Source: Sphingomonas limnosediminicola
GTDB lineage: Bacteria; Pseudomonadota; Alphaproteobacteria; Sphingomonadales; Sphingomonadaceae
Length of the DNA: 64,000 nucleotides
Assembly: GCF_039537965.1 (NCBI RefSeq)
Contig: NZ_BAABBM010000001.1
Coordinates: forward strand, 1,897,501 to 1,961,500
Reading direction: 5' to 3'
A program made the position numbers and the translations under genes. The notes below the pieces were generated by a model, which worked only from the letters and a program-made list of their open reading frames with translations, was not told the origin of the DNA and did not search any database. Numbering within the stretch: position 1 is the first letter of the stretch; every line of letters starts with the position of its first letter. Of this stretch, positions 1 to 64,000 are shown one piece after another.

Positions 1-23
1 GGTTCGAGAACCCATTCACAGTT

Positions 24-64
24 TCAAAAAGCCGCTGCCGGTTCACCGAGCGGCGGCTTTTTCG
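24..64 (+). terminator. Rho-independent terminator upstream of tRNA-Met
   Basis: An A-run leads into a GC-rich hairpin with arms AAAAAGCCGC and GCGGCTTTTT, ending in a T-run. It probably terminates a plus-strand gene lying before the window. Because A and T runs flank both sides, it could act in both directions. Confidence 0.75.
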
Positions 65-123
65 TTTCTGAGCCTGAACCCAGCGCGCGTGAAGCGTGCC
101 GGGTCTCCGGCTCAGCTAATTGG

Positions 124-201
<78 letters not shown>

Positions 202-206
202 CAGAT

Positions 207-231
207 AAGCCGCCTTCGGGCGGCTTTTTTG
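207..231 (+). terminator. Intrinsic terminator after tRNA-fMet
   Basis: The stem AGCCGCC/GGCGGCT closes on a stable TTCG tetraloop and is followed by six T residues. It begins about seven bases after the tRNA CCA end. Confidence 0.9.
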
Positions 232-272
232 TTGGTAAACGCAATGGCGGGCTTTCGATCGCCGGACCTTCT

Positions 273-1952
273 TCAGAAGCCCTTCATCGTCTCCGCAGAG
301 ATCTCCCAGCCGCCCTCGATCCCGGCTGGCACCATATCGCCCGGATCTTCGCCAACTTCAGCGTCAATCAGTCGGGTCAGTTTCTCGCTCATCGCCAGCA
401 TCAAGTCATTGCGGGGGGCATCCCCGGCCGCGAGATTATGCTGCTCATAGGGGTCGCTCTGCGTGTCATAGAGTTCCAGATCGTTGAAGTGCCGCATCTG
501 CTCCAACGTCACCGGACGGTTGTGCTGCATCGGCGAGAAGTAACGCGAGAACACATAGCGGCCATCGAAGACCGAACGGATGGCGCCGCGCTTCCGCAGG
601 TCGGGCAATATCCCCGCCTCCTTGAGCTCGGTTCCCTTGCCGCCCTTGTGGATGAAGTCGAGCGCACGGAAGGCAAAGTCTCCGTCGACATAAGCGAGCA
701 TGTTGAAGTTGTAGAGCGCCCCTTCCCGTAGCGCATTCAGGTCGGCTGCGCCCGGGTTTGCCAGCAGCGGCGAGATGTCTTTGCCAGGAAGGTCCTTCCC
801 GATCGCCGCCTTCTTCTCTGGGACGGCACTGGTCATCGAGACGAACGTCGGCGCAAGGTCGAGGTGCGACGTCAGCGCCCGGCACTCGCGGCCCCCCGGA
901 ACGTCCGGGTGGACGATGATCAGCGGGACATTGTTCTGCTCGCGATAAGCCGTGCCGCCCTTGGCATGAAGCTGGTGCGCGCCGTCGAGATCGCCGTGAT
1001 CTGCCGTGTAGATGACGATCGTTCGGTCGGCCTGCCCCGAAGAGTCGAGCTCGGCGAGAAGGGCGGCGACATTGCGGTCGGCATCTCGAAGACAGTTCAG
1101 GTAATTGTTGTGACGCCGACGCCAGCGCGCATCGTCCTTCGGATTGATCGGCGCGACGAGGGCATCGTGCGACCTCATGTAATCGGCATGGCAGGGCGGA
1201 CGACCAGGTTCGTCCAGCGGCTGGTTATGCGTCACGGGCAGGTCGAACCCCCACTGCTTCGCATAGAGGGGATCGTCGGGGTCGCGGCTGAGCGGCGCAA
1301 CGCCTGGCGGCGGCCCCATCGGCGTGCTCGGATCGCTGGTATCGAAGAACATGACGTCGTGCGGATTGACGAAATTAACCGCGAGGAACCACGGCTTGTT
1401 CTGATGCGCCAGCGCTCGGCCTTTGCCTCGCAACCAGCTGCCAGCCATCGCCGCGGTGATGCCGTCATGCAGGTATCCGCCCTGTTCATGGGCGATGATG
1501 TCGCCGATGCCGAAATAGTCGGAGAAGCCGTAGGCCTCCATCTCGGCGGTAAAGATCTTCGTCGGGGAGCCGAGCTTGTTTACCTCCTCGAACTCCTTGG
1601 TCATGTGCCACTTGCCTTTGTAGGCCGTGTAGTAGCCCGCCTCACGGAGCAGGTCGCCGACCGTCGGCTTGTCCGGGTCGAGGCTCTGGATCCAGGGGAA
1701 GTTCGTGTTGTCGAACATCTTGGTCTTCTGGATGTGCTGACCGGTGTAGATGACCGAGCGCGAAGACGTGCAGACGCACGACGCAATTCGATGATTTGCG
1801 AAATAGGTGCCGGCCTTGCGGAGGCGATCGTGAGCCGGGAGTTCGTACCCGTCCGGAAGTTCGCCTGGCCGGAAATGCCGTTCCTGATCCGTCAGGATGA
1901 ACAGGATGTTGTAGGGGGCTTTTCCGCTCTCAGCCGTACCACTGGTGCTCAC
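273..1952 (-). CDS. Sulfatase family hydrolase
   Basis: This 559-residue protein belongs to the alkaline phosphatase/sulfatase superfamily. The N terminus has the metal-binding strand ILFILTDQ (about 16-23). The putative formylglycine site is C61-T-S-S-R65, with GKWH further on and a TADHGD motif typical of the family. The start is GTG at 1952, with a purine-rich GGGAGAGG Shine-Dalgarno just upstream. No clear signal peptide is visible, so it may be cytoplasmic or exported by another route. The formylglycine motif is unusual because Ser replaces the common Pro or Ala at its third position. No maturase gene is nearby and the substrate is unknown. Confidence 0.85.
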   Translation of the reverse strand: MSTSGTAESGKAPYNILFILTDQERHFRPGELPDGYELPAHDRLRKAGTYFANHRIASCVCTSSRSVIYTGQHIQKTKMFDNTNFPWIQSLDPDKPTVGDLLREAGYYTAYKGKWHMTKEFEEVNKLGSPTKIFTAEMEAYGFSDYFGIGDIIAHEQGGYLHDGITAAMAGSWLRGKGRALAHQNKPWFLAVNFVNPHDVMFFDTSDPSTPMGPPPGVAPLSRDPDDPLYAKQWGFDLPVTHNQPLDEPGRPPCHADYMRSHDALVAPINPKDDARWRRRHNNYLNCLRDADRNVAALLAELDSSGQADRTIVIYTADHGDLDGAHQLHAKGGTAYREQNNVPLIIVHPDVPGGRECRALTSHLDLAPTFVSMTSAVPEKKAAIGKDLPGKDISPLLANPGAADLNALREGALYNFNMLAYVDGDFAFRALDFIHKGGKGTELKEAGILPDLRKRGAIRSVFDGRYVFSRYFSPMQHNRPVTLEQMRHFNDLELYDTQSDPYEQHNLAAGDAPRNDLMLAMSEKLTRLIDAEVGEDPGDMVPAGIEGGWEISAETMKGF

Positions 1953-2105
1953 TATCCTCTCCCGAAAAAACGCAAGGCCAAGCTTGCTCCGGGTCAGGAC
2001 TAAGGGCGGGTTAAACGGAGGTGCATCAGGACTTCCACCGATCAGCGCGCAAACGACCGAGGAGAGGGTAATCCCCGATCGGGCGCGCCTTGAAGCGCCT
2101 ACTTG

Positions 2106-3350
2106 CTAAAAGTTGTATGCGCGCTCGCCATGGTCGGCGATGTCCAGGCCTTCCCGCTCCGCATCGCGCGCATGCCGCAGCGGCATGACAAGCTTGACCA
2201 GGAAAAAGCACAGGGCGGATCCGGCGGCAGACCACCCAATCGCAACGCCAACCGCGGCCAGCTGCGCCACCAGCTGATGTCCAAGCGCATAGTCAGTCGC
2301 GCCATGCCCACCAAGGGCGGGTAAGGCGACGATGGCAGTGCCGATCGAGCCGGTGATGCCGCCAAGCCCGTGAATGCCGAAGACGTCGAGGCTGTCGTCG
2401 AGGCGGAAACGGTTCTTCAGCGACCCGACGAAACCGTAGCAAACCAGGCTCGCCGCGAAGCCCAGCAACATCGCGCCGATTGGACCGCTTTCACCGGCCG
2501 CCGGCGTCACGGCGACCAGTCCGGCCACCGCCCCGGAAGCGCCGCCCAGCATCGACGGCTTTCCCGAGATGACGCGTTCCGCACCCATCCAGCTCAGCGC
2601 GCCGGCGGCAGGCGCGACCAAGGTGTTGATCAGCGCAATCCCCGCGAGGCCATTGGCTTCCAGCGCCGAACCTGCGTTGAACCCGATCCAGCCTACCCAC
2701 AGCAAACCGGCGCCAACCATCGTCAGCGCCAGCGAGTGCGGCGGCATCGCTTCCCTGAGGTGACCGATCCGCGAACCGGCGAAATAGACGCCGACCAATC
2801 CGGCGATGCCCGAATTGATGTGCACGACCGTGCCGCCCGCAAAGTCGATCGCGCCGACCTTGAACAGCAGTCCCTCGCTCGCCCACACCATGTGCGCAAG
2901 CGGCGCATAGACCACCGTCAGCCACAAGGCGGCGAATACCATCATCGAGGAAAAGCGGACCCGCTCGACCAGCGCGCCGATCACCAATGCGCCGGTGATA
3001 GCGGCGAAGCTCATTTGGAAGGCAGCGAAGACCAGCTCCGGAATCGCCTTGCCGCTGGCCCCAACCGCCCAAGCCGACGTGTCGGTCATGCCGGCGAAAC
3101 CCGCCTTCGACAGACTTCCGATCAGCCAGTTGCCGCCGCTGAAAGCGAGGCTGTAGTCCCACAGTACCCAGGTCAGGATTGCCACCGCGGCAATGCCGAG
3201 CACCTGGCTCATCACCGACAGCAAGTTCTTTGCACGGACGAGGCCGCCGTAGAAGAGTGCGAGACCCGGCAGGATCATCAGCATCACCAGCGCCGTTGAG
3301 ACCAGCATCCACGCCGTGTCGCCGCTGTCGATCACCAGCTGCCCCGCCAT
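2106..3350 (-). CDS. amtB: Ammonium transporter, Amt/MEP/Rh family
   Basis: This 414-residue polytopic inner-membrane protein has about 11 hydrophobic segments. It contains the Amt signatures LALFYGGLVRAKN near the N terminus, FNAGSALEANG in the middle and FGIHGLGGITG near the C terminus. It conducts ammonium/ammonia across the inner membrane. The start is taken as ATG at 3350, four bases after GGGAGG. A GTG one codon earlier would leave almost no spacing. The usual partner glnK is absent on either side. About 150 bp separates it from the downstream sulfatase, so the two may not be co-transcribed. Confidence 0.93.
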   Translation of the reverse strand: MAGQLVIDSGDTAWMLVSTALVMLMILPGLALFYGGLVRAKNLLSVMSQVLGIAAVAILTWVLWDYSLAFSGGNWLIGSLSKAGFAGMTDTSAWAVGASGKAIPELVFAAFQMSFAAITGALVIGALVERVRFSSMMVFAALWLTVVYAPLAHMVWASEGLLFKVGAIDFAGGTVVHINSGIAGLVGVYFAGSRIGHLREAMPPHSLALTMVGAGLLWVGWIGFNAGSALEANGLAGIALINTLVAPAAGALSWMGAERVISGKPSMLGGASGAVAGLVAVTPAAGESGPIGAMLLGFAASLVCYGFVGSLKNRFRLDDSLDVFGIHGLGGITGSIGTAIVALPALGGHGATDYALGHQLVAQLAAVGVAIGWSAAGSALCFFLVKLVMPLRHARDAEREGLDIADHGERAYNF

Positions 3351-3424
3351 CACGCCTCCCGCTTGCTGCAGCGCACAAGCTAGCTGCGCGGAGGCAGCGG
3401 GCCACGTGAAAGGTTCACATCATT

Positions 3425-4594
3425 TCAGGGCGTCGGCGGCTCCGGGTGCGCGGCCTTCCATTCCATCGCGCGATGGACCCGATCCTCCACCGACGGGTGG
3501 TCGTAGAAGAAGACTTCCTCGATCTTGTTAGGCCGCGGATAGCGATATTCCGCCGTCTTCACCAAGGCGGTCGAAAGGGCGTCCGGCCTGTTCTCCGTTC
3601 GCAGCGAATAATCGTCGGCCTGAGTCTCCAACGTTCTTCCAAACGTGTTGAGCAATGGCGAGGCGAGCAGCGCGAACAGGGAGATCATGAAGAACAGCAC
3701 GGGAATGCCGCGTGGATCGCTCAGCTGTGCACTGGTCCCGAACCAGCGCGCGAACGGCGGATACAGTCGGTCGGCCAGCCAGAAGAGGACGATCGCGAGC
3801 GCAGAGAAGAACAGGATGCCCCACCAGGTGTGCTTCAGCACATAGTGGCCGATTTCATGCCCGGTGACGGCCCGCACCTCGTCCAGCGAGGCGTTTTTGA
3901 GCGCGACGTCGGAGATAGCGACGCGCGCCGTGTTGCCGACGCCGCCGGCATTGGCGGTGAAGTTATTGGACTGCCGAGACCCGTCGAACATGAACACCCG
4001 CTCCGGCGGGATGCCTGCGCGCTGGGCCATACCGACGACCGCGTCTCGCACCTGTCCCGGCGGCACGGGCTCGTATTTGTTGAACATGGGCTCGATCAGA
4101 ACGGGTGCCAGCAGCATGATGAATGCTAGGCCCACCGCGGTCAGTCCCGCAGACCACAGCCACCAGCGCTTCGCCGCCCGGCGCATCAGCCAATAGACGC
4201 CGATCATGAAAAGCGCGGTGATCAGCGCGCTGACGAAATTCGACAACGCCGCCTGGCCCAGGAAGTCACCAAGCGGCTGGCTCGTCCTCCCATAGCCCTT
4301 CTCGCGGAAGTAGCTTTCGTAGAGCGTCCACGGCACCGTTATCAGCGCGGATAGGATGAAGTAGACGAAGGCGATGACAAAGGCGCGCAAGTTCTTGCGG
4401 CGCTCCGGGATCTTCGCCTCGATCCGGTCGAGGGCTCCCGACCTCACAATCAGCCACGTGACGAGCGCACCAACAAGGAGGCTCCAGAACAGCATCCATT
4501 CCTTGCCGATCGTGTAATCATGCGCCTTCTGCAGCGCCGCCGGCCCGAGACTATCGATATATCGCGCCGTCGCTGCGTTGGGATCGAATGCCAT
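3425..4594 (-). CDS. M48 family (Ste24-like) membrane metalloprotease
   Basis: This 389-residue integral membrane zinc endopeptidase resembles CAAX prenyl protease 1/Ste24. It has an N-terminal M48 extension with several membrane segments, then the zinc motif HEIGHYVLKH preceded by EVRAVTG. A distal E-T-Q-A-D-D-Y segment likely supplies the third zinc ligand. The hydrophobic stretch following the HExxH motif matches the family. In bacteria such proteins take part in membrane protein quality control. Substrates here are unknown. It stands alone between amtB and the divergently transcribed ligase gene. Confidence 0.88.
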   Translation of the reverse strand: MAFDPNAATARYIDSLGPAALQKAHDYTIGKEWMLFWSLLVGALVTWLIVRSGALDRIEAKIPERRKNLRAFVIAFVYFILSALITVPWTLYESYFREKGYGRTSQPLGDFLGQAALSNFVSALITALFMIGVYWLMRRAAKRWWLWSAGLTAVGLAFIMLLAPVLIEPMFNKYEPVPPGQVRDAVVGMAQRAGIPPERVFMFDGSRQSNNFTANAGGVGNTARVAISDVALKNASLDEVRAVTGHEIGHYVLKHTWWGILFFSALAIVLFWLADRLYPPFARWFGTSAQLSDPRGIPVLFFMISLFALLASPLLNTFGRTLETQADDYSLRTENRPDALSTALVKTAEYRYPRPNKIEEVFFYDHPSVEDRVHRAMEWKAAHPEPPTP

Positions 4595-4698
4595 ATGTCC
4601 TCCACTTTGGGCCGGGAGCGTAACAGTCGTTGCGCCAATCGCAACGGGAACGACTGCGAAGGGTAGGCGATTGTCTGCAGGTGGCGAAAAGCAATCAT

Positions 4699-5706
4699 AT
4701 GCTGGCGCCGATGGAGGCGCTGCTTGCGGTCGAATTGCCCGAGGGCGACGGCTGGCAGTTCGAGCCCAAATGGGACGGCTTCCGCTGCCTTGCGCGGCGC
4801 GAGGGCGACGAGGTCACGCTGACGTCCAAGTCCGGAAAGCCGCTCGCGCGCTACTTCCCCGAAGTCGTCGAAATGCTGCTCGGCACCAAGGGGCGGCAAT
4901 TCATGCTCGATGGCGAGCTGATCATCTCCGTCGGCGACGTCCTCTCGTTCGACGCGCTGCAGATGCGGCTGCATCCGGCGGAGAGCCGGATCCGCAAGCT
5001 CGCGGTTCAGACGCCGGCTGAGCTCATGGCGTTCGACCTTCTGGAGGTCAGCGGCAAGGGCCTGCTCGAAGAACCGCTGTCGAAACGGCGCCAGGCGCTC
5101 GAAAAGTTCATGGCGTCGAATAAGCCCGCCGGCCTGCGGCTCTCACCCGCCACGGCTGACCGCAAGACAGCCATCGATTGGCTCAAGCGGAGCGGGGGAG
5201 CACTCGACGGCGTGATCGCCAAGCGGCTCGACCTCGAATATCGCTCGGGCGAGCGGGCGATGATCAAGGTCAAGCAACAGCGCACCGCAGACTGCATCGT
5301 TGGTGGATTTCGATATGCCGAAAAGAAGAAGGAAGTCGGCTCGCTACTGCTCGGGCTCTACGACGATGATGGCCTGCTTCATCATGTCGGTTTTACTTCC
5401 GCGATCCCATCCGCCGATCGGGCGCCGCTGACCAAGAAGCTCGAAGCCCTGATTGAAGCGCCTGGCTTCACCGGCGACGCACCGGGAGGCCCGAGCCGCT
5501 GGGCCAACGCGCGCTCGGCGGAATGGCAGCCGCTCAAGCCCAAGCTCGTCGTCGAGGTTCGCTATGACCAGGTCACGGGCCGCCGCTTCCGCCACGGCAC
5601 GGGCTTCCTGCGCTGGCGCCCGGACAAGAGCCCCAAGCAATGCACCTTCCAGCAATTGGCGCCCGAGCTCCGGCCGTCCGAGCTCAAGGAATTGTTCGGC
5701 CAATGA
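4699..5706 (+). CDS. ligC: ATP-dependent DNA ligase (LigC type)
   Basis: This 335-residue ligase has the adenylation motif EPKWDGFR with nucleophile K25, LDGEL (motif III), LMAFDLLEV, DGVIAKR (motif IV) and MIKVKQQRTADCIVGG (motif V). An OB-fold domain follows. It resembles the stand-alone LigC enzymes used in base-excision or single-strand break repair, without the nuclease or polymerase domains of LigD. ATG at 4699 is preferred because the family normally begins just before this point. Earlier in-frame starts only add an unconserved arginine-rich tail. No Ku gene is present. The stop overlaps the start of alkB. Confidence 0.88.
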   Translation: MLAPMEALLAVELPEGDGWQFEPKWDGFRCLARREGDEVTLTSKSGKPLARYFPEVVEMLLGTKGRQFMLDGELIISVGDVLSFDALQMRLHPAESRIRKLAVQTPAELMAFDLLEVSGKGLLEEPLSKRRQALEKFMASNKPAGLRLSPATADRKTAIDWLKRSGGALDGVIAKRLDLEYRSGERAMIKVKQQRTADCIVGGFRYAEKKKEVGSLLLGLYDDDGLLHHVGFTSAIPSADRAPLTKKLEALIEAPGFTGDAPGGPSRWANARSAEWQPLKPKLVVEVRYDQVTGRRFRHGTGFLRWRPDKSPKQCTFQQLAPELRPSELKELFGQ

Positions 5707-6284
5707 GCCTACTGTTCGACGAGCCGTTTATCGGCGGCCTGCGCTATCGAAACGACGTCATCACCGAAGACGAAGAGCAGGCGCTCCTCGCGCGGCTGAT
5801 GCCGCTCGACCTTGCGCCGTTCAGATTCCACGGCTGGCTCGGTAATCGGAAAACCCAGAGCTTCGGCTGGCGCTACGATTTCGACGACGCGAGCTTCACG
5901 CCAGGAGAGCAAATGCCCGACTGGTTGAAGCCGCTCCGCGAGAAGGCGGCCGCTCTCGCGGGCCTTCCGCTCGACGAATTCGTCCAGGTCCTCGTCGCGC
6001 GATACGACCCGAGCGCGGGCATTGGCTGGCACCGCGACCGCGATGTATTCGAACGGGTGGTCGGAATCTCGCTCAACACCCCCGCCACGCTTCGCTTCCG
6101 CCAACGCACCGCTAGCGGCTTCCGCCGTGCCAATGTCGAGGTCGAGCCTCGCTCCGCCTACCTGCTGTCGGGCGAAGCCCGCCACGACTGGGACCACAGC
6201 ATCGCGCCCGGCGACCAGCTACGCTTCTCCATCACCTTCCGCACGCTTTCGGATAAAGGACGCCGTATCGCCGCCGACGCCTAG
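5703..6284 (+). CDS. alkB: AlkB-like 2OG-Fe(II) dioxygenase
   Basis: This 193-residue protein is of the AlkB family, which reverses N-alkyl lesions in DNA or RNA using iron and 2-oxoglutarate. The iron ligands are visible as WHRD (HxD) and the distal His in RHDWDHSI. The 2-oxoglutarate-binding R-F-S-I-T-F-R closes the core. The substrate lid region reads FGWRYDFDDASFTPGEQMP. Its ATG lies inside the stop of the ligase gene (ATGA), implying translational coupling and a shared DNA-repair role. It could equally be one of the broader AlkB-like proteins with another substrate. Confidence 0.88.
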   Translation: MSLLFDEPFIGGLRYRNDVITEDEEQALLARLMPLDLAPFRFHGWLGNRKTQSFGWRYDFDDASFTPGEQMPDWLKPLREKAAALAGLPLDEFVQVLVARYDPSAGIGWHRDRDVFERVVGISLNTPATLRFRQRTASGFRRANVEVEPRSAYLLSGEARHDWDHSIAPGDQLRFSITFRTLSDKGRRIAADA

Positions 6285-7162
6285 CGCATCTCGAAGCCGG
6301 CAAGGCACTCGGCAACCCAACGCGCGGCCGTCAAAGCGCTAAGATCCGTCGCGTCGAGCGAAGCATCCCATTCTGTCAGGTCAATGACGCGAACGCGTGG
6401 ATCGGATGCCAGCCACCGAACTGCGCTGAAAAAATCCACGACCCGCATTCCACCCGGTCGGGCTCCCGGTGCGCTGGGGAATTGCGAGCGGTCGATGACG
6501 TCGATGTCGCAATCGACAACGATCGCCTGGCAGTGACTCACATGGTCGAGCGACTGGCCGATTGCTTGGGCGATGCCGTTGCGGTGCACTTCGCCGATCG
6601 TGACGACGAAATTGCCGGCAGCGACCGCGTCCTCGTGCATCTCGCGGCTGTTGGCGAAGCTGGCGAGGCCCACCTGCGCGATATTTGCGCCGGGCAAGCC
6701 ATCCTCGATCAGAGCCCGAACCGGGTTGCCGTTGCCGAGGCCTGCGTCGAGGTCGCGCATGTCGAAATGGGCGTCGAGCGTGATCAGCCCGACCTGTTTC
6801 AGGTCGACCCCAAGCCCGAGCACGCCGGGCCGCGTCACGGCATTGTTTCCCCCGACCAGCAAGGTCAGCGAATGCGCTCCCGCGCTCGCAGCAACCGCCT
6901 CGCGGATGTACGGCGTGGCGTCTTCGATGCTGAGGCCGTCGATCGCGACATCACCGCGGTCGGCGACTTTTGTCGAAAGCTCGCGCCCGCTTTCGATGTC
7001 GTAGCGCCCGATCCGACGCAGCGTCTGCCGAAGCAGTCCCGGCGCCAGATCGCAGCGCCCCGGCGTCACCGATCCGGAAGCGAGCGGCGCGCCGACCAAC
7101 CCCACGGGCGCCTCGCCATGCGAGGTCGAAACGAGGTCGGAAAGGTTGGGCCAGCCTGACAT
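6281..7162 (-). CDS. hutG: Arginase-family formimidoylglutamase (HutG-like)
   Basis: This 293-residue ureohydrolase-fold protein sits next to hutI, hutU and hutH. It is therefore likely to hydrolyse N-formimidoyl-L-glutamate, the last hut step. Two manganese motifs are intact: LDAHFDMRD and VVDCDIDVIDRSQFPSAPG. The first motif reads VGGNNAVTR where arginases normally have GGDHS, so an Asn stands at the metal-ligand His position. It is divergent from hutI with only 41 bp between start codons. Its 3' end overlaps alkB by 4 bp. Family assignment is firm; exact substrate is inferred from context. Confidence 0.85.
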   Translation of the reverse strand: MSGWPNLSDLVSTSHGEAPVGLVGAPLASGSVTPGRCDLAPGLLRQTLRRIGRYDIESGRELSTKVADRGDVAIDGLSIEDATPYIREAVAASAGAHSLTLLVGGNNAVTRPGVLGLGVDLKQVGLITLDAHFDMRDLDAGLGNGNPVRALIEDGLPGANIAQVGLASFANSREMHEDAVAAGNFVVTIGEVHRNGIAQAIGQSLDHVSHCQAIVVDCDIDVIDRSQFPSAPGARPGGMRVVDFFSAVRWLASDPRVRVIDLTEWDASLDATDLSALTAARWVAECLAGFEMR

Positions 7163-7203
7163 CGCTTTGACCGTAGCAACTCGGCTCGCTTAAGTGCAGC
7201 GCT

Positions 7204-8415
7204 ATGTGGGACCGCCTCCTCGTCGACTGCAACATCGCTTGCCTGGAGGATCGCCCTGGTAGCCCGCTCGGCCTGATCGAGAATGGCGCAATCGGGATCA
7301 CCGACGGCAAGATCGTTCGGGTCGGCAAGCGCACGGAGCTTGCTGGATATCGGGCCAAGCAGGTCGACGCACTCGGCGGCGCGTGGGTCACGCCCGGCCT
7401 GATCGACTGCCACACGCACCTGGTCTTTGGCGGCACACGCGCCGACGAGCACGCCATGCGCCGTGCTGGCGCCACCTATGAGGAGATCGCCAAGGCCGGA
7501 GGCGGAATCGCGTCGACCGTGGCCAGGACCGCCGCCGCGTCGGACGACGAGCTACTCGATCAAAGCCGCCGTCGCCTGCATGCGCTGATGCGCGGGGGTT
7601 GCACGACCATCGAAGTGAAGTCTGGCTACGGGCTCGACACGCCGAGCGAGCTGCGGCTGCTCCGGATCGCCGGCCAGCTGGGGAAAGACGAAGCGGTGCG
7701 CATCGTCCCGACCCTCCTCGCGCTTCACGCCTTGCCCGCGGACCAGAAGGATCGCCGTGCCCACTACGTCAGCGAGATCGTCGACAAGCTGATTCCGGAG
7801 GCCGCGAAGCAGCGCATCGCGACCAGCGTCGACGCCTTTTGCGAAGGCATTGCTTTCACGCCCCAGGAAGTCGAGCGCGTGTTCAAGGTCGCCGCGCACC
7901 ACGGCCTCAGCGTGCGCCTCCACGCCGAGCAGCTTTCAAATCAACATGGCGCTGCGCTAGCGGCCAAGTACCGCGCGCTCTCCGCCGACCACCTTGAACA
8001 CCTCGACGAGGTTGGCGCCAAGGCGATGGCGGCGGCCGGTACCGTCGCGGTGCTGCTGCCCGGCGCCTTCTATGCGCTGCAGGAGGAGCGAAAGCCTCCG
8101 GTCGCCCTTCTGCGCAAGCACAAGGTGCCGATCGCCGTCGCCACCGACTGCAACCCGGGCACCTCGCCGATGCTGTCGCCGACGTTGGCAATCAACATGG
8201 CGTGCACCCTGTTCGGCCTTACGCCGGAAGAAGCGCTGGCCGGGATGACCGTCAACGCCGCCCGCGCGCTTGGACTCGCGCATTCCATCGGCACCATCGC
8301 CGCGGGCAAGCAGGCGGACCTGTGCGTCTGGCAGATCGAAAGCCTGAGCGAGCTTGGCTACTGGGTCGGCCTACCGGGACCGGAACGCCGCATATTTGGG
8401 GGAAAAGATGCCTAG
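7204..8415 (+). CDS. hutI: Imidazolonepropionase
   Basis: This 403-residue amidohydrolase opens 4-imidazolone-5-propanoate to formimidoylglutamate. It carries the metal-binding DCHTHLVFGG near residue 65, the substrate loop KSGYGLDT, and the catalytic H-A-E-Q-L and ATDCNPGTSP segments typical of HutI. It is cytoplasmic and the first gene of a plus-strand hut operon. The downstream membrane-protein gene starts inside its last codons. Confidence 0.95.
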   Translation: MWDRLLVDCNIACLEDRPGSPLGLIENGAIGITDGKIVRVGKRTELAGYRAKQVDALGGAWVTPGLIDCHTHLVFGGTRADEHAMRRAGATYEEIAKAGGGIASTVARTAAASDDELLDQSRRRLHALMRGGCTTIEVKSGYGLDTPSELRLLRIAGQLGKDEAVRIVPTLLALHALPADQKDRRAHYVSEIVDKLIPEAAKQRIATSVDAFCEGIAFTPQEVERVFKVAAHHGLSVRLHAEQLSNQHGAALAAKYRALSADHLEHLDEVGAKAMAAAGTVAVLLPGAFYALQEERKPPVALLRKHKVPIAVATDCNPGTSPMLSPTLAINMACTLFGLTPEEALAGMTVNAARALGLAHSIGTIAAGKQADLCVWQIESLSELGYWVGLPGPERRIFGGKDA

Positions 8416-9016
8416 AGCTGCCGCCGCGATCGTCGCGATTGTCTGTTGGGCGGGGCTGGCAATCCAGTTTGCCGCCACGTTCTCCGGTGCGCACGACGCA
8501 GCTACTGCCGTCTGGATCCTCGCGCGTTTCTTCACCGTCCTGACCAACCTCTTCGTGGCCATCGCGATGACCGCAGTCGCCATCGACCGGCCGGTTTCCG
8601 CGCAAATCCTCGGTGGGCTGACGCTGGCAATCATCCTGGTCGGCGTCGTCTACATGACGCTCCTCAGAGGACTATTGCACCTCAGCGGCGGCGCGATGCT
8701 TGCTGACACCTTGCTTCACAAGGTTTCACCCATAGCCATGGCACTGTGGTGGCTGCTGTTCGCACCGAAAGCGCGGCTGAAATACAACGCGCCGATCTGG
8801 TGGGCCGCTTACCCGCTTGCCTATTTCGCTTATGCGCTTGTGCGGGGTCATTACGAGGGGCGCTACCCTTATCCCTTCATCGATGTCGGCAAGCTCGGCT
8901 GGCTCCAGACCGCGATCAATGCCGGCGGCATCGCGCTTGGTTTCATCCTCGCCGGCTATGCGCTCGTCTGGTTCGACAGCTGGCGCCCACTTGGGTCGAA
9001 GCGCGCGAAGGGCTAG
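8408..9016 (+). CDS. Pr6Pr-like family membrane protein within hut operon
   Basis: This protein of about 202 residues has six predicted membrane helices. It matches the Pr6Pr/FAR-17a-AIG1-like family by its FTVLTNL motif after helix 1-2, the L-L-H-K-V-S-P segment, and the PYPFIDVGKLG segment before the last helix. ATG at 8408 overlaps the hutI stop by 8 bp and follows GGGGGAAAAG. Function is unknown; placement between hutI and hutU suggests co-expression with histidine degradation. It might be a hydrolase-like or transport-related accessory, but nothing in the sequence decides this. Confidence 0.75.
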   Translation: MPRAAAAIVAIVCWAGLAIQFAATFSGAHDAATAVWILARFFTVLTNLFVAIAMTAVAIDRPVSAQILGGLTLAIILVGVVYMTLLRGLLHLSGGAMLADTLLHKVSPIAMALWWLLFAPKARLKYNAPIWWAAYPLAYFAYALVRGHYEGRYPYPFIDVGKLGWLQTAINAGGIALGFILAGYALVWFDSWRPLGSKRAKG

Positions 9017-9031
9017 AGGCTCCGCGAGCAA

Positions 9032-10708
9032 TTGAGCGGGGACAATTTGACCGACCGTCGCGACAACAGCAGGCACATCCGCGCGCGCCGCGGGAGCGAG
9101 ATCAAGGCGAAAGGCTGGGCTACCGAGGCAGCGGTCCGCATGCTGATGAACAACCTCGATGACGAGGTTGCCGAGGACCCGCAGAGCTTGGTTGTCTACG
9201 GCGGAATCGGCCGCGCTGCGCGCAATTGGGAATGTTTCGACAAGATCGTCGAGGTGCTCGAGCGGCTGGAGGGAGACCAAACGCTGTTGGTCCAGTCGGG
9301 CAAGCCCGTTGGCGTCTTCCCGACCCACAAGGACGCGCCACGCATCCTCATCGCCAATTCGAACATCGTTCCGAAATGGGCGAATTGGGAGACGTTCAAC
9401 GAGCTCGATCGCAAGGGGCTCATGATGTACGGCCAGATGACGGCCGGCAGCTGGATCTACATCGGCACGCAAGGCATCGTCCAAGGCACCTTCGAAACCT
9501 TCGCCGAGATGGGCCGCCAGCATTACGGCGGTGACCTCAAGGGCAAGTGGATTCTGACCGCAGGCCTCGGCGGCATGGGCGGCGCGCAGCCGCTCGCGGC
9601 AGTCATGGCGGGCGCCCATTGCATCGCCATCGAAGTGCAGGAAAGCCGGATCGAGAAGCGTCTCGAGACCCGTTACCTGGACAAGCGCGCGAGCAACATC
9701 GACGAGGCGCTCGAAACCATCCGCACGGCCACCGAGCCGACCAGCGTCGGCCTGCTCGGCAACGCCGCCGAAATCCTGCCGGAGATGCTGAGGCGCGGCA
9801 TCCGGCCCGACGCCCTCACCGACCAGACCAGCGCCCACGACCCCGCCAACGGCTATTGCCCCGCGGGCTGGCCGGTCGCGAAATGGCAGGAGATGCGCGA
9901 GCGCGATCCCGCGGCCGTAGCCGAAGCGGCCAAGCACTCGATGGCGCGCCACGTCGAAGCCATGCTGGCCTTCCGTGCGATGGGCGTTCCGACCTTCGAC
10001 TATGGCAACAACATCCGTCAGGAAGCCTTCGACGAGGGTGTCACGCACGCCTTCGACTTCCCCGGCTTCGTCCCGGCCTACGTCCGCCCGCTGTTCTGCC
10101 GTGGCATTGGCCCGTTCCGCTGGGCCGCGCTGTCAGGCGATCCGGAGGACATCTACCGCACCGACCAGCGCGTGAAGGAACTGATCCCCGACGACGCGCA
10201 CCTGCACCGCTGGCTCGACATGGCGCGTGAGCGGATCGCGTTCCAAGGTCTTCCCGCGCGCATCTGCTGGGTCGGCCTCGGACAGCGTCACCGCTTGGGC
10301 CTGGCCTTCAACGAAATGGTACGGAACGGCGAAGTCTCGGCACCGATTGTCATCGGTCGCGACCATCTCGACAGTGGCAGCGTCGCCTCGCCCAACCGCG
10401 AGACGGAGAGCATGAAGGACGGCAGCGACGTCGTCAGCGATTGGCCGCTGCTCAATGCCCTGTTGAACACGGCGAGCGGCGCAACTTGGGTCTCGCTTCA
10501 CCACGGCGGCGGCGTCGGCATGGGTTATTCGCAGCACGCCGGCATGGTGATCGTCGCCGACGGCACCGACGATGCCGCGCGCAGGCTCCAGCGCGTACTG
10601 TGGAACGACCCCGGCACCGGCGTCATGCGCCACGCCGACGCAGGCTACGACATTGCCGTCGATTGCGCGCGCGAGCAGGGTCTCGACCTGCCGATGGTCG
10701 GCAAATGA
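9032..10708 (+). CDS. hutU: Urocanate hydratase
   Basis: This 558-residue NAD-dependent urocanase converts urocanate to imidazolone propionate. Landmarks are [11 protein letters not shown], the NAD-binding [30 protein letters not shown] with the conserved Cys, and a C-terminal [15 protein letters not shown] segment. The start appears to be TTG at 9032, because no ATG or GTG lies near the conserved N terminus. Upstream purines are weak. The stop overlaps hutH (ATGA). Confidence 0.95.
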
Positions 10709-12204
10709 AGCTCGATCCCGAGAACATTTCGTTAGGCCAGCTCCGCGATCTTTGGGCCGGTGCGGAAGCGCGCCTAGACGATGCGTCGTTGAGGCGCGTC
10801 GGAGATGCAGCAGCGTCGGTCGGCCGTATCGTTGCCGGCGGCGAGACCGTCTACGGCGTCAACACCGGTTTCGGCCTGCTCGCCAACACGCGCATTCCCG
10901 ACGAGCGGTTAGCGGAGCTGCAGAGCAACCTCATCCTCTCGCACAGCGCCGGGCTCGGTGATCCACTTCCGCGGCACGTCGTCCGGCTGATGATCATCCT
11001 CAAGCTTCTCGGTCTGGGCCGCGGCCATTCTGGCGTCCGCACCGTTGTCATCGACGCGCTCCAGACGCTCGTCGACAAGGACGCGATGCCGGTCATCCCG
11101 TCGCAAGGCAGCGTCGGCGCCAGCGGCGACCTCGCGCCCCTCGCGCACCTGATATCCGCGCTCATGGGCTACGGCCGGATCGACCTCGCCGGGACCATTC
11201 TGCCGGCCACCGAGGTACTCAAGCGCATCGGCCTCGATCCGCTCGTGCTCGCGCCCAAGGAGGGTCTCGCCCTAATCAACGGCACGCAGGCCAGCACGGC
11301 TTTGGCACTCGACGCCCTTTTCAACGGCGAGCGCGTGTTTGCGGCCGCGATTGCCGCCGGCGCCCTGTCGGTCGATGCGCTGAAAGGAAGCGCCAAGCCG
11401 TTCGACCCCCGCATTTCCGAGCTTCGCGGTCAGCCCGGCCAGATCACGGTGGCCGCTGCCATCTCCAGCTTGCTCGACGGCAGCGAAATTCTGACCAGCC
11501 ACGTCCAATGCACCCGCGTCCAGGATCCCTACAGCTTCCGCTGCCAGCCGCAGGTGATGGGCGCCGCGCTTGACCTGCTGCAGAACGCGGCACGAACGTT
11601 GACCATCGAAGCCGGCGCGGTCACCGACAATCCGATCCTCTTCCCCGATGACGATACCGCCATCTCCGGCGGCAATTTCCACGCCCAACCCGTCGCTTTC
11701 GCAGCCGACACCATCGCGATAGCGTTGTGTGAGGTCGGATCGATATCCGAGCGACGCATCAGCGTCCTCGTCGATCCGAAGATGAGCGGCCTGCCGGCGT
11801 TCCTGACACAGGACAGCGGCGTCAATTCAGGGTTGATGATCCCGCAGGTCACAGCCGCGGCCCTAGTCAGCGAGAACAAGTGCCTCGCTTTTCCGGCAAG
11901 CGTCGATTCCATCCCGACGAGCGCCGGCCAGGAGGATCATGTTTCGATGGCCCCGATCGCCGCGCGCAAGGCCGCGCAGATCGCGCGCAATGCCGCAGGA
12001 GTCATTGCCGTCGAGCTGATGGCGGGGGCTGAAGGCATCGATTACCACGCGCCGTTGCAGACCAGTCCGAAGCTGCGAAACGTGCACGACAAGGTGCGTG
12101 CGCTTTCGCCATACTTCACGGCCGATCGCTATTGGGCGGACGAAATGGCTGCGCTTCAGGCAGCCGTTCTTGCAGGGGAATTCGGGACGCCGGTACTCGG
12201 TTAG
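10705..12204 (+). CDS. hutH: Histidine ammonia-lyase
   Basis: This 499-residue lyase deaminates L-histidine to urocanate. The self-cyclising Ala-Ser-Gly of the MIO cofactor is visible in [25 protein letters not shown] near residue 50 and the [15 protein letters not shown] segment are also diagnostic. ATG at 10705 overlaps the hutU stop, so hutU and hutH are translationally coupled. The hut cluster here lacks a visible hutC repressor. Confidence 0.96.
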
Positions 12205-12593
12205 ATCCGGTCCCAGTTGGTCGTCTTGCAAATGAAACCGAAGACGCAGCCGCGCACGTTGAGGCGGTTGGGGTTCACCTGCCTGATCGTGCCCTTGGCG
12301 TTCATGTCGCGGTCGGCGACATAGACGTTGGCGCTATATCTGCCGGCCCCGCTCGGCTGGATATTGTCGATGACGCGCAAGCCGAGCAATCTTTCGCCGC
12401 TGCCGCGCTGGGCCTTGGCCTGCTGCTTTGCCGACGCCTTGATTACCTTGCCGCACAGCGTGGGGCCACAAGGGGCGATCAAGATCACCATCTTGCCGTT
12501 CTTCCAGCGCCCCTCGAGGCTGCTTTTGGCGGTGGCCGTGGCCGGCGCCGTGAGTGCAAGGAGAAGCGCAAGGATTGAAAATACACGTTTCAT
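12201..12593 (-). CDS. DUF2147 secreted protein
   Basis: This 130-residue protein has a signal peptide (MKRVFSILALLLALTAPATATA) followed by a DUF2147 domain. It shows the G-R-W motif (SLEGRWKNGK), IAPCGPTLCGKV and a C-terminal RGCVFGFICKTTNWDR. The paired cysteines could form periplasmic disulfides. The stop overlaps the convergent hutH stop by 4 bp. The function of the family is unknown. A second member lies immediately upstream. Confidence 0.8.
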   Translation of the reverse strand: MKRVFSILALLLALTAPATATAKSSLEGRWKNGKMVILIAPCGPTLCGKVIKASAKQQAKAQRGSGERLLGLRVIDNIQPSGAGRYSANVYVADRDMNAKGTIRQVNPNRLNVRGCVFGFICKTTNWDRI

Positions 12594-12662
12594 CCGGCCC
12601 GCCTAATGGAACTTTGGGGCAGAAATGGAGCCCTCAGATTGCGCTGGCATGAACGCCAAGGA

Positions 12663-13076
12663 CTAGTCGGACGCGGGCATTGGGCCTTTTTGGCGCGTCC
12701 ATAACTGCGTTCGGCAGAAGAAGCCGGCGAAGGCGCAGCCCGTCAGCTTGATCTGACGCGCCCCGGCGGTTTGCAGCCGGGCTGACACGTGAATGTTGTC
12801 GTCGGGAATGAAGAGGCTGCCGGCCCAATATCCATGCGCGCGCTTCAGGCCGCTAAGCACGGTGGTTCCCACAACATTGCGAGCGCCTTTCGCCGCCTCG
12901 CGTTGTCCTCGGGGCGACGCCCATACGACCTTGCCGCACAATTCGTGGCCGCACGGTGCGATTTCGATGATCGCGCTCCCGATCGGGTTCATCCAGTAAC
13001 CCTCTATCGGTGCGCGCGAGCGCTCCTGCGCAGCGGTCAGCGCGAGCATTGCAGCGATTCGAGCGAGGCCGCGCAT
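12663..13076 (-). CDS. DUF2147 protein, paralogue of the next gene
   Basis: This 137-residue secreted protein resembles the 12201-12593 product: IEGYWMNPIGSAIIEIAPCGHELCGKVVW aligns with that protein's core, and TGCAFAGFFCRTQLW with its C terminus. The N-terminal hydrophobic stretch (LARIAAMLALTAAQ) is short for a signal peptide, but the conserved cysteine pairs suggest export. The two genes look like a tandem duplication that has since diverged. No function is known. Confidence 0.75.
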   Translation of the reverse strand: MRGLARIAAMLALTAAQERSRAPIEGYWMNPIGSAIIEIAPCGHELCGKVVWASPRGQREAAKGARNVVGTTVLSGLKRAHGYWAGSLFIPDDNIHVSARLQTAGARQIKLTGCAFAGFFCRTQLWTRQKGPMPASD

Positions 13077-13117
13077 GATGCGCTGTGGCGTGGCGCATGT
13101 GTCCGGCGGATGTCAGC

Positions 13118-16100
13118 TTAATGAAAATCGCGGCTTTTGGGGATGATTTCGACGTCGCGCGGGTGAGCGGCGGCGGGTGCGCGCCAGCTTCCCGCGCCGT
13201 CGCCCTGGTTAAGCGTCGAAGGCATCAGCTCGTCGCTTAATTGGCGCAGCATGTGGGTGTGATCCTCGAGCTTGCGGACGACGAGATGGATGACGCCGTC
13301 CTCGGCATCTTTCTGGATGACGCCGTGCACCGCCATCAGGCGCGCCCCCATGACGATCTTGCGCTGCCTGTCGAATACGTCGGGCCAGACGACCAGGTTG
13401 GCGATCCCCGTCTCGTCTTCCAGCGTGATGAAGCAGACGCCCTTGGCGCTCCCCGGCCGCTGACGGATCAGCACCAGCCCCGCCATTGAAAGCCTCTTCC
13501 CGTCGCGGATGGACTTCAGCTGGTCGGCGGTGACGAACTTCAAGCGCCCATAATGTTCGCGCAGGAATCGCATCGGGTGCGCCTTCAGGCTGAGCCGGAC
13601 GGTCTGGTAATCGTTCACGACATGCTCGCTGAGCGGCATGACCGGAAGCTTCGCCGGATCGCTCTCCGACCCTTCGTCGCGCGCTTCGGCATAAGCAAAC
13701 AAGGGCAGGTCGGGCGCCTGCTTCAGTGCGCGCGAATCCCACAGCGCCGCCCGCCGGTCGAGGTTCATCGAACGGAATGCGTCGGCCGCCGCTAGCCGCT
13801 GGATCGCATGCACCGGCACTCCGCCGCGGCTGCGCAACTCCTCGACCGTCCGATAGGGCTTGCCCGCCACCAGTCGTGCGGCGGCATTCGCATGAAGCCC
13901 CTCGATCTGCCGCAGGCCGAGGCGGAGCGCGCCGCCCTCCAGCGTGCAGTCCCACGCGCTCTCGTTCACGTCGACTTCGCGTACTTCGACGCCATGCTCG
14001 CGCGCATCGCGGACGATTTGCGCGGGCGCGTAAAAACCCATCGGTTGCGAATTCAGCAGCCCACAGGCGAATGCCGCCGGATATCGCCACCTCAGCCAGC
14101 TCGACACGTAGACGAGGTGGGCAAAGCTCGCTGCATGGCTTTCGGGGAAGCCATATTCCCCAAAGCCCTTGATCTGGTCGAAGCAGCGCTGCGCGAAATC
14201 GGGGTCATAGCCGCGTTCGACCATCCGTCCGACCATCTTGTCCTGCAGTGCGTTGATGTCCCCGCGCGACCGGAACGTCGCCATCGCCTTGCGCAGTTCG
14301 TTCGCTTCCTGGGACGAGAATTTCGCCGCATCGAGCGCGATTTTCATCGCCTGCTCCTGGAAGATCGGCACGCCCATGGTCCGGCCCAGGATCCGCTCGA
14401 GCTCGTCGGGCGGCCCGTGCTCGGGATCCGGGCAAGGGAAGGTCACCGGCTCCTTGCCCGACCGCCGTTTGAGGAACGGGTGGACCATGTCGCCCTGGAT
14501 CGGGCCCGGCCGCACGATCGCGACTTCGATGACGAGATCGTAGAAGCGCCGCGGCTTCAGGCGCGGAAGCATGTTCATCTGCGCCCGGCTCTCGACCTGA
14601 AACACGCCGAGCGAGTCTCCGCGGCAGAGCATGTCGTAGACCTCGGGCACCTCCTGCGGGATCGTCGCAAGCTCCCACCGTTCGCCCTCGTGCAGGTCGA
14701 TGAGGTCGAAGCATTTGCGGATGCAGGTCAGCATGCCGAGCGCGAGGACGTCGATCTTGAGGATGCCCAGCTCCTCGATGTCGTCCTTGTCCCATTCGAT
14801 GAAGGTACGGTCGTCCATCGCGCCGTTGCCGATCGGTACCGTCTCGGTCAGCGGCCGCTCGGTCAGGATGAAGCCGCCGACATGCTGCGACAGGTGACGA
14901 GGCATGCCGATCAACTGCTCGGCGAGCTTCATCGTCCGTTTCAAATGCGGATCGGTGAGGTCGAGCCCGGCTTCGTCGGCCCGCGCGTCGTCCAGCTCAG
15001 GGTCCATGCTGCCCCAGACGGTCGATGCCATCGCGCCGCACACGTCCTCGCTAAGGCCCATCACTTTGCCCACTTCACGGATCGCCGATCGCGGGCGGTA
15101 GTGGATGATGGTCGCCGCAATGCCGGCGCGGTCGCGGCCGTACTTTTCGTAAATGTGCTGGATCACCTCCTCGCGCCGCTCGTGTTCGAAATCGACGTCG
15201 ATGTCGGGCGGCTCCTTGCGCTCCTCGGAGATGAAGCGTTCGAACAGCAACTCGTTCACCGACGGGTCGACCGAGGTGATGCCAAGGCAGAAGCATACTG
15301 CGCTGTTCGCCGCCGACCCGCGCCCCTGGCAAAGGATCGCCTGCGATCTCGCGAACGCCACGATGTCGTGGACGGTCAGGAAATAACGCGCGAAATCGAG
15401 CTTCTCGATCAGCGGCAGCTCATAGTTGAGCTGTTTCAGCACTTTCTCCGGAATGCCGTCGGGCCAGCGCATGTTGGCGCCTTCCCAGGTCAGATGCTCC
15501 AGATACTCCTGCGGCGTGCGGCCGTCGGGCACCGTCTCCCGGGGATATTCGTAGCGCAGCTCGTCGAGGCTGAAGCGAAGCGAGTCCGCAAAGGCGCGCG
15601 TCGCCGCGATGGCGTGCGGCCAGCGGGCGAACAGCCGCACCATCTCCCCGGGCGATTTCAAATGCCGCTCGGCGTTCGGGTTAAGCAGATAACCCGCTGT
15701 CGCGATCGTCACTTTCTCGCGAATGCAGGTGACGACATCCTGCAACGGCCGGCGGTCGGGGACATGATAATGAACGTCGTTGGTGGCAAGGATCGTGCAG
15801 CCATGTTGGCGCGCCAGCCGGTCCAGCCGCTCGATCCGCGCGCTATCGTCGCCCCGGTAAAGCCAGCCTGCCGCGATACGGCCAAGTGACGTCAAAGCGT
15901 CGCGCAGCGGTGGCAATTCCCGTTCGAACGCATCAAGGTCTTCGCTCGGCCAGGCGATGAAAGCGATGCCTTCCTGAAGCGCCGCGACATCTTCCAGCGC
16001 AAGATCGCATTCGCCTTTCTCGGCGCGAAGCTTGCCGGTGCTAAGCAGGCGCGAGAGCCGCCCATAGCCGTCGCGATCGATGGGATAGGCAAGCAGGCTC

Positions 16101-16393
16101 GGCGCATCGCTAAGGTCTAGCCGGCAACCGATCAGCGGCTTGAGGCCCACCGCCTTGCAGGCGCTATGCATCCTGACCACCCCGGCCAGCGTGTTGCGGT
16201 CGGCGATGCCGATGGCATCATAATCGAGCGACAATGCCGTGCTCACCAGCTCGATTGCGTCCGACGCGCCGCGCAGGAAGGAGAAGGGAGAACTAACCCC
16301 CAGCTCCACATAAACCGATGGCGATATCGGCGGCGGCGGCATGTCGCTGGTCCGCACCAGCTTGAGCCGCGAGAATGCCGGCTGTTCGGGCAT
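13118..16393 (-). CDS. dnaE2: Error-prone DNA polymerase, DnaE2
   Basis: This 1091-residue C-family polymerase has an N-terminal PHP domain (ELGVSSPFSFLRG, about 29-42), the catalytic PDIDVDF motif at 396-402, and the GRGSAANSAVCFCLGI and ESHAASFAHLVY motifs. A C-terminal OB-fold lacks a beta-clamp-rich tail. It performs SOS-induced translesion synthesis together with ImuA and ImuB. ATG at 16393 overlaps the imuB stop (TGATG), so translation is coupled. A longer reading frame upstream is only imuB read in another frame. Confidence 0.94.
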   Translation of the reverse strand: MPEQPAFSRLKLVRTSDMPPPPISPSVYVELGVSSPFSFLRGASDAIELVSTALSLDYDAIGIADRNTLAGVVRMHSACKAVGLKPLIGCRLDLSDAPSLLAYPIDRDGYGRLSRLLSTGKLRAEKGECDLALEDVAALQEGIAFIAWPSEDLDAFERELPPLRDALTSLGRIAAGWLYRGDDSARIERLDRLARQHGCTILATNDVHYHVPDRRPLQDVVTCIREKVTIATAGYLLNPNAERHLKSPGEMVRLFARWPHAIAATRAFADSLRFSLDELRYEYPRETVPDGRTPQEYLEHLTWEGANMRWPDGIPEKVLKQLNYELPLIEKLDFARYFLTVHDIVAFARSQAILCQGRGSAANSAVCFCLGITSVDPSVNELLFERFISEERKEPPDIDVDFEHERREEVIQHIYEKYGRDRAGIAATIIHYRPRSAIREVGKVMGLSEDVCGAMASTVWGSMDPELDDARADEAGLDLTDPHLKRTMKLAEQLIGMPRHLSQHVGGFILTERPLTETVPIGNGAMDDRTFIEWDKDDIEELGILKIDVLALGMLTCIRKCFDLIDLHEGERWELATIPQEVPEVYDMLCRGDSLGVFQVESRAQMNMLPRLKPRRFYDLVIEVAIVRPGPIQGDMVHPFLKRRSGKEPVTFPCPDPEHGPPDELERILGRTMGVPIFQEQAMKIALDAAKFSSQEANELRKAMATFRSRGDINALQDKMVGRMVERGYDPDFAQRCFDQIKGFGEYGFPESHAASFAHLVYVSSWLRWRYPAAFACGLLNSQPMGFYAPAQIVRDAREHGVEVREVDVNESAWDCTLEGGALRLGLRQIEGLHANAAARLVAGKPYRTVEELRSRGGVPVHAIQRLAAADAFRSMNLDRRAALWDSRALKQAPDLPLFAYAEARDEGSESDPAKLPVMPLSEHVVNDYQTVRLSLKAHPMRFLREHYGRLKFVTADQLKSIRDGKRLSMAGLVLIRQRPGSAKGVCFITLEDETGIANLVVWPDVFDRQRKIVMGARLMAVHGVIQKDAEDGVIHLVVRKLEDHTHMLRQLSDELMPSTLNQGDGAGSWRAPAAAHPRDVEIIPKSRDFH

Positions 16394-17889
16394 CAGCCGA
16401 AAAGCCCGTGGATGTACCAGCCGGGCAGGTCGCCGCGGCCGTCGCCGATCAGCCCCTCGCGATAGATCCAGTAGCGGCGGCCGGTCGCATCCTCGACGCG
16501 GTAATAATCGCGCAGCCGTGCCGACGAGGGCGACCGCCACCATTCGGGCGCTATCCGCTCCGGCCCTTCGACGCGCGCGATGTCATGAACGGCACGACGC
16601 CAGACGAAACGCCGCGGCATGCCTTCGGGCGTCGCATAAATGACGTCGATCGCTTCCGGCCGGTCGAGCAGGCGCTGCGGCCGTTGGACCGGCGGAAGCG
16701 CGATCGCCTCGCTTTTGGCGAGCGCGCTGACCCAGCCACTGGCGCGCTCGGGCAGGTGGCTTTCCTCCGGCCGCGGGCGCCGTACCGCGCGTGGGCCCAG
16801 CTTCACCGTCAGCCGGTCGACCAAACGCGCCAGCTCGCGCTCGCCTGAGGGCTCCTCGACCAGGCTATCCTGTGCCGCGCCCTGGCCCTCGATCCAGTCG
16901 GCGACCAGCGCAAAGGCGTCGAAGCCGAAGCCGGGATCGAGCGCCGCGGCCTTGTCGGCAAGAAGCCGCTGGAGGTGCCTGGGATCGCGGCTGGCGATGG
17001 CGGTCGCGACCGACGCCGTCGCCACGCTGCCGTCGACACGAAAACCGTGGAGCGCGAGCCGCCGCGCGCCAAGATGCCGCTCCTGCAACTGCCGGACGAG
17101 GTCGGGGATCAGCCGCTCGAGCGCCTGCGCTCCGGCTTCCGGATGGGTCGCCGGCTCCTCCAGCCGAAGCGCGGCGCGGGGTGGTGGGTCGACGGGCGCC
17201 GCGGTCAGTGGCTCGAGCTTGCGGCCGAGCGCGCGGTCGAGCGCGTCGACTACATCCTCGCCGCCGCGAAACCGCCGCGCCAGCGCCAGCCGCGGCACGT
17301 CGATGAGCGCCCCTACGGTCTTGAGCCCAAGCCGCTCGAGCGTGCGTACCGTGTCTGCACCCAAGCGAAGTGCCGAAACGTGCAGCGGGGCCAGCCTCGC
17401 CGCTACGTCCGCGCCGCAAATGCAGGGCGCCTGATGGGCCAAAGCCCATGCCGCCGCCGCCGTTGGGGCGATCGCCACGCGCGCCGTCAGCCCGACCCGA
17501 GCAAAGCATCGGTGCACGTCGCGCGCCAAGCCCTGCTCGCCACCGAAAAGGTGCGCCACGCCGCTGACGTCGAGCCGAAATCCGTCGCCATCGACTTCGA
17601 CCAATGGCGACCAGCGACCTGCCCATCGCGCCAGGCGCTCGACCAGCCGCGCATCGGCGGACGGGTCGGCGGGCTCGGCGATCAGCGTCGGATCGAGTGC
17701 GCGGGCATCGGTCAGCCGCGCGCCGGCCCGTGCCCCGCGTTCGGCGGCGGCCTGGGTCACGGCATGAATGATGAAGCCGTGCGTGCCCTCGACGGTCAGG
17801 ACGACCGGCGCGTCAGGCGAGCAGTCGGCGTTCTTCGCCCAGCGCTCGATCGCCAGGGCCGGCAACCAGATGGAAAGTATCCGCGTCAT
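16393..17889 (-). CDS. imuB: ImuB, Y-family polymerase-like mutagenesis protein
   Basis: This 498-residue protein begins MTRILSIWLPALAIERW, the usual ImuB start. It has a Y-family polymerase fold but, as is known for ImuB, lacks the catalytic acidic triad and acts as a bridge between the beta clamp, ImuA and DnaE2. The LSIWLPALAIERW and SGVAHLFGG segments are characteristic, and a C-terminal YWIYREGL...WYIHGLFG tail follows. It starts 77 bp inside imuA, an unusually long overlap. It belongs to the LexA-controlled operon. Confidence 0.9.
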   Translation of the reverse strand: MTRILSIWLPALAIERWAKNADCSPDAPVVLTVEGTHGFIIHAVTQAAAERGARAGARLTDARALDPTLIAEPADPSADARLVERLARWAGRWSPLVEVDGDGFRLDVSGVAHLFGGEQGLARDVHRCFARVGLTARVAIAPTAAAAWALAHQAPCICGADVAARLAPLHVSALRLGADTVRTLERLGLKTVGALIDVPRLALARRFRGGEDVVDALDRALGRKLEPLTAAPVDPPPRAALRLEEPATHPEAGAQALERLIPDLVRQLQERHLGARRLALHGFRVDGSVATASVATAIASRDPRHLQRLLADKAAALDPGFGFDAFALVADWIEGQGAAQDSLVEEPSGERELARLVDRLTVKLGPRAVRRPRPEESHLPERASGWVSALAKSEAIALPPVQRPQRLLDRPEAIDVIYATPEGMPRRFVWRRAVHDIARVEGPERIAPEWWRSPSSARLRDYYRVEDATGRRYWIYREGLIGDGRGDLPGWYIHGLFG

Positions 17890-18517
17890 AGGCGATGCCC
17901 CAGCGCCCCGGCGGCAAACCGCGCGCCCGGAATAGCTCGGCATCCCATGCCGGCGTCCCCGGCGCGCGCGGGTCGAGCGCATTTTCGAGTGACAGCGCGC
18001 TCGCGAGGCGCCAGCGCATCCGCGCGCCGCTGAGGTTCGCATTGCCGCCAAGCCTCACCAGCCAGCATGACGTCCCGCTGCGTTCCGACGCCACCGCCAG
18101 CCGCCGCGTCGCGGTGAAGTCGAGCGCGCCTGGGTCGCCCCATATCTCGCCGATCACGGCAGAAATCGCGGCGCACCTTACGCCCTCTTCCATCGCCCAT
18201 AGGGCGTCGCGTGCGTCGCGCGCCTCGATGTGGATGAGCTCGCGGCCGGGCATCCCCGGCGGGTAGATGCGCCCGCTTTCGAGGATCGCCATCCGGTCCT
18301 GCACCCACAGCAACGGCTTGCCCGTGCCGAGCTGTGGGAGCAGGAACCCCGCCCAGCCGCCGTCGCGCGGGTGGGCGGCGAACAGTTCGGACAGGGTGGG
18401 GCCGGACGGGACGGGCAAGCGCCATCGTCCGCCCGGCCCGCTGGGGAGCCGGTCTTTTTCGGCCGCACGGCTTGCGCCGCCGGCGACCAGATTAAGGTCT
18501 CCTGCCACACGACTCAC
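17813..18517 (-). CDS. imuA: ImuA, SOS mutagenesis RecA-like protein
   Basis: This 234-residue protein is related to RecA/SulA-like ATPases and is the first gene of imuA-imuB-dnaE2. Recognisable pieces are GWAGFLLPQLGTGKPLLWVQDR, RELIHIEARDARDALWAMEEGVRC and TATRRLAVASERSGTSCWLVR. The start is taken as GTG at 18517, with another in-frame GTG three codons later. A LexA box ends within 10 bp of this start. It is known to organise ImuB and DnaE2 at stalled forks; that role is inferred here from family and context. Confidence 0.87.
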   Translation of the reverse strand: MSRVAGDLNLVAGGASRAAEKDRLPSGPGGRWRLPVPSGPTLSELFAAHPRDGGWAGFLLPQLGTGKPLLWVQDRMAILESGRIYPPGMPGRELIHIEARDARDALWAMEEGVRCAAISAVIGEIWGDPGALDFTATRRLAVASERSGTSCWLVRLGGNANLSGARMRWRLASALSLENALDPRAPGTPAWDAELFRARGLPPGRWGIAYDADTFHLVAGPGDRALGEERRLLA

Positions 18518-18526
18518 AACGTCTTT

Positions 18527-18541
18527 GTTCTACTTTTGTTC
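18527..18541 (-). promoter_or_regulatory. LexA (SOS) box of imuA-imuB-dnaE2
   Basis: The exact alphaproteobacterial consensus GTTC-N7-GTTC occurs on the plus strand (GTTC at 18527-18530 and 18538-18541). It reads GAAC-N7-GAAC in the direction of the operon. It lies 10 bp from the imuA start, where bound LexA would occlude the promoter. Direct-repeat boxes of this form are established for LexA in this class. Confidence 0.9.
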
Positions 18542-18567
18542 TTTGTCCCGCGACTCAGCGGCAGGAG

Positions 18568-19344
18568 TCAAGAGTTCGACTCGGAAGGCCGTTTGGCGAT
18601 CGGCGGACGACCCTCGGTTCGCGTCAAAAAGGCGCCGATCTCGTGCACGATCTGCGCCAGCGCGGGGCGCCATAGCACCGCGCCAATATGGTTGGTGTCG
18701 ATCTCCACATGGTGATCGATTTCGTGATCGCGCCCGCGCGCGGCGCTCGGCGCGACGATTCCATCGCGCCGCGACCAGAAGGCCAGCGTCGGTACCGGCG
18801 GCTTGCCTTCGCCGCGCTTGAACGGCGGCTCGTTGACGTCGTGCCCCGCCACCCGCTCGTACCATTCGCGGATGTTGGTGTTGGTCTTGAAGTCGCCGGA
18901 GAAAGGCGAGCAGAGCGTCACTACCGCGCGCACTTGCTCCGGGTGCGAATGCGCAAACTCGCGCGCGAACATCCCGCCCAGGCTCCATCCGACCAGCAGG
19001 ATCGGACGGCCGTCGTAGATTTCGTCAATCCGTTTCTTCAGTTGCTTAAGGGTGTCGCGCTTGGCGCCGAGATTGACGCCGAGGCCCCAGGGATATGCGC
19101 GCCATCCCGCCCGCGCCAGCGCGCGGCGGATGTCCATCGTCGTCCGGTCACTGGAGAGAAAGCCCGGGAGAACGAGCACCGGCGGCCCGTCCTCCGGGCC
19201 TCGAGGGCCCACGGGGCCAAGTCCCGCAAGGAAGCGCGGAAGGTGCCAGGCGATCTCGCGAAAACGGTGCCATCCGGGCGGCGCAAGGTCGTCCGGGTGA
19301 ACCGAGCTGGCAGTCCCGGCCGCAGCGGTTCGCGCCAATTTCAC
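18568..19344 (-). CDS. Alpha/beta hydrolase
   Basis: This 258-residue alpha/beta-fold protein has the oxyanion strand VLVLPGFLSSD, the nucleophile elbow GWSLGG, a likely acid in SRRDGIV, and the catalytic His in TNHIGAV. No signal peptide is seen. The predicted start is GTG at 19344 with no strong Shine-Dalgarno. It is about 40% alike by eye to the next gene upstream, so the pair is a tandem duplication. The family contains esterases and lipase-like enzymes; the substrate is unknown. Confidence 0.8.
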   Translation of the reverse strand: MKLARTAAAGTASSVHPDDLAPPGWHRFREIAWHLPRFLAGLGPVGPRGPEDGPPVLVLPGFLSSDRTTMDIRRALARAGWRAYPWGLGVNLGAKRDTLKQLKKRIDEIYDGRPILLVGWSLGGMFAREFAHSHPEQVRAVVTLCSPFSGDFKTNTNIREWYERVAGHDVNEPPFKRGEGKPPVPTLAFWSRRDGIVAPSAARGRDHEIDHHVEIDTNHIGAVLWRPALAQIVHEIGAFLTRTEGRPPIAKRPSESNS

Positions 19345-19393
19345 AACAAGGAAGATATGTTCCTTGCGTTAGTGAAACAATAAGTTGCTGGAA

Positions 19394-20089
19394 TCAGCTG
19401 TCCTTTTTCAGGAATCTGTCGATTTCGCGCACCACGTCCCGCGTCGTTCGCTTCGACAGGCCGAACGCCATGTGTGTGCAACTCAACTCGACTTCCTCGT
19501 CGCGCTCGTGATCGAGCCCGCGCGCGGCGCGTGGCGCGATCAACCCATCCTTGCGCGACCACAGCGCTAGGTGCGGGACCGGCGGCTTGCCCGTGTTGCG
19601 GGGAAGCGGCGGCTCATCGACCTTGTGACCGGCGACCCGCTCGTAGATCCGCCAGACATGGTTCTGCTTGGGATCGCCCGAAAAGGGGGAGCCGAGGGTG
19701 ACCACCGCGCGAACGCGATCGGGCGCTGCTCGACCCAGTTCCCGCGCGAATAGGCCGCCGAGGCTCCAGCCGACGACGAGGACGGGCGCATCCGGCGAAA
19801 TCTCGTCGAGCCTCTTCCTCAGGATCTCGACCGTGTCGGCACGCGCGCCCAAGTTCATTCCGTTGTTCCAGCCGTAAACGCGCCAACCGGCCTCCGCCAA
19901 CGCCTGGCGCAAGGCCGCCGTGGTTCGATCGTTGGCGACGAAGCCGGGGATGACCAGGGCTGGCGGTCCGTGCGCGGGCCCAACAGTCCTGGTCGATCCG
20001 AACAACCGGAACATGCGCGGAAGCAGGAATGCCGCCTCGCCAACCCGCCGGTAAAGCGGCGGCAAGCGGTCGTCGCCCGTCCACCTCAC
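19394..20089 (-). CDS. Alpha/beta hydrolase, paralogue of neighbour
   Basis: This 231-residue protein shares the architecture of the 18568-19344 product: ALVIPGFVANDRTT, GWSLGGLFARE as nucleophile elbow, SRKDGLIAP, and a C-terminal C-T-H-M-A-F-G containing the likely catalytic His. It begins 1 bp after serS ends, implying one transcript from serS. About 49 bp separates it from the downstream paralogue. Confidence 0.82.
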   Translation of the reverse strand: MRWTGDDRLPPLYRRVGEAAFLLPRMFRLFGSTRTVGPAHGPPALVIPGFVANDRTTAALRQALAEAGWRVYGWNNGMNLGARADTVEILRKRLDEISPDAPVLVVGWSLGGLFARELGRAAPDRVRAVVTLGSPFSGDPKQNHVWRIYERVAGHKVDEPPLPRNTGKPPVPHLALWSRKDGLIAPRAARGLDHERDEEVELSCTHMAFGLSKRTTRDVVREIDRFLKKDS

Positions 20090-20090
20090 C

Positions 20091-21350
20091 TTAGAGGAAC
20101 TCGCCCCCCATTAGCTCCTGCAGCGCCTTTGGCAGCCGCACGCGCCCGTCGTCGGTCTGGTGGTTCTCCAGCAGCGGCACGAGGATGCGCGGGCTCGCCA
20201 ACGCCGTATTGTTCAGCGTGTGCGCGAACCGCACCTTGCCGTCGGCACCGCGATAACGAAGGTTCGCTCGCCGCGCCTGCCAGTCGTGCAGGGTCGAACA
20301 GCTGTGCGTCTCGCGATACTTGGCGAGGCTCGGCACCCAACTTTCGATGTCGTTCATGCGATATTTGCCGAGGCCCATGTCGCCCGTCGACGTCTCGATC
20401 ACCTGATACGGAATCTCCAGCGCTTGGAGCAGCTGCTCGGCCAGCCCCAGCAGCTTGGCATGCCATTCCGCCGACTGCGCATCGTCGGCCTCGCAGATGA
20501 CATACTGCTCGACCTTCATGAACTGATGGACGCGCAGTAGCCCGCGCACATCCTTGCCCGCGCTCCCCGCCTCGCGGCGGAAGCAGGGCGAAAGACCGGC
20601 GTAGAGGATCGGCAACTTGTCCGCCTCGATGATCTCGCCCGAATGCAGCGACGTCAGCGCGACCTCCGCTGTGCCTGCAAGCCACAGATCGTCGTTGGGA
20701 AGCTGGTAGGTCTCTTCCTCGTGCCCCGGGAACTGGCCTTGGTTGAGAAACGCCTGCTCGCGCGCGATTGCCGGCACTGTGATCGGCGTGAAGCCGGCAT
20801 TGGCGATTTGCTCCAGGGCCCAGGCCATCAGCTTGGTCTCGAGCAGCGCCAGCCGCCCTTTCAGGCAATAGGTGCGCGATCCCGACACCTGCACGACACG
20901 CGACAGGTCCGCCCAGTCGTTCCTCTCGATCAGCGCCACATGATCGAGCGGTTCGAAATCGAACTTGCACCGCTCACCGACCGTGCGGCTGACGGTATTG
21001 AAGCTCTCGTCCGGCCCGATTGGCGCACCTTCGAACGGAATGCCCGGCAGCTTCAGCATCAAAGCTTTCAGCGCGGCTTCCTTGCCGGAAAGCTCGCCCT
21101 CGATCGCCGAAGCGCGCGCGCCGGCCTCCTTGGCCTGCTTGCCTAGCTCCGCCTTTTCCTCGGACGTTGCATCCTTGAACTTGGCGCTCACCGCGTTCCG
21201 CTCGGCGCGCAGGCGGTCGATCTCCGTCTTCCCCGCACGCACCTCGGCGTCGAGGTCAAGCAATTGATCGAGGTCGAGCGCGACATTCTTGTCGCGGATC
21301 GCCTTCTCCACGGTCTCGCGGTTTGCCTTGACGAAATCCAGTGCCAACAT
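20091..21350 (-). CDS. serS: Seryl-tRNA synthetase
   Basis: This 419-residue class II synthetase charges tRNA-Ser. It has an N-terminal antiparallel coiled coil (about 30-105, rich in E/K/A) and motif 2 in SPCFRREAGSAGKDVRGLLRVHQFMKVEQ. Motif 3 is in the C-terminal region ending NTALASPRILVPLLENHQ. ATG at 21350 starts the conserved MLALDFVKAN. An upstream extension is only promoter-side sequence. It is the first gene of a small operon with the two hydrolases. Confidence 0.96.
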   Translation of the reverse strand: MLALDFVKANRETVEKAIRDKNVALDLDQLLDLDAEVRAGKTEIDRLRAERNAVSAKFKDATSEEKAELGKQAKEAGARASAIEGELSGKEAALKALMLKLPGIPFEGAPIGPDESFNTVSRTVGERCKFDFEPLDHVALIERNDWADLSRVVQVSGSRTYCLKGRLALLETKLMAWALEQIANAGFTPITVPAIAREQAFLNQGQFPGHEEETYQLPNDDLWLAGTAEVALTSLHSGEIIEADKLPILYAGLSPCFRREAGSAGKDVRGLLRVHQFMKVEQYVICEADDAQSAEWHAKLLGLAEQLLQALEIPYQVIETSTGDMGLGKYRMNDIESWVPSLAKYRETHSCSTLHDWQARRANLRYRGADGKVRFAHTLNNTALASPRILVPLLENHQTDDGRVRLPKALQELMGGEFL

Positions 21351-21406
21351 GGGCGCGGCACTGCGCGAATTGCGCCGCAGTGGCAAGTTCGCGTAGGCGA
21401 CAGTCC

Positions 21407-22363
21407 ATGCCCTCAGGTCTGATTGCGCTCCTCGACGATGTCGCCACCATCGCCAAGCTCGCCGCTTCCTCGCTCGACGACGTGGCGGGCGCGGCCGGCA
21501 AGGCGAGCACCAAGGCGGCCGGCGTCGTCATCGACGATACGGCGGTGACGCCGCGCTACGTGACCGGCCTCGCGCCGGAGCGGGAGTTGCCGATCATCGG
21601 CAAGATCGCTTGGGGTTCTCTCCGCAACAAGATCGCGATCCTGCTGCCGCTGGCGCTGCTGCTGACCGCATTCGCCCCCTTCCTGATCACGCCGCTGCTG
21701 ATGCTCGGCGGCGCCTATCTCGCCTTCGAAGCGACCGAGAAGATCCTCGAGAAATTGCTCCACGAGCATGAACATGAGGAGCAGCTGGTCGACGCGATGG
21801 GGGACCCGGTCGAACTCGAGAAGATGCAGGTGAAGGGCGCCATCCGCACCGACTTCATCCTATCCGCCGAGATCATGGCCATCGCGCTCGCGAGCCTCGA
21901 GCATCTGACGCTCGTCACCACCGCCTTCGCGCTGATCGTCGTGGCATTCGCGATCACCGCCGGTGTCTACGGCGTCGTCGCGTTGATCGTGAAGCTGGAC
22001 GACATCGGACTGCACATGGCGCAGCGCCGCGGACGCGCCATCCGCGCCTTCGGCAACGGGCTTGTGCACGTCGTGCCCAAGCTACTAACCGCGCTGGCGA
22101 CGATCGGCACTGCCGCGATGCTGTGGGTCGGCGGCGGAATCCTCCTCCACGGCCTCGAGGAGCTGCACCTCGCCGGCCCGATCCCGCACCTCATCCACGA
22201 CTTCGCCCATCTTATCAGCGAGCCGCTCGGCGCCTTCGCCGGCCTCGTCGCCTGGCTGGTCAACGCGATCGGCGGCGCGCTCGTCGGCATCGTCGTCGGC
22301 AGCGTGATCGTGCTCGTCGTCCGCCGCCTCACCAAGCACCCGGAAGAACTGATCGTCGATTAA
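21407..22363 (+). CDS. DUF808 family membrane protein (YedI-like)
   Basis: This 318-residue protein begins MPSGLIALLDDVATIAKLAASSLDDVAGAAGKA, the conserved DUF808 N terminus. About six to seven hydrophobic segments follow, with a charged HEHEHEEQLVDAMGDP stretch between helices. It is an inner-membrane protein of unknown function. ATG at 21407 is chosen because it opens the conserved block. The start is divergent from serS with 56 bp between them. The stop overlaps the convergent flavin reductase by 4 bp. Confidence 0.88.
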   Translation: MPSGLIALLDDVATIAKLAASSLDDVAGAAGKASTKAAGVVIDDTAVTPRYVTGLAPERELPIIGKIAWGSLRNKIAILLPLALLLTAFAPFLITPLLMLGGAYLAFEATEKILEKLLHEHEHEEQLVDAMGDPVELEKMQVKGAIRTDFILSAEIMAIALASLEHLTLVTTAFALIVVAFAITAGVYGVVALIVKLDDIGLHMAQRRGRAIRAFGNGLVHVVPKLLTALATIGTAAMLWVGGGILLHGLEELHLAGPIPHLIHDFAHLISEPLGAFAGLVAWLVNAIGGALVGIVVGSVIVLVVRRLTKHPEELIVD

Positions 22364-22884
22364 TCGAAGTGCAGCCGGCGATACTTGCCGCGGAAGAACA
22401 GGAGCGGGTCGAGGCTGGCGTCGAAGCTCGCCTGCACCACTTGCCCCACCAGGATATGATGATCGCCGCCGTCATAGACCGCGTAGCGCTCGCATTCGAA
22501 CACGCAGAGCGAGTCCTTGAGGATCGGCGCGCCACCTTCGCCGCATGACCAGGGCGTTCCCTCGAACCGATCACCGGCGCGCGTCGAGAAGCTGATCGAC
22601 GCCGGCTGCTGCCCCGTCTGGAGCACGTTGATCGCAAAGCACGGCGCGGTCGTCAGCGCGGCCGCGGTCGCCGCTTTCTTGTGAACGCACACTAGCAGCA
22701 GCGGCGGCTCCAGCGACACCGAGGTGAAGCTGTTGACCGTCAGCCCCGAAGGCTCCCCCTCGAGCAGGCAAGTGACCACGGTCACACCCGTCGCAAAGCA
22801 TCCGAGCGCGTCGCGCAGCGTGCGCGGATCATGCCCGCTGCGATACTCGCCCTTGCTTGGTTGTCCGTCCGGCTGATCGGCCAT
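22360..22884 (-). CDS. Flavin reductase family protein
   Basis: This protein of about 174 residues has the flavin-reductase-like fold: LRDALGCFATGVTVVT, LTVNSFTSVSLEPPLLLVCVHK and a C-terminal HHILVGQVVQASFD...LLFFRGKYRRL. Such proteins reduce FMN/FAD with NAD(P)H for two-component monooxygenases. MADQPDG at 22884 is taken as the start; an ATG six codons upstream is possible. It lies 23 bp after phhA on the same strand. It is therefore probably co-transcribed with it and subject to the phhA leader control. Confidence 0.85.
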   Translation of the reverse strand: MADQPDGQPSKGEYRSGHDPRTLRDALGCFATGVTVVTCLLEGEPSGLTVNSFTSVSLEPPLLLVCVHKKAATAAALTTAPCFAINVLQTGQQPASISFSTRAGDRFEGTPWSCGEGGAPILKDSLCVFECERYAVYDGGDHHILVGQVVQASFDASLDPLLFFRGKYRRLHFD

Positions 22885-22907
22885 GCGCGGCCTATAACGC
22901 ACGCCGG

Positions 22908-23678
22908 CTAGAGCGCCAGCAGCCTCTCGGGCGTCAGCGCTAGAACATCGGTCACCGTGCGTTCGACCGATTCGGAAACTAGGTAGCGCGGCTGGAAGGC
23001 GTCATGCCGGTAGGCAGTATGAACCGCCCGCTCGACCGAGAAGGGCAGGCGTTCGACCGCGTCGCTTTCCAGGCTGAAGTGCGATTCGCCGAAGCTCGAC
23101 GCGAGGCCAGCGCCGAGGATCTTCAGTTCGCCGTGCTCGCGCGCCAGCCCGAACTCGACGCTGTGCCAGTAGAGGCGCGCGGCCCGAACGCCCTCGCCGG
23201 CCACGATTGCCGCCGAGCCGAGCCGCCCGACATGCTCGGCCATCTCGGCGAAGTCGTGATGCGCCAGCATCGGGATGTGACCAAACAGGTCGTGGAAGCA
23301 GTCTGGCGCTTCGAGATAATCGAGCTGCGCGCGCGTGCGAATGAAATTGCCGACCGGAAATACACGCTCGCTCAGCATCGCGAAGAAGACGTCGTCCGGC
23401 ACCAACCCCGGCACCGCGACCGTGCGCCACCCGGTCCGAGGCCGAAGGATCTCGTTAAGCTCGCCAACCTCCGGAATACCTGGATGCGACAGCCGCAGCA
23501 GGTCGATCCCATGGAGAAAGGCCGACACCACCCGCGTCCCGAGCAGCTCGACTTGCCGCGCAAACAGCAGGTCCCATACCGCATGGTCTTCCTCGGTGAA
23601 GGAATCCCAAGATTGCGATACGACATAGTCCTGCCAGCGCCCGGCCGGCTGGTCCCTGACAATCGTCTCCTGAAGCAT
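22908..23678 (-). CDS. phhA: Phenylalanine 4-monooxygenase
   Basis: This 256-residue single-domain, pterin-dependent hydroxylase converts L-Phe to L-Tyr. The iron ligands are the HDLFGH motif (H129, H134) and E175 in WHSVEFG. It lacks the regulatory ACT domain, as expected for the bacterial form. ATG at 23678 follows AAAGGACCACCAG. phhB, encoding pterin carbinolamine dehydratase, lies 2.2 kb away, and hpd is beyond it, so the region handles Phe/Tyr metabolism. Directly upstream is a candidate transcription attenuator with a Tyr-Tyr leader peptide. Confidence 0.95.
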   Translation of the reverse strand: MLQETIVRDQPAGRWQDYVVSQSWDSFTEEDHAVWDLLFARQVELLGTRVVSAFLHGIDLLRLSHPGIPEVGELNEILRPRTGWRTVAVPGLVPDDVFFAMLSERVFPVGNFIRTRAQLDYLEAPDCFHDLFGHIPMLAHHDFAEMAEHVGRLGSAAIVAGEGVRAARLYWHSVEFGLAREHGELKILGAGLASSFGESHFSLESDAVERLPFSVERAVHTAYRHDAFQPRYLVSESVERTVTDVLALTPERLLAL

Positions 23679-23701
23679 CTGGTGGTCCTTTCATGGGCAT
23701 T

Positions 23702-23733
23702 AAAAAACCCGCCGAGCGGGCCGCTGGCGGGTT
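23702..23733 (-). terminator. Candidate attenuator terminator before phhA
   Basis: On the minus strand, AACCCGCC pairs with GGCGGGTT, extended inward by AGCG/CGCT, and is followed by a run of six T. The T-run ends 23 nt before the phhA ATG, so the hairpin sits between the phhA promoter and its ribosome-binding site. That is the geometry of an attenuator rather than a gene-end terminator. A second hairpin directly 5' of it uses CCAGCCTCC (23742-23734) and GGAGGCTGG (23781-23773). The latter arm lies in the leader reading frame. Confidence 0.75.
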
Positions 23734-23762
23734 GGAGGCTGGTGTCTGTCGCTAAGCGCGCG

Positions 23763-23855
23763 TCAGCTCGTTCCAGCCTCCCGCACGTAATAAGAGCTCG
23801 CCGGCGCGGCCGCAGTGGCGCAAACGGTCAGAGCGAGGTCGGTCGTGCGGTTCAT
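23763..23855 (-). CDS. Candidate Tyr-rich leader peptide of phhA
   Basis: This 30-codon reading frame starts at ATG 23855 and ends with TGA at 23763. Its C-terminal part is SSYYVREAGTS. Tandem Tyr codons 22-23 (TAT TAC, 23792-23787) lie immediately before the RNA arm GGAGGCTGG, which can pair with CCAGCCTCC next to the terminator. No Shine-Dalgarno precedes the ATG, but a promoter-like pair of hexamers is placed so that transcription would begin at this ATG, giving a leaderless mRNA. Tyr is the product of PhhA, so the codon choice fits the gene. Translation is inferred, not shown. Confidence 0.6.
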   Translation of the reverse strand: MNRTTDLALTVCATAAAPASSYYVREAGTS

Positions 23856-23862
23856 CGGCGTG

Positions 23863-23892
23863 GTCTATGACAGATGCCGCCTGAACGCTCAA
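23863..23892 (-). promoter_or_regulatory. Putative phhA leader promoter
   Basis: A -35-like TTGAGC (23892-23887) and a -10-like CATAGA (23869-23864) are separated by 17 bp. A start 7-8 nt beyond the -10 would fall on or next to the A of the leader ATG at 23855. The hexamers match consensus only moderately. Confidence 0.45.
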
Positions 23893-23956
23893 TGTCGGCT
23901 AGCCGCTCCGGCCATTTCGTTTGCTTGGGGCGAGTGCGCCACGCTACGCCGTGCCT

Positions 23957-24319
23957 ATGAACCTCGCGCGCGTGTCGAAACTCATTTTCTGGGCCGCGAT
24001 GGTCTTCGCCTTTGTCATGGCGATCCTGCCTCAGCCGCCCGAGCTCCCTGGGCAGCCCAATGACAAAGTCCAGCACATGGTGGCCTTCGCAATGCTCGCC
24101 GCGCTCGACGCTTGGGCTTATGCGCGAAGCGACCTCTGGCGGCTTTTCGTCGGCTTGTCGTTCTTCGGCGCGTTCATCGAATTTGTGCAGGCCATTCCTG
24201 CCATCCACCGCGACAGCGACCTGAAGGACTGGATCGCCGACACGGTTGCGGCGGCGCTAGTCCTTGTGATTGTCCGATTGTGGCGTTGGCGCCGCCGCGA
24301 GGAACAGCCGGCGCCTTAA
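23957..24319 (+). CDS. VanZ-like family membrane protein
   Basis: This 120-residue protein has about four hydrophobic helices and the VanZ-like pattern: DKVQHMVAFAMLAAL, then FGAFIEFVQAIPAIHRDSDLKDWIADTVAA. ATG at 23957 is used; an upstream extension is unconserved. It is divergent from the phhA leader. The cellular role of these stand-alone VanZ-like proteins is not known. Confidence 0.8.
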   Translation: MNLARVSKLIFWAAMVFAFVMAILPQPPELPGQPNDKVQHMVAFAMLAALDAWAYARSDLWRLFVGLSFFGAFIEFVQAIPAIHRDSDLKDWIADTVAAALVLVIVRLWRWRRREEQPAP

Positions 24320-24338
24320 CGAACTCCGGCCTCTCCGC

Positions 24339-24518
24339 TCAGGCGGGGATGCGTGTCCGGATTTGCCCTTTACGCGAATGAGCGATCGCTCCCGCGTCAG
24401 CTCGGATCGCCAGATCGTCGAAGGCGCTCGCTACGCTGAGAAGAAAGGGCGCCTCGGGCCGGCCCGCATATTCGCAGGCCTGGCGACGGCAGTTTTCAGC
24501 TTGCTCCTTGAACATCAT
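24339..24518 (-). CDS. Small conserved hypothetical protein
   Basis: This 59-residue soluble protein begins MMFKEQAENCRRQACEYAGRPEAPFLLSVASAFDDLA. The E-Q-A-E-x-C-R-R...FLL..A..FD.LA pattern resembles a widespread family of tiny alphaproteobacterial helical proteins of unknown function. ATG at 24518 lies eight bases after a GGAG. It is convergent with the VanZ-like gene. The C-terminal portion is basic. Confidence 0.55.
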   Translation of the reverse strand: MMFKEQAENCRRQACEYAGRPEAPFLLSVASAFDDLAIRADAGAIAHSRKGQIRTRIPA

Positions 24519-24870
24519 GATGCGCACTCCGCTAGGTACAACACCGTTGTGCCGCACTACGCGCCAGCATTCCCGACATGGGTCTACGAGGTTCGCGAGT
24601 CATTCTTGTTACGACGGTCTCGGCACTTGGCCCGGCAGCAACAGGGACGGCCTGTTCTAGTTCCCGTCGATTTGCCCCAGGCAGCCAATGGCCGCGCCCG
24701 TCTGTGCAATATATCCGATTCACGTTGGTTCCACCAGCGGAACAGCCGTGAGGGCGAGCGTGCGATTTATGGTTAAATCCGTGTTAAATCGCCTAGCGAA
24801 CGAATCACTTCGACTCGTCGATGCCATTCCTTGCCCATGCGAACCTGCCGGAGCCTTCACGGTCACGACC
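24519..24870. other. Intergenic stretch without a convincing gene
   Basis: These 352 bp have no reading frame with good codon bias in either strand. The only ordered element I see is a TTAA-N7-TTAA motif at 24773-24787. The stretch belongs to a degraded zone that runs to about 25.9 kb. Confidence 0.5.
24773..24787. promoter_or_regulatory. Possible CtrA site, TTAA-N7-TTAA
   Basis: TTAA at 24773-24776 and 24784-24787 are separated by exactly seven bases, matching the known CtrA consensus of alphaproteobacteria. It lies about 85 bp before the broken reading frame at 24871. The flanking bases do not extend the consensus strongly. Confidence 0.35.
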
Positions 24871-25233
24871 ATGCCGGCGCCGGCGCAGCTCGGCCGCTCT
24901 CTTGAAGAGAAAGTCAGACTCCGCCGGGCGACCATGCAACTGCGCTTCGGCCAGGAAGTCGCGGCGCTTGCGATCCGCGACGTATGGAGCGCCTGTTGCG
25001 AGCTCCTTCTCGCGTCCTAACTCGTCCGCGAAAGCAAGCTCGACCACTTCATCCTCGATGTCGAGCAGGTATTCAACGTCATCTACGACGGTGAATTGAT
25101 GCTTTGCGTCCCCTCGCCCGAGCAGCGTTTCCCGGTTCGGATCGACGTCTTTGCACAGTCGCTGGAACGAGTCGTCGAGGAGATACTCGCCGGGACGAGC
25201 TGTACGCCCGTCATGCAGATCGACGCGGCCTAA
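24871..25233 (+). pseudogene. Possible broken gene with in-frame TAA
   Basis: Reading from ATG 24871, 49 codons with strong GC bias at third positions (MPAPAQLGRSLEEKV...) end at TAA 25018-25020. The same frame then continues for another 70 codons with equally good bias (LVRESKLDHFILDVEQVF...), ending at TAA 25231. This looks like one gene of about 120 codons interrupted by a nonsense mutation. I do not recognise the family. The opposite strand also has a long open frame here, so the call is tentative. Alternatives are two small genes or a non-coding remnant. Confidence 0.35.
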
Positions 25234-25297
25234 GGAGCGTCGGAAATCCGCGCCCAGCCTTATTCTTCGAGGTTCAGCGTTTCGCTGCTGATGTAGG

Positions 25298-25456
25298 TCA
25301 GAGCTTGTTGGACACGTTGTTGAACATCGTGTCGATCTTGGAGCCGAGCCCTTCGAAGGCCCCCACGGCCGCAATCGCAATCAATGAAGCGACCAGCGCA
25401 TACTCGATCGCATTTGCGCCCCTCTGGCAGCGAATAATTCGCATTAAACGGGACAT
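25298..25456 (-). CDS. Flp/Fap family type IVb pilin
   Basis: This 52-residue prepilin has a short basic leader, MSRLMRIIRCQRG, and the processing site G-A-N-A-I-E-Y-A-L with the conserved Glu and Tyr. A hydrophobic helix (VASLIAIAAVGAFEGLG) follows. It would be cleaved by a TadV/CpaA-type peptidase and assembled by a Tad apparatus. No tad/cpa genes are nearby, so the pilin is an orphan copy. ATG at 25456 is chosen over an upstream frame extension. Three GTTAAC palindromes precede it at 25469, 25500 and 25547, compatible with CtrA-type control. Confidence 0.85.
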   Translation of the reverse strand: MSRLMRIIRCQRGANAIEYALVASLIAIAAVGAFEGLGSKIDTMFNNVSNKL

Positions 25457-25578
25457 GGACGGCTCCTGGTTAACAATACGCGCCCGATGCGGCGCCGTTG
25501 TTAACAATTTCTGCTGAGGCGTCCTGCGAATTGCTTTCGATCCATGGTTAACGGCTGTTTGCGGAGCATGCTTTTGCG

Positions 25579-25824
25579 GTGAGCACCAGTAATCGTCCCA
25601 TCACGGGACAAGTTAAGGTTAAAAAGGAGTTTCTTTACACCATCCACATCCAGGGCACGCGCGGCAACGCCAGCTCGTTCGACGGCAACGTGAACTTCGT
25701 GGCCGCTGCACCGCCGGTTCCGGAACCGGCGACCTGGGCGATGATGATGATCGGTTTTGGTGTTGTCGGTTGGCAGCTGCGCCGCCGCACGAGCCGCCGT
25801 CAGCTGATCGCGCAGGCCGCGTAA
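25579..25824 (+). pseudogene. Truncated PEPxxWA-CTERM protein gene
   Basis: Only the C-terminal part of a PEP-CTERM secreted protein is present: YTIHIQGTRGNASSFDGNVNFVAA, then the sorting tail VPEPATWAMMMIGFGVVG with an Arg-rich end. That tail is recognised by exosortase/XrtA systems. Just before it, AAAAAGGAGTTTCTTT looks like the ribosome-binding site of the original gene, yet no start codon follows. An internal deletion probably joined the 5' leader to the last 60 or so codons. The frame stays open back to GTG 25579, but that part resembles untranslated leader. A terminator follows at 25851. Confidence 0.7.
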
Positions 25825-25850
25825 GCTACCAGACGTTGTTCGCAAGGAGG

Positions 25851-25878
25851 GCGGCCCGGCGACGGGCCGCGTTTTTTG
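25851..25878 (+). terminator. Intrinsic terminator after the PEP-CTERM remnant
   Basis: The perfect 8-bp stem GCGGCCCG/CGGGCCGC with loop GCGA is followed by GTTTTTTG. It ends plus-strand transcription before the convergent phhB. Confidence 0.88.
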
Positions 25879-25884
25879 TTGGTG

Positions 25885-26139
25885 CTATCCGTTCGCCAGT
25901 GCCGAGATCGCCTCGGCAAGTCTGATGTCGCGCTCGGTCACGCCGCCAGCATCGTGGCTGGTCAGCCGGAAATCGACCCGGTTCCACACGCTGGTGAATT
26001 CCGGGTGATGGTCGACCTGCTCGGCATGGAGCGCGACTCGGGTCAGGAAGCCGAACGCCTCGCTAAAATCCGCAAAACGGAAGGAGCGAATGAGCGCCTT
26101 GTCGCCTTCTTCGACCGTCCAGCCTTCGGGCGCGTCCAT
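25885..26139 (-). CDS. phhB: 4a-hydroxytetrahydrobiopterin dehydratase
   Basis: This 84-residue pterin-4a-carbinolamine dehydratase has the family core: FRFADFSEAFGFLTRVALHAEQVDHHPEFTSVWNRVDFRLTSHDAGGVTERD. The active-site H-H-P is visible. It recycles the pterin cofactor oxidised by PhhA. The N terminus is shorter than in some homologues but the domain is complete. It is on the same strand as phhA but separated from it by the degraded zone, so it must have its own promoter. Confidence 0.93.
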   Translation of the reverse strand: MDAPEGWTVEEGDKALIRSFRFADFSEAFGFLTRVALHAEQVDHHPEFTSVWNRVDFRLTSHDAGGVTERDIRLAEAISALANG

Positions 26140-26325
26140 GCACTATCCCCCTGTCATACAGCCGTCCGATTCGCTTACCCCACGATCGTGGCTTGTGACA
26201 CGGCCCTAGGTGACAAAGTGGTGGAAGTAGAAGACCCCGGGATTTGACCCCCCTCACTGTGAACATCGCCGCATTCTTGAAAAGCGGCCCGGGTGAGCGC
26301 AGTTGGCGCGCAAAGGAGACAATAA

Positions 26326-27426
26326 ATGGCTACGCAGGTCGCCGACAAATCGCCGCTCGGCCTCGAAAACCCGATGGGCACCGACGGCTTCGAATTTGTC
26401 GAATATACCGCGCCCGACATCGAACTGCTGCGCTCGCTGTTCGCGAAGATGGGGTTTCCCGAGATCGCCCGCCACAAGAGCAAGAACGTCACGCTTCACA
26501 AGCAGGGCGACTGCAACTTCATCATCAATGCCGAGCCGGGTTCCTACGCCGAACAATATGCCAAGGATCACGGGCCGAGCGCCTGCGCCATGGCTTTCCG
26601 CGTCACCGATGCAAAGGCCGCCCACGCCCGCGCGCTGAAGCTCGGCGCGACCGACGTGAAGGTGAGCAAGGGCGACGGCGAACTCGACCTGCCGGCCATC
26701 GAAGGCATCGGCGGCTCGCGCTTGTTCTTTATCGACCGCTACGGCCCGGGCTCCGGCATCGCCGGGTCGATCTACGAGGTCGACTTCGACTTCCATCCCG
26801 ACTGGCAGCAGCGAATGGCCGATGCGGATTCAAAGCTCACCTATATCGACCACCTCACGCACAACGTGAACCGCGGCAACATGGCGACCTGGGCCGACTT
26901 CTACGAACGTCTCTTCAACTTCCGCGAGATTCGCTACTTCGACATCGAAGGAAAGCAGACCGGCCTGTTCTCGAAGGCGATGACCTCGCCCTGCGGCAAG
27001 ATCCGCATCCCCCTCAACGAGAGCCAGGACGACAAAAGCCAGATCGAAGAATTCCTGCGCGAATATAAGGGTGAGGGGATCCAGCACATCGCGCTCGGCA
27101 CATCGAACATTTACGACGCGGTCGACATCATCCGCGCACGCGGCATTCCCTTCCAGGACACCCCGGATACCTATTACGAGATGCTCCCCGAGCGCATCAA
27201 AGGCCACGACGAGAGCATCCCCGAGCTGGAGAAGCGCCGCATCCTGATGGACGGCGCGCCGACCGAAGGGCAGGGCCTTCTCCTGCAGATTTTCACCCAG
27301 AACGTGATCGGGCCGATCTTCTTCGAGATCATCCAGCGCAAGGGCAATGAAGGCTTCGGCGAGGGCAACTTCAAGGCGCTGTTTGAGAGCATCGAGCTCG
27401 ATCAGGTCCGCAGGGGTGTCCTCTGA
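26326..27426 (+). CDS. hpd: 4-hydroxyphenylpyruvate dioxygenase
   Basis: This 366-residue Fe(II) enzyme converts 4-hydroxyphenylpyruvate to homogentisate in tyrosine degradation. It has two VOC-fold halves. The iron ligands are the His in YIDHLTHNV, the His in IQHIALGTSN and the Glu in FFEIIQRKG. The C-terminal GNFKALFESIE is characteristic. ATG at 26326 follows AAAGGAGACAATAA. The downstream thiolase starts at its stop codon. Homogentisate dioxygenase itself is not in this window. Confidence 0.96.
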   Translation: MATQVADKSPLGLENPMGTDGFEFVEYTAPDIELLRSLFAKMGFPEIARHKSKNVTLHKQGDCNFIINAEPGSYAEQYAKDHGPSACAMAFRVTDAKAAHARALKLGATDVKVSKGDGELDLPAIEGIGGSRLFFIDRYGPGSGIAGSIYEVDFDFHPDWQQRMADADSKLTYIDHLTHNVNRGNMATWADFYERLFNFREIRYFDIEGKQTGLFSKAMTSPCGKIRIPLNESQDDKSQIEEFLREYKGEGIQHIALGTSNIYDAVDIIRARGIPFQDTPDTYYEMLPERIKGHDESIPELEKRRILMDGAPTEGQGLLLQIFTQNVIGPIFFEIIQRKGNEGFGEGNFKALFESIELDQVRRGVL

Positions 27427-28625
27427 TCGAAGCTTACATCTGCGACTACGTCCGCACGCCCATCGGCCGCTACGCCGGCGCGCTGAGCAGCGTCCGCGCC
27501 GACGACCTCGCCGCGATCCCGATCAAGGCGCTGATCGACCGCAATCCGGGCGTCGATTGGGCCGATCTCGACGACGTGATCCTCGGCTGCGCCAATCAGG
27601 CGGGCGAGGATAATCGCAACCTGGCCCGGATGGCGGGACTGCTCGCGGGGCTGCCGGGCAGCTCAGGCGGCGTGACGCTCAATCGCCTGTGCGGCTCCGG
27701 CCTCGACGCGGTGGCGATGGCGGCGCGGGCAATCCGAAGCGGGGAGGGCGACCTGATCATCGCCGGCGGCTCCGAAAGCATGAGCCGCGCGCCGTTTGTC
27801 ATGGCCAAGGCGACGTCGGCGTTCGATCGCAATGCGGAGATATACGACACGACGATCGGTTGGCGCTTCATCAATCCGAAGATGAAGGCGGCCTACGGCG
27901 ACGACACGATGCCGAGCACCGGCGAGAACGTCGCGCAGGACTTCCAAGTCAGTCGCAAGGATCAGGACGCGTTTGCGCTTCGCAGCCAGGAGAAGGCAGC
28001 TAAGGCGCAGGCGAACGGGCGTCTCGCCGCGGAAATCGTGGCGGTGCCGATCCCCCAGCGCAAAGGCGACCCGATCGTCGTAGACAAGGATGAGCATCCG
28101 CGCGCCACGACGCTCGAAGCGCTCGGCAAGCTGAAGCCGATCGTTCGCCCCGACGGCACGGTCACCGCGGGTAATGCCTCGGGCGTGAACGACGGAGCGG
28201 CGGCCATCATCATCGCCTCCGAAGAAGCGGCCAAGCGCAACGGCCTGACGCCGCGCGCCCGCGTTCTCGGCGCGGCGGTGGCCGGCGTTCCGCCGCGGAT
28301 CATGGGCATCGGCCCTGCCCCCGCAACCGAGAAGCTGGCCAGGCGGCTCGGCATCAAGGTTGCAGACTTCGATGTGATCGAGCTCAACGAGGCTTTCGCG
28401 GCACAGGGCCTCGCCGTCCTGCGCCAGCTGGGCATCGCCGACGACGATGCACGGGTGAACCCCAATGGCGGCGCGATCGCGCTCGGTCATCCGCTCGGCA
28501 TGTCCGGCGCCCGACTCGCGCTCACCGCGACGGAGGAACTCCAGCGCAACGGCGGCAAGCTCGCGCTCGCCACGATGTGCATCGGCGTCGGCCAGGGAAT
28601 CGCGCTCGCACTCGAACGGGTGTAA
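27423..28625 (+). CDS. Thiolase (3-oxoadipyl-CoA/acetyl-CoA acyltransferase), CTG start
   Basis: This thiolase of about 400 residues begins (L/M)IEAYICDYVRTPIGR. It contains the acyl-accepting C90 in NRLCGSG, the GGSESMSRAP loop, NPNGGAIALGHPLG with the catalytic His, and the C-terminal CIGVGQG. No ATG, GTG or TTG exists in frame between an upstream TGA at 27384 and codon 52, which would be too late for a working enzyme. The conserved N terminus aligns with CTG at 27423. AGGGG at 27412-27416 is six bases upstream, and the CTG overlaps the hpd stop (CTGA). The sequence resembles PcaF/PaaJ-type beta-ketoadipyl-CoA thiolases, but substrate is not certain. Confidence 0.88.
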   Translation: MIEAYICDYVRTPIGRYAGALSSVRADDLAAIPIKALIDRNPGVDWADLDDVILGCANQAGEDNRNLARMAGLLAGLPGSSGGVTLNRLCGSGLDAVAMAARAIRSGEGDLIIAGGSESMSRAPFVMAKATSAFDRNAEIYDTTIGWRFINPKMKAAYGDDTMPSTGENVAQDFQVSRKDQDAFALRSQEKAAKAQANGRLAAEIVAVPIPQRKGDPIVVDKDEHPRATTLEALGKLKPIVRPDGTVTAGNASGVNDGAAAIIIASEEAAKRNGLTPRARVLGAAVAGVPPRIMGIGPAPATEKLARRLGIKVADFDVIELNEAFAAQGLAVLRQLGIADDDARVNPNGGAIALGHPLGMSGARLALTATEELQRNGGKLALATMCIGVGQGIALALERV

Positions 28626-28635
28626 CATCACTCTC

Positions 28636-29097
28636 ATGAGCGGTGTCGCAGTGCTGGACGAGGCGGCGATCATGGCCGTGCTCGAAACCATACCGGATCC
28701 AGAAATTCCGGTGCTGACGATCACGGATCTCGGCATTGTCCGTGGCTTTGTCTCCGACCCGCCGCGCGTCCGCATCAGCCCGACCTACACAGGTTGCCCC
28801 GCGACCCTCGCGATCGAACAATCAATCCGCGTGGCGCTCGACGACGCCGGCTTTCACGATGTCGGGATCGAGCGTGTCCTCTTTCCGCCCTGGACCACGG
28901 AATGGATTACAGAGCGCGGCCGCGAGCGGCTCCAAGCCTACGGCATCGCCCCGCCTAGCGAGTCAGCGACGGCGGAATGTCCGCAATGCGGTTCGACCGA
29001 TACCGTCGAAGTCAGCCGCTTCGGCTCGACGCCGTGCAAAGCGCAGTGGCGCTGTAAATCCTGCCTGGAACCGTTCGAACGCTTCAAATGCCATTAG
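28636..29097 (+). CDS. paaD: PaaD-like protein (phenylacetyl-CoA epoxidase accessory)
   Basis: This 153-residue protein has an N-terminal DUF59/MIP18-type domain (ETIPDPEIPVLTITDLGIVRG, YTGCPAT) and a C-terminal zinc-ribbon-like segment (CPQCGSTDTVEVSRFGSTPCKAQWRCKSCLEPFERFKCH). PaaD is needed for maturation of phenylacetyl-CoA epoxidase. Here it follows a PcaF/PaaJ-type thiolase, but paaA, paaB, paaC and paaE are absent from the window. It may serve a distant paa operon or another iron enzyme. ATG at 28636 is 10 bp after the thiolase stop. Confidence 0.87.
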   Translation: MSGVAVLDEAAIMAVLETIPDPEIPVLTITDLGIVRGFVSDPPRVRISPTYTGCPATLAIEQSIRVALDDAGFHDVGIERVLFPPWTTEWITERGRERLQAYGIAPPSESATAECPQCGSTDTVEVSRFGSTPCKAQWRCKSCLEPFERFKCH

Positions 29098-29112
29098 GCA
29101 TCTGAGCGGCGG

Positions 29113-30264
29113 TCACCACTCGGCGAAGCTGCCGTCCTTCGTGCGGAAGATCGGGTTGCGCCAGCGATGGCGATCCTTGTCAGCCTCCCGCACCGCCGCC
29201 TCGTCAATCTCGACGCCGAGGCCCGGGCCTTCCGGAACCGGAAGGTAGCCGTCGATTGGCGTCAGCGCTTCCTTGTTGGTGCAGAAGTTCAACAGGTCGT
29301 GGCCGCCAGTATTATAGTGGATGCCTAGGCTGATTTCCTGGATCGCGTGGTTCGGCGTGCAGGCCGCGATTTGAAGGCAAGCGCCAAGGGCTAGCGGCCC
29401 GAGCGGGCAGTGGGGCGCGACCGCGACGTCATAGGCTTCCGCCATCGCCGCGATCTTGCGCACCTCGAGGATTCCGCCAGCGTGGCTGAGATCGGGCTGG
29501 ATGATGTCGACGATGCCAGCCTCGAAGAAGGGCTTGAACTCCCACCGGCTGTAGAGCCGCTCACCGAGCGCAATCGGTGTCGAAGTGTGCTCCGCAATCT
29601 CGCGGAGGCCGTCGTGGTTTTCGGAGAGCAACGGCTCTTCGATGAACAGCAGGCCAAGCGGTTCGAGCGCCTTTGCAAGCTGCTTCGCTAGCGGCCGGTG
29701 GGCGCGTCCGTGGAAGTCGAGACCGACGTCCATGCCGAGCGTCTGCGCTGCCTCGACCCGCTTCACTACGTCATCAAATAGCTTTGGCGTTCCGATCCAG
29801 TCGAGTTCGGCTGTCGCGTTCATCTTGACCGCGTTGAAGCCCTGCTGCTTTCGCACCTCGGCGGCGTCGGCGATCTCATGCGGGCGGTCGCCGCCGATCC
29901 AGGCGTAGGAGCGCACCCTGTCGCGGACCTTGCCGCCGAGCATCTGCCAGGCAGGCAGTCCGAGCGCCCGGCCCTTGAGGTCCCACAACGCCTGCTCGAG
30001 ACCGGCGAGCGCCGACATCAGCACCGCGCCGCCGCGATAGAAGCCGCCGCGGTAGCCGACCTGCCAGATATCCTCGATGTTGAACGGATCGACGCCGATG
30101 AAACGATCGCGCAAGGCTTCGAACGCGCCATCGACGGCCTCGGCCCAGCCCTCCAGGCTCGCCTCGCCCCAGCCGAATGCTCCGTCTTCGCTCTCAACGC
30201 GGACGAACAGCCAGCGCGGCGGCGCGAAGAAGGTCTCAATCCGCCCGATCTTGCGTCCGCTCAT
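29113..30264 (-). CDS. dgoD: D-galactonate dehydratase
   Basis: This 383-residue enolase-superfamily enzyme dehydrates D-galactonate to 2-keto-3-deoxy-galactonate. The metal and acid/base residues are visible in LDFHGR (Asp and His), FIEEPLL (Glu), LGERLYSRWEF (Glu) and APHCPLGP (His). KMNATAELDWI also matches the galactonate branch. It is third in a minus-strand operon (lactonase, GH1-like, dgoD). Its start overlaps the stop of the GH1-like gene. It is part of the De Ley-Doudoroff pathway encoded across this divergent cluster. Confidence 0.92.
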   Translation of the reverse strand: MSGRKIGRIETFFAPPRWLFVRVESEDGAFGWGEASLEGWAEAVDGAFEALRDRFIGVDPFNIEDIWQVGYRGGFYRGGAVLMSALAGLEQALWDLKGRALGLPAWQMLGGKVRDRVRSYAWIGGDRPHEIADAAEVRKQQGFNAVKMNATAELDWIGTPKLFDDVVKRVEAAQTLGMDVGLDFHGRAHRPLAKQLAKALEPLGLLFIEEPLLSENHDGLREIAEHTSTPIALGERLYSRWEFKPFFEAGIVDIIQPDLSHAGGILEVRKIAAMAEAYDVAVAPHCPLGPLALGACLQIAACTPNHAIQEISLGIHYNTGGHDLLNFCTNKEALTPIDGYLPVPEGPGLGVEIDEAAVREADKDRHRWRNPIFRTKDGSFAEW

Positions 30265-31538
30265 CCTTGCGCCTCGTTTGCGTTCGCTTCGCCGGCAATG
30301 TCACGACCGGCAGCGTCATCGTCGCCCTGATCATAGTCGCCGACCTTCTTGATCGGAACGACGAGGCACACGCTTTGCGCGGGAAGGACGTTGCGCCAGT
30401 CGGCGATAAGTTGCTTGTACGCCTTGCCTACGTTCCGGATCTTGCGGTCGAGGTCGAACAGGCCGAGCGGATTGACGTTGCCGTTCTTCTCCCGGAGTGC
30501 GGTGTCCCAGTCGACCTGGTCGGTCAGCGAATACCAAGTGAAGCCGACGGTGGGGATGCCGACGTTGCGGAGGCGCAGCACGTTCGCCCATTCCTTCCAC
30601 AGCCACTTTACCGCCTCGTCGCCGTGCGGCCCCTCCCACAGGTTGGTCTCGGTGTGCATCACCGGCAGCCGGTAGCGGTTGTAATATTGGCGCGTGATCT
30701 CGGAATAGCCGAAGGTCTCGCCAGCCGCGACGGTGTGGCCATCCGCGAATACCCGATGCTCGTTCAGCGCATAATAGTCGTTGCCGAGGATGCAGTGCTG
30801 CTTCAGCCGATGGTCCAGGAACCACTCATATTCCTCGCGGGTCATCCCGTTATCGAGCAGGTATTGGTACATCCCGCTGTCGACGCGCCGGCCGTAATTG
30901 AGGTCGAGCGACAGGAAGCGCATCTGGTTCAGCACTTCGGCGCGGCCGATCGCAGCCGGTGAGTCCGCGTGATAATATTCGGAGCTCTCGCTCTGGATGA
31001 AGATCGCGTCGTGCCGGCGCTTGAGGATCTCGATCATCCCCATGATGTTGGCCTTCACGAGGTGCTTGAGCGCCGTGACGAATGAGCGGTCGTCCTTCTT
31101 CTGCTCGTTCCACCAGCCGTATTTGGCGGAGAAGACCGCGCAGATGAACATCTCGTTGATCGGCGTATAGAGTTGCACCCAAGGGAAGCGTTCGGCGAAT
31201 TCGCCCGCATAATCGGCGAAGAGGCGCGGGAAGTCCGGGTTTTGGAAATTGCCGACCCAATCGGGCACGCCGAAGTGGCACAGGTCGACGATCGGGGTGA
31301 TCTCCCGCCGCTTCAGGTCGGCGAAGACGAGGTCGGAGAACTCCCAGTCGAACTTTCCAGGCCCGAGCCATGTCTTATGGATTGGGGGACCGTAGCGGAG
31401 ATAGTTGATCCCGATCTCCTGGACGCAATCGAAATCCTCGCGCCAGCGATCGTAATGGCCACAGACCTCCATCTCATCGACGCGGGTCTTGCCGTGATTG
31501 ATCGTGGGATAGCTGTTCTCGATCCCCGTCGCGAACAT
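30261..31538 (-). CDS. GH1-like glycoside hydrolase
   Basis: This 425-residue TIM-barrel protein is related to family 1 beta-glycosidases. The acid/base Glu is E129 in YTPINEM and the nucleophile is E297 in MHTETN. No signal peptide is present, so it acts in the cytoplasm on an imported substrate. Its position beside the galactonate genes suggests release of galactose from a beta-galactoside. That specificity is an inference from context. The polar C-terminal tail (DQGDDDAAGRDIAGEANANEAQG) is not part of the fold. Confidence 0.82.
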   Translation of the reverse strand: MFATGIENSYPTINHGKTRVDEMEVCGHYDRWREDFDCVQEIGINYLRYGPPIHKTWLGPGKFDWEFSDLVFADLKRREITPIVDLCHFGVPDWVGNFQNPDFPRLFADYAGEFAERFPWVQLYTPINEMFICAVFSAKYGWWNEQKKDDRSFVTALKHLVKANIMGMIEILKRRHDAIFIQSESSEYYHADSPAAIGRAEVLNQMRFLSLDLNYGRRVDSGMYQYLLDNGMTREEYEWFLDHRLKQHCILGNDYYALNEHRVFADGHTVAAGETFGYSEITRQYYNRYRLPVMHTETNLWEGPHGDEAVKWLWKEWANVLRLRNVGIPTVGFTWYSLTDQVDWDTALREKNGNVNPLGLFDLDRKIRNVGKAYKQLIADWRNVLPAQSVCLVVPIKKVGDYDQGDDDAAGRDIAGEANANEAQG

Positions 31539-31578
31539 GAAGTTAGCGATGGCTCAATCTCCTGGAGTTTTCGTGACG

Positions 31579-32454
31579 TCAGCCCGCATAGGGAACGTCT
31601 GCAAGTCCCCTCACACCGGGACTGAAGATAAACAATCCCCCGGCATTTGGTTGCATCTCGCGGGCGCTTTCATCGAGGCCGATGCTTGCAGACGTGATGT
31701 AAAGCCGTTCGAGATCGCGGCCGCCGAAGGTACAGCTGGTCGGCCGCGCGACGGGCATTTCGACCGTTTGCAGCCACTCTCCCGCGGGCGAATAGCGGCG
31801 AACGCACCAGCCGTCCCAAAAGGCAATCCACAGGCAGCCTTCGCTATCGACCGTCATTCCGTCGGGAAAGCCGTCGCCTCCCCCGAACTGAAGAAAGGTG
31901 CGGCGCGCCCCGGCCTTGCCGTCGGGGCCTATGTCGAAGGCGTAAGTGACCTGCGCCGCGCTGTCGTTGTGGTACATGATGTCGCCGGCGGGGCTGAACG
32001 CGGGTCCGTTGGTGACCTTGTAGCCCGTGTCGATGGCGACGCAGCTCTGGTCCACGTCGATGCAATAGAGCGTTCCAGCCGCCTCGCGCTCGCTGTCGTC
32101 CATCGTCCCGGCCCAGAAACGGCCACGGCGGTCGAGCTTGCCGTCATTGAAGCGATTGCCGGGCAGATGTTCTTCCGGGTTGGCGATCAGATAGAAGCGG
32201 TCGCTCGCCGGGTCGATGATGGCGACTCCGTCCTCGGTGCCGGCGATGAAGGCGCCATTCTTGCGGGGCGCGAGCGATCCGACTCGGCGTGACGTAGGCC
32301 AATGGCCGAGCGTGCCGTCGTCGGCGAGGCGGAAAATCTTCCGGCCCTTGATGTCAAGCCAGTAGAGCGCTTCTTCGCGCGCAACCCAGACGGGGCCCTC
32401 GCCGAGAAGGGCGTGGACATCGGCCACGCATTTGACGTTTGAGTCGACAGGCAC
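31579..32454 (-). CDS. SMP-30/gluconolactonase family lactonase
   Basis: This 291-residue six-bladed beta-propeller has the metal ligands expected for SMP-30 lactonases: the early E in LGEGPVW, N-R-F-N-D-G-K, T-N-G-P-A-F, and D-G-M-T-V-D. It probably hydrolyses D-galactono-lactone, the product of galactose dehydrogenase, to galactonate. This is the first gene of the minus-strand arm and starts divergent from dgoK. ATG at 32454 is used. Confidence 0.87.
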   Translation of the reverse strand: MPVDSNVKCVADVHALLGEGPVWVAREEALYWLDIKGRKIFRLADDGTLGHWPTSRRVGSLAPRKNGAFIAGTEDGVAIIDPASDRFYLIANPEEHLPGNRFNDGKLDRRGRFWAGTMDDSEREAAGTLYCIDVDQSCVAIDTGYKVTNGPAFSPAGDIMYHNDSAAQVTYAFDIGPDGKAGARRTFLQFGGGDGFPDGMTVDSEGCLWIAFWDGWCVRRYSPAGEWLQTVEMPVARPTSCTFGGRDLERLYITSASIGLDESAREMQPNAGGLFIFSPGVRGLADVPYAG

Positions 32455-32484
32455 GGAGGTGGGATAGCCGTGCGGCCCGAAAAG

Positions 32485-32518
32485 AAAAACGCTGCCGGAT
32501 CGCGCTCGGCCAGTTTTT
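32485..32518. promoter_or_regulatory. Imperfect palindrome in divergent galactose promoter
   Basis: Outer arms AAAAAC (32485-32490) and GTTTTT (32513-32518) and inner arms GCCG (32494-32497) and CGGC (32507-32510) form an interrupted palindrome. It lies between the divergent starts at 32454 and 32536. Because both genes run outward, it cannot be a gene-end terminator. It may be the operator of an unlinked regulator, as the cluster carries none of its own. Confidence 0.4.
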
Positions 32519-32535
32519 CGTTATGAGCGCCACGC

Positions 32536-33423
32536 ATGGGCTGGACCGACGGATATATCGCAGTCGACTGGGGCACCACCAACCGCCGCGCCTATTTAAT
32601 CGACGGCGCCGGGCACTGCATCGATGAGTTCGAGGACGGGATGGGCATCCTGTCCGTGCCGGATGGCGGCTTCCCCAATGCGGTTTCGGAGATCCGGCAG
32701 CGCTTGGGGGACAGGCCGCTGTTGCTCGCCGGGATGATCGGATCGAACCGCGGCTGGCATGAAGCACCCTATGTGCCGTGCCCCGCAGATATCGACGATC
32801 TGGTGAAAGGGTTGGTCCGGGCTGGCGACCACGAGGCAATCGTCCCGGGTGTATCTTTCATCGGAGACGGCCGCGCGGATGTGATGCGCGGCGAGGAGGT
32901 CCAACTCCTGGGCGCCGCGGCGGCAGGTCTTCTCGAGCCGGAAGCCCTCGTTTGTCATCCGGGCACGCACAATAAGTGGGCGCTACTCCGCCAAGGCAGA
33001 ATCCACGACTTCCGGACTGTTATGACCGGCGAGCTATTCAGCCTGCTCAAGGGTCACAGCATACTCGCCGACCTGCTGCAGGGCGAAGTCGAGCCGAACG
33101 ACACGTTCAAGGAGGCAGTTCGCCATTCCATCGCGCAACAGGCGCTGCCGGCGGACTTGTTCGCTGTTCGGGCGCGGGTGCTGCTCGGGCAGGCGAGGAA
33201 GGAAGATGCGGCGTCCTGGACCAGCGGGCTCCTGATCGGCTGCGACGTTCACATCGGGCTTGCGCGTTCGTCGGATCCGCAAGTCCACGTCATGGGCCGG
33301 CCCGAGCTCACGCGGCTCTACGCCACCGCCATCAAGGAGGCCGGACGCGAGGCAATCGAGCTCGACGGTGAACAATGTTTCCTCGCCGGCATTCATGAGA
33401 TCGCCAGGAGGATCGACGGTTGA
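32536..33423 (+). CDS. dgoK: 2-dehydro-3-deoxygalactonokinase
   Basis: This 295-residue kinase phosphorylates 2-keto-3-deoxy-galactonate at O6. The N-terminal phosphate-binding strand DWGTTNRRAYL and the later HPGTHNKWALL and FRTVMTGELFSLL segments are typical of DgoK. ATG at 32536 is the first codon of the plus-strand arm. Its stop overlaps the TTG start of dgoA. Confidence 0.93.
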   Translation: MGWTDGYIAVDWGTTNRRAYLIDGAGHCIDEFEDGMGILSVPDGGFPNAVSEIRQRLGDRPLLLAGMIGSNRGWHEAPYVPCPADIDDLVKGLVRAGDHEAIVPGVSFIGDGRADVMRGEEVQLLGAAAAGLLEPEALVCHPGTHNKWALLRQGRIHDFRTVMTGELFSLLKGHSILADLLQGEVEPNDTFKEAVRHSIAQQALPADLFAVRARVLLGQARKEDAASWTSGLLIGCDVHIGLARSSDPQVHVMGRPELTRLYATAIKEAGREAIELDGEQCFLAGIHEIARRIDG

Positions 33424-34052
33424 ACGCGAAAGAGCTGCTGCGACACTATCTGGGCCAATGCCCGCTGATCGCGATCACGCGCGGCGTGCGGCCGGATGAA
33501 GCCGAGGCGATCGGCGACGCCATCCGCGAAGCGGGCATCCGCATCATCGAGGTCCCGCTCAATTCACCCGAGCCGTTGAAGAGCATCGAGTTGCTGGCGC
33601 GGCGGTTCGGCGACGAGGTGCTGGTCGGCGCCGGGACGGTCTTGCGGGCCGAGCAGGTGGACGAGGTGAAGAATGCCGGCGGTCGCATCATCGTTTCGCC
33701 TGACACGAATGTTGATGTCATCGCGGTGAGCGCTGCAGCCGGGCTTGTCTCCTCGCCTGGTTATTTCACGCCCACGGAGGCATTCGCAGCCATCAGTGCC
33801 GGCGCGCATGGATTGAAGCTGTTCCCCGCCGAGGGCGCTTCTCCGAAGGTCCTCCAGGCCCAGTTGGCAGTGATTCCGAAGGATATTCCGGTGCTCGCCG
33901 TGGGCGGCATCTCGCCGGACAACATGCAGCCGTGGCTGGAGGCGGGCGCCGCTGGCTTCGGGCTGGGCTCGGGGCTGTACAAGCCCGGCCAGTCTGCGGC
34001 CGAGACGCTGGAGAAGGCGCGCGCCTACGTCGCGAGCGTGAGGCGCGCATGA
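33420..34052 (+). CDS. dgoA: 2-dehydro-3-deoxy-6-phosphogalactonate aldolase
   Basis: This 210-residue class I aldolase cleaves KDPGal to pyruvate and glyceraldehyde 3-phosphate. The Schiff-base lysine is in AHGLKLFPAEG (about K133), E44 in IEVPLNSP is the proton relay, and AVGGISPDN binds phosphate. The start is TTG at 33420, overlapping the dgoK stop (TTGA). No ATG is available near the conserved N terminus. The following gene starts at its own stop (ATGA), so three genes are coupled. Confidence 0.93.
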   Translation: MNAKELLRHYLGQCPLIAITRGVRPDEAEAIGDAIREAGIRIIEVPLNSPEPLKSIELLARRFGDEVLVGAGTVLRAEQVDEVKNAGGRIIVSPDTNVDVIAVSAAAGLVSSPGYFTPTEAFAAISAGAHGLKLFPAEGASPKVLQAQLAVIPKDIPVLAVGGISPDNMQPWLEAGAAGFGLGSGLYKPGQSAAETLEKARAYVASVRRA

Positions 34053-34978
34053 CGCCGATCAAGATCGCCATCATCGGCTTCGGCAAGATCGCCGACGACC
34101 AGCACGTGCCATCGATCAACAGCAATCCTCGCTTCGAGCTGGTCGCGACATCGAGCCGCTCGGGGCAGGGAATCGCGAAGACCTTCACCGATTGGCGCGA
34201 ACTCGTCCGCACGGTCGATGGGTTGCAGGCGGTCGCGATCACCACGCCGCCGGGCCCGCGATACGAAATTGCGCGCGAGTGCCTCGATGCGGGGCTGCAC
34301 TGTCTGCTCGAAAAGCCTCCCACGGCCGGCCTGGCGCAGATCAGCGACCTCGCCTGCCTTGGGGAAGCGCGACAACTCACCGTCTACACGACGTGGCATG
34401 CGCAGCATCATTCGACGGTCGCCGCGGCGGCGCAGACCCTCGCCGGCAAGCGCGTCAAGTCGATGCAGATCCTGTGGCATGAGGACGTGCACAAGTGGCA
34501 TCCGGGACAGCAGTGGATCTGGGGGCCAGGCGGCTTCGGCGTATTCGACCCCGGGATCAACGCCTTTTCCATCGCGACAAAGATCTTTCCGGGAGGCCTG
34601 TTCGTCGAGTCGGCAGAGCTGAGCGTGCCCGAAAATGCGCAGACACCTATTGCGGCGGATATCGTCTTCTCGAGTCCGCAAGCCGATGGGCCGTTGACCG
34701 CAAGCCTCGACTGGCGGCGCACCGAGGGCGAGGAATGGACGATCGCCCTCGAAACTGCCGACGGCACTTCCCTGCGCCTCGAAGGCGGCGGGTCGAAGCT
34801 GATGCTCGACGGCAAAATGCAGGAAGACGACGGGATCGGCGAATATCCCGATATCTATCGTCATTTCGTCGACCTGATCGACGAGCGCCGGAGCGATGTC
34901 GACGTCGCGCCTTTCCGGTTGGTCGCCGATTGCCTTCTAATTGGACGCACGAGCAAGGTCGAAGCCGTCGAGAGCTAA
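34049..34978 (+). CDS. Gfo/Idh oxidoreductase, likely D-galactose 1-dehydrogenase
   Basis: This 309-residue NAD(P)-dependent oxidoreductase has the Rossmann motif IAIIGFGKIADDQHVP and the catalytic EKPP. TWHAQHHSTV and WHEDVHKWHPGQQWIWGPGGFGVFDPGINA match galactose 1-dehydrogenases. It would oxidise D-galactose to the galactonolactone cleaved by the divergent lactonase. ATG at 34049 overlaps the dgoA stop. Together with the neighbours it completes a non-phosphorylating start of galactose catabolism. Arabinose dehydrogenase activity is an alternative. Confidence 0.82.
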   Translation: MTPIKIAIIGFGKIADDQHVPSINSNPRFELVATSSRSGQGIAKTFTDWRELVRTVDGLQAVAITTPPGPRYEIARECLDAGLHCLLEKPPTAGLAQISDLACLGEARQLTVYTTWHAQHHSTVAAAAQTLAGKRVKSMQILWHEDVHKWHPGQQWIWGPGGFGVFDPGINAFSIATKIFPGGLFVESAELSVPENAQTPIAADIVFSSPQADGPLTASLDWRRTEGEEWTIALETADGTSLRLEGGGSKLMLDGKMQEDDGIGEYPDIYRHFVDLIDERRSDVDVAPFRLVADCLLIGRTSKVEAVES

Positions 34979-35053
34979 TGGAGCAACTTGGCGCCGTGTG
35001 CATTTAAGCACCGCGGGTTGGGCCGGTACCGAAACAAGCTCAAGGGCGGGCTA

Positions 35054-35827
35054 ATGCTCGGAGTGAAGGACGTGGCTGAGACAGCAACAGACGAATCGAA
35101 TCAGGCTGATGAGGCCTTTGCGGGCAACCGCCTGCTAGCGACATTCTCGCGCGAAGCGCGGGCGCTGATCGAGCCCCAGGGTGTGCTCGAACAAACCCAA
35201 GTGGGCGACATCGTGCTCACGCGCGGCGAACAGGTCGAATCGAGCGTATTCCCGATCGGTTCGACCATGGTCTCCATGACGGTCGAATTGAACGGCGGCC
35301 GTTCCGTCGAGGTTGCATCGATCGGCCGTGAAGGCGCGGTCGGCGGCATCATCAGCTGCGGGCAGGCACCAGCTTATTCCCGCGCGATCGTCCTTGTCGG
35401 CGGGCCGGTTTTCCGAGTGTCGATGGGAGCGCTTGAGGATGCCAAGAAGAGGTCGGGCTTCATCTCGAACATCTTCTGCCGCTTCTCGGACTATCTGCTG
35501 GCGCAGGTGATGCAGTCGGTGGCGTGCAACGCCTTTCACTCAATCCCAGAGCGCGCAGCGCGCTGGTTGCTGCATGCGCAGGATCGCGCCGGTGATCGCA
35601 TCGAGTTGACGCAGGAGGCGTTCGCGGGATTGCTTGGCGTCCAGCGGACCACCGTCAACGCGGTCATCCGGTCGCTTCAGAGCGAGGGGTTGGTTTCAAC
35701 CGGGCGAGGCGTCGTGCGAGTGACCGACCGCGCGGGCCTTAAGCGCAGGGCCTGCGAATGCTACCAGCGGCTGGAAGATCATTTCGGCGCCGTAATCGGC
35801 ACCAGCGGCACCGGCGGACCGCGCTAG
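35054..35827 (+). CDS. Crp/Fnr family transcription regulator
   Basis: This 257-residue protein has an N-terminal cyclic-nucleotide-type beta-roll ([43 protein letters not shown]) and a C-terminal winged helix ([30 protein letters not shown]). No cysteine cluster of the FNR type is visible. ATG at 35054 follows AAGGGCGGGCT, whereas the frame before it looks non-coding. It lies 75 bp after the galactose dehydrogenase gene. It could regulate the cluster or be independent. Confidence 0.86.
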
Positions 35828-36846
35828 CCGAGGAACCGCCAGCTGAGCGTTTCGCCCGCGTGGAAGGGCACCAGTCCTTCGATCTCAACGGGTACCTGCG
35901 TGTCGATGCGCTCCAGCGTGAGCCTGTCTTCGTGCGGAGGGAGGCCGTAGAAGCGCGCACCGTTAAGCGAGGTGAATGCCTCGAGCCGGTCGAGCGCGCC
36001 TTCCTCCTCGAATACGCTGACGTAGCTCTCTAGCGCGAACGGCGCATTGAAAATACCGGCGCAGCCGCAGTCGGATTCCTTCGCCTCGCGGGTGTGCGGT
36101 GCGCTGTCCGTGCCGAGGAAGAACTTGCCCGAGCCTGATGTAACGGCCTTGCGGACCGCTAGCCGGTGATGCTCGCGCTTAGCCACCGGAAGGCAATAGG
36201 CGTGCGGCCGCAGTCCGCCGGCGAAGAGCGCGTTGCGGTTGATGATCAAATGCTGCGGCGTGACGGTGGCGGCGATGTTCGGGCCCGACCCTTCGACGAA
36301 GGCCGCCGCTTCGGCCGTCGTGATATGCTCGAAAACGACCTTCAGCGCGGGGAAGTCGCGGACGACGCCTGTCAGCACTCTGTCGATGAACACTGCCTCG
36401 CGGTCGAACACATCCACGTCCGGGTCGGTGACCTCGCCATGGACGCACAGGACCATGCCGATCTGCTCCATCCGCTCCAGGGCCGGATAGATGTTGCGGA
36501 TGTCGGTCACGCCAGAAGCCGAATTGGTCGTTGCGCCCGCCGGGTAGAGCTTGGCTGCGATCCAGACCTTCTGCTCGAACCCGCGCGCCAACTCGTCGGG
36601 ATCAGCCTGGTCGGTCAGATAGCAGGTCATCAGCGGCGTGAAGCCGGGCCCTGCCGCCGCGAGGATCCGTTCGCGATAGGCTGACGCGGCTTCCACGCTG
36701 GTCACTGGCGGGACGAGATTGGGCATGACGATTGCCCGGCCGAACTGCCGCGCCGTGTAGGGCGCGACCTTGCGCAGCATCCCGCCGTCGCGAAGGTGAA
36801 CGTGCCAGTCATCGGGACGGCGGATGGTCAGCATTTGCGAAGCCAC
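35824..36846 (-). CDS. pyrC: Dihydroorotase
   Basis: This protein of about 340 residues is a class II dihydroorotase, which closes the dihydroorotate ring in pyrimidine synthesis. It has [10 protein letters not shown] (zinc HxH), the carbamylated Lys region [28 protein letters not shown] and the catalytic LGTDSAPH. The start is taken as GTG at 36846, because AGGGAG lies six bases upstream of it. The ATG at 36834 would be 18 bases from that site. The ygfZ start lies only 23 bp away on the other strand. The stop overlaps the convergent Crp/Fnr gene by 4 bp. Confidence 0.93.
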
Positions 36847-36869
36847 GGACGGCTCCCTAACTGAAGGGC

Positions 36870-37583
36870 ATGGCCGCGACCACCCTGACCGACCGTGCCC
36901 TGATCCGCCTGTCCGGCGAAGACGTACGTGGCTTCCTCCAAGGGCTGGTGACAAGCGACGTCGCGGGCGAGCTGCCGGTCTGGACCGGCCTCCTTACGCC
37001 TCAGGGCAAGTGCCTGTTCGATTTCATCGTCTGGGCGGATGGCGACGATCTGCTGCTGGATTGCGAAGCCGCTGCAGCGGACCAACTGATCAAGCGGCTC
37101 TCAATCTACCGTTTGCGACGCCCCATCCGGATTGAGCGGGATAAGACGCTGGCCGTTCACTGGTCGCCGCATGGCGGGCAAGGAAGCATCGATCCGAGGC
37201 TAGCCGCTCTCGGGCGCCGTTGGGTGGCCCCAGCGGAGGAGCCCGCTTCCGGCTGGTTCGAGCATCGTTTGAGGCTAGGTGTCACCGAAGGCCGCGCCGA
37301 GCTCGGCGACATCCTTTGGCTAGAATGCAATGCCGCCGAGCTTAATGGCGTCAGCTTCTCGAAGGGCTGCTTTGTCGGCCAGGAGAATACTGCGCGCATG
37401 AACTGGCGGTCAAAGGTGAACCGCCGCCTGGTCGTCATCGTAACGGAAGCGGAAGGGCCGCGGGCGCGAGTTGTCTATCCCGAGGTGGGCTTGGCCGTCG
37501 AACATCGCCGCCTCGACGATCTGGAGGGCGCACTCATGCCGGAATGGCTGGAAGAGGCGTTGGCTCAGCCGAGCACGGCGTAG
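36870..37583 (+). CDS. ygfZ: Folate-binding protein YgfZ
   Basis: This 237-residue tetrahydrofolate-dependent iron-sulfur repair/assembly factor is related to GcvT. The hallmark KGCFVGQEN is near residue 167. The start ATG at 36870 follows GAAGGG with short spacing. It is divergent from pyrC. The stop lies within the convergent cyclase-family gene (19-bp overlap). Confidence 0.92.
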
Positions 37584-38239
37584 GCGCGGACCGGAAAGGT
37601 CCCGACACCCTTCATTTTCGGCGGAACGGCGGATAGCCGGAAGCCCTCGTCCGGCAAACTCCCAAGGCCGGTCATATGCTCGCAGATTGGGATGTCGGCG
37701 CCCAGCAAGCGCGTGTGCACGGGCCGCGCCCTCACGTGCATATTGTCGATATTGCAGCTGTCGATACCGACGAACGTCGCGCCCTGCTCGGCGAGCCAGT
37801 CGGCCGCCGCCGCGGTGAGATAAGGATGATCGCCGAAATAGCCTTCCGTCCGCCAGTGGCGGTCCCATCCGGTGTGGATGAGCACAGCTTTCCCGCTGAC
37901 TTCCAGGCCCTCGAAGTGAACCGCGTCAGTCGGCAGCTCGATGTCGAACGGGCGGCGGACCACGATGCCGGGCAGGTTTGCCAGCAATGGCAGCGGCAGC
38001 TCCGACAGGTCTGAGCCCTCGGCGTAGCGGTGGAACGGAGAGTCCACGTAAGTCCCGGTGTTCGCGACCATGTCGATGCGCCCGATCTGGAAGGTCGAGC
38101 CGTCGTCGTAGTTCGCCGCGGTGCTTTCCCGCTCCCAAAAGTCGCAGATCGCCGGGCCGGGCAGGCCCTTATAGGTCGTCATGCCATGCTCGATCACATG
38201 GCTGAGGTCGACGATCCTCTTTTCTTCAATATCCGCCAT
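37565..38239 (-). CDS. Cyclase family (kynurenine formamidase-like) protein
   Basis: This 224-residue protein of the cyclase/KynB superfamily begins [20 protein letters not shown]. The family metal motif is HxGTHxDxPxH. Here the equivalent reads NTGTYVDSPFH, so the first two His are replaced by Asn and Tyr while Asp and the last His remain. The remainder of the fold, including LIHTGWDRHW and VGIDSCNID, is intact. It may bind metal differently or use another chemistry. It starts 46 bp inside the upstream CBU_0592-like gene. The substrate is unknown. Confidence 0.8.
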   Translation of the reverse strand: MADIEEKRIVDLSHVIEHGMTTYKGLPGPAICDFWERESTAANYDDGSTFQIGRIDMVANTGTYVDSPFHRYAEGSDLSELPLPLLANLPGIVVRRPFDIELPTDAVHFEGLEVSGKAVLIHTGWDRHWRTEGYFGDHPYLTAAAADWLAEQGATFVGIDSCNIDNMHVRARPVHTRLLGADIPICEHMTGLGSLPDEGFRLSAVPPKMKGVGTFPVRAYAVLG

Positions 38240-38462
38240 GATGCGATTGCTCCGATAAGCAGCCATAGCACGTTGAGCGACGCCGACGGGACGGCGCCGT
38301 GCCACCAGCCGTTCACCACAAAGCCCGCTGCGCCGACGATATTCATCCCTTGATAGACGAGCGACTGCCCCGTCAGCTTTCCGGCCGACAGCAGCAGATA
38401 GGCAAGCAGGATCAGCGCCGCGCCGGCCCAGCCGACGACCTCGACGCCGATCTCAAGCGGTG

Positions 38463-38466
<4 letters not shown>
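38194..38466 (-). CDS. CBU_0592-like small membrane protein
   Basis: This 90-residue protein has three hydrophobic helices: [40 protein letters not shown] and [19 protein letters not shown]. It matches the CBU_0592 family of unknown function. GTG at 38466 overlaps the acnA stop (GTGA), and its end overlaps the cyclase-family gene. The three genes therefore form a minus-strand operon from acnA. Confidence 0.8.
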
Positions 38467-41144
<2,678 letters not shown>

Positions 41145-41326
41145 TGCTGTCCTTTTCGTCGCGAACTTGACGGTTCTGCGTGCTGATTTGGGGTTGTGAC
41201 GGCCCTTAGCAACGCGGGTCGAACCCCGCAAACGTCCGTATCAATGCGCCGAGCGGTGGAAACCTTGCGCCAAGATGAACAAACGCGGTCTCCCCACCGT
41301 TTAGGACCGCCACTAAGTTGAATTCC

Positions 41327-41515
41327 ATGACCCATGACAGCGACTATTTCCGCCGCCGCGCCGCCGAAGCCAGAGCGCTCGCGTCCTCACGGGAAGCCGG
41401 TGACCGGGCGGAAGCCGCGGGCGACCTCGCACGGGCCTATGCGGCGCTTGCGAAGCGCCGTGCTGCTGCAACCGCGAAGGCCGACGAGACGCCGGCCATT
41501 CCGCTCGAAGCCTAG
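41327..41515 (+). CDS. Small charged hypothetical protein
   Basis: This 62-residue protein (MTHDSDYFRRRAAEARALASSREAGDRAEAAGDLARAYAALAKRR...) is Ala/Arg/Glu-rich and likely helical. It resembles tiny sphingomonad proteins of unknown function with the Y-F-R-R-R-A-x-E start. ATG at 41327 is preferred to the TTG three codons earlier. The stop overlaps the convergent corA gene. Confidence 0.6.
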   Translation: MTHDSDYFRRRAAEARALASSREAGDRAEAAGDLARAYAALAKRRAAATAKADETPAIPLEA

Positions 41516-42489
41516 ATCCAGCCTCTGCGCTTGAAATAGAGGTACGGTCCGACCGCGCTGATGAACATCAGTAAGAGGGCCCACGGATAGCCGGCGAGCC
41601 ATTTTAGCTCGGGCATGTGCTCGAAGTTCATGCCGTAGATGCCGGCAATCAGCGTCGGCGGCAGGAACACGACTGCCGCCCACGAAAAGAGCTTCATTGC
41701 CGCGTTCTGCTCGATGCTGATGAGGCCGAGTGAAGCGTCGAGCAGGAAAGTGAGATTATCCGACAGGAAGCTAGCGTGCTCGCTCAGCGACGTGACGTCG
41801 CTGGTCATGCTGCCGAGATGATGTCGGGCATCCTTGTGCTCTGTCTCGTGAATGAAATTGGATCCGCCGAGGAAGCTTAGCATGCGCAAGGTACTGACGG
41901 CCGAATAGCGGATCTTGGTCAGGAGCGTCTGCGTCCGGCCTATTCGGGTCAGTAGCGCGGTCAGCCGGGCGGCGGGAATCCGCCTCTCGTCTTGGTTACT
42001 CGAGAAAATCTCCTGCGAAAGCTCCTCCATTGTCGCGCCGACATCCTCGATCTCATCGGCCAGCCGGTCGATGATCGCATCGATGAGGCGGAGCATGGCC
42101 GTCGGCCCGTCACGGACCAGCTCCGGGTCGCGCCTGGCGTGATTCTCGAAATTCCGAACCGGCTTGGGCGTCGCGTAGCGGATGGTGACGAGGCGATTGC
42201 CGGCAAGGACGAAGCCGATCGGGGTCGTTGTCGGCTGCGCGTCTTCGACACCGCGCAGCGCGCTGACCGTCATGTAGAGGGTGCCGTTCTTGTCGTAGAG
42301 GCGGCTGGAGGGCTCGATCTCCGCCATTTCGGCCTGGGTAGGCACGTTGACGCCAATGCAGCGCTCGACGAGCTGCTCCTCTTCCCTGGTCGGCTCTTCG
42401 AGATCGATCCAGGTCGCCCCATCGGGAATGCGCTGGCTGCTCGCGTCGACGACGCTTCCATCGCATCCGGGCCCGTAACTACGCAGCAT
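41512..42489 (-). CDS. corA: CorA family magnesium/cobalt transporter
   Basis: This 325-residue channel has a cytoplasmic N-terminal domain and two C-terminal membrane helices. The pore signature YGMNFEHMPEL lies between the helices, and the sequence ends in the basic KRRGWI. It forms a pentameric magnesium channel in the inner membrane. ATG at 42489. Confidence 0.92.
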   Translation of the reverse strand: MLRSYGPGCDGSVVDASSQRIPDGATWIDLEEPTREEEQLVERCIGVNVPTQAEMAEIEPSSRLYDKNGTLYMTVSALRGVEDAQPTTTPIGFVLAGNRLVTIRYATPKPVRNFENHARRDPELVRDGPTAMLRLIDAIIDRLADEIEDVGATMEELSQEIFSSNQDERRIPAARLTALLTRIGRTQTLLTKIRYSAVSTLRMLSFLGGSNFIHETEHKDARHHLGSMTSDVTSLSEHASFLSDNLTFLLDASLGLISIEQNAAMKLFSWAAVVFLPPTLIAGIYGMNFEHMPELKWLAGYPWALLLMFISAVGPYLYFKRRGWI

Positions 42490-42556
42490 CGTCGGGGGTC
42501 ATTCTCCGAACGGCCGATCTTTGCAAGCGCCAAGCCTCTGCTAAGCCTGTGCGTGA

Positions 42557-43117
42557 ATGACTTCCCGCCGCACCGCGATCTTGTCTTTTGCCATCGTGAT
42601 CGCGGTTGCTGCGGTGACGCTGCTGCTCATGGGCCGCCACCCGATCTGCACCTGCGGCGAAGTGAACCTGTGGGTGAATCTTCGTGACAGTCCGAAGACT
42701 AGCCAGATGCTGGCCGACTGGTACAGCATCAGCCACATCGTGCACGGCCTGCTGTTCTACGCAGCCCTGTGGCTCGTCGCACGCCGCTGGCCGGTGGAGT
42801 GGCGGTTCACGGTCGCTTTGCTCGTCGAAGCAGCTTGGGAAGTGACCGAGAACACGCCTTTCGTGATCGACCGTTATCGCACGGCGACCACGGCGCTCGG
42901 TTACAGTGGCGACAGTATCCTCAATTCGCTGTCCGACATCACCATGATGGCGATTGGCTTCCTCGCCGCGCGAAAGCTGCCGCCGTGGGGCTCGATCCTG
43001 CTGGTCATCGTGCTCGAATTGATTCCGCTTTTCGTGATCCGCGACAACCTGACGCTGAACGTCTGGATGCTGCTCGCGCCGAATTCGGGGGTTCAGGCTT
43101 GGCAGGCGGCGGGTTGA
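42557..43117 (+). CDS. DUF2585/UPF0314 family membrane protein
   Basis: This 186-residue protein has about five helices and the conserved MGRHPICTCGEVNLWVN, FSISH-like WYSISHIVHGLLFY, and EVTENTPFVIDRYRTATTALGYSGDSILNS blocks. It is confined largely to alphaproteobacteria and has no known function. It is divergent from corA. Confidence 0.85.
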   Translation: MTSRRTAILSFAIVIAVAAVTLLLMGRHPICTCGEVNLWVNLRDSPKTSQMLADWYSISHIVHGLLFYAALWLVARRWPVEWRFTVALLVEAAWEVTENTPFVIDRYRTATTALGYSGDSILNSLSDITMMAIGFLAARKLPPWGSILLVIVLELIPLFVIRDNLTLNVWMLLAPNSGVQAWQAAG

Positions 43118-43173
43118 GACCGGCACCTTTCGGGCGGTGAGGCATTGGTTGCGTGGACAATGGAGACAATCGA

Positions 43174-43689
43174 GTGAAGCGTTTCGCAATCCTGTGCGCG
43201 GGGTCTGTGGTGGCGGGGATTCCTGCCGCCGCGCATGCCGGTGAGATTTTCAGCGGCCTCTACGTCCACGACGTCAAGCTTCCGACCGATAAGAGCGGCC
43301 TTGAAGACGGGATGGACGTGCAGCTTGGCTATCGCGGGGGCCGAATTGGGCAGACGCCGTTGCAGCCGTATGTCTTCGGCGCGCTGAATACGGCCGGCGA
43401 GACCAGCTATGCCGCCCTCGGCGTGGCTGCGAAGTTCGGTCGGAAAGTCTATGTGCGACCCGGTATCGGCCTCGCGATTCACAATGGTTCGGCCGCGGAC
43501 TACTACCGGCGCGACAAGATCGCGTTCGGAAGCCGAATCCTGTTCGAGCCCGAACTCGCCGTCGGCGCGCAGGTGAACAGCCGCCTCAGCCTCGAAGCGA
43601 GCTGGATACACATGAGCCACGCGACGCTCTTCAGCCCGGAAAACCCGGGGATTGATAATCTGGGCGTCCGGCTGAACTTGGCGCTCTAG
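43174..43689 (+). CDS. Acyloxyacyl hydrolase (PagL-like) outer-membrane protein
   Basis: This 171-residue protein has a signal peptide ([23 protein letters not shown]) and a small beta-barrel pattern of alternating residues. The PagL lipase site is recognisable as H-M-S in [24 protein letters not shown], which ends in an outer-membrane-type C terminus. It would remove the 3-O acyl chain of lipid A. GTG at 43174 is chosen, seven bases after GGAGA. GTG at 43153 would spoil the signal peptide. The stop overlaps convergent fumC. Confidence 0.82.
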
Positions 43690-45080
43690 CGCCCGATCAT
43701 TGTTTCCGGCTTCACGACGCGATCGAAGGTTTCCTCGTCGATCAGCGCAAGCTCGAGGCCCGCTTCCTTGAGCGTCTTGCCATGCTTGTGCGCATGCTTG
43801 GCGATGGCCGCGGCATTGTCGTAGCCGATCTCCGGCGCCAGCGCGGTGACCAGCATCAGCGACCGGTTCATCAGCTCGGCAATGCGCGCTTCGTCGGGCT
43901 CGGCGCCGTCGAGCATGCGCTTGGTGAAGCTCTCGGCGCCAGTGGCAAGCAGATTGATTGACCGAACGACGTTCGCCCCAATCAGCGGCTTGAACACGTT
44001 GAGCTCCAGGTGGCCTTGCATTCCGCCGACCGTCACCGCGACGTGATTTCCCATCACCTGAGCGGCGACCATGGTCAGCATCTCGGCCTGCGTGGGATTG
44101 ACCTTGCCCGGCATGATCGAGCTGCCCGGCTCATTCTCGGGCAGCATCAGCTCGCCAAGGCCGCAGCGTGGGCCAGAGCCAAGCAAGCGAATGTCGTTGG
44201 CTATCTTCGTGAAGGACACTGCAATGACGTTGAGCACGCCGGAAAGCTCGACCATCGTGTCGTGGGCCGCGAGCTCGGCAAACTTGTTCGGCGCAGAGAT
44301 GAACGGCAGCTGCGTCAGCTGCGACACCTCCGCCGCGAAGGCCTCTGCGAAACCCTTGGGTGCGTTGAGGCCGGTCCCGACCGCCGTGCCGCCCTGCGCG
44401 AGCCGAAACACGCGCGGCATGACGCTTTCGACCCGCTCGATGCAGTCGGAAACTTGCTGCGCGTAGCCGGAGAATTCCTGGCCGAGGGTCAGCGGGGTCG
44501 CATCCTGCAAATGGGTGCGGCCGATCTTGACGATCGAATCCCAACGCTGGGCCTGGTCGTTAAGGCGGTCCAGCATTAGCCGCAGTGCGGGAAGCAGCTT
44601 GCCTTCCACCCCGCGCGCGGCGGCGATGTGCATGGCCGTCGGAAAGCTATCGTTGGACGACTGGCCCTTGTTGACATGGTCGTTGGGGTGAACCGGCTCC
44701 TTGCCGCCGCGCATGCCGGACAGGATTTCATTGGCACGGCCGGCGATCACTTCGTTGGCGTTCATGTTCGACTGTGTGCCCGAACCGGTCTGCCAGATGA
44801 CGAGCGGGAATTGGGTGTCGAGATCGCCGCGGGCAACTTCGCTCGCCGCCTGCTGGATAACTTCCGCGAGCTTGGGGTCGAGGCCGCAAAGGCGCGCGTT
44901 CACCCTGGCCGCCGCCTGCTTGATGAAGCCCAGCGCATGGATGATCTCAACGGGCATCTGCTCGCGCGGACCGAACGGGAAATTGCCGATCGACCGTTCG
45001 GTCTGGGCGCCCCAATAAGCGTCGGCCGGTACGTTGATCGGGCCAAAGCTGTCGGTTTCAGTGCGAGTGCTGCTGGGCAT
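43686..45080 (-). CDS. fumC: Fumarate hydratase class II
   Basis: This 464-residue homotetrameric fumarase has the signature [13 protein letters not shown], the active-site segments [14 protein letters not shown] and [14 protein letters not shown], and [19 protein letters not shown] at 45080 is the conserved start. It is oxidant-stable, not an iron-sulfur enzyme. It ends against the pagL-like gene. Confidence 0.97.
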
Positions 45081-45181
45081 GTTTCCTCTTCCGTCGTGCT
45101 GACCAAGGCCAGCATCCATTGTTCGGCGGCGCGATGCTCTGAAATGGACCCCGACTCAAGTTCAGGGTGAACGGCGGGCGC

Positions 45182-45673
45182 CTATTTCTTGCGCGTGAAG
45201 TCCACGCTGACGACGTTCGACCCGTCGTCCTTGGGCGCTTCGTCAGCCGTCGTTTCCGGGTCGTTGCCCGCGGCCTCATGTTCTTCGCGCGGGGCTTCCT
45301 CGGCGTCGGCGTGGAAGGTCAGCGCGAACTCAACGGCGGGATCGTGGAATTGGGTAACCGCGGCGAACGGAACGCGGAGCGTCGCCGGGACGCCGCCGAA
45401 CGACAGCCCGACCGAGAAGCCGTCTTCTTCTACCTTCAAGTCCCAGAAGCGATGCTGGATGACGATCGTCATCTCTTCCGGGAAACGTTCGGACAAATGC
45501 TTCGGAATCGAAACGCCCGGACTCTTGGTGTTGAAGGTGATGAAGAAATGATGCGTGCCGGGCAGTCCGCCCGACGCCTCGACCTCGCCGAGGACCCTCC
45601 CAACGACGGCCCGCAGCGCGTCCTGAACGATCTCGTCGTACGGAATCAGGCTCTCGGGGGTCTCGTCGCTCAT
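45182..45673 (-). CDS. sspB: SspB-type ClpXP adaptor
   Basis: This 163-residue protein is of the alphaproteobacterial SspB type, which delivers ssrA-tagged or other substrates to ClpXP. The folded domain (IPYDEIVQDALRAVVGRVLGEVEA...GTHHFFITFNTK...RFPEEMTIVIQHRFWDL) is followed by an acidic linker. A short basic tail, VVSVDFTRKK, occupies the position of the ClpX-binding XB motif. ATG at 45673 is the family start. Confidence 0.9.
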   Translation of the reverse strand: MSDETPESLIPYDEIVQDALRAVVGRVLGEVEASGGLPGTHHFFITFNTKSPGVSIPKHLSERFPEEMTIVIQHRFWDLKVEEDGFSVGLSFGGVPATLRVPFAAVTQFHDPAVEFALTFHADAEEAPREEHEAAGNDPETTADEAPKDDGSNVVSVDFTRKK

Positions 45674-45722
45674 CGCCCTTGGTGGTAGCGGGCGAGTTTT
45701 CCCGGTCAAGCGGAGACATTCG

Positions 45723-46100
45723 ATGCCGATCGATGCCACCCAGCCATATGACGACAGCAATATCTTTGCCCGCATCCTCCGTGGGGAGATTCCGTCCACG
45801 AAGGCTTACGAGGACGAGCACGTGCTGGCCTTCAACGATATCAACGCCCTGGCGCCGACCCACATCCTGGTGATCCCGAAGGGTTCCTACGTGTCGTGGG
45901 ACGATTTTTCAGAGCGCGGTTCGGATCAGGAGATCGGCGCCTTCGTGAGGGCGGTCGGAAAGATCGCGCGCGATCGGGGGCTGGTCGGGAGCGGTTACCG
46001 GCTGCTCGCGAATGTCGGGCCGGACTCCGGACAGGAAGTGCCGCACCTACATGTTCACATCTTCGGCGGAAAGCCGCTGGGGCCAATGCTGACGCGATAA
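45723..46100 (+). CDS. HIT family nucleotide-binding hydrolase
   Basis: This 125-residue histidine-triad protein of the HinT type has IFARILRGEIPSTKAYEDE at the N terminus and the triad HLHVHIF near the C terminus. It hydrolyses nucleoside phosphoramidates and similar compounds. It is divergent from sspB. Confidence 0.93.
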   Translation: MPIDATQPYDDSNIFARILRGEIPSTKAYEDEHVLAFNDINALAPTHILVIPKGSYVSWDDFSERGSDQEIGAFVRAVGKIARDRGLVGSGYRLLANVGPDSGQEVPHLHVHIFGGKPLGPMLTR

Positions 46101-46195
46101 TCGTCCGGCACGGAGCCAGATGCGCGAACCATGAGGGGATTGCCCTTGCGGCCTCAGCCGTTAGGGTCGGTAGAAGATTGATTGCATAGGGGAGA

Positions 46196-47800
46196 ATGAT
46201 GGCAACTGCAGCAGAGCGCGGCGGCCTGCTCGGCCGGGTAAAGTCGCTGGACGCAATTCTTGCGACCGCCGAGAAGAAGGGGTTGCACCGTTCGCTAGGT
46301 GCGTTCCAGCTGACCTTGCTGGGGATCGGCGCCGTGATCGGCACCGGTATTTTCGTCTTGACCGCCGAGGCCGCCCAAAAGGCGGGCCCGGCCATGATGA
46401 TCAGCTTCGTTATCGCCGGGGTGGTCTGCGCCGTTGCTGCGCTCTGCTATTCCGAGCTCGCCTCGATGGTGCCCGTTGCGGGATCCGCCTACACTTACAC
46501 GTACGCGGTGATGGGCGAGCTGTTCGCCTGGATGGTCGGTTGGGCCCTGATCCTTGAATATGCAATCGGAGCCAGCGCGGTCGCTGTCGGCTGGTCCGGC
46601 TATTTCGTGGGATTGATGAAGAGTTGGGGGATAATCATTCCGCCGGCGCTTGCCGCAGGCCCATTCGGCGGAGGTGTCTTCAATCTCCCGGCAGCCGTGA
46701 TCGCCGGTTTGGTCACCGTTCTTCTCATTGTCGGCACCAAGGAAAGCGCGCGCTTCAACGCCGTGCTCGTGCTCGTGAAAGTCACCGCGCTCACGATCTT
46801 CTGCATCCTCACCTTGCCGATCCTCAAGGGCGAGCATTTCACGCCGTTCATTCCCAATGGATGGGGAACCTACGGCGTTGTCGGCGCCGCGGCGTCAATC
46901 TTCTTCGCTTATGTTGGGTTCGACGCCGTTTCGACGGCCGCCGAGGAAACCAAGAACCCGCAGCGCAACGTGCCTATCGGCCTCATTGCTTCGCTTGGTA
47001 TCTGCACAATCTTCTATCTGCTGGTCGCAGCGGGAGCGATTGGCGCGATCGGCGCGCAGCCGGTCCGCGATGCGCTTGGCCATCCGTTCCCGCCGGGCAG
47101 CATCGAACTCACCAATCAGTGCAATGCAATCGTCGCTGGCGGCGCTGAGCAGCCGCTCGTCTGTTCGCGCGAAGCGCTGGCCCATGTCCTTCGCAGCGTC
47201 GGCTATCAGCGACTTGGCGACATGATGGGTGTTGCCGCGTTCATTGCGCTGCCCTCCGTCGTGCTGATGATGATGTTCGGCCAGACCCGGATCTTCTTCG
47301 TCATGGCTCGCGACGGCCTGCTTCCGGAGAAGCTTGCCTCCGTTCACCCGCGCTTTCGGACCCCGCACGTGGTGACAGCGGTCACCGGCGTCGGCGTGAT
47401 GCTGGCGGCGGCCTTCCTTCCGGTCGGCAAGCTGGCGGACTATTCCAACTCCGGCACGCTGTTCGCCTTCATGATGGTGGCGATCTCGGTGCTCGTGCTT
47501 CGTCGGACCGATCCGAACCGCAGACGTCCGTTCCGCACGCCGGCGGTAGGGATCATCGCTCCGATCGCCATCATCGGCTGCATCGCGCTTTACATCATGC
47601 TGCCGCCGATCGCGATCGCGGTACTTCCCGTGTGGGGTGTCGTCGGCCTGCTGATCTACTTCGGCTACTCGCGCAGCCGCAGCCATGTCGGTCGCGGGAT
47701 CACCGAGGTTCCGGAGCTTTCGCCGGACGCACCGCCCTCGGTCGGCGTCGCGCCGCTACCGGGCGCCCCGGCGCCGGGCAGCCCCGAAGAACGCGGCTAG
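46196..47800 (+). CDS. APC-family amino acid permease
   Basis: This 534-residue inner-membrane transporter has about 12-14 helices. GIGAVIGTGIFVLTAEAAQKAGPA is the unwound helix-1 substrate motif. SELASMVPVAGSAYTYTYAVMGE and FFAYVGFDAVSTAAEETKNPQRNVP are typical of the CAT-like/YfnA group. It probably imports cationic or neutral amino acids. Two adjacent ATG codons (46196, 46199) are possible starts. The Pro-rich C-terminal tail is not conserved. Confidence 0.9.
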   Translation: MMATAAERGGLLGRVKSLDAILATAEKKGLHRSLGAFQLTLLGIGAVIGTGIFVLTAEAAQKAGPAMMISFVIAGVVCAVAALCYSELASMVPVAGSAYTYTYAVMGELFAWMVGWALILEYAIGASAVAVGWSGYFVGLMKSWGIIIPPALAAGPFGGGVFNLPAAVIAGLVTVLLIVGTKESARFNAVLVLVKVTALTIFCILTLPILKGEHFTPFIPNGWGTYGVVGAAASIFFAYVGFDAVSTAAEETKNPQRNVPIGLIASLGICTIFYLLVAAGAIGAIGAQPVRDALGHPFPPGSIELTNQCNAIVAGGAEQPLVCSREALAHVLRSVGYQRLGDMMGVAAFIALPSVVLMMMFGQTRIFFVMARDGLLPEKLASVHPRFRTPHVVTAVTGVGVMLAAAFLPVGKLADYSNSGTLFAFMMVAISVLVLRRTDPNRRRPFRTPAVGIIAPIAIIGCIALYIMLPPIAIAVLPVWGVVGLLIYFGYSRSRSHVGRGITEVPELSPDAPPSVGVAPLPGAPAPGSPEERG

Positions 47801-47802
47801 CG

Positions 47803-48798
47803 CTAAGCGGTCAGCTCACCGGCTAGCGCCCTGAGGTCCGCCTCGGGGCGCGCGCCATAATGCTGAATGACTTCGGCCGCGCAGATCGCGCCCAATCGGA
47901 GCGACTCTTCGAGCGACTTTCCGCGCGCCTGTCCAAACAGGAAGCCGGCAGCGAACAAGTCGCCTGCACCGGTTGTGTCGACCAGTTCCTTGATCGGTTC
48001 AGCTGGAACGTCGGCTCGCTCATTTCCACGCACGGCTAGCGCGCCGTCTTCGCTCCGCGTGACCACGAGGGTCCCAACCTTCGGCGCGATCGCCGCAACA
48101 GCGCTTTCAAGGTGCGGGATGCCGGCGAGCGCCTCAACCTCGGCCTGATTTGCGAACAGGATGTCGATGCGGCCGCCATCGAGCAGCTCATTGAAGCCGT
48201 CGCGGTGGCGGTCGACGCAGAAGGTGTCGGACAAAGTGAAGGCGACCTTGCGTTCAGCCTCGCGCGCGACCTCGATGGCGCGCACCATCGCGTAGCGCGG
48301 CGTCTCCGGATCCCACAGATAGCCTTCAAGGTAGAGAATCGCGGATGCGCGGATCTGTTCTTCGTCGAGCGCTTTCGACGGAAGGTGCTGCGCAGCGCCC
48401 AGGAAGGTGTTCATCGTACGGTGCCCGTCCGGCGTCACCAGGATCATCGAACGTGCGGTCGGTTCGCCGACGTCTGACGCTGCTGTGATGAACTCCACGC
48501 CGGTTGCCGTCAGGTCGTGCCGGTAAAACTCGCCGAGCTGGTCCGGTGCGACCTGCCCAATGAATCCGGCGCGGCCGCCAAGCGCAGCGACGCCCGCCGC
48601 CGTATTGCCTGCGGAGCCGCCGCTAACCTGATGCGCCGGGCCCATGTGGGAATAGAGGCGCTCGGCCTCTTCCGCGTCGACGAGGCGCATCGAACCTTTT
48701 ACCAGTCCTTCGGTGCTGAGGAAGTCGTCGGTCGCGTTTGCGATCACGTCGACGATGGCATTGCCGATGCACAGCACATCGAGGCGGGTCTCGGGCAT
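47803..48798 (-). CDS. PfkB-family sugar/adenosine kinase
   Basis: This 331-residue ribokinase-fold kinase has the N-terminal GSAGNTAAGVAALGG and the catalytic signature DTTGAGDLFAAGFL. It closely resembles alphaproteobacterial adenosine kinases. It ends 3 bp from the convergent permease stop. Confidence 0.88.
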   Translation of the reverse strand: MPETRLDVLCIGNAIVDVIANATDDFLSTEGLVKGSMRLVDAEEAERLYSHMGPAHQVSGGSAGNTAAGVAALGGRAGFIGQVAPDQLGEFYRHDLTATGVEFITAASDVGEPTARSMILVTPDGHRTMNTFLGAAQHLPSKALDEEQIRASAILYLEGYLWDPETPRYAMVRAIEVAREAERKVAFTLSDTFCVDRHRDGFNELLDGGRIDILFANQAEVEALAGIPHLESAVAAIAPKVGTLVVTRSEDGALAVRGNERADVPAEPIKELVDTTGAGDLFAAGFLFGQARGKSLEESLRLGAICAAEVIQHYGARPEADLRALAGELTA

Positions 48799-48894
48799 GG
48801 ATTCTCCGGTGGAAGCGTGAAAGTGCGCCGCCTAGCGATGCGTTCACTCGCCCGCAACATTGCCTCTGCGAGGCTACGCGGGCATCGTCCCTTT

Positions 48895-49245
48895 ATGCGC
48901 CGCTTTGTCCCCTTCCTTGCGCTTTCGCTCGCCGCCTGCATGGCGCGGCAGCCGGAGGCGCAGCCCCAGGTCGCCCAACCTGCTCCTCAACCGGAAGCAA
49001 GGTCGCGACAACTGTTAGGTCTCACGCCGCAGGAAGTGGTCGGTCACTTGGGACACCCGTCGTTGCAGGTGCGCGAGGGAAACAGCCTCAAGCTGCAATT
49101 CAGCAATCGCCGCTGCGTGCTCGATGCCTATTTTTATCCGTCGACGAACGGCGCGATGCGCGTGACCTGGATCGATACGCGGACAGCGAACGGCGTGGAT
49201 ACCGATCAGGCGGCCTGCATCTCCGACCTCGAGACGCCGAGCTGA
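48895..49245 (+). CDS. Small lipoprotein, unknown function
   Basis: This 116-residue protein starts MRRFVPFLALSLAAC with a clear lipobox (LAAC), followed by a Pro/Gln-rich linker. A compact domain with L-T-P-Q-E-V-V-G-H-L-G-H-P and one pair of Cys (RRCVLDAYFY and AACISDL) follows. It is likely membrane-anchored in the periplasm. ATG at 48895 is the only start giving a signal peptide. Its last 40 bp overlap queG on the other strand. Confidence 0.78.
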   Translation: MRRFVPFLALSLAACMARQPEAQPQVAQPAPQPEARSRQLLGLTPQEVVGHLGHPSLQVREGNSLKLQFSNRRCVLDAYFYPSTNGAMRVTWIDTRTANGVDTDQAACISDLETPS

Positions 49246-50279
49246 TCGAGCGCCCAGGCGGCGGCTTCGGCGACGGCTTGGTCGGGGCTGGTCAAGTGGG
49301 CCTCAACTGCCGAGACGAGCGCCGGGTCGCCGCTGTTGCCCGCGGCGATCAGGCAGTTGCGGATCATGCGGGTCACCCCGATGCGCTTGATCGGAGAACC
49401 CGCGAACATTTCCCTGAAACTGGTGTCGTCGAGCGCGAGCAGGTCGGTGAGACGTGGCGCCGCAAGCTCGGCGCGCGGCTGGAAGGCGCGGTTCGCGGCC
49501 GCCGCGTCTGCGAAGCGGTTCCACGGGCAGACGGCAAGGCAGTCGTCGCAACCGTAGATGCGATTTCCCATCGCCGCGCGGAACTCGACCGGGATGGGCC
49601 CGTCATGCTCGATGGTCAGATAAGAGATGCAACGCCGTGCATCGATGCGGTGAGGCGCGATGAACGCCTGCGTTGGACAGGCGTCGAGACAGCGCGAACA
49701 GCTTCCGCAATGCTGGCCATGATCAGCGGCGAGGTCGGGCGCGAGCTCCAGGCTGGTGAGGATGACGCCGAGGAACGTCCAGCTGCCATGCTCGCGGCTG
49801 ACGAGGTTGGTGTGCTTCCCCTGCCACCCGATGCCGGCCGCCATCGCGAGCGGCTTTTCCATCACCGGCGCCGTGTCGACGAACACCTTCAGCTCGCCGC
49901 CCGCCCGGTCGACCAGCCAGCGGGCAAGGGCCTTCAGCGCCTTCTTGACCGTCTTGTGATAGTCGCCGCCCTGCGCATAGACCGAGATGCGGCCGAGGTC
50001 CGGGTGGTCGGCGAGGGCCAGCGGGTCGGACGCCGGAGCATAGCTCATGCCGAGCGCGATCGCGGATTTCGCCTCACGCCACAGCGCGAGCGGCGAGACG
50101 CGATGATGCGCGCGCTCCTCCATCCAGCCCATGGACCCGTGATGGCCCGCCTCGATGAAGCGCTTGATATCGATGCCGGCCGCGTCCGCCGCATCGGCGC
50201 GCGCAAAGCCGCAGGCCACGAAGCCGAGCGCTTCGGCTTGCGTTCTTATTGCTTCCTCAAGGCTTTCACTCTTATCCAC
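49206..50279 (-). CDS. queG: Epoxyqueuosine reductase
   Basis: This 357-residue cobalamin-dependent reductase completes queuosine in tRNA. The two 4Fe-4S clusters are in CGSCSRCLDACPT and the later CDDCLAVCPW. GIGWQGKHTNLVSREHGSW lies near the active site, and a HEAT-like C-terminal domain follows. The 3' end overlaps the lipoprotein gene by 40 bp in convergent orientation. Confidence 0.95.
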   Translation of the reverse strand: MDKSESLEEAIRTQAEALGFVACGFARADAADAAGIDIKRFIEAGHHGSMGWMEERAHHRVSPLALWREAKSAIALGMSYAPASDPLALADHPDLGRISVYAQGGDYHKTVKKALKALARWLVDRAGGELKVFVDTAPVMEKPLAMAAGIGWQGKHTNLVSREHGSWTFLGVILTSLELAPDLAADHGQHCGSCSRCLDACPTQAFIAPHRIDARRCISYLTIEHDGPIPVEFRAAMGNRIYGCDDCLAVCPWNRFADAAAANRAFQPRAELAAPRLTDLLALDDTSFREMFAGSPIKRIGVTRMIRNCLIAAGNSGDPALVSAVEAHLTSPDQAVAEAAAWALDQLGVSRSEMQAA

Positions 50280-50323
50280 GGCGCGTCCCTACACCCGTGG
50301 GTTGGATTTCCGTAGGAATTTCA

Positions 50324-51286
50324 GTGCTTCGACAGGTCTTCAGCAACGTCGCCGCAAACGGGCTCGCCGTCGAAGCCGTCGATCTCGTAAAGGATTTCGG
50401 CGACACCCGTGCCGTCAACGGCGTCAGCCTCGCCGTGCCAACGGGCTCGATTTACGGCCTGCTGGGTCCCAACGGTGCGGGCAAGACGACGACGCTGAGA
50501 ATACTGATCGGCATCATCGACCCGTCGAGCGGCATGCGACGGGTGCTGGGCCGCGAGAATCCGATCGATGCCGCGCCGGAAGTTGGATATTTGCCCGAAG
50601 AGCGCGGGCTTTATCCCTCGATGCATGCCCGGGACGCGATCGGTTTCATGGGCGCCCTTCGCGGGCTTCCGATCGCAGAGGGCCGCAAGCGTGCCGACGA
50701 ATTGCTTGCTCAGCATGGTCTCGGCGAATGGGGACGGAAATCGATCCGCAGCCTGTCGAAGGGCATGGCGCAGACGGTCCAGCTTCTCGGCTCCATCGTC
50801 CACCGGCCCAAGCTGATCGTGCTCGACGAGCCCTTCTCGGGCCTGGACGCGATCAACCAGGGGCGGCTCGAGGAAATGATCCGGACCGAGGCGCGCAACG
50901 GCGCGACCGTGCTCTTCTCCACTCATGTCATTGCCCACGCCGAGCGGCTGTGTGAGCGGATTGCGATTATCGCCAAGGGCGCCGTCGCCTTTGACGGCAG
51001 CGTTGCCGAGGCGCGTGACAGACTTCGCCCGATCGTCCGGCTGCGCACGCGCGCCAGCGACGGACCGTGGCGCTCGGCCATTCCCGCGAGCGCGCGGCGT
51101 GAGGGCGATGAGTATGTGTTCGAGCTTCCCGAAGGCGGGCCGGAACCCTTGCTGAAGGCATTGATTGACGGCGGTGCCGGAATTGAGACCCTCGCGATCG
51201 AACGGCCCGGGCTGCACGATGCCTTCGTGGCCATCGCGGGCAACCAAACAGCGGCCGAGATGGGCGCGCAGGAGCGTCCCCAATGA
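50324..51286 (+). CDS. ABC transporter ATP-binding protein (NatA-like)
   Basis: This ATPase of about 320 residues has Walker A GPNGAGKTTT, the signature LSKGMAQTVQ, Walker B LIVLDEPFSGLD and the switch His in FSTHVIAHAE. GTG at 50324 follows AGGAA by five bases and is taken as the start. The first few residues are uncertain. It is coupled to the permease by an ATGA overlap. The pair resembles NatAB-type exporters, but the exported substrate is unknown. Confidence 0.9.
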   Translation: MLRQVFSNVAANGLAVEAVDLVKDFGDTRAVNGVSLAVPTGSIYGLLGPNGAGKTTTLRILIGIIDPSSGMRRVLGRENPIDAAPEVGYLPEERGLYPSMHARDAIGFMGALRGLPIAEGRKRADELLAQHGLGEWGRKSIRSLSKGMAQTVQLLGSIVHRPKLIVLDEPFSGLDAINQGRLEEMIRTEARNGATVLFSTHVIAHAERLCERIAIIAKGAVAFDGSVAEARDRLRPIVRLRTRASDGPWRSAIPASARREGDEYVFELPEGGPEPLLKALIDGGAGIETLAIERPGLHDAFVAIAGNQTAAEMGAQERPQ

Positions 51287-52476
51287 CCCGCTTGCTGCGC
51301 TCCGCCCTGGTCATCGCACGCCGCGACTTCGCGGCAACGGTGCTGTCGAAAGCCTTCATCTTCTTCCTGCTCGGGCCGGTGTTCCCGCTGCTTCTCGGCG
51401 GTGTGTTCGGTGGCATCGGCGCGCAAGTCGCCAGCCAGACCGAGCAGCCGGTGGTGGCGGTTATTTCGTCGCAAACCGATTTCCAACGATATTCGGCCTC
51501 GCGCGACCGGCTGGCGAACGCGCTGCACGACGATTCGATCGTTCGGCTGGTGCACTATGATCCGGCGGCGGACGTGGCCAGCCAGCAGAAGCAGCTTCTG
51601 ACATCCCGCAAGCCGCCGATCCGTGCTGTCCTGACCGGCGGCCTCGCCAACCCTCACCTTACCGGCTCGGTCGGCGAGGATAATGCGGTCGCGCAGCTCG
51701 AGCTGATCCTGACCGACGCGCGCAACCCAGCGAGCCAGGCGACCGATATTTCTGTAACGGATACGAAGACGGCGACGGGTGCGGCGGCTAAGGATCAGGC
51801 CTTCACCGGCCAGATCGGTCAGATGCTCCTGTTTTTCCTGACCATCCTCCTGTCGGGCATGGTGATGAGCCAGCTGATCGAGGAGAAGTCGAACAAGATC
51901 ATTGAGGTGATCGCGGCGGCCGTGCCGATCGACGCACTGTTCATCGGCAAGCTGTTCGCGATGCTCGCGGCATCGATTGTCGGCATTGTCGTGTGGATCA
52001 GCGCCGGGGCGCTGCTCATTCAGATGATCAGCAGCGGCGGCGTCCGCTCGCTGCCGGCGCCGGCAGTGGGCTGGCCGGGGTTCCTGGCGCTCGGCGTCGC
52101 TTATTTTGCGATGTACTATTTGCTTCTCGGCGCAGCATTCCTGACCATCGGCGCGCAGGCTTCCACGGCGCGCGAGGTGCAGACATTGTCGATGCCTGTG
52201 ACATTCGCGCAGGTGCTGATTTTCGGCTTCGCGGCGACGACCGTCGGGCGGCCCGATTCCGCCGAGGCGATAGCCGCCACGATCTTCCCGTTGTCATCGC
52301 CGATGGCGATGCTGGCGCGTGCGGCGCAGGAGCCGGCCTGGTGGCCGCATATCGCTGCGATCGTCTGGCAGGGCATTTGGGTCGCCGTGATCCTGCGCAT
52401 TGGATCGCGCCTGTTTCGCAAGACCGTCCTTAAATCCGGTCCGCGCGCCAAATGGTGGAAGCTTAGGCGCGCCTAG
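51283..52476 (+). CDS. ABC transporter permease (NatB-like)
   Basis: This 397-residue ABC-2 type permease has an N-terminal helix, a large extracytoplasmic domain (about 50-170) and five to six C-terminal helices with QLIEEKSNKIIEVIAAAVP between helices 2 and 3. This topology matches NatB. The start ATG overlaps the ATPase stop. Confidence 0.9.
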   Translation: MTRLLRSALVIARRDFAATVLSKAFIFFLLGPVFPLLLGGVFGGIGAQVASQTEQPVVAVISSQTDFQRYSASRDRLANALHDDSIVRLVHYDPAADVASQQKQLLTSRKPPIRAVLTGGLANPHLTGSVGEDNAVAQLELILTDARNPASQATDISVTDTKTATGAAAKDQAFTGQIGQMLLFFLTILLSGMVMSQLIEEKSNKIIEVIAAAVPIDALFIGKLFAMLAASIVGIVVWISAGALLIQMISSGGVRSLPAPAVGWPGFLALGVAYFAMYYLLLGAAFLTIGAQASTAREVQTLSMPVTFAQVLIFGFAATTVGRPDSAEAIAATIFPLSSPMAMLARAAQEPAWWPHIAAIVWQGIWVAVILRIGSRLFRKTVLKSGPRAKWWKLRRA

Positions 52477-53219
52477 CTCAGCGCAGCTTTTGCTTCGCTG
52501 GTAAGCCACTCCTGCATCGCCATGTAAGGGAACGGGCCGTGACTGACCCGAGCGATGCCTGCATTCGCCCAATCGGCCCGGCTCGGGCCGCCCGGCAAGT
52601 GCATCGCGTTCACGGGTATCGGGACTGCGCGGCTGATCCGCTCGACCAGCTGCAGATTTGCCAGCGCAGGGATGAAATATCCGTTGGCGCCCGCGTCGGC
52701 GTAAGCCTTCCCGCGCTCGATCGCTTGCTCGACCAGCGCATCGTCGTGCGCATCTGCCTTTACCTTGAGGAATAGGTCCGTGCGCGCATTGATGAAGAAG
52801 CTTACGCCAACGCCGTCGCGAAGCGACCGGATGCGCGTCGCTTGGTCACCGGTGTCGTGGATACGGTCGGTGCCGACGACCTGATCTTCGAAATTGCATC
52901 CAATCGCACCAGTCTCGACGAGCCGACGCCCGTTGGCTGCCAGGCCGCCTGGGTCTTCTGAATAGCCGCCCTCGAAATCGATCGTCACGGGCAGGTCGAC
53001 AGCTTTGACAATGCGCGCCGCATTCACGAGCGCCTCGTCGAGCGGAACCTCCTGTCCGTCCCCGAAGCCATTCGCCATCGCAACCGAGGCGCTGCCGCTG
53101 GCGACTGCTTTCGCGCCGGATTTCGCGACGGCCTCGGCGCTGCCGGCATCCCAGGCGTTGAACAGCACCAGCGGATCGCCGGCGACGTGAAGCTTCGCGA
53201 GGGTCTCGAATTTGCTCAT
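52473..53219 (-). CDS. Isocitrate lyase/PEP mutase family protein
   Basis: This 248-residue TIM-barrel protein has D-F-E-G-G-Y, GAIGCNFEDQVVG and FFINARTDLF, as in the PEP mutase/isocitrate lyase superfamily. ATG at 53219 starts MSKFETLAKLHVAGDPLVLFNAWDAGSA. The canonical isocitrate lyase K-K-C-G-H catalytic loop is absent, and this subgroup has no assigned reaction. A close paralogue follows upstream on the same strand. Confidence 0.85.
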   Translation of the reverse strand: MSKFETLAKLHVAGDPLVLFNAWDAGSAEAVAKSGAKAVASGSASVAMANGFGDGQEVPLDEALVNAARIVKAVDLPVTIDFEGGYSEDPGGLAANGRRLVETGAIGCNFEDQVVGTDRIHDTGDQATRIRSLRDGVGVSFFINARTDLFLKVKADAHDDALVEQAIERGKAYADAGANGYFIPALANLQLVERISRAVPIPVNAMHLPGGPSRADWANAGIARVSHGPFPYMAMQEWLTSEAKAALS

Positions 53220-53303
53220 GGCGGCCCCCTTGTTTGGTTGGACCAGAACCATGCGACAGTCGGGCCGCAAGCGCCTCTAGAATCTTGCGCTCAACACATC
53301 AGC

Positions 53304-54047
53304 TCAGCTTATGGCTGCCTGAGCCATCTCGGTCAGCTTGGCCATCAGCGCGCGGTGCGGGAAGGGGCCATGGCTGATGCGGGAGACGCCGGCATCCGCC
53401 CACACCTTCTTATCCGGCGCGCCTGGGAAGGCGATCACGTTCAGCGGTAGCGGAACTTCACGCACGATCCGTTCGATTTGCGCCGGATCGGCCAGGCGCG
53501 GGACGAAGAAGCCGCTCGCGCCGGCGTCGGCGAAGGCCTTGCCGCGCTCGACGACCTGATCGACCAGCGCATCGTCATAGGTCTGCGTCTTCAGGAACAG
53601 ATCGGTGCGCGCGTTGATGAAGAAGCGATCGCCGACCGCGTCGCGGATCGCCCGGATGCGCTGAACCTGCCGATCGAGCGGGTGAAGTCCCTCGCCACCG
53701 ATGACCTGGTCTTCGAAGTTGCAGCCGACCGCACCCGTCTCTGCGAGCCGCGCAACGTTCGCGCCGCCCTCCGCGGGATCTACCGCATACCCGCTCTCGA
53801 AGTCGACGGTGAGCGGGAGGTCTACCGCATCGGCGATGCGCCGGGCGTTGGCGAAGGCAAAGTCGAGCGGCACCTGCTGCCCGTCCGGCCAGCCGTTGGC
53901 GTCGGCGACCGGGTGACTTCCAGTCGCGAGCGCCTTCGCACCCGCGGCGACCACGGCAAGCGCGCTGCCGACGTCCCAGATGTTGTAGAGCACGACCGGA
54001 TTACCCGGCACGTGCAACGCGGCGAAGGTTTCGAACGAGCCGGCCAT
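53304..54047 (-). CDS. Isocitrate lyase/PEP mutase family protein, paralogue
   Basis: This 247-residue protein is alignable along its length with the 52473-53219 product: LHVPGNPVVLYNIWDVGSA, GCNFEDQVIGG, FFINARTDLFLK and SGFFVPRLADPAQ. ATG at 54047 overlaps the stop of the M49-like gene (TGATG). The two family members therefore form a tandem duplication downstream of a peptidase. The reaction is unknown. Confidence 0.86.
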   Translation of the reverse strand: MAGSFETFAALHVPGNPVVLYNIWDVGSALAVVAAGAKALATGSHPVADANGWPDGQQVPLDFAFANARRIADAVDLPLTVDFESGYAVDPAEGGANVARLAETGAVGCNFEDQVIGGEGLHPLDRQVQRIRAIRDAVGDRFFINARTDLFLKTQTYDDALVDQVVERGKAFADAGASGFFVPRLADPAQIERIVREVPLPLNVIAFPGAPDKKVWADAGVSRISHGPFPHRALMAKLTEMAQAAIS

Positions 54048-55726
54048 CAGATGCGGCTCGGATAGGTCGGGTGGATGTCCACCGGTATGTGCGTCATTTG
54101 CGATGTAACCTGCTTGGCCTCCGCGTCCATCACCGCCCACTTCGCCAGGAACGCCTTGGTCCCGTTATAGTCGCCGGTCACCTGCAACCTGACGATGTCT
54201 CCGACCAGGCTGCGAATGCCGGCGTCTAGCTTCGCCGCGTCGATGCGGAACCGCTTGGCGTTGGCGTCCCACACGATCCCGCCCTTGTCGCGTAGGTAGC
54301 GGTATTGCATCGCAGCGCCGCGGCCGTGTGCGTCGGTGTCGCCAAAGCGCATCGCCCGGAACAGGCCGGCGACATAAGTGGCGCGGATCTGCGGGCGTTC
54401 GGCGGCGGGGATCACGCCTTTGTCCATCATGAACATGACGTTGTAGGCGCCCATGACGTCGGCTTTCGCTTCTTCGAAGCCGCTGCCGACGTCCTTCAGC
54501 TCCTTGTCCACCGTGGTCTGGCGGCCGTTCACGACGATCGAGCCCGGCCCGAGGCTGTGGCTCAGTTCATGGAACAGGGTCTCAAGATACATGTAGCGCT
54601 TGTTGACATTGGCGGCGTCGGCAGGGACCAAAGTCAGCGTCGCCATCGGCTGCAGGATGCGCTCGTACTTTGCGTCCAGGACGTTGCGCAGGATGACCTT
54701 CTTCGCGCCCTTCGCCTCTCGCACACGCTCGTCGTTGGGAAGGTTGAACGCCACGGTCTGGATGCCGTGATTGGCGTCGCCGCCCGAATGGATTTCGTCG
54801 CCAACGGAGATCGGCGATTCAAAGCCGCGCTTGAAGTTCTTGTACTGCTCCTCAACGGGCAAGTTCTGCTCCATTTCGCGCAAATGGCTCTTGTAGATGT
54901 CGAGCGTCTGGGACTCCTTCGGATCCTTCAGCACCACATAGGATTCGAACGCCGTCTTCACGCCATAGAGGCCGTCCGTGTAAGTCTCGTAAGGGCCGAT
55001 CACCATTTCGATCGGCGTGTCCTTGAGGTCCATCCACGCGAGTTCCGACTCGAAATAATCGTCGGTGCGGAAGGCCTTGGCGCGGAGCGCAAGGAACTTC
55101 TTCAGGCTCGCATTGGTGGTGATCGCCGCGGCCTTTTCGAGCAGCTGCGCGGCTGGTTCCAGCCATTGCTTATATTCCTGGCTGTAAGGGACGGCGACCA
55201 GCTTATCGCCTTGCCGCTTCACGACCGTGTACGGGCTCTTCAGCGAGTCGGCTTCGGCGGGATGCTTGGCGAGATAGTCGTCGAACTGCTCCTTGGTCAG
55301 ATCCGCCGGATAGAAACCGCCGCCAACAGGCCGCTTCGAATTGCCGTAGAACGCCTTGTCCTCGTCGACCTCGTCCCACGGTCCCATGAACGTGTCGAAG
55401 CGGGCGAGAAGCGACTTATCCCCGCTCTTCTCGATTTCCTCACGAAGCCGCGGATTGTCGGCCGACACCTGGCGCAGGTAGATCGGGTTGAGGAGATCGG
55501 CGGCCTGGATGAGGAGGTTGGCGACCTGCTTTTCCTCGTTGCTCAAATAGCTGGTGTCGGCGCGCATATCGATCGCGGCCAGCTTGTCGGCAGCGCCGGG
55601 CTCCGCGGCGGCGGCGTTCGATTGCGGCGACGCCTCGCTCCCGTTTTCCGTTGAACTGACCTTGCAGGCAGAAACGGCGATGAAGGACAAGGCGGCGGCG
55701 GCTCCAAGCCAGCGGTTCATGCGCAT
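54047..55726 (-). CDS. M49-like zinc peptidase lipoprotein
   Basis: This 559-residue protein begins MRMNRWLGAAAALSFIAVSAC with a lipobox (VSAC). The catalytic zinc motif is H386-E-L-S-H390 in LFHELSHSLG, followed by EEAKAD at 418-423. Both agree with dipeptidyl-peptidase III-like (M49) proteins. Classical DPP III has the longer HExxxH; this one has HExxH. It is probably periplasmic and membrane-tethered. The start at 55726 gives the signal peptide, with ATG 55720 as alternative. It is divergent from pstS1. Confidence 0.84.
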   Translation of the reverse strand: MRMNRWLGAAAALSFIAVSACKVSSTENGSEASPQSNAAAAEPGAADKLAAIDMRADTSYLSNEEKQVANLLIQAADLLNPIYLRQVSADNPRLREEIEKSGDKSLLARFDTFMGPWDEVDEDKAFYGNSKRPVGGGFYPADLTKEQFDDYLAKHPAEADSLKSPYTVVKRQGDKLVAVPYSQEYKQWLEPAAQLLEKAAAITTNASLKKFLALRAKAFRTDDYFESELAWMDLKDTPIEMVIGPYETYTDGLYGVKTAFESYVVLKDPKESQTLDIYKSHLREMEQNLPVEEQYKNFKRGFESPISVGDEIHSGGDANHGIQTVAFNLPNDERVREAKGAKKVILRNVLDAKYERILQPMATLTLVPADAANVNKRYMYLETLFHELSHSLGPGSIVVNGRQTTVDKELKDVGSGFEEAKADVMGAYNVMFMMDKGVIPAAERPQIRATYVAGLFRAMRFGDTDAHGRGAAMQYRYLRDKGGIVWDANAKRFRIDAAKLDAGIRSLVGDIVRLQVTGDYNGTKAFLAKWAVMDAEAKQVTSQMTHIPVDIHPTYPSRI

Positions 55727-55805
55727 GGCGGCGCGTTTAGCAGCGGCTGTCGAGAAGCGGCAAATCGGCAGGCGCAGACGGCTGGCTGCGTTCGACAGGC
55801 TGCGG

Positions 55806-55834
55806 CTGTCATAAAAGTGCAATATTTCTGTCAC
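55806..55834 (+). promoter_or_regulatory. Pho box of pstS1
   Basis: CTGTCAT at 55806-55812 and CTGTCAC at 55828-55834 lie 22 bp apart, that is two 11-bp periods of PhoB half-sites. The middle position (55817-55823) holds a weaker GTGCAAT. It is about 70 bp before the pstS1 start. Confidence 0.72.
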
Positions 55835-55901
55835 AGACGCTTCTTCGAACCACCGCTAGGGCGAAGTCCGGGGAAAGCTTTTCCGAAATGGAGTCCATCA
55901 A

Positions 55902-56945
55902 GTGAACAAGATGATCATGGTGCTGCCGCTCGCAGCGCTCCTCGTCGCATGCGGCTCGAAGACCGGTGGCGGCACCGGCGGTTCCAGCAGCGACATCCGA
56001 GTCGTTGGCTCTTCGACCGTCTATCCGTTCACCACGGCCGTGGCGGAGGACTTCATGCGGACCAATCCAGGCATCCGCGTCACCGTCGAATCGACGGGCA
56101 CGGGCGCTGGCATGAAGCTGTTCTGCGACGGCGTCGGCAGCCAATATCCGGACATCGAGGATGCTTCGCGCCAGATCAAGAAAAGCGAATATGACGGCTG
56201 CGTCCAAAAGGGCGCGAAGACGATCATCGAAGTGCCAGTGGGCATCGACGGCCTAACGATCATCGAGGGCAAGGACGGTCCGGGCATGAACCTGACCCAG
56301 GCCGACATCTACAAGGCGCTCGCGGCCAATCCGTTCGGCAAGGGCCCGAACAAGGCGCAGACGTGGAAGGACGTGAACCCGTCGCTTCCTGCCATTAAGA
56401 TCCGCGTCCTCGGCCCGCCGCCGACGTCCGGCACGCGCGACAGTCTGGCCGACCTTTACCTGACCAAGGGCTGTGACACCGACCCGGCGATGAAAGCGCT
56501 CGCGAAGAACAACGAGGATCAGCACAAGCAGTTCTGCACCAAGATCCGCGAAGACGGCGCCTATGTCGAAGCCGGCGAGAACGACAACCTGCTCGTCCAG
56601 AAGGTTTCGGCGGATCCGGGCACGCTCGGCGTCCTCGGTTTCTCCTACCTCGAGCAGAATGCCGACAAGGTCCGCCCGGTGACGATCGCCGGCGTTGCGC
56701 CGAGCGAGGCGACCATCGCCGACCTGTCCTATCCAGGCGCTCGCAAGCTCTACATTTACGTGAAGGGCGAGCATCTTCAGGCAAAGCCGAAGCTACGCGA
56801 TTTCGTTGCGGCCTATGCCAAGATGTGGGGCAAGGGCGGTCCGCTCGAGCGTCGCGGGCTGGTACCGTTCGGCGGTGCCGACGCGACCGCCGCAACCCAG
56901 CAGGCTACCGAGCTGAAGCCGCTCGACCCGGCCGGCCTCAAGTAA
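55902..56945 (+). CDS. pstS: Phosphate-binding lipoprotein PstS
   Basis: This 347-residue substrate-binding protein for the Pst transporter has a lipobox (LLVACG) in its signal sequence. It shows the phosphate-contact motifs VVGSSTVYPF, ESTGTGAGMKLFCDG and PPPTSGTRDSL. GTG at 55902 is used, with ATG 55911 as alternative. It is followed 18 bp later by pstC. A Pho box precedes it. A second pstS lies downstream of phoB. Confidence 0.93.
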   Translation: MNKMIMVLPLAALLVACGSKTGGGTGGSSSDIRVVGSSTVYPFTTAVAEDFMRTNPGIRVTVESTGTGAGMKLFCDGVGSQYPDIEDASRQIKKSEYDGCVQKGAKTIIEVPVGIDGLTIIEGKDGPGMNLTQADIYKALAANPFGKGPNKAQTWKDVNPSLPAIKIRVLGPPPTSGTRDSLADLYLTKGCDTDPAMKALAKNNEDQHKQFCTKIREDGAYVEAGENDNLLVQKVSADPGTLGVLGFSYLEQNADKVRPVTIAGVAPSEATIADLSYPGARKLYIYVKGEHLQAKPKLRDFVAAYAKMWGKGGPLERRGLVPFGGADATAATQQATELKPLDPAGLK

Positions 56946-56963
56946 AGCGGAAACGCGGGCGTC

Positions 56964-58343
56964 ATGAGCCTCGGCCTTGCGCTCGTCGCAACCCTGATCG
57001 TCGCGCTTGCCGCCGGCTGGTTCGGTTATGTCCGTGCCAGCCGGCTGCGTACCACCAGCCGGTTGCACTCTCTGCCCTTCTATCACGGCGCCTATGCGAC
57101 CCTGTGGGCGGCAATCCCAGCGCTGCTCATCCTTGCCTTGTGGGCACCGGTTCAGTCGCGGCTGGTCGACCAGGCCGTATTGTCCAGCCCTGAAGGGCGC
57201 GCGCTGCCGCAGTTCGAAATGCAGCGCGAGTCGATCCTGTCCGAAGGGCGCGAGATCGCGAACGGCGAGCGTGAACAAGGCTTCAACCCGCAATCCTCGA
57301 CGCTCGCCCCCCGTATTCGCGCGGAGGAATCGCGCTTTTCGCTGTTCGGCGGAGTCGCTGCGATCATGGCCGCGCTGGTTGCCGCGGGCTTTGCACTCCG
57401 TCGCACCGCCCCGCAGTTTCGCGCTCGCACCGGCGTCGAGCGCTGGGTGATGATCGTGCTGTTCGCGGCCTCCCTGATCGCGATCCTGACCACGCTCGGC
57501 ATCTTCCTGTCGCTGATGTTCGAAAGCCTGCGCTTCTTCAGGCTCTATCCCGTGCAGTCATTCGCCTTCGGCCTCGAATGGAGCCCGCAAACGGCGATCC
57601 GCGCCGATCAGGCAGGATCCTCCGGTGCCTTCGGCTCGCTTCCGCTGCTGTGGGGCACGTTCTTCATCGGCGCGATCATCGCAATGGTCGTCGCGGTGCC
57701 GCTTGGGCTCATGAGCGCGATCTACCTCACCCAATATGCGCATCCGCGCGTGCGCTCCTGGCTGAAGCCGATCCTGGAAATCCTCGCTGGCGTTCCGACC
57801 GTGGTTTACGGATATTTCGCCGCGCTTACGGTCGCGCCCGTCGTCCGCGACTTCGGCCTGTCGCTCGGTATCGGATCCGCGAGCAGCGAAAGCGCGCTCG
57901 CGGCCGGCTCCGTCATGGGCGTCATGATCATCCCATTCGTCAGCTCGATGGCCGACGATTCGATTGCCGCGGTGCCTCAAGCGATGCGCGATGGCAGCCT
58001 GGCAATGGGCGCGACGAAGTCGGAGACCATTCGCAAGGTCCTCCTGCCAGCCGCCCTTCCGGGAGTGATGGGCGGCATCCTTCTCGCGGTCAGCCGCGCG
58101 ATTGGCGAGACGATGATCGTCGTGATGGCGGCTGGTCTCGCCGCGAACCTCACCGCGAACCCGTTTGCCAGCGTGACTACCGTGACGACGCAGATCGTGT
58201 TCCTGCTGACGGGTGAGCAGGAATTCGACAGCCCGAAGACACTAGCCGCCTTCGCGCTGGGACTGTCGCTGTTCCTCATCACCCTTCTCTTGAACCTCAT
58301 CGCCCTGCACATCGTGCGGCGCTACCGGGAGCAATACGAATGA
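56964..58343 (+). CDS. pstC: Phosphate ABC transporter permease PstC, extended
   Basis: This 459-residue permease is longer than the usual 300 or so. The C-terminal MetI-like domain has about six helices, with MAVPLGLMSAIYLTQ-like and EILAGVPTVVYGYFA blocks and an EAA loop (AMRDGSLAMGATKSETIRKVLLPAALPG). The N-terminal 190 residues add two or three helices and a periplasmic segment. It overlaps pstA by 4 bp. Confidence 0.92.
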   Translation: MSLGLALVATLIVALAAGWFGYVRASRLRTTSRLHSLPFYHGAYATLWAAIPALLILALWAPVQSRLVDQAVLSSPEGRALPQFEMQRESILSEGREIANGEREQGFNPQSSTLAPRIRAEESRFSLFGGVAAIMAALVAAGFALRRTAPQFRARTGVERWVMIVLFAASLIAILTTLGIFLSLMFESLRFFRLYPVQSFAFGLEWSPQTAIRADQAGSSGAFGSLPLLWGTFFIGAIIAMVVAVPLGLMSAIYLTQYAHPRVRSWLKPILEILAGVPTVVYGYFAALTVAPVVRDFGLSLGIGSASSESALAAGSVMGVMIIPFVSSMADDSIAAVPQAMRDGSLAMGATKSETIRKVLLPAALPGVMGGILLAVSRAIGETMIVVMAAGLAANLTANPFASVTTVTTQIVFLLTGEQEFDSPKTLAAFALGLSLFLITLLLNLIALHIVRRYREQYE

Positions 58344-59593
58344 GCTCGGGTGTGCCCAGCCGGTGGAACGACGCAGCGAGCCTGAAGCGCGTGCGCAGGC
58401 GTTATGCCGCGGAGCGGCGCTTTCGCGCCGTTGGCCTTGCGGCCGTCGCCCTGTCGGTCGCATTCCTCGCTTTCCTGCTCTTCAATATGGCGTCGAAAGG
58501 GCTCGGTGGCTTCACGCACTATGAAGCCGCCCTGCCGATCGACTTCGCGAAGAGTTCGCTGTTCATCGACCCCGCGGCGCTCAATGGTCCGGACGCGGAA
58601 CAGACGGTTGCGTCGGCGGACCTCACGGACACGCTGTCGAGCGCGGCGACGGCCGCCTACGGCCAAGCCGCAGCAGACATGTTCGGCGATGCGGCAATGC
58701 ACCGCCTGACCAAAACTATCCTTGCCAATCCGTCGGTTCTGAACGGCCGCACGACCTTATGGCTGCCGGTCTCGAGCAAGGTTGACGTTGCCGCCAAAGG
58801 CGACGCGGATGCCGCGAGCGAGAAGCTCGTGTCGGCCCTGGAACAGCGCCACGCGTTGCGGCGTACCGTCAACATGGATTTCCTGACGGAATCGGACGCT
58901 ACCGATCCGTCTTCGGTCGGCGTGTGGGGCGCGCTGAAGGGCAGCTTCTTCACCATCCTCGTGACCATCGCGCTCGCCTTTCCGGTCGGCATGCTGGCGG
59001 CAGTCTATCTCGAGGAGTTCGCGTCCAAGAACCGCTGGACCGATTTGATCGAGGTGTCGATCAACAACCTTGCTGCGGTGCCATCCATCATCTTCGGCCT
59101 TCTCGGCCTCGCCGTCTTCCTCGACTTCATGAACCTTCCGCGTTCCGCGCCGCTCGTCGGCGGCCTGACGCTGGCACTGATGACCTTCCCGGTGATCGTG
59201 ATCGCCGGCCGCAACGCCATCAAGTCGGTGCCGCCGTCGATCCGCGATGCCGCGCTGGGTGTGGGCGCCTCGCGTATGCAGGTGACGTTTCACCATGTGC
59301 TGCCACTGGCGCTCCCGGGTATTCTTACCGGCACCATCATCGGCGTTGCCCGGGCGCTGGGCGAAACCGCGCCTCTGCTGATGATCGGCATGCGCGCGTT
59401 TGTCGCTGCGCCGCCGGGCGGAATCACCGATCCAGCGACCGTGCTGCCGGTTCAAATCTTCCTTTGGTCGGACGAAGTCGACCGCGGCTTCGTCGAGAAG
59501 ACGAGCGCGGCGATCATCGTCCTCCTCCTGTTCATGCTGCTCATGAACGGCCTAGCCATCTATCTTCGCAACCGTTTCGAGCGCCGCTGGTGA
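58340..59593 (+). CDS. pstA: Phosphate ABC transporter permease PstA, extended
   Basis: This 417-residue permease has an N-terminal helix and a periplasmic insertion of about 150 residues before the MetI-like domain, so it is longer than classical Pst[22 protein letters not shown] and the EAA loop [28 protein letters not shown] are diagnostic. Its stop overlaps pstB (TGATG). Confidence 0.92.
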
Positions 59594-60525
59594 TGTATAT
59601 GAAAGAAAAGATGCCGATCACGCCCGTGACGCCGGTCCCGACGGAGTCGGCCGCCACCGCCGCCGCGGCCAAGGAGCAAACCCTGTCCGAAGGGACGCCG
59701 CCCGAGCCCGCGCCCCGGATCGACGTCTCGTCCCAGGCGAGCGCCGCTCCGGAGCTCGACACCGGCCGCCAGCCGAAGATGAGCGCGGACGACGTCAGCG
59801 TCTTCTACGGCGACAAGCGCGCGCTCAAGGACGTGTCGATCCGCATCTACGAAGACCTGGTCACCGCTTTCATCGGTCCGTCAGGGTGCGGCAAGTCGAC
59901 CTTCCTGCGCTGCCTCAACCGGATGAACGACACGATTCCGTCGGCGCGCGTCACCGGCCGGATCGAGCTCGACGGCGAGGACATCATGAGCGCGAGCATG
60001 GACGTAGTTCAACTTCGCGCCCGCGTCGGCATGGTGTTCCAGAAGCCCAACCCGTTCCCGAAGTCGATCTATGAAAACGTCGCCTACGGGCCGCGCATTC
60101 ACGGCCTGTCGAAATCCAAGACGGAGCTTGATGAGATCGTTGAGAAGTCGCTGAAGCGCGCGGGCCTATGGGACGAAGTGAAGGACCGCCTTGCGGAAAG
60201 CGGTACCGCGCTCTCTGGTGGCCAACAGCAGCGGCTTTGTATCGCGCGCGCCATCGCCGTCGATCCCGAGGTCATTCTGATGGACGAGCCCTGCTCGGCG
60301 CTCGACCCCATCGCCACGGCGAAAATCGAGGAGCTGATCCACGAGCTTCGCGGCCGCTATGCAATCGCCATCGTCACGCACAACATGCAGCAGGCCGCGC
60401 GCGTGTCGCAGCGGACGGCCTTCTTCCATCTCGGCGAGATGGTGGAATACGGCAAGACGTCCGAGATCTTCACGAACCCGCGCGAACAGCGCACCCAAGA
60501 CTATATCACCGGCCGCTACGGCTGA
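59593..60525 (+). CDS. pstB: Phosphate ABC transporter ATP-binding protein PstB
   Basis: This 310-residue ATPase has Walker [10 protein letters not shown] (95-102), the signature [14 protein letters not shown], Walker [14 protein letters not shown] and the switch H in [12 protein letters not shown]. An N-terminal Ala/Pro/Glu-rich extension of about 60 residues precedes the normal fold. A start at M63 would be the conventional length. ATG at 59593 is chosen for its TGATG overlap with pstA. Confidence 0.94.
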
Positions 60526-60535
60526 TCGGAGCAGG

Positions 60536-61234
60536 ATGATGCAGCAAGCCAGCGGACATACGCTCAAGGCATTCGATGAGGACATCGAACGACTGCGCGC
60601 GCTTATCAGCCAGATGGGAGGCCTTGCCGAACATGCGATCGGCGAAGCGATGCGTTGCCTCATCCAGCGCGACACCGAGGGCGCGGCCCGGATCGTGCTC
60701 GACGACAAGAAGCTCGACGCGTTGGAGATCGAGACCGAGCGCCGTGCAGTCCAGCTCATCGCTCTTCGCGCGCCGATGGCCGGCGACCTTCGCGACGTCG
60801 TTGCCGCGCTCAAAATCTCTGGTGTTGTCGAACGCATCGGCGATTATGCCAAGAACATCGCCAAGCGCGTTCCGCTGCTCGAGAATGCCGCGAAGATCGA
60901 GCCGATCTCCCTGCTTCCGGAGATGGCGCGAATCGCGACCGAGATGGTGCACGACGTGCTCGACGCTTTCATCGAGCGCGACGCCCAGGCGGCGGTCCGG
61001 GTCTGCGAGCGCGACCAGGCGGTCGACGATTTCTACGATTCCATCTTCCGCACGCTGCTTACGCACATGATGGAAAATCCGCATAATATCGGCCAGTCGG
61101 CGCACCTTCTGTTCGTTGCCAAGAACCTCGAGCGGGTCGGCGATCACGCGACCAACATCGCCGAGATGGTCTATTACGCCGCGACCGGCCAGCACATGGC
61201 CGATCGGCCCGGCAAGTCGGCGACGGCCCCATGA
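60536..61234 (+). CDS. phoU: Phosphate signalling protein PhoU
   Basis: This 232-residue all-helical protein carries two PhoU repeats. Each has the E/D-x-x-x-D metal-binding pattern, seen in VERIGDYAKNIA and LERVGDHATNIAEMV. It links Pst transport to PhoR/PhoB signalling. ATG at 60536 follows GGAGCAGG; ATG 60539 is also possible. phoB starts inside its stop. Confidence 0.93.
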   Translation: MMQQASGHTLKAFDEDIERLRALISQMGGLAEHAIGEAMRCLIQRDTEGAARIVLDDKKLDALEIETERRAVQLIALRAPMAGDLRDVVAALKISGVVERIGDYAKNIAKRVPLLENAAKIEPISLLPEMARIATEMVHDVLDAFIERDAQAAVRVCERDQAVDDFYDSIFRTLLTHMMENPHNIGQSAHLLFVAKNLERVGDHATNIAEMVYYAATGQHMADRPGKSATAP

Positions 61235-61923
61235 CGAATATGCGCTTGCTGTTGGTCGAGGACGATCGCGCGCTCGCCGACCTCGTCACCTACCACTTCG
61301 AGCGCTCGGGCTACGACGTGACGCGCACCGGCGACGGCGAAGAAGCCCTGATACTGGTCGAGGAAGTGAAGCCCGACGTCATTTTGCTCGACTGGATGAT
61401 CGAAGGCATTAGCGGGATCGAGGTTTGCCGTCGCCTGCGCCGCCGCCCTTCGACCGCGCACGTGCCGATCATGATGCTGACGGCGCGCGGCGAGGAAAGT
61501 GATCGCATTCGCGGTTTCGAGACCGGCGCCGACGATTATGTCACCAAGCCATTCAGCCCGCGCGAACTCGTCGCGCGCGTCGGCGCCGTGCTTCGCCGCG
61601 TTCGCCCGGCGCTCGCGGGCGAGGCGTTGAGCTATGCCGATCTGGAAATGGACGTTGCCGCCCATCGTGTGCGGCGCGCAGGGCATCAGGTGCCGCTCGG
61701 CCCGACCGAGTTCCGGCTTCTCAAGCATTTCCTCGAGCATCCCGGACGTGTCTTTTCGCGTGAGCGGCTGCTCGACGCCGTATGGTCGCACGACCCGGAC
61801 ATCGATGCGCGCACCGTCGACGTGCACGTTCGACGCCTTCGTCAGGCGCTCAATGGCGATGATCGGCCGGACCTGATCCGCACCGTTCGGTCCGCTGGCT
61901 ATTCGCTCGACGCCGAACATTAG
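61231..61923 (+). CDS. phoB: Phosphate regulon response regulator PhoB
   Basis: This 230-residue response regulator has a receiver domain with D54 as phosphoacceptor (ILLDWMIEG) and K in DDYVTKPFSP. A winged-helix DNA-binding domain follows, with RTVDVHVRRLRQAL recognition helix and RTVRSAGYSL. The sensor kinase PhoR is not adjacent and not in the window. It should bind the two Pho boxes at 55806 and 61937. Confidence 0.94.
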   Translation: MTNMRLLLVEDDRALADLVTYHFERSGYDVTRTGDGEEALILVEEVKPDVILLDWMIEGISGIEVCRRLRRRPSTAHVPIMMLTARGEESDRIRGFETGADDYVTKPFSPRELVARVGAVLRRVRPALAGEALSYADLEMDVAAHRVRRAGHQVPLGPTEFRLLKHFLEHPGRVFSRERLLDAVWSHDPDIDARTVDVHVRRLRQALNGDDRPDLIRTVRSAGYSLDAEH

Positions 61924-61936
61924 GGCATCGAAGTGA

Positions 61937-61976
61937 CCGTCACAGAAGTGAAACGATACCGTCAAACAACGGTCGC
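61937..61976 (+). promoter_or_regulatory. Pho box of the second pstS
   Basis: Half-sites CCGTCAC at 61937, GTGAAAC at 61948, CCGTCAA at 61959 and CGGTCGC at 61970 recur every 11 bp, the known PhoB periodicity. Two of the four match the consensus well. The array ends 63 bp before the pstS2 start and about 14 bp after the phoB stop. Confidence 0.72.
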
Positions 61977-62039
61977 CGGGACCGCTTAGCACCCGACTCA
62001 GCGGGCCGAGTGACGGCCTGTCAAATCGGGGTGTCGAAC

Positions 62040-63080
62040 ATGCTTCTCAGATCATTCGGCCTCGCCGCTACGGCGGTGATGGCTATCTCCATTTCCGGTC
62101 AGGTCGAGGCACGCACGCAAATGCGCGCGGTCGGGTCGTCGACCGTCTATCCGTTCGCCAAGATCGTCGCTGAGCGCATTGCTCGCGCCAATCCTAGGCT
62201 CGGCACGCCGATCATCGAGTCGACTGGCACGGGCGCCGGCATGAAGCTGTTTTGCGCCGGTGTCGGCGAACGCTTCCCGGATGTCGAGAATGCGTCGCGC
62301 CGGATGAAGGCTTCGGAAGCCAAGCTCTGCCAGCAGAACGGCGTGAGCGCCATCACCGAGATTCAGGTCGGCCTCGATGGCGTGACATTCGCCACCGCCA
62401 AGGGCAGCCCGCTTCAGAACGTCAGCCAGCGCGACATCTACCTGGCGCTCGCCAAGACACCCTATGGCAAGCCCAATCGGGCGAAGACCTGGAAGGACGT
62501 AAACGGCAGCCTTCCGGCGATTCCGATCCGCGTCTACGGTCCGCCGCCGACCTCGGGCACGCGCGATGCGCTTGGGGAACTGATCCTCACCCCGCCGTGC
62601 GAGGCGAACGCCAGCATGGCTGCGCTCAAGAAGAGCGACGAAAACAAGTTCAAGGCGATCTGCACCGCGGTCCGTGAGGACGGGGCCTACATCCAGGCCG
62701 GCGAGAACGACAATCTCATCGTTCAGAAGATCGAGGCCAATCCGGGCACGGTCGGCATCTTCGGTTTCTCCTATCTCGAGGAGAATATGAACAAGCTGAA
62801 GGGCATCGCCATCAACGGCGTGTCGCCGAGCTACGACACGATCAGCACTTTCAAGTACCCGGGCGCGCGTCCGCTCTACATCTACATCAAGAATGCGCAT
62901 GCGGGCGCCATTCCGGCGGTTCGGGCCTATGCGGCTGAGTTCACCAAGGAGAGCACATTTGGCCCGAACGGTTATCTACGCCGGCAGGGCGGGATGATCG
63001 CCGCGCCGAACAATGTCCGTGCCCGCAGCCAGGTGGCCGCTCGCGGTCTCCAGCCGCTTAACCTTGCAAGCCTCAAGTAG
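62040..63080 (+). CDS. pstS: Second phosphate-binding protein PstS
   Basis: This 346-residue paralogue of PstS has AVGSSTVYPF, ESTGTGAGMKLFCAG and PPPTSGTRDAL. Its signal peptide (MLLRSFGLAATAVMAISISGQVEA) ends in a type I-like site with no lipobox Cys, so it should be soluble in the periplasm or secreted, unlike PstS1. Its own Pho box suggests separate or boosted induction. A porin gene follows. Confidence 0.92.
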   Translation: MLLRSFGLAATAVMAISISGQVEARTQMRAVGSSTVYPFAKIVAERIARANPRLGTPIIESTGTGAGMKLFCAGVGERFPDVENASRRMKASEAKLCQQNGVSAITEIQVGLDGVTFATAKGSPLQNVSQRDIYLALAKTPYGKPNRAKTWKDVNGSLPAIPIRVYGPPPTSGTRDALGELILTPPCEANASMAALKKSDENKFKAICTAVREDGAYIQAGENDNLIVQKIEANPGTVGIFGFSYLEENMNKLKGIAINGVSPSYDTISTFKYPGARPLYIYIKNAHAGAIPAVRAYAAEFTKESTFGPNGYLRRQGGMIAAPNNVRARSQVAARGLQPLNLASLK

Positions 63081-63102
63081 GCGCTACACACACAGTTATG
63101 TC

Positions 63103-63124
63103 GGCACCCGCCCCGGCGGGTGCC
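63103..63124. other. Intercistronic perfect hairpin between pstS2 and porin
   Basis: A 10-bp perfect stem GGCACCCGCC/GGCGGGTGCC with a 2-base loop lies 22 bp after the pstS2 stop. No T-run follows, so it is more likely an mRNA-stabilising or processing hairpin than a terminator. Confidence 0.6.
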
Positions 63125-63160
63125 GCGGGCCTCTGACGAGGCGGGGGAAAGGGAATAAAG

Positions 63161-64000
63161 ATGAAGTTCAAGTCCATTGCCGCGCTCCTTGCGGGAAGCG
63201 CTATTTTCGTTGCCGCGCCCGCATGGGCACAGGATCCTGCCCCCGCGCAGAACCAGCCGGTGCCGACAGAGCCGGATCCGTCAGACGCCGCCGCCGACGC
63301 TGTTATCGCAAACGCGAAGGCAGTCGATGAGGCGCAGGCCAAGATTGAGCTACTGCAGGCCCAGATCGAGGCGCTTCAGGCTTCGGTCGAGCAAGTTAAG
63401 GCATCGATGGTCAAGGCGACTCCGTCCTGGAAGGGCGGGCCGCAGTGGGACGACAAGGAAGCCGGCTTCAGCTTTAAGCCGAAAGGCCTCATCCAATGGG
63501 ATGCGGGTTACACCGGCTTTCCGCGCGGCAACCAGCTCCGCGGCACCATCATTGGCGGCCTCAACTACGCCAATCTCGGCTGGGACACCCGTGCCCGCCG
63601 ACTGACGATCGGCGCCGACGGCACGCTGCCGGGCGGCTTCCGCTACAGCGCAGAGTTCAATTTTGCGCAGGGTGCTGTCGACTATGAGGACATCTTCCTC
63701 GCCTACGACGTCCACAATTCGCCGGTGACTCTGCAGGCTGGGTATTTCTATCCGTTCTCGAGCCTCGAAACGATGACGAGCTCCAAATTTACGTCGTTCC
63801 TGGAGCGCGCGTCGATCCACGACGCGTTCAGCTACAACCGCCGCCTTGGCATCGCTTTCCTCGCGAACGACAAGAAGACCGACCGCTGGACCTTCCAGGC
63901 GGGTTTGTTCAGCGAGCCTTTGAACAACGGCAGCTTCACGCGCACCGGCTGGCAGGCCTCCGCCCGCGGCGTCTTCTCACCCACACTGGGTGCAGCGCGT
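63161..64000 (+). CDS. OprO/OprP-type phosphate porin (partial)
   Basis: The first 280 codons are present and the gene runs out of the window. It has a signal peptide (MKFKSIAALLAGSAIFVAAPAWAQ) and a coiled-coil stretch (DEAQAKIELLQAQIEALQASVEQVKAS). A beta-barrel porin follows, beginning SFKPKGLIQWDAGY with RRLTIGADGTLPGGFRYSAEFNFAQG. The OprO/OprP family transports phosphate or polyphosphate across the outer membrane, which fits the pst cluster. Confidence 0.87.
   Translation, partial: MKFKSIAALLAGSAIFVAAPAWAQDPAPAQNQPVPTEPDPSDAAADAVIANAKAVDEAQAKIELLQAQIEALQASVEQVKASMVKATPSWKGGPQWDDKEAGFSFKPKGLIQWDAGYTGFPRGNQLRGTIIGGLNYANLGWDTRARRLTIGADGTLPGGFRYSAEFNFAQGAVDYEDIFLAYDVHNSPVTLQAGYFYPFSSLETMTSSKFTSFLERASIHDAFSYNRRLGIAFLANDKKTDRWTFQAGLFSEPLNNGSFTRTGWQASARGVFSPTLGAAR

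Follow-up and report, generated by a model that had tools for sequence, protein, structure and literature searches.

In the trpL leader of E. coli, a short ORF with tandem codons for the end product of the pathway is followed by a terminator before the structural gene, and a helix adjoins the codons; the pheL/pheA and pheST leaders carry Phe codons ahead of genes for Phe biosynthesis or Phe-tRNA synthetase, and T-boxes bind tRNA directly and have no translated leader. The aroR leader peptide of Corynebacterium glutamicum, which contains Phe-Tyr-Phe and precedes an operon with aroF, is described in a review as responding to Phe limitation, Tyr availability being without effect (PMC11802643); also in the synthesis of aromatic amino acids, the uORFC-13-1 motif before aroF is described as a uORF attenuator next to a terminator (PMC8632094). 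For tyrosine, an actinobacterial survey names T-boxes, not attenuators (PMC1262725), and a 2005 paper on TyrA draws on a web database for the putative attenuators that it reports upstream of tyrA (PMC1173090). A Tyr-specific leader on phhA was not found in searches of the open-licence literature of PMC.

Examination of 64,000 nucleotides of the Sphingomonas limnosediminicola genome (the whole stretch analysed, here called the window) points to control of phhA by a ribosome-mediated transcription attenuator responsive to charged tRNA-Tyr, a reading to which we assign a probability of about 0.85. The regulated gene, phhA, encodes a phenylalanine 4-hydroxylase of 256 residues (22908..23678, minus strand; PF00351). 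On the same strand lies a leader peptide ORF of 30 codons plus TGA (MNRTTDLALTVCATAAAPASSYYVREAGTS; ATG 23855 to TGA 23763), inside which the putative regulatory codons, a tandem Tyr pair TAT TAC (23792-23787), are followed by a leader arm GGAGGCTGG (23781-23773; -16 to -8 relative to the leader stop codon), the proposed 5' arm of an antiterminator. Its complement, the partner arm CCAGCCTCC (23742-23734), lies flush against an intrinsic terminator consisting of AACCCGCC..GGCGGGTT and a T run (23733-23702), which was also picked up independently by a terminator scan; the phhA ATG (23678) lies 23 nt beyond it. As in attenuators as a class, an intrinsic terminator separates the leader ORF from the structural gene, and the short ORF appears to carry a run of codons for the regulating amino acid. 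The coordinates given in the original prediction for the promoter-like pair, the leader ORF, the tandem Tyr codons, both arms and the terminator were all verified on the minus strand. Folded as a single sequence, the region does better than its shuffles (z of -2.59), with 3 of 200 shuffles equally good. The stretch TGACGCGCGC (23765-23756, minus strand), which runs from the leader stop codon onward and lies outside both helices, is well conserved at the same place in most other leaders.

Alignment of phhA upstream regions across Sphingomonadales had been proposed as a check, and conserved Tyr codons with covarying arms were indeed found in three genera, but not in the other Sphingomonadales sampled. 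The set from the window's own genus comprised 71 genomes, 65 of them with phhA (69 copies); together with two copies from a second genus (g40), these gave 71 upstream regions. In 68 of them a short ORF with Tyr codons at its end, an arm whose position before the leader stop codon is constant, and a terminator are present. To be accepted by the script, a region needed an ORF with one or more Tyr close to the end and, 14-42 nt past the stop of that ORF, a terminator; the three misses were L063 (the second copy of G013) and L068 and L069 (both copies of G030), so that the leader precedes one or more phhA copies in 64 of the 65 own-genus genomes that have the gene. Typical leaders end in YYYPDEVGIG, YYYPREAGTS, YYYPHEVGTG, YYLDAVETG or YYYYYRRRAVFD. 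Among the 26 genomes of a third genus (g49), 20 leaders were read upstream of phhA, ending in YYYRTARAGPI, YYYYFAARAETD, YYYYGSTRAGPI and similar sequences (one, L205, with no ATG start seen), and another, in G531, was recognised by model score alone; the remaining five genomes yielded no phhA match (G118, G189), no match to the RNA model (G522, G527) or a single RNA-model match without a Tyr ORF (G526). A stricter detector applied uniformly (two or more Tyr codons among the last 14 codons, together with an ATG and a terminator) recognised 64 of the 71 own-genus and g40 regions, none of 46 phhA loci in other Sphingomonadales genera (45 genomes, one gene of G106 being counted twice), one of 27 elsewhere in the class and none of 14 other records. 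The single class-level match (L250, YFLPDYCADHGFIS) has no Tyr run and looks like chance. Reading by eye likewise revealed no leader in 25 loci, nor in 20 further upstream regions, of other Sphingomonadales genera. Conservation across Sphingomonadales at large is not supported, with 0 of 46 sampled loci outside the own genus, g40 and g49.

An RNA model, R1, built from the own-genus and g40 leaders finds the window's leader, at 78.1 bits, as its best match in the window's own genome. Across 396 genomes of the order, its matches above 40 bits are confined to the same three genera. Weaker leaders outside these genera could be missed, because some true leaders score below 40 bits (35.9 bits in G024). 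Outside the three genera, the highest match among those listed (L157, 35.3 bits) was rejected on reading as a Tyr leader, being a terminator without a Tyr ORF; two R1 matches in g49 (L218, L226) also have no Tyr ORF. R1 brought to light leaders of other specificities. Its second-best match in the window's genome (L120, C1:1481497-1481589, outside the window; 24.9 bits) is a Trp leader, MTYLNAIAATSTVHLWWRGSTFAARWRD (..HLWWRG..), with a terminator before a gene that we name trpD-like by eye (PF02885 and PF00591 on the first 148 residues). Ile/Thr leaders (..IITTTTTRSRGGCG, ..MITTIITRVRGGTG) with terminators were found in g49 (L207, L209, L210, L212, L214-L217, L219), preceding a gene that begins like aspartokinase (PF00696 on the piece from L209).

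No amino acid other than Tyr recurs near the end of nearly every leader. At least two Tyr codons occur at -14 to -5 in 84 of the 88 leaders, whereas the next amino acids occur twice or more in 56 (Ala) and 23 (Arg), and Phe and Trp never occur twice there in any of the 88. Tyr accounts for 242 of the 880 codons at -14 to -5, compared with 0.8% for TAT/TAC trinucleotides in the window; because the leaders were partly chosen by requiring at least one Tyr near the end, this count is biased upward and is to be read as specificity, not as an unbiased rate. Exceptions are five of the 88, in which the last 36 nt before the stop contain fewer than two Tyr codons.

Comparison of the arms argues for a conserved helix. 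In an arm swap test (n=68), leader arms paired with their own partners at -12.97 kcal/mol versus -10.63 kcal/mol with swapped partners, none of 5000 permutations being as good; among 55 non-redundant leaders the values were -12.88 versus -10.74 kcal/mol. MAFFT/RNAalifold applied to all 68 leaders recovered the terminator alone because the register of the arms shifts by one to three bases between clades; pairs were therefore counted by anchoring on the stop codon and the terminator core, with alignments A2 and A3 excluded from the counts on account of the same shift and one leader (L060) that gave no helix dropped, leaving 67 of 68. The gap between the end of the leader arm and the stop is 6-10 nt in 61 of 67, and the second arm ends within -3 to +1 nt of the CCCG core of the terminator in 60 of 67. 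With positions anchored on the stop codon, two-sided switches of pair type occur at -16 (G-C 13, C-G 15, U-A 1), -15, -14 (A-U 25, C-G 25, G-C 2), -11 (U-A 39, C-G 12, U-G 13) and -10 (G-C 37, U-A 17). On a PhhA tree of 68 proteins, a quick one with 20 of 65 inner branches starred, the fewest Watson-Crick type changes are 10, 2, 4, 1, 9 and 1 at -16, -15, -14, -12, -11 and -10, or at least 27 switches over the six positions; both pair counts and tree counts favour paired states, the helix register having been pre-chosen for best pairing, and the swap test serves as their control. An alternative helix from the ORF to the 5' side of the terminator, as attenuators possess, is on this comparison kept by compensatory change.

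A ribosome covers approximately 12 nt downstream of the first base of its A-site codon and approximately 15 nt upstream of its P site. When Tyr codons are sought no more than 36 nt from the stop, a limit set by the script, the first of them falls between -36 and -27 in 84 of 88 leaders, with -30 the commonest place (41 leaders); the Tyr codons of the window's leader lie at -27 and -24. By this geometry, a ribosome stalled at the first Tyr codon would leave all or almost all of the arm uncovered (for the leader of the window itself, the ribosome's front edge would touch the arm's first base or two), and one at the stop codon would cover it, so the helix should form when Tyr is short. The stalled state was folded as the RNA free of ribosome up to the end of the terminator 5' arm. 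In these folds, half or more of the terminator 5' arm is hidden by the proposed antiterminator in 35 of 45 leaders from the rest of the own genus and g40 and in 19 of 20 from g49, that is, in 54 of 65 outside the window's clade; within the window's clade, whose helix adjoins the terminator with no gap, this is so in only 1 of 23. The row of L038 in this analysis is spoiled because an inner stem was taken as the terminator. When the full-length stalled RNA is considered, the predicted terminator values average 0.91 in the window's clade, 0.77 in the rest and 0.75 in g49, falling below 0.5 in 0 of 23, 6 of 45 and 5 of 20 leaders, respectively; with the ribosome at the stop, the means are 0.95, 0.95 and 0.97. 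The switch would therefore have to be kinetic, depending on the order of synthesis, since the terminator stays likely at full length. The arm pairing is most likely an antiterminator in these models, and the probable polarity is that starvation turns phhA on, because the arm hides the terminator 5' arm in most leaders outside the window's clade. Within that clade the arm borders on the terminator but does not overlap it, and for that reason we offer the antitermination step there as a hypothesis: a linker-less helix between the stalled ribosome and the terminator might block the terminator at the exit channel. The original prediction, which described arm pairing beside the terminator and saw no convincing antiterminator, was fair in its doubt as regards the window's clade, but elsewhere an antiterminator is likely.

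Upstream of the leader ORF, the -35 hexamer TTGAGC (23892-23887, minus strand) belongs to a longer element, TTGAGCGTTCA (23882..23892, minus strand), and is followed after 17 nt by the -10 hexamer CATAGA (23869-23864, minus strand), 8 nt before the leader ATG. This pair is present as predicted but is too weak for a consensus promoter scan of the window, which found none. A permissive search admitting TTCA-containing -35 forms (TTCA, then a hexamer with A second, 14-18 nt on, and an ATG within 22 nt) found a promoter-like pair in a similar position before 57 of 68 leaders. Among these 57, the distance from TTCA to the hexamer is 16 in 51, the commonest -10 hexamer is GATAAG (11 pairs) and the leader ATG lies 6-10 nt past the -10 hexamer in 56. 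The window and most of its clade have TTGNNCGTTCA as their -35 region, other leaders CTGGCGTTCA, CTTCCGTTCA and similar forms; TTGNNCGTTCA occurs once in the window versus 0.44 times expected. The region is kept beyond the hexamer (..CGTTCA), possibly as a sphingomonad promoter type or an activator site. Transcription usually starts a few bases past the -10 hexamer. Given that spacing and the distance of 6-10 nt between the -10 hexamer and the ATG, the leader mRNA is probably leaderless, with a predicted start at, or a few bases from, the leader ATG.

The enzyme under control is probably a tyrosine biosynthetic one. The closest solved relatives of PhhA are phenylalanine-4-hydroxylases, and it scores 242.5 bits against TIGR01267, below the cut-off of 264.75. 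A flavin reductase-like gene (22360..22884, minus strand; PF01613), confirmed to start 23 bp 3' of phhA as originally predicted, is possibly co-transcribed with it; PF01613 matches occur in 15 of the 34 phhA loci searched, this locus included. phhB, encoding a pterin-4a-carbinolamine dehydratase for recycling of the PhhA cofactor (25885..26139, minus strand; PF01329), lies upstream, outside the leader's unit, and PF01329 was found in 67 of 71 own-genus genomes. Beside phhB, in the same cluster, is a tyrosine breakdown gene, that of 4-hydroxyphenylpyruvate dioxygenase (26326-27426, plus strand; TIGR01263, 407 bits). TyrA (PF02153) was not matched anywhere in the complete genome of the window, with all 14 of 14 control genomes positive; matches over the cut-off occur in 4 of 71 own-genus genomes (controls 14 of 14), neither of the two g40 genomes (13 of 14) and 6 of 26 g49 genomes (14 of 14). 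Of the 87 leader-bearing genomes (64 + 2 + 21), 79 have no TyrA match over the cut-off by this one family model, some of these absences being weak because of sub-cut-off matches (seven own-genus leader genomes and G531) and incomplete genomes (14 of the 64 own-genus leader genomes are <90% complete); the eight with TyrA are G013, G017, G061 and, in g49, G514, G518, G520, G529 and G536. Because no TyrA match was found, PhhA is probably the biosynthetic enzyme for tyrosine, and seemingly the only route to it in this bacterium; judging by Pfam, the solved relatives and the missing TyrA match, the regulated gene would make the sensed amino acid, as expected of an attenuator. That PhhA-type enzymes act as a source of Tyr has experimental backing in Dyella japonica and others (PMC7311316).

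The only own-genus genome with phhA and without the leader, G030, has TyrA. A strict link between the leader and TyrA loss is rejected: in other genera, 14 of 45 genomes with phhA and without the leader also have no TyrA match (12 were picked for that; the genera are g7, g16, g47, g50, g55, g60 and g75), and 8 of 87 leader genomes have TyrA. Loss of TyrA alone therefore does not call forth the leader. The phhA copies of the own genus that are without leader (L063 in G013; L068 and L069 in G030) stand in genomes that also carry TyrA, and in G013 the TyrA match, split in two frames, adjoins such a copy. Four nearly complete genomes (G037 and G040 of the own genus, G118 and G189 of g49) have neither a phhA nor a TyrA match and are perhaps tyrosine auxotrophs, or use another route.

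Comparison between genomes supplies the Tyr-rich ORF, the covarying arms, the terminator and the missing TyrA match; from these we infer the stalling, the polarity, the leaderless start and the action of the abutting helix. Transcription would start at or very near the leader ATG. When Tyr is plentiful, the ribosome would reach the leader stop codon and cover the leader arm (-16 to -8), whereupon the terminator would fold and RNA polymerase would halt before phhA. When Tyr is scarce, the ribosome would stall at the Tyr codons and leave the leader arm free to pair at the foot of, or inside, the terminator 5' arm before the 3' arm is made, and phhA would be transcribed. Since PhhA probably makes Tyr, the loop would be ordinary end-product control.

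The opposite polarity, in which the leader helix aids the terminator by coaxial stacking on its foot and stalling at the Tyr codons lowers phhA, would suit the window's clade: helix and terminator adjoin there with no gap, and the minimum-energy fold of the leader contains the two together. It is nonetheless unlikely, since in 54 of 65 leaders elsewhere the arm, standing equally far from the stop codon, pairs into the 5' arm of the terminator, with which it must compete, and since a shortage of Tyr would shut off a gene that makes it. An unregulated, conserved premature terminator would fit part of the evidence too, the peptide or short RNA acting in trans in the manner of Sinorhizobium rnTrpL/peTrpL and the Tyr codons serving the function of the peptide. 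The probable leaderless short mRNA recalls rnTrpL, the 5' end of which is described in S. meliloti as the ATG of trpL (PMC7298713); but the N-terminal part of the peptide varies by eye while the Tyr run and the RNA arms are kept, and action in trans has no need of covarying arms beside a terminator, which makes this explanation decidedly improbable.

Tyr pathways are under T-boxes in other bacteria (PMC1262725), yet the conserved parts here sit inside an ORF, and the only match of the whole window to Rfam at gathering thresholds is a tRNA at the window start. A T-box or other Rfam RNA was rejected, as the leader has no match at these thresholds, and a tRNA- or metabolite-binding RNA of any kind is very improbable. 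Equally hard to credit is chance, namely a spurious ORF beside the terminator of an upstream transcript: there are many short ORFs around the site, but conservation, covariation and the negative controls speak against it. A ribosome-mediated attenuator sensing charged tRNA-Tyr is the preferred reading. More tentative, and in its entirety rather doubtful, is a wider proposal: that the leaders form a Tyr-specific attenuator family on leaderless mRNA in lineages that use phenylalanine hydroxylase as their Tyr enzyme, and that in the window's clade the abutting helix, alone or with the stalled ribosome, blocks the terminator sterically at the RNA polymerase exit channel and not by base-pair exclusion.

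Such an attenuator would bring tyrosine into the set of amino acids that have a leader-peptide attenuator of their own, and would place one on PhhA, an enzyme often described as catabolic; the sequences themselves offer an argument that a large group of sphingomonads has PhhA as its means of Tyr biosynthesis. The coexistence of abutting and overlapping clades poses the question of whether an antiterminator must share bases with the terminator or whether a flush helix suffices.

Among known systems, the phhA leader is like trp leaders such as E. coli trpL in its tandem end-product codons, its terminator and the helix beside the codons, and unlike them in that Tyr replaces Trp, that the gene is phhA and that the helix of the window's clade borders on the terminator without overlap. 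A trp leader is marked by tandem Trp codons ahead of trp genes; here Trp supplies 7 of the 880 codons at -14 to -5. It differs from pheL/pheA and pheST of E. coli, which use Phe codons and control Phe biosynthesis or Phe-tRNA synthetase, and from Tyr T-boxes, which bind tRNA directly without a translated leader. With the former it would share the sensing of an aromatic amino acid by attenuation (PMC11802643), and with the latter control of tyrosine genes at the RNA level (PMC1262725). Its transcript probably begins at the ATG, as that of S. meliloti trpL/rnTrpL is described to do (PMC7298713). The leader peptide of aroR also has a Tyr codon, but aroR is Phe-responsive, and uORFC-13-1 is Phe-type and precedes another gene (PMC8632094). 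Accordingly, we file the phhA leader as a ribosome-mediated attenuator that is new in its specificity (Tyr) and in its gene (phhA).
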